In this document: one piece after another, positions 1 to 26,728 of the stretch | Numbering within the stretch: the first letter of the stretch is position 1 | Layout: the number at the start of each line of letters is the position of its first letter | Source: a virus | Reading direction: 5' to 3' (one strand) | Length of the DNA: 26,728 nt | Virus record (IMG/VR): IMGVR_UViG_3300042868_001914 | Span: 1 to 26,728 of that record | Made by a program: the position numbers and the translations under genes | Notes under the pieces: model-generated | The model's input: only the letters and a program-made list of their open reading frames with translations | The model's database searches: none | Told to the model about the DNA's origin: nothing

Positions 1-10
1 ACATAGCCAG

Positions 11-49
11 GTTAGTGAGTACTAACATGACAAGTTAGTGAGCACTAAC
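11..49. promoter_or_regulatory. Twin 16-bp palindromes, candidate operators
   Basis: Two near-identical palindromes, GTTAGTGAGTACTAAC at 11-26 and GTTAGTGAGCACTAAC at 34-49, start 23 bp apart. The second has perfect 7-bp arms. Spacing of about two helical turns and dyad symmetry are typical of a dimeric repressor such as a TetR-type regulator. The gene they control would lie left of the window or be the early operon; no regulator is assigned. Confidence 0.5.
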
Positions 50-59
50 TAACATGCGC

Positions 60-82
60 AAGGGCTGGCCAGGGCCCTTTTT
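60..82 (+). terminator. Rho-independent terminator
   Basis: AAGGGC at 60-65 pairs with GCCCTT at 74-79, the interior CTGGCCAG is itself palindromic, and a run of Ts (78-82) follows on the plus strand. It would end a plus-strand transcript entering from the left of the window. There is no T tract in the minus direction. Confidence 0.65.
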
Positions 83-106
83 CTGTTAACATATTGTTAT
101 TAAATC

Positions 107-115
107 TGTGGATAA
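107..115 (-). promoter_or_regulatory. Consensus DnaA box
   Basis: TGTGGATAA is the exact reverse complement of the consensus DnaA box TTATCCACA. It lies in an AT-rich stretch next to short iterons, which suggests a replication origin or DnaA-responsive control region. Only one perfect copy is seen, so chance cannot be excluded. Confidence 0.45.
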
Positions 116-136
116 CTTTTTTGTTGTCATTATGCT

Positions 137-163
137 ATGTGGGCAATGTGGGCAATGTGGACC
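137..163. repeat. 9-bp tandem iterons
   Basis: ATGTGGGCA occurs twice in tandem (137-145, 146-154) and is followed by the diverged copy ATGTGGACC (155-163). An inverted relative, ACATTACCCACA, lies at 271-282 and differs from the complement of TGTGGGCAATGT at one base. Direct plus inverted copies beside a DnaA box resemble initiator-binding iterons. Confidence 0.5.
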
Positions 164-270
164 ATGGTTTAAAATCGCTCGACCCCAACGTGAGCGCAGC
201 CATATTCCTAACCCTATTATCATAATACTATCGTTTTAAACTTAAAAATCAGCTCAGCAGATTAACTGTC

Positions 271-282
271 ACATTACCCACA
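271..282 (-). repeat. Inverted copy of the iteron
   Basis: ACATTACCCACA reads TGTGGGTAATGT on the minus strand, matching the TGTGGGCAATGT iteron core at 138-149 and 147-158 in 11 of 12 bases. It probably binds the same protein, in the opposite orientation. Confidence 0.4.
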
Positions 283-380
283 AAATGTCAAAAGCCGCTC
301 GCAGACTAGGTTTCGCCGTGGGTCAAGAGGGGCGTTTTTTGGCGGCCACAATCCGCCCATTTCTGTCACAAAAAGACACA

Positions 381-415
381 AAAATAAATGCAAAACAATC
401 CTTGACATTTATTTT
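381..415. promoter_or_regulatory. 10-bp inverted repeat overlapping the early promoter
   Basis: AAAATAAATG at 381-390 is the exact reverse complement of CATTTATTTT at 406-415. The 15-bp spacer contains the start of the -35 box, and the right arm covers the end of the -35 box and half of the promoter spacer. A repressor bound here would block RNA polymerase, so this is a candidate operator for the early operon. Confidence 0.55.
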
Positions 416-429
416 GTTGTCGCTATAAT
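402..429 (+). promoter_or_regulatory. Consensus sigma-70 early promoter
   Basis: TTGACA at 402-407 and TATAAT at 424-429 match the bacterial housekeeping consensus exactly, with a 16-bp spacer. Transcription would start near 436, leaving a leader of about 65 nt before the first early gene at 500. A perfect-consensus promoter is typical of phage immediate-early transcription by host polymerase. Confidence 0.85.
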
Positions 430-465
430 GGTGTCAGCAGCAAAACATTGTATAGCAAAATAACT

Positions 466-480
466 GCCTAAATTTTAGGC
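466..480. promoter_or_regulatory. Palindrome in the early leader
   Basis: GCCTAAATTTTAGGC has 7-bp arms around a single central base. The centre is too tight for an ordinary RNA hairpin loop, so a DNA-binding site downstream of the transcription start is more likely. It sits just upstream of the GGAGG ribosome-binding site at 490-494. Confidence 0.4.
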
Positions 481-499
481 AATTCACCTGGAGGATGAC

Positions 500-730
500 A
501 TGAAAGCAAAATATTTGATTCAAATATCTGCGCAAAACGGCGCGCTTGCCGTCAACGGCTTTGCGACGATCGACGGCGCGATGACGCGCGCAGTAGCCGA
601 AGAAAAAGCCGAAGCGATACGCGCGGCGGAACTATACGCACGGCCAACAAGCGCGCGCGTTGTGCGCGTCATCACACCGGCCAAGCGGCGCGCTGAAAGC
701 CGCGCGGCTTTTGAAGGGGCGCGCGCATGA
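500..730 (+). CDS. Small early protein of unknown function
   Basis: First gene after the consensus promoter, 76 aa, with a GGAGG ribosome-binding site a few bases before the ATG. The protein is rich in Ala and Arg and lacks membrane segments or cysteines. An N-terminal stretch (KYLIQISAQNGALAVNG) looks like a beta hairpin, followed by an acidic helix (about 31-43) and a basic C-terminus. I recognise no family. Its stop overlaps the start of the next small gene in an ATGA, indicating translational coupling. As the first immediate-early product it may act on the host, but nothing in the sequence shows how. Confidence 0.7.
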   Translation: MKAKYLIQISAQNGALAVNGFATIDGAMTRAVAEEKAEAIRAAELYARPTSARVVRVITPAKRRAESRAAFEGARA

Positions 731-813
731 AACCTACCATTCTCGAAATTGCTTGCGCCGTGTTCGGCTTTGCATCACTCGCGCTATTTGTATTTATGTG
801 CCTTGCTTATTAA
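727..813 (+). CDS. 28-aa single-pass membrane microprotein
   Basis: The ATG overlaps the upstream stop as ATGA, so translation is probably coupled. The product begins MKPTILEIACAVFGFASLAL and ends at TAA 811-813. Residues about 7-27 form one continuous hydrophobic segment with almost no charge, so it should insert in the inner membrane. It shares no family that I know. The close coupling, codon-compatible frame and membrane-only design resemble the 19-aa product at 1784. It could be a host-membrane modulator; this is inference. Confidence 0.5.
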   Translation: MKPTILEIACAVFGFASLALFVFMCLAY

Positions 814-832
814 TTAACTAGGGGAACCGACC

Positions 833-1120
833 ATGACTGACCAAAAATATAACGGCTGGACAAATTACGCTACTTGGCGCGTCAATCTCGAAATCTTTGA
901 CGGATTTGATCCGCGCGAGCATTTTGCAGATTACGACAGCGCGATGGCCGTATCTCAGGATTTTGCGGATCAATTGCAAACGTATGCTGAGGATTACGTT
1001 ATCTACAATTACGAATCGGCGGCTAATAGCCTGATGGCGGACTATGCCCGCGCATTCATGTCAGACGTGAATTGGCGCGAGATTGCGCAGCACATGATTG
1101 CCGATTACGCAGACGCATGA
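833..1120 (+). CDS. Conserved small phage protein with GWTNYATW motif
   Basis: A 95-aa acidic protein whose N-terminus contains NGWTNYATWRVNLEIFDG at about residues 7-24. This motif recurs in small early proteins of many unrelated phages, so the family is real, but I know of no established function. The remainder is helical and rich in Asp, Tyr and Ala, without membrane segments or metal-binding residues. A GGGG-type ribosome-binding site precedes the ATG. The acidic character would suit a DNA-mimic or protein-binding role, but that is speculation. Its stop overlaps a possible next start at 1117 (ATGA). Confidence 0.8.
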   Translation: MTDQKYNGWTNYATWRVNLEIFDGFDPREHFADYDSAMAVSQDFADQLQTYAEDYVIYNYESAANSLMADYARAFMSDVNWREIAQHMIADYADA

Positions 1121-1269
1121 CCCAGTACGGCTGGCTGGATGACTTTGGCGCTGTCTGCTGTTGGCGCGATTTCCCGCCAGCAGCTGGCCGGCCTTACATA
1201 ACGCGCAAAGTAACGCGCAGACGGGCACAAACGCCCACAACTGAAACCCACGGCACAGCGCTGTGGTAA
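1117..1269 (+). CDS. Possible 50-aa early protein
   Basis: The ATG at 1117 overlaps the preceding stop as ATGA, the usual coupling in this operon. The frame continues to TAA at 1267-1269, leaving 16 bp to the next gene. The product starts MTQYGWLDDFGAVCCW, has adjacent cysteines and a basic middle. There is no recognised family. Without this gene the operon would have a 165-bp gap, unusual here, but a chance open frame of this size is also possible. Confidence 0.35.
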   Translation: MTQYGWLDDFGAVCCWRDFPPAAGRPYITRKVTRRRAQTPTTETHGTALW

Positions 1270-1285
1270 TTATGGAGAATCGACC

Positions 1286-1573
1286 ATGCAAACATTAAAC
1301 ATTGACGGTACCACGTACACACTCAAATTCGATAAATGCCCGATCGAGTGGGCGAAACTTGCCCGCAAGCCGTGGAAACCGAAAAAGCCGAAAGATATCC
1401 GCAAGTTTCCGACATGGACTCCGACAGTATCAACGGCCGATTATATCCGGCGGTTTGATGCGCTGAATTTCCTGCAATCGGTCGACTATACCGGCGCTAG
1501 TACCGAAAGCGCCGCGCAGTACGACCCGACAATCCCGCTTATGGAGATTCTGACCGATGAAAACGCAAATTAA
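1286..1573 (+). CDS. Small early protein of unknown function
   Basis: 95 aa, preceded by GGAG a suitable distance before the ATG. The N-terminus (MQTLNIDGTTYTLKF) looks like a beta hairpin. A strongly basic Trp/Lys/Pro-rich stretch (KPWKPKKPKDIRKFP, about 29-43) could bind nucleic acid or a protein. The C-terminus is acidic. I recognise no family. It overlaps the next gene by 17 bp, showing compact early-operon packing. Confidence 0.65.
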   Translation: MQTLNIDGTTYTLKFDKCPIEWAKLARKPWKPKKPKDIRKFPTWTPTVSTADYIRRFDALNFLQSVDYTGASTESAAQYDPTIPLMEILTDENAN

Positions 1574-1805
1574 CACTAGCGCGCCGTGGTATCCGGCGCA
1601 TCTCTGGCCTTACACGTACACACACGGCGACACCGAATTGCTCTGCTTTGTCGACTGGGAACCCGCAGACCGGTCTGTTGGCTTTGCCGGTAATGCCTGG
1701 CTAATTCACGCTTACGCCGGCGGGGTCGACGTGGTCGATCTACTCAAAGACCATATCATCCGCGATATAGAGCAGGAGGCCGCATGTTCGCTCTCATTGG
1801 ATTGA
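1557..1805 (+). CDS. Small early protein of unknown function
   Basis: 82 aa, starting inside the preceding gene (17-bp overlap) and ending inside the next microprotein gene. It is rich in aromatic residues: APWYPAHLWPYTYTHGD near the N-terminus, then FVDWEPADRSVGFAGNAWLIHAY, suggesting a compact beta-rich fold. No signal peptide or membrane segment is visible and I recognise no family. The overlaps at both ends support genuine translation in this frame. Confidence 0.6.
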   Translation: MKTQINTSAPWYPAHLWPYTYTHGDTELLCFVDWEPADRSVGFAGNAWLIHAYAGGVDVVDLLKDHIIRDIEQEAACSLSLD

Positions 1806-1843
1806 TACTTGCGGCCTTGCTGGCTGTCGTGTTAGGTTTATAG
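1784..1843 (+). CDS. 19-aa membrane microprotein
   Basis: The frame MFALIGLILAALLAVVLGL is entirely hydrophobic and ends with TAG at 1841-1843. A perfect AGGAGG ribosome-binding site lies at 1774-1779, four bases before the ATG, inside the end of the preceding gene. Such a strong site is the main evidence for translation. The product is just long enough to span a membrane. It is the last gene before the early terminator at 1888. Its function is unknown; small hydrophobic phage peptides sometimes act on host membrane proteins. Confidence 0.5.
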   Translation: MFALIGLILAALLAVVLGL

Positions 1844-1887
1844 CGCGCGCACTCTCCACGCGCCGGCCATTGTGGCCGCCTTCGGTT

Positions 1888-1919
1888 GCCCGTCAGGCGA
1901 AAACCTGACGGGCTTTTTT
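1888..1919 (+). terminator. Strong terminator of the plus-strand early operon
   Basis: A perfect 10-bp stem, GCCCGTCAGG (1888-1897) with CCTGACGGGC (1904-1913), has a six-base CGAAAA loop and is followed by six Ts (1914-1919). It ends the early operon immediately before the 3' end of the converging primase-helicase gene. No T tract exists in the minus direction, so it is one-way. Confidence 0.9.
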
Positions 1920-1920
1920 A

Positions 1921-4242
1921 TCACTTAACCAGTCGCACGGCTGACGGCGCCGGTGTTTCCTCGACCATGCGGCGCAGTTCTGATTTTGTGGCCGATTTGG
2001 CCAGCTCTGGCGCGCAGATAATGTGCTTACGGGCATCAAAGTCGCGCGATCGTAGCCGCCCCATGTCGACCCAGCCGGCCTCTTTCAGCGCGTGCAGTAG
2101 TGCCTGCTGAACGACCCGCGTGCCCATCGGCGCGCCACCTTGCAGCCGGTCACAGAGAGTATAGAACGGCGCGGCCACTACGCCGGTCGAGAATTCGCCC
2201 AAGCGGCGCTCGATCATCTCGACTAGATACGACTCAGCCGTTGACCTGCCCTGCTCGACCATGATGATCTTAGCCTCGGTCAATGGTGGAGTCGCCCCAG
2301 GGTTGAACTTGCTCACGTCACGCTCGTAGAGTACCTTGCACGCGGCTTCTAAGCCGCCGGATGCGTACCACTCCCAGAACACGCGGCCCTCGTCAATGGC
2401 CATCCTCGGCGCGGCAGAATACGTCACAAACCAGCGCCGATCTTCACTGGGCAATGACAGCGGCGCACGCTCATTTGAGAACGCCAGAACGAACACGCGG
2501 TTTAAAATGTCGTACGGGTGCAGGCCCTTGCGGTTGACCTGCAAAAACTCAGGCGGGGCGGCGATAATCGGCTTTAAGTTATTCTCGAGCGCGCGCCGGT
2601 CTTTCGATTCAGTCTCTTTCAGCTCTTCGAACACCATGATCTCAGACTCTAACGAATAGCCCCACTGAGACGTTATCTGCTCGTTCTTTAGGGTTTTGAC
2701 GTTCGCCTTACTTGCGCCGCCTACGCCCCACAATAGCGGCTCCCAGAGGGTATCTTTACCGCTACCCTGCACGCCCAGATGCAGCACCGCGTGATTGATC
2801 TTAACGTTCGGGTTTTTCAGTTTGTACGCCATCACGTCCAGTACGTGATTACGCTCGACAGGGTCAGGAAGCATATGCTCAACGTGGTCGAGCCATTTTT
2901 TCGGGCTGATCGTATTGGTCGGGATAACCGGACGGTGATTTTTCCAGCGGTTACCGTACGCCTGACCCTCACGCGATACCAGCACGTTTTCGCCAGCGGC
3001 ATAAGTGATGCCAGCTAACGTCAGCGCACCCTTTTTTTGGCGATTCTCATCAAAACAGATCGACGCTTCAATGCGGCGCTTCGTTTTGCCGGTGATGTGG
3101 ATGGAATGGCATAGGACGTGCCGGTACAGGGCGTTAAACCCTGCGCGGTCGATTTCGCGCCGCATTTCCATATCAAAAAATGAATCCTCGCTCAGAATGT
3201 AGGAAAAGCGCGTGTACCAGCCCTCTTTTTCGACCCGATCGAGCTGCTTTTTCTCAACTTCGGCGATCACTTCCGCACCCTTGTCGGGGTACTCGGCAGT
3301 CGGCTGCAGTTTGGATAGCGCCGTGTCCATCGCCTGCGCGAGTAGCTCTTCACGCAAGCCTGGCGAGTGCTTCGGCCCACCATTAGCCGATACCCAATCC
3401 AGAAACGCGTGCGAGTCGAAGTCCACGCAGTGCGAGTGCAGGCAGCGGTACGACCGCGTCGATGGACTGTAGCCGCCCTCAGGGTTGCCATCGGTGTGCT
3501 CGTCCTTGTTGGGGCAGATGACGCCTGCCCACCCGCGAGAATTCGGTGCCGACAGCAGCACGCCCTGACCGGATAGCCACGCCAGCACGTCATCGGCGCC
3601 ATCGTCGGATAAGCGGATAGGGCGCACGCCCAGCGATGACGGCTCGGAAGGGGTGACGCCCAGCGCCGTGCATATCTCGGCCAGCGTGTACTCACGCTCG
3701 GGGTGAAACTCGGTCAGCTGGGCGGCGAAGTTATCGCGCCCTGGCTTGATATTGATCGAGCCTGGCAAGCGGAAGTTACGCACGGCGTTATTGGCGCCTG
3801 GGTCGCAGTAGCCGGCCTTGATGATCGCGTCGATCGCGGCGGCGTACTCACCCTTGGTCGGCTGCTCGGAGAACGCGTAACCCCACTGGAACGACCCAGC
3901 AGACGTCTCAATGATCCATGTCGGCGGCAGGGGCGGGATGTTGGGCGCCTTCTCAGGATCGCCCACGTCATCCAACACCATGACCAGCACGTAATCGCAA
4001 TTGTCTTTGGATGCTGATACGTGCCCGTCCTTGAATCGATCGACAATGAATGACGCGGTGTTACCGTAGATCGCCCAATCGGGCTTAGTCGGATAGTCGG
4101 GCAGGTACGCCGGCCATGTGCAGATGACCGCGCCATCGGGGTGGAGCTGGATCTGACCGTTTTTGAGTTTCGGCTTCTGACGCACGACCAGTGCAGTCTC
4201 ACCCTGTGGTGCCAATTTGGTATAAAATTCGAGGAAATCCAT
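1921..4242 (-). CDS. RepB-type primase / D5-like superfamily 3 helicase
   Basis: A 773-aa replication protein that should prime DNA synthesis and unwind the fork. The N-terminal part (about 1-195) resembles RepB-type primases: an acidic LDDVGD cluster at 90-95, WIIETSAGSFQWGYAF from 109, and AVRNFRLPGSINIK at 153-166. A zinc-binding patch follows with Cys243, His249, Cys267, His271 and Cys272. The C-terminal helicase has Walker A LGVQGSGKDT (489-498), Walker B IMVFEE (535-540) and the conserved stretch FVLAFSNERAP (584-594), as in DUF5906-type primase-helicases. The start is supported by AAGGA upstream of the ATG. It is the last gene of the minus-strand replication operon, after the DNA polymerase gene. 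Confidence 0.9.
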   Translation of the reverse strand: MDFLEFYTKLAPQGETALVVRQKPKLKNGQIQLHPDGAVICTWPAYLPDYPTKPDWAIYGNTASFIVDRFKDGHVSASKDNCDYVLVMVLDDVGDPEKAPNIPPLPPTWIIETSAGSFQWGYAFSEQPTKGEYAAAIDAIIKAGYCDPGANNAVRNFRLPGSINIKPGRDNFAAQLTEFHPEREYTLAEICTALGVTPSEPSSLGVRPIRLSDDGADDVLAWLSGQGVLLSAPNSRGWAGVICPNKDEHTDGNPEGGYSPSTRSYRCLHSHCVDFDSHAFLDWVSANGGPKHSPGLREELLAQAMDTALSKLQPTAEYPDKGAEVIAEVEKKQLDRVEKEGWYTRFSYILSEDSFFDMEMRREIDRAGFNALYRHVLCHSIHITGKTKRRIEASICFDENRQKKGALTLAGITYAAGENVLVSREGQAYGNRWKNHRPVIPTNTISPKKWLDHVEHMLPDPVERNHVLDVMAYKLKNPNVKINHAVLHLGVQGSGKDTLWEPLLWGVGGASKANVKTLKNEQITSQWGYSLESEIMVFEELKETESKDRRALENNLKPIIAAPPEFLQVNRKGLHPYDILNRVFVLAFSNERAPLSLPSEDRRWFVTYSAAPRMAIDEGRVFWEWYASGGLEAACKVLYERDVSKFNPGATPPLTEAKIIMVEQGRSTAESYLVEMIERRLGEFSTGVVAAPFYTLCDRLQGGAPMGTRVVQQALLHALKEAGWVDMGRLRSRDFDARKHIICAPELAKSATKSELRRMVEETPAPSAVRLVK

Positions 4243-4262
4243 TGCAGTCCTTGTAGTTGAAG

Positions 4263-4288
4263 AAGCCGCCCTGCCAGGCGGCTTTTTT
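4263..4288 (+). terminator. Hairpin between polymerase and primase genes
   Basis: AAGCCGCC (4263-4270) and GGCGGCTT (4277-4284) form an 8-bp stem with a six-base loop. The T tract (4283-4288) follows on the plus strand, so as a terminator it would stop antisense transcription into the polymerase gene. On the minus strand, the sense direction, only CTTCTTC follows, giving at most weak attenuation before the primase gene. Confidence 0.55.
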
Positions 4289-6230
4289 ATTTTCCGTACC
4301 GATTCATAGTTTCTACTTCAGCGGACAAAGGCAGTCCTGCCGCCCATTCGGGCGGGGTACACATCACTTGTTTCAGGGTATTGGGTGCATCAGGGTCGGC
4401 GGTCTCCAGCACAATTTCATCATGCACATGCAGCACGACATCATCGAGCTGGCGTAAAGCGTGCCGTAGCAGATCGTTGGCGACTGCTTGCGTTATATTC
4501 TCACAGGCGAGCCCGCGCCACAAGCGGGCACGCGGCCATTCGGTCGCATCCGCTGCCGGCTTCCATGCCGCCTTGACGTACGTAATCTCGTCACCCTCAA
4601 ACTTAGTAAATGGATAGCACAGGATGCGCCCACTGGGCAGCGCGTACCAGAGATGTTGTTTGTCATACAGGTAGGTGACCCGGCCGGCGGTAAACTCCCG
4701 CCCAGGATTCCTAAGCGCCCGCGTGTACGCCTCCTCGAGTTTCGTCCAGTAGCGCACGGCCCATGCGTTTGAGCGCCGCCATGCGTCTACAATCCGGCGC
4801 GAGTCCGACTCAGGCATGATGACGCCGTAATTGCGACCCATCGCACTGAAGGCGCCGATTGAGCCGCCAAAACCAAGGGATAGGATCGCGACCTTGCCGA
4901 TCTGGCGCTGGTCTTTGTCAACGCTATCCTCGGCAACCCGGTAGATGCCGGCGGCCTCACGCTTGTAGATGTCGCGACCATCGCGGAAAACCTGCAAGAC
5001 CTCGTCGGCCTGCGGGTCATTGGACGCCCAGGCTGTCACGCGTGCCTCGACCGCTGACCAGTCGGCGACAACGAACTGCTTGCCGGGCGCGGGTATCAGT
5101 GCGGGCCGGAGCATTCCTTTGAGAACATCTGTAATGCGTTTTCCAAATCTTGGGGTGATGCTGTGGCCTCTGACCATAGCGTGCCTAACATCATCTGGCT
5201 CTGCGGCACACTTGCGCGTGAAGTTGTGAACTTGCGCGCCATAGCTTGAAGCACGTCCGGTGGCAGAGCCTCCTGCAAATACGAAAGCACCTCGTACTCG
5301 GTGATCGTCTTCATCTGCCAAGCCCGCAAGGCGGCTGAACTTCGCAACTGACGACGCCCAGAGGTCATCCGCGCATTGAATGACGTCCGCAACATGGGCC
5401 GGAATTTCTTCATGGTTTTCCTCGGCAAAAACTAACAAATTGGCGCGTACTGACTTGTCGATACTGTACTTCTGCTCGCCGTCCTTGTACACCTCCATCA
5501 TCTTCAAAGCCTGCGGCCCGACTCTGTCCATCACCCACTGTTTCATCTTGGGGCTCCTGACGGACTTGATCTCGCCCTTGGTCAGGTCGGCAACCAGCGT
5601 CTCGATCTCTTCAAGCTCAACAGATGCGTAGCGCACCGCTGCGTGAGCCAGCGGCAAGTCAAGCAGCACGCCACGGTCGTTGATGCGCTCGTTCACATGG
5701 TAGTCGGCCAGCTCTTGATCTGACAATGGCCGCATGGCTTGGCTGACTGCGCGCATGGTTCTGACGTCCTGCTCGCAGTACGCTACCATCTCGGCCATTA
5801 ACGCAGCGTCAGTGTTAAAAGTTCCGTCGGTGCGGGGAATGCTAAGCGCGCGGATAAGTTGATTTCCACGGTGGTCTTTTCGCATGTTGCTGGAGATCGC
5901 TCGCCCGACGTCTTCGAGGCTGCCAGGTAAGCAGTTAGCACGCGCTTGTGTAGCGGTGCAGTAGAACTGCTCGAGTTGAAAGTTACAGTGTAGGACGTAC
6001 CAAAAAATGAGGCGCTCAAAAGCGGCGTTATGCGCGCATATTTGCCCTGTGTGCTGACGTACCACATCGGGGAACGGCTGATCGGGAGTCCAGGTGACAA
6101 CCTCATCGTCGTCAAACGCGTAGGACATACACAGTACATCTGTACTTGCGTCTTGTGCATAGTTGTAAACCCCTTTAGAGGACAGGTCGCATCGGCTGCG
6201 ACTTTCAAAATCAATCCACAAAATAGTCAT
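4287..6230 (-). CDS. Phage DNA polymerase, family A, with 3'-5' exonuclease
   Basis: Replicative or repair polymerase of 647 aa from the chosen ATG. The N-terminal DnaQ-like proofreading domain has motif I IDFES (Asp7, Glu9), motif II AHNAAFE (about 66-72) and motif III YCEQD (Tyr151, Asp155). The polymerase domain has motif A VADWSAVEAR (catalytic Asp390), motif B RQIGKVAILSLGFGG (442-456) and motif C HVHDEIVLE (Asp604). There is no 5'-3' exonuclease domain. An in-frame TTG at 6251 would add seven residues; the ATG at 6230 is preferred because it places the family-typical MTILWIDFES at the N-terminus. Neither start has a clear ribosome-binding site; it overlaps the methyltransferase gene by 20 bp, so coupling is likely. 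Motif B has Phe in LGFGG, where I expect Tyr in many relatives. Confidence 0.93.
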   Translation of the reverse strand: MTILWIDFESRSRCDLSSKGVYNYAQDASTDVLCMSYAFDDDEVVTWTPDQPFPDVVRQHTGQICAHNAAFERLIFWYVLHCNFQLEQFYCTATQARANCLPGSLEDVGRAISSNMRKDHRGNQLIRALSIPRTDGTFNTDAALMAEMVAYCEQDVRTMRAVSQAMRPLSDQELADYHVNERINDRGVLLDLPLAHAAVRYASVELEEIETLVADLTKGEIKSVRSPKMKQWVMDRVGPQALKMMEVYKDGEQKYSIDKSVRANLLVFAEENHEEIPAHVADVIQCADDLWASSVAKFSRLAGLADEDDHRVRGAFVFAGGSATGRASSYGAQVHNFTRKCAAEPDDVRHAMVRGHSITPRFGKRITDVLKGMLRPALIPAPGKQFVVADWSAVEARVTAWASNDPQADEVLQVFRDGRDIYKREAAGIYRVAEDSVDKDQRQIGKVAILSLGFGGSIGAFSAMGRNYGVIMPESDSRRIVDAWRRSNAWAVRYWTKLEEAYTRALRNPGREFTAGRVTYLYDKQHLWYALPSGRILCYPFTKFEGDEITYVKAAWKPAADATEWPRARLWRGLACENITQAVANDLLRHALRQLDDVVLHVHDEIVLETADPDAPNTLKQVMCTPPEWAAGLPLSAEVETMNRYGK

Positions 6231-7098
6231 AGTCAATGATGGCGCGGCCAATTAGTTCAGGGATTTGAGGCACAACGGCATTGCCTAGCTGTTTAAGTCT
6301 GTCCACCCTTCCGGGAATCCCATGAGCCACTCGACCCACGTTGGGTTCAGTTGCCCAGAGTGCGGCGACACGACCATACTGAGATTCAACTGCTTTCCCA
6401 TTGACAACCGACGTTGTATGCTGGAGTTGCTCAGATTGCCGCGATCTCGATGATCTGATGCCTGTGGGGTAGGCCACAATTTCTGCTGCACTTCTTTGAA
6501 TGTGCGCCCCCAAGTCACTTGATCCCGAAGATTGGACGGCGATGTTCGCCCCGGCCTGACTACTGTCATTTCCTTGATTATGGCTTTCGGTGTCTTCGGC
6601 GCTATTCCATCCATTGTTGTGGGGGTAGGCCACGATCCAGATTCTATCCCTTTGATGAGCCGCGCCGACGGCTGAAGCGGGTATACAGTGCCATTCCGCG
6701 CTATACCCGATCTCAGCGAGGCTCCAGAGAACTTGATCCAATCCTCTAGAGCGAAGGGCTGCAACGTTTTCGATGATGACGTAACGCGGGTGGATTTCTT
6801 CGATGAGGCGGCGGTATTCGTACCAGAGTCCTGATCGTTCGCCAGCAAGCCCGGCGCCTTTTCCGGCGAGGCTGATGTCTTGGCAGGGGAATCCTCCGCA
6901 GATAACGTCAACGGTTTCATGTATGTCCTTGGCGGTAAGAGTTTTAACATCTTCAAAAATTGGCACATCAGGCCAGTGCTTTTTAAGCACACGTCGGCAG
7001 GCGGGGTCAACTTCGCAGAACGCAATTGTTTGCATACCTGCGCGTTCAAGCCCTAGCGAAAACCCTCCAATGCCGGAGAATAGATCGAGGATATTCAT
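6211..7098 (-). CDS. C5 cytosine-specific DNA methyltransferase
   Basis: Transfers a methyl group from S-adenosylmethionine to carbon 5 of cytosine in a specific DNA sequence. All key motifs are present in 295 aa: motif I DLFSGIGG (5-12), motif IV GGFPCQDISLAGKG (catalytic Cys72), motif VI ENV (110-112), motif VIII QRDRIWI (149-155), and C-terminal RVAHGIPGRVDRLKQLGNAVVPQ with Asn273 of motif X. The region between VIII and the C-terminus (about 160-245) is the target-recognition segment and is short and low in complexity. No partner restriction enzyme is visible, so self-modification against host restriction is the likely role. It follows the DUF2815-position gene by 154 nt and overlaps the polymerase gene. 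A second frame inside it also looks coding. Confidence 0.95.
   Translation of the reverse strand: MNILDLFSGIGGFSLGLERAGMQTIAFCEVDPACRRVLKKHWPDVPIFEDVKTLTAKDIHETVDVICGGFPCQDISLAGKGAGLAGERSGLWYEYRRLIEEIHPRYVIIENVAALRSRGLDQVLWSLAEIGYSAEWHCIPASAVGAAHQRDRIWIVAYPHNNGWNSAEDTESHNQGNDSSQAGANIAVQSSGSSDLGAHIQRSAAEIVAYPTGIRSSRSRQSEQLQHTTSVVNGKAVESQYGRVAALWATEPNVGRVAHGIPGRVDRLKQLGNAVVPQIPELIGRAIIDYDYFVD
6285..6920 (-). CDS. Candidate gene nested in the methyltransferase gene in another frame
   Basis: A long alternate frame lies wholly inside the methyltransferase gene; it is open from a possible start at 7049 (254 codons). The ATG at 6920 has an AAGGA site five bases upstream and gives 211 aa. The protein contains FSGASLRSGIARNGTVYPL, then SWPTPTTMDG and LWPTPQASDH, and ends LNPTWVEWLMGFPEGWTDLN. 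From memory, this order of motifs (SG..RSG...NG..Y.L, repeated WPTP..SD, NPTWVEWLMGFP.GWT) recurs in phage proteins that are annotated independently. The same DNA also encodes intact methyltransferase motifs VIII to X, so both frames look constrained. Function unknown. The alternative is that the similarity is only an echo of conserved methyltransferase codons. Confidence 0.4.
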   Translation of the reverse strand: MKPLTLSAEDSPAKTSASPEKAPGLLANDQDSGTNTAASSKKSTRVTSSSKTLQPFALEDWIKFSGASLRSGIARNGTVYPLQPSARLIKGIESGSWPTPTTMDGIAPKTPKAIIKEMTVVRPGRTSPSNLRDQVTWGRTFKEVQQKLWPTPQASDHRDRGNLSNSSIQRRLSMGKQLNLSMVVSPHSGQLNPTWVEWLMGFPEGWTDLNS

Positions 7099-7117
7099 AA
7101 TTTTTATTCTGAGAGGG

Positions 7118-7190
7118 TGGCCCCGGTTACCCTGCCAGCATCAGGTCGAACCGACCAAGGAAGAGCCTGATGTTTAGGTAACCGGTGCCA
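7118..7190 (-). promoter_or_regulatory. 73-nt nested hairpin upstream of the methyltransferase gene
   Basis: On the minus strand the outer arms (7190-7177 and 7131-7118) pair over 13 of 14 positions: TGGC, one mismatch, then CCGGTTACC. Inside, CATCA at 7172-7168 pairs with TGATG at 7143-7139, and GGTCG (7156-7152) pairs with CGACC (7148-7144) around a three-base loop. The element ends 19 nt before the methyltransferase start, in an operon otherwise packed without gaps. No T tract follows, so it is not a standard terminator. A cis-acting RNA or a protein-binding DNA site is likely; it matches no riboswitch I recognise. Confidence 0.55.
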
Positions 7191-7252
7191 TTGAAAGGTG
7201 GGGTACTCGCTGCGTCCGTTGACTGCCCGGCATCCGCTTTCCCCCGTGCTAC

Positions 7253-7897
7253 TTAGCCGCGACGACGACGGCCTGCTGGTGCCGCTTCAGCCGGTGCTTC
7301 GGCTTCTGCTGCTGGTGCATCCGACTCGCCGTCCATCGAGACGAACTCGACGACTTCAAACACCGGCGTGTAGATGCGACCGTACGACTTGTGCGTGTAG
7401 TGATCTTTCTTCAGATGCACGACAGGCACGGGCTTGCTCTGGTCTTTTTCGACCTGCTCGGCAATCGCTACTGCCAACGCCTGAACGGCCTTCTTACCGC
7501 CGACGGACGTCACTGTGTAGCGCGCTTCCATGCCCTTGTCTTCGCCAGACAGACACTTCAGCGACATACCGATCTGCGCTTCCCAACCACGCTTGGCGTT
7601 GGGTGGTGCAGCTTCCATCTCTGGCAGCGGCTCAGACACCGACACCATCTTCTCACCCAACACTTCACCGTCACCCCAAGCGATATAGCCGTGGATGAAC
7701 GAGAACGGGTTGACCGCCCAAGTCGAATCGCTCTCGACTTCGGTTTGGTCAGCGCCGAACACCCAGTGACCGGTCTTGTCCATCTTGATGATGACGGAAC
7801 CTGCTGGGCCTGCGGCGGTATCAAGCGCGCGCAGAGCGGTGGTAAGGGAGGCTACTGCTGGAAGGTTTGCACCTTTGAAATTAACAAGATTCGACAT
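7253..7897 (-). CDS. Conserved phage replication-module protein, possible ssDNA-binding protein
   Basis: 214 aa with AGGAG before the ATG. Central segments such as WVFGADQTEVE, WAVNPFSFIHGYIAWGDGEVLGE, GWEAQIGMSLKCLSG and VGGKKAVQALAVAIAEQV are of a type I recognise from phage genomes beside DUF2800 nucleases. In those modules this position is usually held by DUF2815-type proteins thought to bind single-stranded DNA; that role here is inferred from position, not from a motif. The C-terminus is a low-complexity Ala/Glu/Pro tail ending GRRRRG, and flexible tails are common in SSB-like proteins. It is the second gene of the replication operon, 10 bp after the nuclease gene. The 154-nt gap downstream is described under the hairpin element. 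Confidence 0.7.
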   Translation of the reverse strand: MSNLVNFKGANLPAVASLTTALRALDTAAGPAGSVIIKMDKTGHWVFGADQTEVESDSTWAVNPFSFIHGYIAWGDGEVLGEKMVSVSEPLPEMEAAPPNAKRGWEAQIGMSLKCLSGEDKGMEARYTVTSVGGKKAVQALAVAIAEQVEKDQSKPVPVVHLKKDHYTHKSYGRIYTPVFEVVEFVSMDGESDAPAAEAEAPAEAAPAGRRRRG

Positions 7898-7907
7898 TAC
7901 TTTACTC

Positions 7908-9032
7908 CTATTGGATTTTAGAAAGGGCAGCAGTCAACTGCTTCCCGATTTGCAACACCGCTGGCCGTGGATCGGAGTCCGCTGCCAACGTATCGCCCGA
8001 TGACACAGATACGACCATGTCAGCGGGAAATTCTATTTTAGCCTTTTTCAAGACTTTCTCAAGCTGTGCCGGCGACTTAATTGTCGGTGGCTCGTACGCG
8101 TCTTCGATACCGTTGACGTCCGCCCACGCTTCGATCTTCGCCTTGTCCACCCACTGGCGCCGCGCCTGCTTGGCGACCATCTTGTAGCCTGGCACCGCAA
8201 CACCGTTTTGCAGCATCTCGAACGCTAACGCACGCAAGTCGGTGATGTAGCTCTCGATCATGTCGGCCTGACGCAGCTGCGCTGCAATCTGCTGCGCGGG
8301 CATCTCAAGCAGCTTGGCCTTCAGAGCACGCTCAACTGCACCGTTCATGCGTGGGCAGATGGGCTTGGCTGCACACCAACGGCAGTGGTCACCCTCTTGC
8401 ATCGGTGGCTCTGGCCATGAGGACAGACGTACAGCGTACAGCAGCTCTTGCTCAAACTCTTTAATGCGCGCAGGCGTCGTCACCCAGCGACGCACCATCG
8501 GGGGTTGCACGATGATGCACTCAATCTCTTCAGCGCCTTCGAACACCCATTGTGCTGCCGGTGTTCTCATCGCGGCGGCTGCGTAAAACAGGAGCTGAGG
8601 ATTTTCCACAGCATCAACAGATACGCCATCGCCAAATTTCCAATCAAGAACGATGGCGCGTTTATCTTTACGCCCAAGTAAGTCAGTGCTACCAAAGACA
8701 CCAGGCAGAAAATCGCCAAAGGATACTCGGGTTTCCACCATGTACTCCATCGTCTTGTCGGGGTCGATCTCGTCAAGCGCCGCGAGAGCGGGAATAATCT
8801 TCTCATCAATTAACTCCTGTGTCAGAACTTGATCTTTGTACTGGGCGCCAATGCACTGCTCTGGCTTCTTGTCGAACTCCAAGAGTTCAGCGATGACATT
8901 GTGCAGAAGAGTGCCACGGTCTGCGTGTTCGGAAGATGGCTTGGGTGGCATCTTCTGCACCAGCTTAACTGACGCCGGGCAGTTGATGACGCGTTTGGCG
9001 GTCGAGCCGCCGACAACATTAGAGTGATCCAT
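7908..9032 (-). CDS. DUF2800 RecB-like PD-(D/E)XK exonuclease
   Basis: A 374-aa nuclease of the RecB/Cas4 type. Visible motifs: RGTLLHNVIAE with His44, the metal-binding GSTDLL (Asp117), the core VLDWKFG (Asp130, Lys132), and NPQLLFYA (Gln146, Tyr150). One early cysteine (Cys18 in INCPAS) plus Cys217, Cys220 and Cys226 (C-x2-C-x5-C) match the four-cysteine iron-sulphur arrangement of AddB and Cas4 nucleases. It likely resects DNA ends for recombination-dependent replication. First gene of the minus-strand replication operon, with GGAGG before its ATG and a TTGACA promoter in the 86-bp intergenic region shared with the divergent nuclease gene. Confidence 0.88.
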   Translation of the reverse strand: MDHSNVVGGSTAKRVINCPASVKLVQKMPPKPSSEHADRGTLLHNVIAELLEFDKKPEQCIGAQYKDQVLTQELIDEKIIPALAALDEIDPDKTMEYMVETRVSFGDFLPGVFGSTDLLGRKDKRAIVLDWKFGDGVSVDAVENPQLLFYAAAAMRTPAAQWVFEGAEEIECIIVQPPMVRRWVTTPARIKEFEQELLYAVRLSSWPEPPMQEGDHCRWCAAKPICPRMNGAVERALKAKLLEMPAQQIAAQLRQADMIESYITDLRALAFEMLQNGVAVPGYKMVAKQARRQWVDKAKIEAWADVNGIEDAYEPPTIKSPAQLEKVLKKAKIEFPADMVVSVSSGDTLAADSDPRPAVLQIGKQLTAALSKIQ

Positions 9033-9061
9033 CCTTACCTCCGTTTTGTGATTGAGCCTCG

Positions 9062-9090
9062 ACTGTAGTCCCTAAAATAATCCTTGTCAA
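9062..9090 (-). promoter_or_regulatory. Promoter of the replication operon
   Basis: On the minus strand TTGACA (9090-9085) and TACAGT (9067-9062) are separated by 17 bp. Transcription would begin near 9055, giving a leader of about 22 nt containing GGAGG before the nuclease ATG at 9032. The -35 is perfect and the -10 matches four of six. The -35 overlaps that of the divergent promoter by five bases. Confidence 0.7.
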
Positions 9091-9112
9091 ATACTTTTTG
9101 ATGCCTTATATT
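9084..9112 (+). promoter_or_regulatory. Promoter of the VRR-NUC operon
   Basis: TTGTCA (9084-9089) and TATATT (9107-9112) are spaced by 17 bp, five of six matches in each hexamer. The expected transcription start is at about 9118-9120, which coincides with the favoured ATG at 9119, so the mRNA may be leaderless. Confidence 0.65.
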
Positions 9113-9118
9113 TCGGCC

Positions 9119-9412
9119 ATGCTTGAAAAAGAAATCGAAAACTATTTTGTCTGGACAGTCGAGCGTGCGGGCGGCAAGACGTACAAGTTCAAGTCTGTCA
9201 CACAGCGCGGGGTTAGTGACCGCTTAGCTTGTATGCCTGATGGATCAACGTGGTTTGTGGAGTTGAAAGCGCCCAAAGGTCGGCTGTCTGAGTTGCAAAA
9301 ACATTTTCGCAACGACGTGTTGCGATTGAAACAAAATTACGCGTGTTTATGGTCGACGGAGATGATTGATGAGTGGATTAAAGCTGCGCCCCTACCAGGA
9401 CGAAGCGGCTGA
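9119..9412 (+). CDS. VRR-NUC domain nuclease
   Basis: A 97-aa minimal VRR-NUC protein, a PD-(D/E)XK nuclease class acting on branched or structured DNA. Motifs: N-terminal LEKEIENYF (Glu4), GVSDRLA (Asp34), FVELKAP (Glu48, Lys50) and LQ at 59-60. Upstream alternatives TTG 9098 and ATG 9101 lie inside the predicted promoter and lack a ribosome-binding site. The ATG at 9119 matches the family-typical beginning and the predicted transcript start. Its 3' end overlaps the helicase gene by 44 bp. With the SNF2 helicase it forms a nuclease-helicase pair common in phage replication modules, probably for processing recombination intermediates. Confidence 0.88.
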   Translation: MLEKEIENYFVWTVERAGGKTYKFKSVTQRGVSDRLACMPDGSTWFVELKAPKGRLSELQKHFRNDVLRLKQNYACLWSTEMIDEWIKAAPLPGRSG

Positions 9413-10580
9413 CTTCCTGTACGAGCGCGATCGGGCAATGATCTTGGCGCCTGTGGGTGCAGGCAAGACGGCCATCACGCTGACCGCAATGCAGGCAATG
9501 GTGAAGGACGGGTACGCCAGTCGTTTCCTTGTCTTAGCGCCAAAGCGTGTCTGCACGGACGTGTGGCCCATCGAGGCCCGCAAGTGGGCACTCGAGTTGC
9601 ACTGCCGCACAGCCGTGGGCACACCCCGCAGTCGAGGCGAGGCGCTGGACTCCGACGCCCACATCGTGGCGACCAACTACGACAATATTGGCTGGCTGGC
9701 CGAGCAAGACCTGTCGACCTTCGACGCGATCGTGTTCGACGAACTGACCAAACTAAAGAACCCGTCAGGCACACGCTTTAAAGCCCTGCACAAGATCATC
9801 GACCAGTTCAAGATACGCTGGGGTCTGACAGGCTCATTCACCAGTAACGGTCTGGAAGACGTCTTCGGTCAGTGCAAGATCGTGGACGAGAAGCTGCTTG
9901 GCCGCGCCAAAGGCGCCTTCTTGCAGCAATACTTCGTCTGCATGAACCGCGACTTTGGCGAGTGGTTGCCACGCCCAGGCGCCCTGCCGTTAGTCATGCA
10001 GCGCATCAAGCCGGCCACCTACGTCTTGGAGCCAGGCGAGTACAAGGACAAGCTGCCCGAGTGCCATGTGGTCGAGCTGCGCTGTCAGCTGGATGACCGC
10101 GCGCCATACGAGAAGATGAAAAAGGATTTTGTGGTGCAGTTTCCGACTGCGGAAATATTGGCGGCGAACGCAGCAGCCGTTACATCAAAGTTGCAACAGA
10201 TGGCGTCTGGCTTTGTGTACGACAGCAGCCGGGTGGCATCCGACGTGCCGGGTCAGTTCATTAACAGCAAGACGGCAGTATGGTTTAGCGGGCACAAGTT
10301 TGACAGGTTAGACGAACTACTGGAGGAGAATCAACATGCGAATACGCTTCTTGTTTACCAGTTTCAGGAGGAGGTGGCGGAACTTCGTCGCCGCTATCCG
10401 AAGCTTGCCACCCTCGACGACCCCGACGCCATCAAGCGATGGAACGCAGGCCAAATCGAACTCCTCGCTGTACATCCCAAATCAGCCGGGCATGGCCTTA
10501 ACCTACAGCACGGGGGAAGCCACATGGTATTTCTGTCGTTGCCGTGGAGCCTGGAGCTGAACGAGCAATCTCCGACATAG
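9369..10580 (+). CDS. SNF2-family helicase/translocase, lacking motif VI
   Basis: 403 aa from ATG 9369, which has GGAG seven bases upstream; an in-frame TTG at 9366 would add one residue. Motifs: LRPYQ (6-10), Walker A APVGAGKT (27-34), DELT at 124-127 in place of DEAH, and LTGS (153-156). The second RecA-like lobe is present through AGHGLNLQHG and LPWSLELNEQ. The protein then stops after SPT. Relatives continue with a motif VI of the form GRLHRSGQ, whose arginines contact ATP. No such sequence is found downstream in any frame I read; the next gene begins 16 bp later. It is therefore probably a 3'-truncated helicase, perhaps inactive as an ATPase, or completed by another protein. Confidence 0.85.
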   Translation: MSGLKLRPYQDEAADFLYERDRAMILAPVGAGKTAITLTAMQAMVKDGYASRFLVLAPKRVCTDVWPIEARKWALELHCRTAVGTPRSRGEALDSDAHIVATNYDNIGWLAEQDLSTFDAIVFDELTKLKNPSGTRFKALHKIIDQFKIRWGLTGSFTSNGLEDVFGQCKIVDEKLLGRAKGAFLQQYFVCMNRDFGEWLPRPGALPLVMQRIKPATYVLEPGEYKDKLPECHVVELRCQLDDRAPYEKMKKDFVVQFPTAEILAANAAAVTSKLQQMASGFVYDSSRVASDVPGQFINSKTAVWFSGHKFDRLDELLEENQHANTLLVYQFQEEVAELRRRYPKLATLDDPDAIKRWNAGQIELLAVHPKSAGHGLNLQHGGSHMVFLSLPWSLELNEQSPT

Positions 10581-10596
10581 CAATGGAGGCACTGAA

Positions 10597-10899
10597 ATGA
10601 CTGACAGAGAACTGATGCAGCAGGCGTTGGATGCGTTGGAGTGCATGAACGAAGGTGCGTTCAATGCAGAAATCAAACTACTCCGCGCCCGACTAGCGCA
10701 GCCAGAACCGGAGCCGGTGGCGTGGATGCACGATTCACACGTTGGATTTAATGTTCCCCTCTACACCGCCCCACCACAGCGCGAATGGCAAGGGCTGACG
10801 GATGAGGAACAACTAGAAATTATGAAACAGTTTGGGCCGGGTCAACGTGGGTTATTTGCAGATGCCATCGAAGCCAAGCTAAAGGAGAAGAACACATGA
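10597..10899 (+). CDS. Conserved small phage protein with VPLYTAPPQREW motif
   Basis: 100 aa with GGAGG seven bases before the ATG. The N-terminus is helical (DRELMQQALDALECM), then LLRARLAQPEPEPVAWMHD, VPLYTAPPQREWQGLTDEE and an Ala/Lys-rich C-terminal helix. This combination recurs in phage and prophage proteins of Burkholderiales and enterobacteria, where the middle is variable. Function unknown to me. It follows the truncated helicase directly and its end overlaps the next start in ATGA, so it begins the string of small coupled genes. Confidence 0.78.
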   Translation: MTDRELMQQALDALECMNEGAFNAEIKLLRARLAQPEPEPVAWMHDSHVGFNVPLYTAPPQREWQGLTDEEQLEIMKQFGPGQRGLFADAIEAKLKEKNT

Positions 10900-11171
10900 G
10901 ATATTTATTTTTATTATTGGCAGCACCTGCGTTTGCCGCCGAGCCTAGCTACCTGACTTACGATGATGTGCATGTGCAGACGGTGCTAACGCAAGACCAC
11001 CCCAGCTGGTGTCACGGCATGAAGATGGCATTCGACATCGACGGGCTAAACCGCGCGTACTACGGCTGCTGGGTGGGCTCGCAAGGCTTTGTGCATATCG
11101 AAATGCTAGACGGTGGCAAGCGAGTAATCCCGATGTCCAAATTTAACAAACCCAAGGAGGCAACAAAATGA
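10896..11171 (+). CDS. Small exported protein
   Basis: 91 aa starting at an ATGA overlap, with AAGGAG upstream. The N-terminus MRYLFLLLAAPAFA is a short signal peptide ending in an AxA-type cleavage site near residue 14-15; there is no lipobox cysteine. The mature part has two cysteines (in SWCHGM and YGCWVG) that could form a disulphide in the periplasm. I recognise no family. An exported early phage protein could modify the envelope, for instance in superinfection exclusion, but the sequence does not prove it. The stop overlaps the next ATG. Confidence 0.68.
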   Translation: MRYLFLLLAAPAFAAEPSYLTYDDVHVQTVLTQDHPSWCHGMKMAFDIDGLNRAYYGCWVGSQGFVHIEMLDGGKRVIPMSKFNKPKEATK

Positions 11172-11314
11172 CGGACTTTAAAGACCCAGAAATCCAACGC
11201 GAAATTTTGATTGAATACTTGCAGGTCATGATCGCCCGGTGCGACTGGCATGGTGTAGCCGACGTGGCGATGGACTTGCGCGAGATGGAGGCCGAACGCC
11301 GTGCGAAGACTTGA
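11168..11314 (+). CDS. 48-aa conserved phage protein
   Basis: ATG at 11168 overlaps the upstream stop as ATGA and has a strong AAGGAGG ribosome-binding site at 11154-11160. The product starts MTDFKDPEIQREILIEYLQV and continues as an amphipathic helix with CDWHGVADVAMDLREME. Similar short proteins with DPEIQREILIEYL and DWH..D.A.DLR occur in other phages as I remember them. It has no membrane segment. Function unknown. The next gene starts inside it in another frame. Confidence 0.6.
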   Translation: MTDFKDPEIQREILIEYLQVMIARCDWHGVADVAMDLREMEAERRAKT

Positions 11315-11474
11315 CTACTGGAAAGCTAAGCTGCCCGGCGCGCGGGCAGAGGAGCGCATACGCCAGAAGGAACTAAACCAGATGGCCAGAGCATTTGAGC
11401 GAGCGGTCGAGAAGGTCGCCGAAATTGAACAAAGGATAGAAGATGAAAAAGATAAGCTGGCGAAGATTAAATGA
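11301..11474 (+). CDS. 57-aa coiled-coil protein
   Basis: GTG start at 11301 with GGAGG at 11287-11291, overlapping the previous gene by 14 bp. The protein begins MRRLDYWKAKLPGARAEERI and is almost wholly charged helix; residues about 18-57 have heptad-like spacing suggestive of a coiled coil. No family recognised. A shorter form from an internal ATG at 11382 is possible. It overlaps the next gene at its 3' end, continuing the coupled string. Confidence 0.5.
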   Translation: MRRLDYWKAKLPGARAEERIRQKELNQMARAFERAVEKVAEIEQRIEDEKDKLAKIK

Positions 11475-11637
11475 CCAACTGCCGTCGTTGACCGAAGACG
11501 AGGTGTTCGCCATGCTGACCGAAGAGCAGCTGACCGAGCGCCGCGCTTCTCACTTACAGCGCCTGCACCAGCGGTATTGCGCCCTGCGTGACGCCCGTGA
11601 GCGCATCGAGATTATGTCAGGAGCCATCAAACCGTGA
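11443..11637 (+). CDS. 64-aa conserved small helical phage protein
   Basis: Starts with AAGGA upstream and overlaps the previous gene by 32 bp. The N-terminal half contains SLTEDEVFAMLTEEQ, followed by HLQRLHQRYCALRDARERIEIM, a long basic helix. Short proteins with L(T/S)E.EV..ML.EE and RLHQRY..LR..RER occur widely in phages of beta- and gammaproteobacteria as I recall. Function unknown; the helical, charged make-up suggests a protein or nucleic-acid binder. Its stop overlaps the next GTG start. Confidence 0.65.
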   Translation: MKKISWRRLNDQLPSLTEDEVFAMLTEEQLTERRASHLQRLHQRYCALRDARERIEIMSGAIKP

Positions 11638-11849
11638 TTACTAACTACCAGTTGTTACACGCTATCACTACTGAATTTAACTTAAAAAATGACCGAGCGT
11701 TATCGCGGTTTTTGAACGTACCGCAGCCGCAGATTTCGCGTATCCGGCACAATAAATACAACGTGTCGGGCGACATGATCTTACGCATTTACGACAAGAC
11801 CGGCTGGAGCATTGAAAAAATTCGCGGCTATTTGGAGTGGTCAGAATGA
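11634..11849 (+). CDS. Small helix-turn-helix DNA-binding protein
   Basis: 71 aa beginning at GTG 11634, which overlaps the previous stop as GTGA. Residues about 20-40, DRALSRFLNVPQPQISRIRHN, form a Cro/CI-type helix-turn-helix: a short first helix, a turn at NVP, and a recognition helix PQISRIRH. The rest is helical (SGDMILRIYDKTGWSIEKIRGYL). It is the only clear DNA-binding regulator in the window and could act on the palindromes near the early promoter or the divergent promoters at 9062-9112. The actual site is unknown. It overlaps the zinc-ribbon gene at ATGA. Confidence 0.75.
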   Translation: MITNYQLLHAITTEFNLKNDRALSRFLNVPQPQISRIRHNKYNVSGDMILRIYDKTGWSIEKIRGYLEWSE

Positions 11850-12091
11850 AATGCCAGCACTGTGGTAGCAAGACCTATGTCGTAAACACCGCGCAGCAGC
11901 CAGGCGGCATCCGGCGCCAGCGCAAGTGTGACTCATGCAAGAACAATGCCTACTCAGCCGAGGTATGGATAGCAGGTAACGTTTTGGTGGGGAAATCGAT
12001 TTATACTAATGACGAGGCGGCGTTGATAAAAAAGAAAGGCGTTGACGTCCGCCGCGCAAATGAAGACAGGAGGAAAGACGATGCTTCGTGA
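11846..12091 (+). CDS. Zinc-ribbon protein
   Basis: 81 aa from ATG 11846, overlapping the upstream stop as ATGA and with GGAG upstream. Four cysteines, Cys3, Cys6, Cys28 and Cys31, form a CxxC...CxxC zinc ribbon resembling the N-terminal domain of NrdR and phage Ogr-like activators (KCQHCGSKTYVVN then RKCDSC). The C-terminal half is basic and charged. Coupled to the helix-turn-helix gene, it may form part of a regulatory pair; activator, repressor and simple DNA-binding roles are all possible. Confidence 0.7.
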   Translation: MKCQHCGSKTYVVNTAQQPGGIRRQRKCDSCKNNAYSAEVWIAGNVLVGKSIYTNDEAALIKKKGVDVRRANEDRRKDDAS

Positions 12092-12263
12092 TGGATACTT
12101 TATTAAGGAAGAGCCGCCCAAGATCGGCGCGCACTACACGCCGCAGTTCTACCAGAAACCTGCCACGCCCGAGGAGCGATTTGTGCAGGACATCATGTTG
12201 GGCGCTCGCCCCTACGATGAGTCGCCGATGGTGAAGTTCTTAGGTCGGCTCTTGAGCGTATGA
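12081..12263 (+). CDS. 60-aa protein of unknown function
   Basis: ATG 12081 is chosen because AGGAGG lies at 12068-12073, seven bases upstream; earlier in-frame starts lack a site. The product begins MLRDGYFIKEEPPKIGAHYT and contains PATPEERFVQDIMLGARPYDESPMV. It has no membrane segment or metal ligands. I recognise no family. It overlaps the zinc-ribbon gene by 11 bp and its own stop overlaps the next ATG. Confidence 0.55.
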   Translation: MLRDGYFIKEEPPKIGAHYTPQFYQKPATPEERFVQDIMLGARPYDESPMVKFLGRLLSV

Positions 12264-12448
12264 GAGAGCTCGTCCTCATCTACTACGCAGGCATCGTGGT
12301 GGCCACCGTGGGCTTTCTGGCGGTCTTCGTGCCAGATCAGCCCCGGCCAACACCGGCTGAGTGCGGTGTGGCCGAGTTTGCGCCTGACATGTCAACGCGC
12401 GACCGTGAGGTCTGCCGGCAGTTACGCCAGCATCGTCACCGCATGTGA
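12260..12448 (+). CDS. Small single-pass membrane protein
   Basis: 62 aa with an ATGA overlap to the preceding gene. Residues about 4-24 (LVLIYYAGIVVATVGFLAVFV) form one membrane helix; the remainder has two cysteines (AECGVAE and EVCRQL) and a basic end, QLRQHRHRM. It is the last plus-strand gene of this block and its final 27 bp overlap the 3' end of the endolysin gene on the other strand. Unknown function; a lysis or envelope role is possible. Confidence 0.6.
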   Translation: MRELVLIYYAGIVVATVGFLAVFVPDQPRPTPAECGVAEFAPDMSTRDREVCRQLRQHRHRM

Positions 12449-12934
12449 TTGCGCCTCTGCTACCCGACGCATCCAGCCTTTGCCAAAGGTTGCGAACGTC
12501 GGGAGCGACTTGTAAAACAGCTCCTTTTCCATGCTGAACTTAGCAATCAAGTCCTTCTGATCGGCGTCTTTCAACGCCTGCATGGTCTTGGGGCCGATGG
12601 CGCCGTCAGGGTTCGTTCCGATCGCTTTCTGCATCGTCTTGATCGCACGGCCTGGCCCTGCATTGATCGCAAAGTCGAACATCAGATAGTCCAGACCCGT
12701 TGGCAGCTCGTCGGCCTTGACCGCATCCCAGTATTTCTTGCGGTACATCGGTGCCACTGTAGCCGGGGTCAACGCGCGCATCTCGCTTTCGCCAACAGCT
12801 TTGCCTACCCATGCTTCCCACACCTTTTGAGTTACACCTAAATTGGTTCGGCCGCCTGGATCAGACGGATGATTTACGTAGCCGCCTTCGTGCTTCAGGA
12901 TGGCTTTCAAGGCTTCGTCGAAGTTCTCGGTCAT
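12422..12934 (-). CDS. Endolysin, GH108 muramidase with peptidoglycan-binding domain
   Basis: A 170-aa cell-wall hydrolase that should cleave the glycan strand of peptidoglycan at lysis. The GH108 signature is clear: HEGGYVNHPSDPGGRTNLGVT with catalytic Glu16. The C-terminal PG-binding segment includes PDGAIGPKTMQAL (about 109-121). There is no signal peptide, so it needs a holin. An in-frame GTG at 12946 exists; the ATG at 12934 is preferred because it gives the usual N-terminus and has AAGGTG upstream. It is the last gene of the late minus-strand operon and converges with the small membrane protein gene, overlapping it by 27 bp. Confidence 0.92.
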   Translation of the reverse strand: MTENFDEALKAILKHEGGYVNHPSDPGGRTNLGVTQKVWEAWVGKAVGESEMRALTPATVAPMYRKKYWDAVKADELPTGLDYLMFDFAINAGPGRAIKTMQKAIGTNPDGAIGPKTMQALKDADQKDLIAKFSMEKELFYKSLPTFATFGKGWMRRVAEAQSHAVTMLA

Positions 12935-12935
12935 T

Positions 12936-13436
12936 TTATGCCGCACCTTTTCGCAAATTGTCTATGGCGGGTATGACCCGTAAGTTTTGCGCCGCATGCG
13001 CGCCGCCTTTACTGATTGGGATTATGTGGTCGACGTGAAAATCTTCGCCTAGCGACATAGCCCGATAAAAATCCCGCAACGCATAAACTGAAATTACTTC
13101 CGGCATTATCTTTCCGTCTCGCAATTTAGCTCTTCGCATGGCGTTATCTGCTGAAATGCGCGCTTTGTTGCGCGCCCTATCGGCGGCTTTCCATGCAAAC
13201 ACTTTTTCCGCGTTCTTCGCCCGATACTCCCTATTTCGTTGCAACTTTTTGGCGTAATGCTTTTTTACCGCCTTTCGTACGCTTTCCCGATGCGGCTCTG
13301 GGTTTTCGGCCCTACGTATGCAAGCCGCTTCAGCGATACAAACTTTGCATCTTGACTGCACACCTAACCTTGTGCGTGCGTCGGGGCTATACTCAGCCAA
13401 AGGTTTTTCTACTCTACAACGGGCACAGATTTTCAT
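12936..13436 (-). CDS. HNH endonuclease
   Basis: 166 aa. The N-terminus carries a CxxC...CxxC zinc finger (Cys4, Cys7, Cys30, Cys33), then a long Lys/Arg/Ala helix region, then the HNH core FHVDHIIPISKGGAHAAQNLRVI with His134, Asp136, His137 and Asn151, plus Asn160. Free-standing HNH enzymes of this build are often homing endonucleases in phages. Its start overlaps the holin-like gene stop as ATGA and its stop lies just before the endolysin start, so it is expressed within the lysis cassette without disrupting either neighbour. Its base composition looks slightly lower in GC than its neighbours, consistent with transfer. Confidence 0.9.
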   Translation of the reverse strand: MKICARCRVEKPLAEYSPDARTRLGVQSRCKVCIAEAACIRRAENPEPHRESVRKAVKKHYAKKLQRNREYRAKNAEKVFAWKAADRARNKARISADNAMRRAKLRDGKIMPEVISVYALRDFYRAMSLGEDFHVDHIIPISKGGAHAAQNLRVIPAIDNLRKGAA

Positions 13437-13846
13437 TTTCTAGCTCTAATTTCCGTAATTTTTTCTAGGCTACGTGAACCGAAATATGCGCCGAACACCA
13501 ACATCCCCCAATTACCAAGCAGTTGAACGTAAGATTCATTAGCGTTATAGCCAAAAGCGGACATCATAGCAAACGTAAAATAGCCCGCAAAAATTGCGAT
13601 TAAACTTAAAGGGCGGATGTTCTTCGACAGCGCGCTGTCCGCCGCCATATCTGCCGTCCACCTATCGGTTACGTTACTCTGCTCCGTCTTGTACAAGTCG
13701 GTGTCGTTAGCCATCTTGGCGAGTTCGCCATCCTGCGCCATCTTTGCCAACTCTAGTTGCGCCTTGGCCTTCTGTTCTGGGTCAGGAATCAGTTTGTCGA
13801 TCAGTTTGCCGCCGATACCCAGCAGCGCGTCTAGTCCGAATGGCAT
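13433..13846 (-). CDS. Holin-like membrane protein (GTA holin 3TM type)
   Basis: 137 aa from ATG 13846, preceded by AAGGAGG; an upstream in-frame start at 13897 would add 17 residues inside the previous gene and has no such site. The N-terminus FGLDALLGIGGKLIDKLIPDPEQKAKAQLELAK is amphipathic and helical, followed by a charged helix. Two hydrophobic segments lie at about 79-98 and 106-124. This layout resembles the 'holin of 3TMs, for gene-transfer release' family. It would form the inner-membrane lesion that releases the endolysin. It sits directly upstream of the HNH and endolysin genes. Confidence 0.78.
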   Translation of the reverse strand: MPFGLDALLGIGGKLIDKLIPDPEQKAKAQLELAKMAQDGELAKMANDTDLYKTEQSNVTDRWTADMAADSALSKNIRPLSLIAIFAGYFTFAMMSAFGYNANESYVQLLGNWGMLVFGAYFGSRSLEKITEIRARK

Positions 13847-13847
13847 A

Positions 13848-14465
13848 TTAGCCTCCTTGTTGAAACATCCACCGCATAAAATACCCAAACCCTGCAATTA
13901 GCGCAAACACGACGATCATGGTGCCGACTGCTTGCGCTGTCTCTAATCGCTGCGCTTTAGCGCGGCGCTGCTTCATCTCTAGCGCCTTCTCATGCAGGCG
14001 CTTCTCTGTTTCGGCCTGCCTGGCTGCTTCGGCTTTGGCTTCCCGGTCAGCACGCAGCTTACCCATGCGCTGCCAGAACTCATCCCACATGCCGGCTTCT
14101 TGGAAATGGTAGGTGAAGATGTGCTTGATGTCGTCGTAATACTGCTTGATCTGACGATCGATAATCATCAGCTCCATGACGTACTCGGCATCAGAGACGT
14201 AGTCGGGCACAGGCTCGCCTTTGGCCACTGCCGCCTCTTGGGCGACCTTGGCCTCTTCAAGTTGACTGCGCTTGGTCTCGTACTTGCCGGCGGCAGAGAA
14301 GAACTTAGTGACGCCCGACATGGAGTCGGCCAAGGTCTTGCCGGACTCGACCGCGCCGTTGATCTCGTCGAACGCTTCGCGGGCAAGAGCAGCCGCTTCT
14401 TTGACGCCAGTGACAACAGCCTTGACGCCCGCGACCGCCAGACCGATTGTCACGGGATCGATCAT
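13848..14465 (-). CDS. Membrane-anchored coiled-coil protein of the lysis region
   Basis: 205 aa. The N-terminus IDPVTIGLAVAGVKAVVTGVKEAAALA is weakly hydrophobic and Ala/Val-rich. The middle is helical, and residues about 140-178 are a charged coiled coil (REAKAEAARQAETEKRLHEK). A clear membrane helix lies near the C-terminus (TMIVVFALIAGFGYFMRWMF, about 182-201). Similar proteins occur next to lysis genes in other podovirus-like phages as I recall. It may be a spanin-like or pinholin partner, but no lipobox is present. Starts and stops overlap or abut neighbouring genes by a few bases, so it belongs to the same late operon. Confidence 0.65.
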   Translation of the reverse strand: MIDPVTIGLAVAGVKAVVTGVKEAAALAREAFDEINGAVESGKTLADSMSGVTKFFSAAGKYETKRSQLEEAKVAQEAAVAKGEPVPDYVSDAEYVMELMIIDRQIKQYYDDIKHIFTYHFQEAGMWDEFWQRMGKLRADREAKAEAARQAETEKRLHEKALEMKQRRAKAQRLETAQAVGTMIVVFALIAGFGYFMRWMFQQGG

Positions 14466-14683
14466 TTATCCTGCTTGGCCTCTAGTCGGTCAAAAATCTT
14501 GCCCAGCATTTCTTTGACTTCGCGCATGTCGTCCTTGTAGTCCTCACGGGTGACGTAGACGTGCGGCATGGCACGCACATCCACGTCCAACCGGTCAATC
14601 GACTTGTGGATGCTGTTTAGAATCCAGCCGCCGAAGAACCCGGCGATCGCAACAGCGATATTGAATAAGACTTGCGAATCCAT
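14462..14683 (-). CDS. Small membrane protein with coiled coil, holin/antiholin-like
   Basis: 73 aa with one N-terminal membrane helix (LFNIAVAIAGFFGGWILNSI, about 6-25) and a charged helical tail (YVTREDYKDDMREVKEMLGKIFDRLEA). One N-terminal helix with a charged coiled coil is the plan of XhlA-like and class III holin-like phage proteins. Its stop overlaps the next ATG as ATGA. It opens the lysis cassette, immediately after the last tail-appendage gene. Holin and antiholin roles cannot be separated from sequence alone. Confidence 0.68.
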   Translation of the reverse strand: MDSQVLFNIAVAIAGFFGGWILNSIHKSIDRLDVDVRAMPHVYVTREDYKDDMREVKEMLGKIFDRLEAKQDK

Positions 14684-14684
14684 G

Positions 14685-15350
14685 TTATGCCCACGTCCCC
14701 ACGGAGATGTTAGCGCCGGATGCGCCGATAGGGTAAATCAGGAAATAACTGCCTGTTTGCGTACTGTACGCGCCGCCTGGGGCTGCTGACAGCGTGTACT
14801 GAGGAATAAGCGTGCCCCCAGCATTAACTGATACTGTGCCGCGAACAGACGTCATATTTGTTATCGCCGCGCTAGTAATAGCGCTAGAGATGGCAAAATT
14901 AGTAGCAGCATTTGTAGCAAATATCCGTGGGCTAGTGTCGGTACCAGAGGGGGTGGCGCTAGTAAATGCCCCCGCATAGCCTGAATACGCTATGTTGTTT
15001 AGTGTTGCCGTACCGCCAAACCCCAAGCCAAACGTGTGTGAAGTTGTGCCCGCCGATTTAGAAAAAAAGTATAGTAGTTCAAATTCATACACGGTACTGG
15101 ACGACAACGTAACGCCTACGCCAAGCACACTTTGTGCTGTGTTGACGTTAGCGCCTACCAAAGCTGCATCTAAACGAAAGAACTGAGCGCCCGGCACCAC
15201 ACCACGCTGTGTGCCTTGAGGCGTTTTGTAAAACACTTTGCCATCGTATTCCGTTTGCCCAGCAACCGCAGGGGAAGACAATGTGCCTGAAGTTAAAACA
15301 AAAGGCTCTGGCGATGTAATTCCGTTAGTACCATCAATAATTACTGCCAT
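14685..15350 (-). CDS. Tail fibre / virion appendage protein
   Basis: 221 aa, rich in Gly, Ser, Thr and Ala, with almost no charge, typical of beta-structured virion appendages. N-terminal MAVIIDGTNGITSPEPF is a common start of phage fibre modules. The central segment LVGANVNTAQSVLGVGVTLSSSTVYEFELLY and the following GTTSHTFGLGFGGTATLNNI look like a C-terminal fibre domain found in freshwater phage genomes. The ribosome-binding site GAGGG lies at the end of the previous gene. It likely contributes to receptor binding or decorates the tail fibre; the exact position in the virion is unknown. Confidence 0.7.
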   Translation of the reverse strand: MAVIIDGTNGITSPEPFVLTSGTLSSPAVAGQTEYDGKVFYKTPQGTQRGVVPGAQFFRLDAALVGANVNTAQSVLGVGVTLSSSTVYEFELLYFFSKSAGTTSHTFGLGFGGTATLNNIAYSGYAGAFTSATPSGTDTSPRIFATNAATNFAISSAITSAAITNMTSVRGTVSVNAGGTLIPQYTLSAAPGGAYSTQTGSYFLIYPIGASGANISVGTWA

Positions 15351-15352
15351 AA

Positions 15353-15940
15353 TCAGCCCTCGTAAAGAATGTTAATAGTGCCAGCGTCAAAGGTGTCTGT
15401 GCCGTTGACTGTGGTGATGCGGACGCGGTCAAGCGCGCCTGAAAGAGCAACAGACCCCCCACCCAAGCTTTGGTTAGTGCTAGCAGGGCTACCAAGGACA
15501 TGCGATTCCACGTAGGTGCTTCCGGTCAACAAAGAAATAAATATATTTCCTTGATAGTTGGCTGCGGCGCTATTACTGCTGCTCATAAGAAACCCGGCAG
15601 TCGATGTGCTGTTGCTTGTGTTTGCCGACCACGCCCCAGATGTATACCCTGAAGTAGTAACAGACCCTGACCCAATTTGTATCAGAATGTTTGAGGTTCC
15701 GTTTGTACTTACGCCGCTAAACATCACCGTAATTTTCTTCACCCAACTAGGTATCGACGTGAAGTCAATGCTAGTTCCACTGGTAGACGCAACCGCAGTG
15801 CCCGACTTGACTTGGCCATACGCACCGGTCGACGTGACATTAAACTGCGTCGTGCCATTACTTTGCAAGGCCAGATTGCCGCTCGTATCAGCGGTCTGGA
15901 TATAGCCTGTTGAGGTGGATGCGTTAAGGGTAACAGCCAT
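15353..15940 (-). CDS. Tail fibre protein, paralogue of the gene at 16120
   Basis: 195 aa, Ser/Thr/Gly-rich. The N-terminal third is a fibre repeat (STGYIQTADTSGNLALQSNG). Then comes IDFTSIPSWVKKITVMFSGVSTNG and the C-terminal LDRVRITTVNGTDTFDAGTI. These two blocks are shared almost word for word with the gene at 16120-16689, including 34 identical bases (15384-15417 and 16148-16181), so they are tandem paralogues. The middle differs, as expected where receptor specificity evolves. A 55-codon gene separates the two. Confidence 0.78.
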   Translation of the reverse strand: MAVTLNASTSTGYIQTADTSGNLALQSNGTTQFNVTSTGAYGQVKSGTAVASTSGTSIDFTSIPSWVKKITVMFSGVSTNGTSNILIQIGSGSVTTSGYTSGAWSANTSNSTSTAGFLMSSSNSAAANYQGNIFISLLTGSTYVESHVLGSPASTNQSLGGGSVALSGALDRVRITTVNGTDTFDAGTINILYEG

Positions 15941-15942
15941 AA

Positions 15943-16110
15943 TTATTGCTCCGCAGAGGGTTCAGCCGGTGTCTCGACAGGCGCTTCGACAGGCGCTTCG
16001 ACAGGCGCTTCGACAGGTGCTTGCGCAGCCTCAATCGCCGCGATTTCTTCAGCTGTCAATTCGACTTGGGTCACTTGACCAGTTTGTACGTCGACCACGA
16101 TTCTGTGCAT
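15943..16110 (-). CDS. 55-aa protein with PVEA tandem repeats
   Basis: Read on the minus strand, ATG at 16110 (with GAGGT upstream) to TAA at 15943-15945. The N-terminus MHRIVVDVQTGQVTQVELTA, followed by EEIAAIEAAQ, resembles short phage proteins that sit between fibre genes and carry the motif TG..T..ELTAEE. The C-terminus is APVE repeated four times, then TPAEPSAEQ, encoded by a 12-bp tandem repeat. Possibly a fibre chaperone or linker; function unknown. Confidence 0.7.
   Translation of the reverse strand: MHRIVVDVQTGQVTQVELTAEEIAAIEAAQAPVEAPVEAPVEAPVETPAEPSAEQ
15973..16016. repeat. 12-bp tandem repeat encoding PVEA
   Basis: Three perfect copies of GCGCTTCGACAG (15981-15992, 15993-16004, 16005-16016) follow a partial copy, CTCGACAG, at 15973-15980. 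The period of 12 keeps the frame and adds one Ala-Pro-Val-Glu unit per copy, so copy number can change without a frameshift. Confidence 0.9.
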
Positions 16111-16119
16111 GATGACCTC

Positions 16120-16689
16120 TTATTCGTAAAGGATGTTGATAGTGCCGGCGTCAAAGGTGTCTGTGCCGTTGACTGTGGTGACGCGAACGCGGTCTAGTGT
16201 GCCTGAGAGGGTTTTATCACCGCCACCAGTAATAACAGCGGTCGTGCTTTGCTTTAATACATGATGCGAAACCCATGCGTTTTCACTAATAGTTTCAATT
16301 ATTACAGAGCCAGAAAGAATATTCGCCGCACCTGCTGACCGGATAACAAAACCAGCAGTTGAAGTATCGAGGTTGTTGCCTGCTGCTAACTGAACGCTTG
16401 TTGAGATGTATCCTGTAATTTCAAATCCTCCAGAATCCCCAAGTTGTATCAAAGGCAGGCTTGTGCCACTCGTACTCACCCCACTAAACATCACCGTAAT
16501 ACGTTTTACCCACGAAGGAATGCCTGTGAAATCAACGGACGTTCCAGACGCTGTAACCGCTGTACCCGACACAATCGGCGCTAACGTACCCGTGGTAGCA
16601 ACTAGCGTTTGCGTATTGCTGCCTGAGACAGCGGGGGCTGCGATCGTAATCGTGCCGCTTGTGTCGCCTGAGAGAACTACTGAAGCCAT
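16120..16689 (-). CDS. Tail fibre protein, paralogue of the gene at 15353
   Basis: 189 aa, low in charge and rich in Ser, Thr, Gly and Val. The N-terminus (ASVVLSGDTSGTITIAAPAVSG) is a typical phage fibre leader. VDFTGIPSWVKRITVMFSGVST and the C-terminal LDRVRVTTVNGTDTFDAGTI match the gene at 15353-15940; the central portion differs. The shared domain probably folds as a beta-sandwich at the fibre tip or as a decorating module. It lies directly after the larger fibre gene at 16700 in transcription order. Confidence 0.78.
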   Translation of the reverse strand: MASVVLSGDTSGTITIAAPAVSGSNTQTLVATTGTLAPIVSGTAVTASGTSVDFTGIPSWVKRITVMFSGVSTSGTSLPLIQLGDSGGFEITGYISTSVQLAAGNNLDTSTAGFVIRSAGAANILSGSVIIETISENAWVSHHVLKQSTTAVITGGGDKTLSGTLDRVRVTTVNGTDTFDAGTINILYE

Positions 16690-16699
16690 GATTTATCCT

Positions 16700-17590
16700 T
16701 TACAAAACTACCCAGCGACTGCCGGATGAGACGGTGACAATCACCGCTGCGGTGATGGCGTCCAACGACACTGACTGCGAGATGTCAACCGTGTAGGTGC
16801 CAATACCACCGGTGCCTGTGCCTAATTCCGTAATGACCGTACCCACCGTGATGCTGGTGCCTGCAATCACCGACCCCACCGCGACAGCACCTGATGTGAC
16901 GCTATCAATCGTCAATGTCGTGCCTGCAATACTGCCGGTACCAACAAACCCGCCGCCCAGCGTGATCGGGCCGGTGGTCATGGCGTTCTTGGTAGCTGGA
17001 ATTGTATAACTGATCGTGACGATCTGGTCGTTTTCGATGAAAACCTGGTCGTTACCGCCGCCGGTGGCGCCCGCAGCGCCGCCCACCTGACCCCACTGGT
17101 TATTGCTAAAGCCTTCAAACAGATCCAGCGTGCTGTTGTAGCGGAACATGCCTTCAGCTGGCACGGCAGGCCGGTCGGTCGTAGCGCCCACGGGCATCTG
17201 AACGTAGCCAAAGCCGGAGAAGGTGACATCTTGTGTTGCCGACAGGGTCGTGAACGCGCCGCTGTCAGGCGCCACGTCACCGATCGGAGGCGGCGAGGCA
17301 AACGACAGGTTGTCCACGGGCACTAGAATGTTATCCGTTGTGTACTGGGTGACGTTGTTCTCGTCGGTAATTAGGAACTTGTACGCGATAGTCGGCTGCA
17401 GCCAGATGTTGGCCATGCCACGCGAATCCAGAATGATCGGGTTCGTGTTGGCAGTCGCTCCCGTCTGGTCGGTGTACGTCGCAATCGGGGTCGTCGTGCC
17501 GCCGGCGTAGGTGTAGACTTTACCAGCGACGAGCGGGTCGCCGTTAGCGTCGAAGAACTGCTGCTTGGGTGTTGGGGTTAGGGATGCCAT
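16700..17590 (-). CDS. Tail fibre / head-binding domain appendage protein
   Basis: 296 aa. The N-terminal domain [20 protein letters not shown], followed by [20 protein letters not shown] and [11 protein letters not shown], is a widespread podovirus module that joins appendages to the virion. The middle has [22 protein letters not shown], a common trimeric fibre linker. The C-terminus repeats [16 protein letters not shown]-like beta motifs and ends [10 protein letters not shown]. That ending is nearly the same as the C-terminus of the long fibre gene at 23146, suggesting a shared tip module. AGGTGAT precedes the ATG. Confidence 0.82.
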
Positions 17591-17593
17591 TTA

Positions 17594-19810
17594 TCACCTA
17601 CGATTAAGATTGTTCTGGTCTTGCGGCGCCAAGGCGTTACTTAAGGTTCTAGCGGCGTTAAATTTTCCTGCGGTTAATTCAGGGCCGTACCGCTCAAAAG
17701 CCTTATACACCCTGCCCCGGTCACCAAAAGGCACTTCGTTTAGCATGTCTTCAAAATTTTTACCGGACTCAAAACCTTTTTCCAGTATTTTGGCGGTTTT
17801 GGCGTTAATTTTGCCGGACAATTCTTTAAGTATAACGTTACCGGTCGTCGCTTTTACACCAAAAAACGGTATGCGCAACTTAAATTGATTTTCAGTAAAA
17901 ATGTCTTTTATGTCAGGCGCGCCTTTTTCGGCGCCAGCTTTAATTTTCTGCCCGCGTTCTAGTTCGCCGGCAACATCATCAAGCGCTTTAAACTTGTTAC
18001 CCATCTCGGCTTTAATGTCGATGCGCCCGTGGCCAAAAATCTGTTCTACCAAATCAGGCCGCTCGCCCCGCACCAACGCGACAAACTCGTCAGGGTTTTT
18101 CTTGTACAAGTCACGGGCAGTTTGCGCCATTTTGCGCTGGTTGATAACGTCCATGCCGTGCGAAAAGGTATCGAGGTAGTCTTTCCAACCTGTGCCGCCA
18201 GCCTTGATAATGGCGTCGTCAATTAGCGGGCGCACTTCAGCCAACAGCTTGGACGCGTATTTGGCTGATGCTTTTGGGTCTTTACCCAAGCTGTCAATGA
18301 CTTCATTGACCGTGTCTTTACGTATTCTGTAAAGCGCTTCAACGTCAATAACGCCGCCGTTGCGAGCAGTCCATTCTTTAATCTTGTTGGCGACCGTAGA
18401 CAACACTTTGCGGTTAACATCCGACACGCCGATCTTAGGGTTGTTCAGTTTGCCGTTGATGTCACGGATAACCGTATCCATATCTAGTGGTTTTCGCCCG
18501 TGGGCGGCTAGGCTATCAGCGCGGGCTTGCGCGAAACGAGCGCCTTCGCCGTATTTAAGCGAATCGTCTGCTGCTTTAGTCGCCACGCGTTCTGCTGCGT
18601 CTTCCATTTCACCGGCAAATTTTAATCTGTCTTTGCTGACGTTTGGCGACAAATCCGCTTGCGTTTTAGCGGCGTTAAGTCGTTGACGCGCAGCGGTAAA
18701 CCGACGCACGTCATCCACTTTGTCAGCAGCAACTTTACCTAATGTAGCCGCTTCGTTTTCTAACCCTTGTTTTAGCTTACCCGTGTTAGCCGCCGCCATA
18801 TTTGTTTCGCGCATAGGCGTGGTAACGTCAGTCAACGCTTCTTTAGACTTGACCAGATTGTTCAGAATTTCTGTGTTGGTTGCGCCGCCCGCCAGATTGT
18901 TTAGCGTGTTTTGGCGGGTTTGCTCACGAAATTGATCTAGCTTGGAGTAAAAGTTTTTGGTGTCTTTAACGCGCGCTAATTCACCCAACGCTTGAATTTG
19001 ATTGCGGTCAAGGTCAGCAAACAATTCCGCTGCGCTTAAGTTGCCTTGTCTGCTTCTTATCAGCGCTTCAATTTTTGGTAAATCTTCGCCAGCAGCTTCA
19101 CGGGCTATTTTGGCCGCAGATCGTTCAGCGCCGCCGCTAAATTTATTAACGACATACCCACCTCCTGCCGCAATCGGCGTTAAGGGGTTAGTGTATTTGG
19201 CCGCAGTATCAAACCCTTTAACCAACTTGCTCTCTATCGGGCCTACTTCAGCAGTTTTGGTTATGGCGCGTGTGCCTTTACCCGCAAGTTTAGCCATTCC
19301 TGCGCCGCCGCTAAACACGGTGGACAGGTCGCCCAAAAAGCCAATTGGGTCTTCAGCCATTGTGCGTTTAAGCTCTTCAGTACCCCCAAATCGGTCGGCC
19401 AAATACTTTGTAAAATTGTCGCGGGCGGTTAACGCACGTTCACGGGAATCGCCGCCGTACATAAAGTTGGGGGTAACCGGCTCCATAAGACCGCCCACCA
19501 AATCGCCAATACCGGTTGTCGTTTGTATAGGGCTAGTTACCGCCGTAACAACATCCCCCACTACTTTTGCCGCGCTTGAAGGTGCATTGCGTAACATTTC
19601 GCCCGGCACTTCTCCAAGGGAATAGTTACGTGGGCCAGGAATTTCACTAACCGTCATGCTGTCAGGCGTAACGGTAACCGGCGGCAACGATCGTTCTTGA
19701 GTTTGCGCTTGCGCTTCTTTGTACGCAGCCGCAACCGTCTCAAATTCTGGGGTGCCTTTTTTGTCTGCGTTCTTGACAATCCATGCTGCGTATTCGTCGG
19801 CAGTGGCCAT
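17594..19810 (-). CDS. Large internal virion / DNA ejection protein
   Basis: 738 aa. The N-terminus DEYAAWIVKNADKKGTPEFE, followed by TVAAAYKEA (about 5-33), is a short module I recall from internal virion proteins of podovirus-like phages. The rest is mainly long charged helix, with Gly/Ala-rich weakly hydrophobic patches at about 90-115, 160-180 and 215-225 that could enter membranes. No catalytic motif such as a transglycosylase is evident. Position after two other ejection-type genes fits the P22 gp7-gp20-gp16 arrangement, in which such proteins leave the capsid with DNA and span the cell envelope. The assignment rests on context and composition. Confidence 0.75.
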   Translation of the reverse strand: MATADEYAAWIVKNADKKGTPEFETVAAAYKEAQAQTQERSLPPVTVTPDSMTVSEIPGPRNYSLGEVPGEMLRNAPSSAAKVVGDVVTAVTSPIQTTTGIGDLVGGLMEPVTPNFMYGGDSRERALTARDNFTKYLADRFGGTEELKRTMAEDPIGFLGDLSTVFSGGAGMAKLAGKGTRAITKTAEVGPIESKLVKGFDTAAKYTNPLTPIAAGGGYVVNKFSGGAERSAAKIAREAAGEDLPKIEALIRSRQGNLSAAELFADLDRNQIQALGELARVKDTKNFYSKLDQFREQTRQNTLNNLAGGATNTEILNNLVKSKEALTDVTTPMRETNMAAANTGKLKQGLENEAATLGKVAADKVDDVRRFTAARQRLNAAKTQADLSPNVSKDRLKFAGEMEDAAERVATKAADDSLKYGEGARFAQARADSLAAHGRKPLDMDTVIRDINGKLNNPKIGVSDVNRKVLSTVANKIKEWTARNGGVIDVEALYRIRKDTVNEVIDSLGKDPKASAKYASKLLAEVRPLIDDAIIKAGGTGWKDYLDTFSHGMDVINQRKMAQTARDLYKKNPDEFVALVRGERPDLVEQIFGHGRIDIKAEMGNKFKALDDVAGELERGQKIKAGAEKGAPDIKDIFTENQFKLRIPFFGVKATTGNVILKELSGKINAKTAKILEKGFESGKNFEDMLNEVPFGDRGRVYKAFERYGPELTAGKFNAARTLSNALAPQDQNNLNRR

Positions 19811-19812
19811 GT

Positions 19813-21594
19813 TTATTTCGCCCCTCTCAATACCGCGTCAGCTTTATTCTGTATGTCGCTCTTTGGTGCGGCGGGCGTTGTCTGACCGCCGTCTCTATAT
19901 TCGTAAGTCATGTCGTATGCTTCGCGAATACGTCCTTTTGATTCACGCACCCGTTTTGCAGCTTCTATAAGCGCGGCTTTTAGATCGTCTCTTGACTGAG
20001 TACGACCAATTGACGCAAACGCATCACGCAAATATTGCCCTTCTTGGTTAGACACATTACCCAACGCGCCGCCCGTAGGAGACGATGCGCGCATATCAGC
20101 TAATTCTGTAAACCCACCGCGAGCCACAATCGCGTTGTATTTTTCTTGCGCAGCCATGCTGTCTTTAGTACCTGACGGTAAGCGGCCATAAATAGCGCCG
20201 CTAATGCCGTCCAAACCTGGATGGTTAGCTAATGTTTCCAAATCTCTAGCTAACTGCTCAGATTTAGTTTCGTAAGTTTTAACAGCAGCCGTTGCCTGCG
20301 GGTATTTAGCCTCGCGGTTTTGTTTTTCTTTAGCCGACAATTGAACGCCTGAAGGCTCTTTGATTGCTTGCCCAATTACGCGGCCATCACGACCGTTAAC
20401 TACAATGGCTCTGTCTGGGTTGTTAGGGTCAACAATTGTGACCGGCGTTATAGCCGCAGGATTGTTTGTAATGTTACGCCCTGCCATCGCTACTTGCTTT
20501 TTAAAGTCTAGCAACGTGCCCCTAAACTTATCATTTTTCTGAGCATACATATATTGTTCTATTAGCCCATCTGGCGCGGTGGGCGCGGCGGCTTTAGTAA
20601 GCTCAACACCTTCTTTTTGCTGGCCAAACGTTGCGCTATTTTGATTTTCATCAACGTATACAATTCTGTTGTTGAGATCGCGGGCTGTCCACTTAGGCGC
20701 GGTATCAACTATTTCCTGCATAGAACCCGTTGGCTGCCCATACGTCGGGCTGTTCGGGTTCATGTCAATGAACGAAATTCTGCCGTTTTGCTCAATCTTT
20801 TCTGGTTTAGGTGTAGTGTCTACCAAAGCCTCAACGCCTGGTTTTATTTGCCCCACAGTAGGACTAAACGAGTTCGTATCTACTAAAACTTCGCGGTTTC
20901 CTATTTTTTTCAACTCCCACTTAGGTGCAGTGCGTTCTTTGGCTTTTTGCTGTGCTTCAGCAGCAGCGCGTTCTTCTTGCCCTGCTAAACGCTTTTCTTG
21001 TTCTTTTGTACGCGCTATCTCAGCAATATCTTTTGCGCTTACGCCAGCAGCTTGCAAACGCCAATTGTCGGGGTCTTCGTTAAACGCGTCTTGGTTAGCG
21101 TTAATTGCATCTTCATATGGGCGTATTTGATTAAGGATTGGCCCTAAGTCTGGGTCTTGATAGGACGCGGCGACAAACTTTGACACGTCATCTATAGTGC
21201 GTATATTTGGCGTTACGGATTGATACAGCTTAAATTTACGCTCAAAATTTTTAAACCCACGCTCGTTAATTTTCTCTTCTAATTCGCCGCGCTTTAATTG
21301 CGATTCAACCCATTGGTCAGCGAGCAAAGGCGCAACCCCGCGCACGCCGGCTTCTAGGTCCAACGAATTTGTTGGTTTTTTTGGGTTGGCCAAATACTGC
21401 GCTAACGCGTTACGCTGCCGCGACATTTCCCGCGCTTCTTGCGTTTTTAACTCGTACTCTTGCGCTCTCAACGCATTCATCTGCGAAGCTTCTTGCAGCC
21501 CGCGCAGCTGCATGGCTTGCGCCATAGCGTTCATCGGCGATTCAAGCTGAATGCCTTTGATTTGATTTGGGATAGTGTAATCAATACCGGCCAT
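19813..21594 (-). CDS. Internal virion / DNA ejection protein with internal repeats
   Basis: 593 aa, with AGGA upstream of the ATG. Residues about 30-130 and 185-220 are strongly charged coiled-coil helices. Residues about 224-335 hold three copies of a roughly 37-residue unit: LVDTNSFSPTVGQ, FIDMNPNSPTYGQ and YVDENQNSATFGQ, each followed by a segment such as GVEALVDTTPK. The C-terminal part is helical (GISGAIYGRLPSG, QYLRDAFASIGRTQSRDDLK). Similar Asp-Pro-Asn-Ser-Pro-Thr repeats occur in phage minor virion proteins. Probably ejected with the genome; the repeats may form a small beta structure in the channel. Confidence 0.75.
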   Translation of the reverse strand: MAGIDYTIPNQIKGIQLESPMNAMAQAMQLRGLQEASQMNALRAQEYELKTQEAREMSRQRNALAQYLANPKKPTNSLDLEAGVRGVAPLLADQWVESQLKRGELEEKINERGFKNFERKFKLYQSVTPNIRTIDDVSKFVAASYQDPDLGPILNQIRPYEDAINANQDAFNEDPDNWRLQAAGVSAKDIAEIARTKEQEKRLAGQEERAAAEAQQKAKERTAPKWELKKIGNREVLVDTNSFSPTVGQIKPGVEALVDTTPKPEKIEQNGRISFIDMNPNSPTYGQPTGSMQEIVDTAPKWTARDLNNRIVYVDENQNSATFGQQKEGVELTKAAAPTAPDGLIEQYMYAQKNDKFRGTLLDFKKQVAMAGRNITNNPAAITPVTIVDPNNPDRAIVVNGRDGRVIGQAIKEPSGVQLSAKEKQNREAKYPQATAAVKTYETKSEQLARDLETLANHPGLDGISGAIYGRLPSGTKDSMAAQEKYNAIVARGGFTELADMRASSPTGGALGNVSNQEGQYLRDAFASIGRTQSRDDLKAALIEAAKRVRESKGRIREAYDMTYEYRDGGQTTPAAPKSDIQNKADAVLRGAK

Positions 21595-21596
21595 AG

Positions 21597-22295
21597 TTAT
21601 CGGTTCCTTTGCCCTGGGTATTGTTGTTGCATAAAGTCGTCCATGTCGTCAAAAGTGGGCTCGGCGTATTGTCTAGGCCCGTACATATCCATCATTCGTT
21701 TATTCTGCTGAGAATTCAAATACCCACTTATGCCGCTTGTTGCAGCGTTCGCTACCCCCGCGTAACCTGATGCGCGCATATTGCCTTGCATCAAAGCATT
21801 CTCCGCCATGTTTTGGCCAAACTGCCCCGCCTGTTGCGCCATAGTTGCAGCGTTACTTTGCCCCATACCCGCTAGACTTTGCAGTGGATTCAGACGTGCT
21901 GCACGTTCAGACTGGTAGCGGTTAAATGCGTTGGTGTATTCTTGTGACGCCAAGTCTTGCCCAAACTGGGTAACGCCACGCAGTTGGTTCCCACCTAGCA
22001 AACCACCGCGTGCAGCAGCTGAACGATCTAGTGCTTTCAAGCCCTCGCGCATACGAAATGCGTAGCCGGGGTCTTGCTGGAACTGTTCCATGCTAAACGG
22101 CGTGTAGCGTGACGCCTCAATCAGCTCGGGCAGCGCATTGACGCCCGCTAAACGAAACGGCTCTTGCAGTTCAATCTGACGATTAAATTGACGCCGTTGC
22201 TCGTCGGTCGCGCGGTCGGCAGCGCGTTGTTGCGCCTTTGCGCCAGCATACGCCCCGCCCGCCTGAATTACGCTACCTGCTATGAATCCTGACAT
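21597..22295 (-). CDS. DNA transfer (ejection) protein, P22 gp7-like position
   Basis: 232 aa. It starts with a Gly/Ala-rich, mildly hydrophobic segment (SGFIAGSVIQAGGAYAGAKA), then coiled coil. The stretch QQDPGYAFRMREGLKALDRS, followed by AAARGGLLGGNQLRGV and QEYTNAFNRYQSERAARLNP, is characteristic of podovirus DNA transfer proteins. The C-terminus is Met/Gln-rich. GGGGA precedes the ATG, which lies 16 bp inside the end of the cupin-SET gene. It likely leaves the virion with the DNA and helps form the conduit through the cell envelope. Confidence 0.85.
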   Translation of the reverse strand: MSGFIAGSVIQAGGAYAGAKAQQRAADRATDEQRRQFNRQIELQEPFRLAGVNALPELIEASRYTPFSMEQFQQDPGYAFRMREGLKALDRSAAARGGLLGGNQLRGVTQFGQDLASQEYTNAFNRYQSERAARLNPLQSLAGMGQSNAATMAQQAGQFGQNMAENALMQGNMRASGYAGVANAATSGISGYLNSQQNKRMMDMYGPRQYAEPTFDDMDDFMQQQYPGQRNR

Positions 22296-23161
22296 AATGT
22301 TTCCCCAGATAAGTAAAAGCCAAAATTTGTGCCTACGGCATCTCGGTAGTTAATAAGAAGCTCATTACCGATGCCCACATCTTTTAAGGCAATTACATAT
22401 AAATCATCACCAAACTTGTACGGCGTTACGTTGGCATCGTGCGAATGGTTGATGTACCGTCCTGCCGGGGTACGTTTACCATCCAACCGGCCTGGGCAAA
22501 TAACTTCACCCGCAAAAAAGTGCCGCGTTGCAAACATCCCAGTACCATGCACCGGCGACGCCTTTAGCTCTACGTCATGCCCTTCCGGCATGTCAATCAA
22601 ATCGCTTTCAATGGTCACTATGGCGTCCATTGTGGGCTGATCTACACCCAGCTGCGCTAAGAATAGCTGGTAATCCGCTTGCGCTGATTCAATCGCCAAC
22701 CGTTTGCGTGTGTCGCCTAATCCGCATTCGGGCACTACATACAGTCGATCTTCAATGACACTCAAATCTTGGCAGTCGTCTGGGTTAGGGTAAATGTCCA
22801 CCCACACCACTTCGTCTTCAAACACCCGCCCGGCGCGCTGCTCACCTGCCTTGGCGTCAAACTCACACGGTGCTGTCAGTACCACCACTTCCGTATCGAT
22901 GTTGACTGCAATTGTGCCCTTTTCCAGCCGCACGCGGTAGTCCGTCTTGTGCGCGGCGCCTGTCAATACTGTCCACGGTGGCACCGTAATCTTTCGCTCG
23001 TACACACCCGGCAAAAACGTGTGTGTCGTTACTATGTCGGCCTGCGGCATCTGCAACAGCTCGTCTTGCAGCGCAACAACTTTCTGCCGCATTACTTCTG
23101 GCGTAACCACCGCCGTGCTGTCAGGGTCAAATAGCTCAACCGCGTTCACACCACCACCCAT
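22280..23161 (-). CDS. Cupin-like / SET domain fusion protein
   Basis: 293 aa. Residues about 45-145 look like a cupin: THTFLPGVYERKITVPPWTV, GAAHKTDYRVRLEKGTIAV and APCEFDAKAGEQRAGRVFED, ending EVVWVDIYPN, with a conserved His71. Residues about 196-285 match a SET domain: ELKASPVHGTGMFATRHFFAGEVI (HGTG 205-208), RYINHSHDAN (238-240 and Asn244) and NELLINYRD with Tyr272 as the expected catalytic tyrosine. SET domains transfer methyl groups from S-adenosylmethionine to protein lysines. The gene lies between the tail fibre and ejection genes, so a virion or host protein is the probable target. An in-frame GTG at 23149 is an alternative start. Activity is not proven. Confidence 0.82.
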   Translation of the reverse strand: MGGGVNAVELFDPDSTAVVTPEVMRQKVVALQDELLQMPQADIVTTHTFLPGVYERKITVPPWTVLTGAAHKTDYRVRLEKGTIAVNIDTEVVVLTAPCEFDAKAGEQRAGRVFEDEVVWVDIYPNPDDCQDLSVIEDRLYVVPECGLGDTRKRLAIESAQADYQLFLAQLGVDQPTMDAIVTIESDLIDMPEGHDVELKASPVHGTGMFATRHFFAGEVICPGRLDGKRTPAGRYINHSHDANVTPYKFGDDLYVIALKDVGIGNELLINYRDAVGTNFGFYLSGETLCQDS

Positions 23162-24522
23162 CGTGACCCACTGGCCACCGTAACCGTTGTGCCGCTGGCT
23201 ATCGTAATCGGCCCAGCTGACATGCCGGACGTGCCGGCAGCAATTGTGTAGCTGACATCAATAGTTAAACTATTGACAAATATGCCGTTGCCCGCTACGA
23301 AATGCTCAGATGTTAATTCACCAGTGCTAGGTTTGTACAGATATTTGGCGTTGCTGGTATAGATTGTCGACAGCGCGCCAGAGGTCGCAGCAGCAAACGT
23401 CGGATAGACGTTGGTGGCCGTTGTCGTGTCATTCGTAATCGTTGCGCCCGAACCAGTGGCCAGTGCCCAAACGGCTGTTGTGCCGTTCGACGTCAGGACA
23501 TAGTTGTTTGCCCCAATGGGCAAGCGTGTCGAGCTATTGGCACCATTGCCAAGGATCAGGTCACCCGTGCTGGTGACTGGCGACAAGGCGTTAAATGCTG
23601 CGCTCGCAGTCGTCTGGCCAGTACCGCCGTTGGCAATCGGCAGCGTGCCTGTCACTTGGGTGGTCAGATCCACACCACTTAGCGTGCCACCCAGTGTCAG
23701 ACTGCCGCTGGACGTCACCGTACCAGACAGGCTGATGCCGTTGACCGTACCGGTGCCAGAGACGCTGGTCACCGTGCCCACGTACTGATCGTTGGACGTG
23801 ATCGTAAAGTTGGGGTACGTGCCAGAGATGCTGGTCGTGCCCGCACCGGTTAACGCCACTACTTGGTCAGGCAGCGTGTTGGTAATCGTAAAGCTGGGGT
23901 ACGTGCCGGACGTGCTGATGCCGGTACCACCTGTCAACGACACCGTCTGGTCAGGCGCCGAGTTGTTGATGGTCACAGCCACTGAGCCATCGTAAGTCGT
24001 GCCGACACTGTACGAGATGCCCGTGCCTGCAGTCAGCGCGTTAGCCACGCTGCCCGCTTGGCCAGTAATGTTGCCCGACACCTTGCTGCCTGCAATCGAC
24101 GTAATCCACGTAGGGTCGGCGTATGAGCCTGTCGTATAGACGCCGTTGGTGACCGTGGCAGCGTTACCCGACACCGAGATGCCCCAAGTGCCCGTAGCGC
24201 CGCTACCAGACGTGCTGGGCACATCAAGGTTAGTTCTTGCGCCGGAAGCCGTAGTGGCGCCTGTGCCGCCGTTATCGACGTCCAGAGTGCCTGCTAGGGT
24301 GATGGTGCCGGACGTCGTGACGGGCCCGCCAGAGGTCGTTAAACCTGTCGTGCCGCCGGAGACGTTGACCGAGGTGACCGTACCTGACCCGCCCCCGGTG
24401 TTGGCTTTGTTTAACAGGTTTAGGAAGAACCGATACCAATCCCGCGATACCATGCCTGTCCGGTCATCGGTAATCGGCGACTGGTTCTTGGGTATCTGTG
24501 GTTCGTTATCTGGGTTAGGCAT
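23146..24522 (-). CDS. Repetitive tail fibre protein
   Basis: 458 aa, highly rich in Gly, Ser, Thr and Val. The N-terminus (PKNQSPITDDRTGMVSRDWY, then RFFLNLLN) is a typical anchor of short phage fibre proteins. It is followed by GTVTSVNVSGGTTGL and NGGTGATTASGARTNL, common fibre repeats. Two 28-residue repeats lie at about 190-217 and 218-245 (PDQTVSLTGGTGISTSGTYP and PDQVVALTGAGTTSISGTYP), matched by 84-bp DNA repeats. The C-terminus ends VTVASGSRWVVV. It overlaps both neighbouring genes by a few bases. Likely a trimeric tail fibre used for host recognition. Confidence 0.82.
   Translation of the reverse strand: MPNPDNEPQIPKNQSPITDDRTGMVSRDWYRFFLNLLNKANTGGGSGTVTSVNVSGGTTGLTTSGGPVTTSGTITLAGTLDVDNGGTGATTASGARTNLDVPSTSGSGATGTWGISVSGNAATVTNGVYTTGSYADPTWITSIAGSKVSGNITGQAGSVANALTAGTGISYSVGTTYDGSVAVTINNSAPDQTVSLTGGTGISTSGTYPSFTITNTLPDQVVALTGAGTTSISGTYPNFTITSNDQYVGTVTSVSGTGTVNGISLSGTVTSSGSLTLGGTLSGVDLTTQVTGTLPIANGGTGQTTASAAFNALSPVTSTGDLILGNGANSSTRLPIGANNYVLTSNGTTAVWALATGSGATITNDTTTATNVYPTFAAATSGALSTIYTSNAKYLYKPSTGELTSEHFVAGNGIFVNSLTIDVSYTIAAGTSGMSAGPITIASGTTVTVASGSRWVVV
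23801..23907. repeat. 84-bp repeat within the tail fibre gene
   Basis: The 23-base stretches at 23801-23823 and 23885-23907 differ at one position and are exactly 84 bp apart. They encode the SGTYP-FTIT portions of two successive 28-residue protein repeats. In-frame period and near identity suggest recent duplication or recombination. Confidence 0.75.
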
Positions 24523-25948
24523 TGGTGCCGGTCAATGCAAGTTCGGCACCCATGATGGCGATCTTGACGGGGTCGGTGCCCGACACCTCGTACACGCGGT
24601 CACGCAGCTTGTTGGTCATGCCCAGACGGCGCCAGAAAGCTCTGAAGCCGTAATTGCCCATCTTGCCCATGCCAGCCCACTTCTCGTTCGACCATGTGTG
24701 ACCGCCGTCATCTGAGAAGCGCAACATAACCTGCGGGTCGTTGCCTTGGCCAAGAACCAATCCAACGCCTGTCTCGCATTCAAGCTGCAACGCATGCTGG
24801 GCAGTACGCTTTAAGTTGTTCTGGCCGGTAGGCAGCGCCCGCCATGACCGCAGCCATTTCTGTGGCAGGTTGTCATCAGCAAACACGTCCAAGTCGTACG
24901 CGTAAATCTTGCCGTTTTGGAAGTCGCCCACCACCACTTCGTTGTTGAAGAACATTTGGCAGTTGGCACGGTGACGGATGAACTGGCCGTTGGCAAAGCC
25001 TGCCCGCTCATGCCAGGCTTGGGTTGCCACATCGAACACCCAAGTCTTCTGGGCGGTCGGGAAGGTCAACACATAAAACGCATGGCCGTCTTGCTGGTAG
25101 GTAAACGCAATCGCGTCTGAGATCGTGCCGTAGCTTTGGATGGCGTACTCGACCGCGTGGGTCGAAATGCGCTGGCCAGTGTAGCCTTGGGCACGGAACA
25201 CCACGCCTTGGCCACGGGCATCTGACCCCAGCCAGAACAACGAGTTGTCCATTTTGGCCACCGAGAAGGTCGCAGCGCAACCGATCTCGTTGACGGCGCC
25301 TTGGATGCGCGCCAGCGGGAAGGGCGTTGTGCCGGCGTCGTACCAGACCTCAACGGACTGGGTGCCGAACAGCCACACCTCACGGTGGTCAACAAACAGC
25401 GACACCAGTCGGTCTGGCATGCCCTCTGCGCTTGCAAAGCTCAAGGGGTCAATCTGGGTGCCATCAAGCAGCTCAGACGTCCAGAAGCGGTCTGAATTGG
25501 GTTCTTGGAAGATGAAGTAGCCGTCCAGATAGCCGACAGTCACCGCGCCTGGAAAGTCGACGTCGGTGATCTCCGCATACGCTTCAGTTGCCGCGTCGTA
25601 GATGTACCCGTCAGGGTTGGCCGCAATGAAAAGCTGCGTGCCGTTATCGACCATCGACACGGGGCCAGTGCCAGACACACCGCCGATCGGTGTGACCGTC
25701 CAGTTGGTGTCGATGCGGTAAAGACGTGCGCCTGACACGGCGTAGGCGTAGTCGCCGTAAGCCCACAAGCCACGGATAGGGCCGGTGCCAACGGTAGCCA
25801 GCCTGCGCAAGCCCGGCGCGCGGTTCAGGTACGCAGGCTCCATACCTTCCGGTGCCGGTGTGGCTTCGGGGTACAGGTTGACCATGCGGCTGTCCGCAGC
25901 GTTGACGCTGCGAGCTACATAGGATTGGCCAAGGATGGGCGTCTTCAC
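24515..25948 (-). CDS. P22 gp10-like tail hub / packaged DNA stabilisation protein
   Basis: 477 aa. The N-terminus KTPILGQSYVARSVNAADSR, followed by MVNLYPE and NRAPGLRRLATVGTGPIRGL, and the middle VGYLDGYFIFQEPNSDRFW and WLFGTQSVEVWYDAG, are the signature of the phage stabilisation family (P22 gp10). These proteins close the portal channel after packaging and form the tail hub. The start is GTG at 25948 with only a weak ribosome-binding site, three bases after the gp4-like gene stop, so coupling is likely. It overlaps the fibre gene by 8 bp. This order (gp4-like then gp10-like) is the same as in P22. Confidence 0.93.
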   Translation of the reverse strand: MKTPILGQSYVARSVNAADSRMVNLYPEATPAPEGMEPAYLNRAPGLRRLATVGTGPIRGLWAYGDYAYAVSGARLYRIDTNWTVTPIGGVSGTGPVSMVDNGTQLFIAANPDGYIYDAATEAYAEITDVDFPGAVTVGYLDGYFIFQEPNSDRFWTSELLDGTQIDPLSFASAEGMPDRLVSLFVDHREVWLFGTQSVEVWYDAGTTPFPLARIQGAVNEIGCAATFSVAKMDNSLFWLGSDARGQGVVFRAQGYTGQRISTHAVEYAIQSYGTISDAIAFTYQQDGHAFYVLTFPTAQKTWVFDVATQAWHERAGFANGQFIRHRANCQMFFNNEVVVGDFQNGKIYAYDLDVFADDNLPQKWLRSWRALPTGQNNLKRTAQHALQLECETGVGLVLGQGNDPQVMLRFSDDGGHTWSNEKWAGMGKMGNYGFRAFWRRLGMTNKLRDRVYEVSGTDPVKIAIMGAELALTGTNA

Positions 25949-25951
25949 GGC

Positions 25952-26662
25952 TTAGAAGTTACCTGCGTAGATGTTGTAACGCTGGTGGGTTGCAACCAGC
26001 GCGTAAGGCATCGACATCACGTCGTCTGGGTTGTTGATGCGCTTGAGATTGCGTTTGGACGTCATGGCAATTCGAGTGACTTGCGGCATAGGCTCAACAC
26101 CAAACTCGTTGGCAATTTCCATCGCCAAGTTGTACTTGAATGCCCGCAGATAGCCTGGCGGGAACGACAAGACGGTGTTTAAGGTCGCCGGCTTAGTCAG
26201 CTCTTGCACCGACACAAAATGCCACTCCAAAAGCCTTGTGGGCTTCGGATAGATGGTCATGGTGATGTCGGGGAACGTATTGTTGACGAACATGACCTGC
26301 GGGTAAGTGCTGGTCACGGTCTTGACCGCAATGCCGTTGTATTGCTGCTGGTTAATCAGCTTGATGCCGTAAGACACATTGGTCTGCGGATCACGAAAGT
26401 ACGTCGAGTCGTCAATCAGAATAGGACGATTGCCGACAAAGTCGCCGGTGGGACCCAACGTGCGGGTGATCTCGTCGGTCGGCCAGTTAAAAATCTGGTC
26501 TTCCGTACAGAAGACGGCCAGACGCTCAGTATTCCACGAATCAATCATTTGATTCATGGCGTTTAAGGCATCTTGGGCAGCCTGCGGAGAAGGTTCCTCA
26601 CCTTCGGCCAGCTGGCCAATCAGCCGGAGTGCTGCCTTGATCTGGTCGAAAGCGGTTGCCAT
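25952..26662 (-). CDS. P22 gp4-like tail accessory (head completion) protein
   Basis: 236 aa with AAGGAG before the ATG. IKAALRLIGQLAEGEEPSPQ, followed by DALNAMNQMIDSWN, then IFNWPTDEITRTLGPTGDF and NRPILIDDSTYFRD, match the P22 gp4-like family. These proteins bind the portal after DNA packaging to start tail assembly. The C-terminal stretch FPPGYLRAFKYNLAMEIANE, then NPDDVMSMPYAL, is also family-typical. It lies first in the visible part of the late operon, just before the gp10-like gene. Confidence 0.93.
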   Translation of the reverse strand: MATAFDQIKAALRLIGQLAEGEEPSPQAAQDALNAMNQMIDSWNTERLAVFCTEDQIFNWPTDEITRTLGPTGDFVGNRPILIDDSTYFRDPQTNVSYGIKLINQQQYNGIAVKTVTSTYPQVMFVNNTFPDITMTIYPKPTRLLEWHFVSVQELTKPATLNTVLSFPPGYLRAFKYNLAMEIANEFGVEPMPQVTRIAMTSKRNLKRINNPDDVMSMPYALVATHQRYNIYAGNF

Positions 26663-26671
26663 GCAGGCTCC

Positions 26672-26728
26672 TTATTCTACTGCCACAACCTCTGCAGGCG
26701 GGCGGCTACGACGACGTTTGGGTTCCAG
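26672..26728 (-). CDS. 3' end of an upstream late gene, truncated by the window edge
   Basis: On the minus strand the frame runs in from the right edge and ends at TAA 26674-26672, giving 18 residues: LEPKRRRSRPPAEVVAVE. The Arg/Pro-rich tail with acidic end resembles C-termini of small head or head-tail joining proteins that precede gp4-like genes, but 18 residues do not identify it. Its last codons contain the ribosome-binding site of the gp4-like gene. Confidence 0.6.
   Translation of the reverse strand: MEPKRRRSRPPAEVVAVE

Follow-up and report, generated by a model that had tools for sequence, protein, structure and literature searches.

Where does this phage begin to copy its DNA? The window, as we call the whole stretch of DNA analysed here, comprises 26,728 bases of virus record IMGVR_UViG_3300042868_001914 and is probably a fragment, since the longest contigs of its near relatives reach about 36-38 kb. 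The families it encodes include, by name, head closure, DNA ejection and endolysin, and its minus strand carries a primase-helicase (773 aa) and an A-family DNA polymerase, the two enzymes from which a first-pass annotation had argued that an origin should be expected somewhere, together with a C5 cytosine methyltransferase and a PD-(D/E)XK nuclease. A helicase gene lies at 9366-10580, and the methyltransferase gene (6211-7098) is found amid the replication genes. The same annotation had proposed a candidate replication origin near the start of the window, and this is supported as the best reading of the sequences by the layout of the stretch, the conservation of that layout and the covariation of its iterons with the wing of the primase-helicase. 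The stretch is very probably the place where the phage begins DNA copying, and the sequence comparisons suggest that the primase-helicase recognises it via a few residues at the tip of one loop. Its parts are as follows.

11-26 and 34-49, no strand assigned: two palindromes GTTAGTNNNNACTAAC, adjoining the origin.
107-115, minus strand: DnaA box TTATCCACA, exact, a single copy in 26,728 bases.
137-145, 146-154 and 155-163, plus strand: tandem iterons ATGTGGGCA, ATGTGGGCA and ATGTGGACC, direct 9-bp repeats free of spacers.
164-270, no strand assigned: AT-rich spacer (61.7% AT, 74.5% in 200-250) separating direct from inverted iterons.
271-282, minus strand: inverted iteron TGTGGGTAATGT, with one mismatch.
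317-324, plus strand: further iteron-like copy CGTGGGTC; several relatives have their own word at the corresponding place.
402-429, plus strand: promoter-like TTGACA-16-TATAAT, a perfect sigma-70 consensus match only, upstream of small frames starting at 500.

The elements described at first pass, namely an exact DnaA box, two tandem 9-bp iterons with a diverged third and an inverted iteron with one mismatch, were thus all recovered, as was their AT-rich, gene-free setting: 90-300 is 61.6% AT compared with 45.9% for the window, a value equalled or surpassed by 0.2% of 211-bp windows (step 20), and the first 499 bases are gene-free, the first listed open frame of at least 60 aa beginning at 500. 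Taken alone, the exact DnaA box is weak evidence (at least one copy in 15 of 100 shuffles). The 18-mer ATGTGGGCAATGTGGGCA, allowing up to 3 mismatches, has 2 matches against 0.07 expected, a count reached in 1 of 100 shuffles, and TGTGGGCAATGT, allowing up to one mismatch, has 3 matches in the window, every one of them in this stretch, a trio that none of 100 shuffles reached. The 7-mer TGTGGG[CT] is unselective by count (11 window matches, 3 in this stretch), so that clustering and symmetry carry the signal. A repeat search returned the same three 9-bp repeats in another register (134-142, 143-151 and 152-160). Chance was rejected as an explanation on the basis of the shuffle counts and of the box frequency in the flanks of relatives given below. 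The spacer at 164-270 is a candidate unwinding region.

The palindromes recur in relatives, with at least one exact copy, and often several, in 29 of 41 loci (L002-L042). They are flanked (for example at 12844-12929 in L013) by the DnaA box on one side and by a conserved GC-rich stretch on the other; past that stretch comes a 149-aa frame with no family match and, farther along in L013, a terminase large subunit gene. They may be packaging sites or repressor operators. Four contigs (the window, L005, L006 and L017) terminate within or beside the palindrome array, which reflects either assembly repeat collapse or a true genome end.

Relatives were collected in four scans with the primase as query, which gave at least the loci L002-L211, among which the same contig sometimes appears in different cuts. 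Among the matches listed there were 180 unique loci (the window included), 97 of which passed an automated iteron detector that is blind to the protein; the final protein pattern missed one locus (L201), and two earlier patterns had missed 47 and 27. We call near relatives those with at least 70% primase identity, again including the window. A search of genome contigs found 10 loci, of which 9 belong to metagenome bins from mixed phyla and the last, at 30% identity, to a Methylomonas chromosome.

In the near relatives inspected, the order of elements is constant, running from the box through the tandem and the AT-rich spacer to the inverted copies and then the further copy; the inverted iterons stand at similar distances, and in some of these relatives the spacer is longer or altered. 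In five loci (L004, L016, L021, L058 and L126) the interval that separates the direct from the inverted iterons is longer and altered, and TTTAAAATC segments recur in it. The distance from the tandem to the primase stop is at least 1,450 bases in the 97 origins (median 2,730), with small frames in between. Distant relatives keep the iteron layout, and there the exact DnaA box is mostly missing: counted within -150 to +260 of the tandem iterons of detector-passing origins, 24 of 27 near relatives have it, usually 30-41 bases ahead of the tandem, as against 8 of 70 distant ones. Elsewhere in the flanks of the 97 loci, 482,389 bases held 3 exact boxes. The near relatives, together with the three DnaA boxes of L074, are what would be expected of a host-type origin opened by DnaA, at which the phage iterons serve copy control only; this we regard as highly improbable, since 62 of the 70 distant relatives have no exact box near their iterons. 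DnaA therefore looks accessory. A GC-skew check, proposed at first pass, found no cumulative extreme at the origin in four relatives of 37-38 kb, the window itself beginning too near the origin for such a plot; we treat this as neutral because gene orientation drives skew too.

The first-pass annotation had also looked to conservation of the iterons in relatives, and here the outcome was divided, in that the layout is kept and the word is not. The iteron word varies by genome (TGTGGGC, TGTGGGT, TGTGGAC, TGTTGGC, TGTAGGC, TGTTAGT, TGAGGGC and others), whereas the copies inside one genome mostly agree. We therefore searched for a protein that follows the word. In the alignment of the primase-helicases, a segment of the form GR-L/I-x-S/T-R alters with the iteron class, and when 37 near loci were classed by hand, primase column 731 came out on top, with a normalised information of 0.75 (next column, 0.46). 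This segment lies near the C-terminus of the protein, for which the relevant features are these.

1921-4242, minus strand: primase-helicase of 773 aa (DUF5906/SF3), the proposed origin-binding initiator.
2014-2241, minus strand: predicted C-terminal winged helix, residues 668-743, from AlphaFold models and fold comparison.
2029-2052, minus strand: wing loop, residues 731-738 (here R731 and D736), the proposed specificity residues.

The protein has a DUF5906 match above cut-off, and NrS-1 is the only solved relative found by profile search (6k9c, 6k9e; profile positions 459-660; E 1.2e-10). The PHROG families that bear the name DNA primase cover the helicase part alone (residues 435-692 or less), and a RepB_primase match at 90-168 falls below the Pfam cut-off. 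The full model has a mean pLDDT of 81 and a pTM of 0.41; its fold matches, with TM-scores of about 0.5 or less, include NrS-1, MPXV E5/D5, PriRep1 (7pds) and the SaPI5 primase-helicase (7ola), and in the N-terminal part there is a likeness to the AEP domain of S-2L PrimPol (6zp9), at rank 44. A separate model of residues 645-773 reaches a pTM of 0.71 with a core pLDDT above 90. Both models predict a helix, a short strand, two further helices and a hairpin (strands 725-730 and 739-743), whose loop, 731-738, would be the wing. Fold matches of the domain are weak (best Z 6.0; no Foldseek E below 0.001), and many of the best are winged helices. The C-terminus is thus predicted to be a winged-helix DNA-binding domain. 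The helix that would usually do the reading (712-721) holds several invariant residues (A714, L715, H717, A718 and E721), which would fit a mode of reading by the wing, as in RFX1. Identity between primases is uneven: the window and L004 are 94-100% identical in residues 1-350, 60-78% in 351-650 and 98-100% thereafter, and compared with L004 and L005 per 50-residue block the window gives 88-100% in 1-350 and 651-773 and 60-78% in 351-650, a mosaic pattern that is a sign of recombination.

All covariation counts that follow rest on the automated set rather than on the hand-made classes. Controlling for primase distance over residues 1-690 in the 97 origins, R731 and D736 had the highest partial correlations with origin distance among 555 columns (0.62 and 0.61, against 0.40 for the next column); with base 4 of the word taken alone, the values were 0.69 at 731 and 0.60 at 736 (next, 0.31). 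Lysine or arginine at 731 goes with G at base 4 in 62 of 62 origins, and alanine, methionine or glycine with A or T in 30 of 35; the exceptions, with G at base 4, are L058, L119, L121, L191 and L198, of which L119 and L121 are mixed. These associations recur across the phylogeny. On a tree built from residues 1-640, and thus excluding the C-terminal part, the minimum number of changes is 17 for base 4, 16 for residue 731 and 22 for residue 736. Among the 13 independent pairs on supported branches, 731 changed in the same direction as base 4 in 10.5 on average and in the opposite direction in none (median p 0.001), and 736 did so in 10.4, again with none opposite (median p 0.002). Over 443 variable columns the net score was 9.8 for 736 and 9.5 for 731, followed by 4.4 for 737, with a median of 0.83. 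As a control we used the polymerase, which has a long match in 65 of the 97 loci; on these, the best of its 325 columns scored 3.4, and columns 731 and 736 of the primase-helicase scored 6.6 and 6.1. The switch can be seen even between close kin, as L010 and L017, 95.9% identical in residues 1-640, pair LKSREFDTRKHI with TGTGGGC and LASREHSTKKHI with TGTTGGC, respectively.

Such covariation could in principle be mere linkage between two parts of a genome that travel together. The primases are indeed mosaic, as in the comparison of the window with L004, and a tree of the C-terminal region itself (600-727 plus 745-769) leaves 6 supported pairs, 4.2 of them changing the same way and none the opposite way, with p 0.125, significance being lost because too few pairs are supported. 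Linkage would be expected to lift neighbouring columns as well, but the remaining variable columns from residue 650 onwards have a mean of 1.17 (maximum 4.0, n=62) compared with 0.93 elsewhere (n=371), far from the scores of 731 and 736; moreover, L023 and L025 are 97.4% identical in 600-727 plus 745-769 and yet differ in both wing and iteron. We accordingly think linkage very unlikely to be the explanation. Instead, origin specificity appears from these comparisons to follow the C-terminal domain, which lends indirect support to the suggestion, made at first pass, that the primase might bind the region.

For loci outside the detector set, we used a crude word count. Of the 180 unique loci, 83 failed the detector, and 69 of these, having at least 2.5 kb of sequence, were scored in this way: the word type agreed with the residue for 30 of 35 loci with K or R and 20 of 26 with A, M or G, and 8 loci with N, H or L gave 2 G-type, 2 A/T-type and 4 ties. 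The base-4 prediction was then fixed beforehand for a hold-out drawn from three further scans, which returned at least 92 loci; the C-terminus was unreadable in 6 of these, 16 had been seen already and 70 were new, with 33 passing the detector. Among the passing loci, K went with G in 16 of 16, which do not amount to 16 events because many are near kin, and A or M with A/T in 3 of 3, the match in L279 looking spurious. Residues beyond the prediction gave H with G in 8 of 8, S with G in 4 and with C in 1, and G with G in 1. Among the non-passing loci long enough to be scored, K fitted in 6 of 6 and M in 5 of 6, but, against the prediction, A731 did so in just 2 of 10 (8 G-type, 2 A/T-type). The A731 wings that failed the detector in the hold-out, 12 in number, are all AAQ or AAH, and for these wings either the rule is inapplicable or the crude count fails. 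L239, 63.6% identical to L019, has M731 with TGTTAGT, as does L019.

For the other bases the correspondence is narrower. In the first set, S732 is paired with T at base 3 in 95 of 95 origins; the association at base 3 depends on two loci there, and S754 scores level with S732. Over both sets, 8 of the 9 origins with T732 (detector score of at least 7, with L238 and L240 outside the phase filter) have A or C at this base, the exception being L258. Bases 5 and 7 showed no clear wing partner (top columns A593 and R729), and a full code is therefore not claimed. The wing of the window is that of L002, L005 and L040, yet it goes with TGTGGGC here and with TGTGGGT in those loci, so that the last bases are unexplained by the wing. 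Likewise, the wings of L182 and L184 are identical but their iterons read AGGT and TGGC, and A731 thus fails to separate A from T. As read from these sequences, the rule covers base 4 well for common wings and base 3 on few origins, and nothing further.

Would the same repeats serve as operators for the early promoter at 402-429, bound by the primase-helicase or by a protein of the same specificity, with replication beginning elsewhere? Iteron copies do lie between the DnaA box and this perfect promoter match, the closest of them some 80 bases ahead of the -35 element. We consider such a purely regulatory role unlikely, as the protein singled out by the covariation is the replicative helicase itself, encoded on the opposite strand, and an AT-rich spacer flanked by opposed iterons, together with a conserved DnaA box, has the anatomy of an origin; operator and origin roles can also coexist.

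From the layout, conservation and residue-base covariation observed here, and the fold and wing position predicted by the models, we consider it highly likely that 107-324 is the replication origin and that the C-terminal winged helix of the primase-helicase reads its iterons by the wing, with melting, loading and priming to follow. We infer the following course of events. The primase-helicase would bind the 9-bp iterons flanking the AT-rich spacer through its winged helix, the variable bases of TG-T-NNNN being read mainly by the wing tip (731, 736 and probably 732). Initiators assembled on the opposed iteron sets would then open the spacer, after which the initiator, loaded as a ring helicase, would supply primers to the phage-encoded A-family polymerase, so that replication would start at this stretch. 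Host DnaA, bound beside the iterons, probably assists in this clade.

The repeated joint switching of iteron word and wing makes origin specificity an evolving trait of this phage group. More tentatively, a wing code of this kind, in which 731 and 736 would set base 4 and 732 would set base 3, might allow specificity to change in a few steps and replication types to co-exist that perhaps do not share origins; satellites, competing phages or defence, mimicking or targeting the origin, could drive the switching. Iteron-reading replication initiators are well known. What is hard to see in nature is a joint change of specificity in origin and initiator that does not kill the replicon, and these related phages form a natural series of it, with close primases, differing wings, matching iterons and at least 16 changes on the tree. 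What the series offers is a rule from residue to base that can be put to the test, a means of using primase sequences to search unassigned phages for their origins, and natural material for the study of replication incompatibility between phages. For the ICP1 Odn nuclease and PLE RepA it is described that antagonistic selection can act on iteron specificity (PMC8263062); PLE RepA differs from the present initiator in belonging, as described, to the RepA_N family (PMC7145576) and in its iterons of about 30 bp.

Among the literature titles found, none concerned the origin of this phage group or a wing code for such initiators, and the closest known systems are initiators of other replicons. P4 alpha, as described, combines in a single polypeptide a primase of the Toprim type, a helicase and a winged helix by which the repeats of its origin are bound (PMC4234260). 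The protein described here, a primase-helicase with a predicted winged helix in one polypeptide, resembles it by description, but its N-terminal part is instead like the AEP domain of S-2L PrimPol (6zp9). The P4 origin-binding domain was not among the matches listed in our fold searches, which is no argument against kinship. For SaPI Rep (SaPI5) and SCCmec Cch2, both D5-related helicases, the C-terminal domain is reported to recognise the iterons of the element's own origin (PMC7581432), and C-terminal recognition of its own iterons is what we propose for the present D5-related helicase; an A-family polymerase gene is associated here too, as with Cch2 and CCPol. The SaPI origin lies directly downstream of rep, whereas this origin lies about 1.6 kb from the primase stop, and the DnaA box, the spacer-free 9-bp iterons and the setting in a phage genome instead of an island are further differences from SaPI Rep and Cch2. 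The accessible part of that paper (PMC7581432) gave no residue-level code for either protein. Residues 618-718 of the NrS-1 primase-polymerase-helicase align to the winged helix (Z 4.2), and the portions of the literature on NrS-1 available to us made no mention of origin or iteron recognition by its C-terminal domain. RFX1 is described as recognising the major groove with its wing and not its helix (PMC4333399), a likeness for the wing reading proposed here, in which contact is suggested by covariation; for the related D5 C-terminal domain, a match to RFX1 has been called not necessarily significant and the helix orientation not conserved (PMC9611036). By analogy, the proposed route of binding, opening, loading and priming would resemble that of P4 alpha and, in part, SaPI Rep, as far as these are described (PMC4234260, PMC7581432). 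The best reading of the sequences is thus an origin like those of P4 alpha and SaPI Rep, read via the wing of its initiator and repeatedly switched in specificity: a known kind of replicon, whose interest is that this switching can be traced residue by residue.
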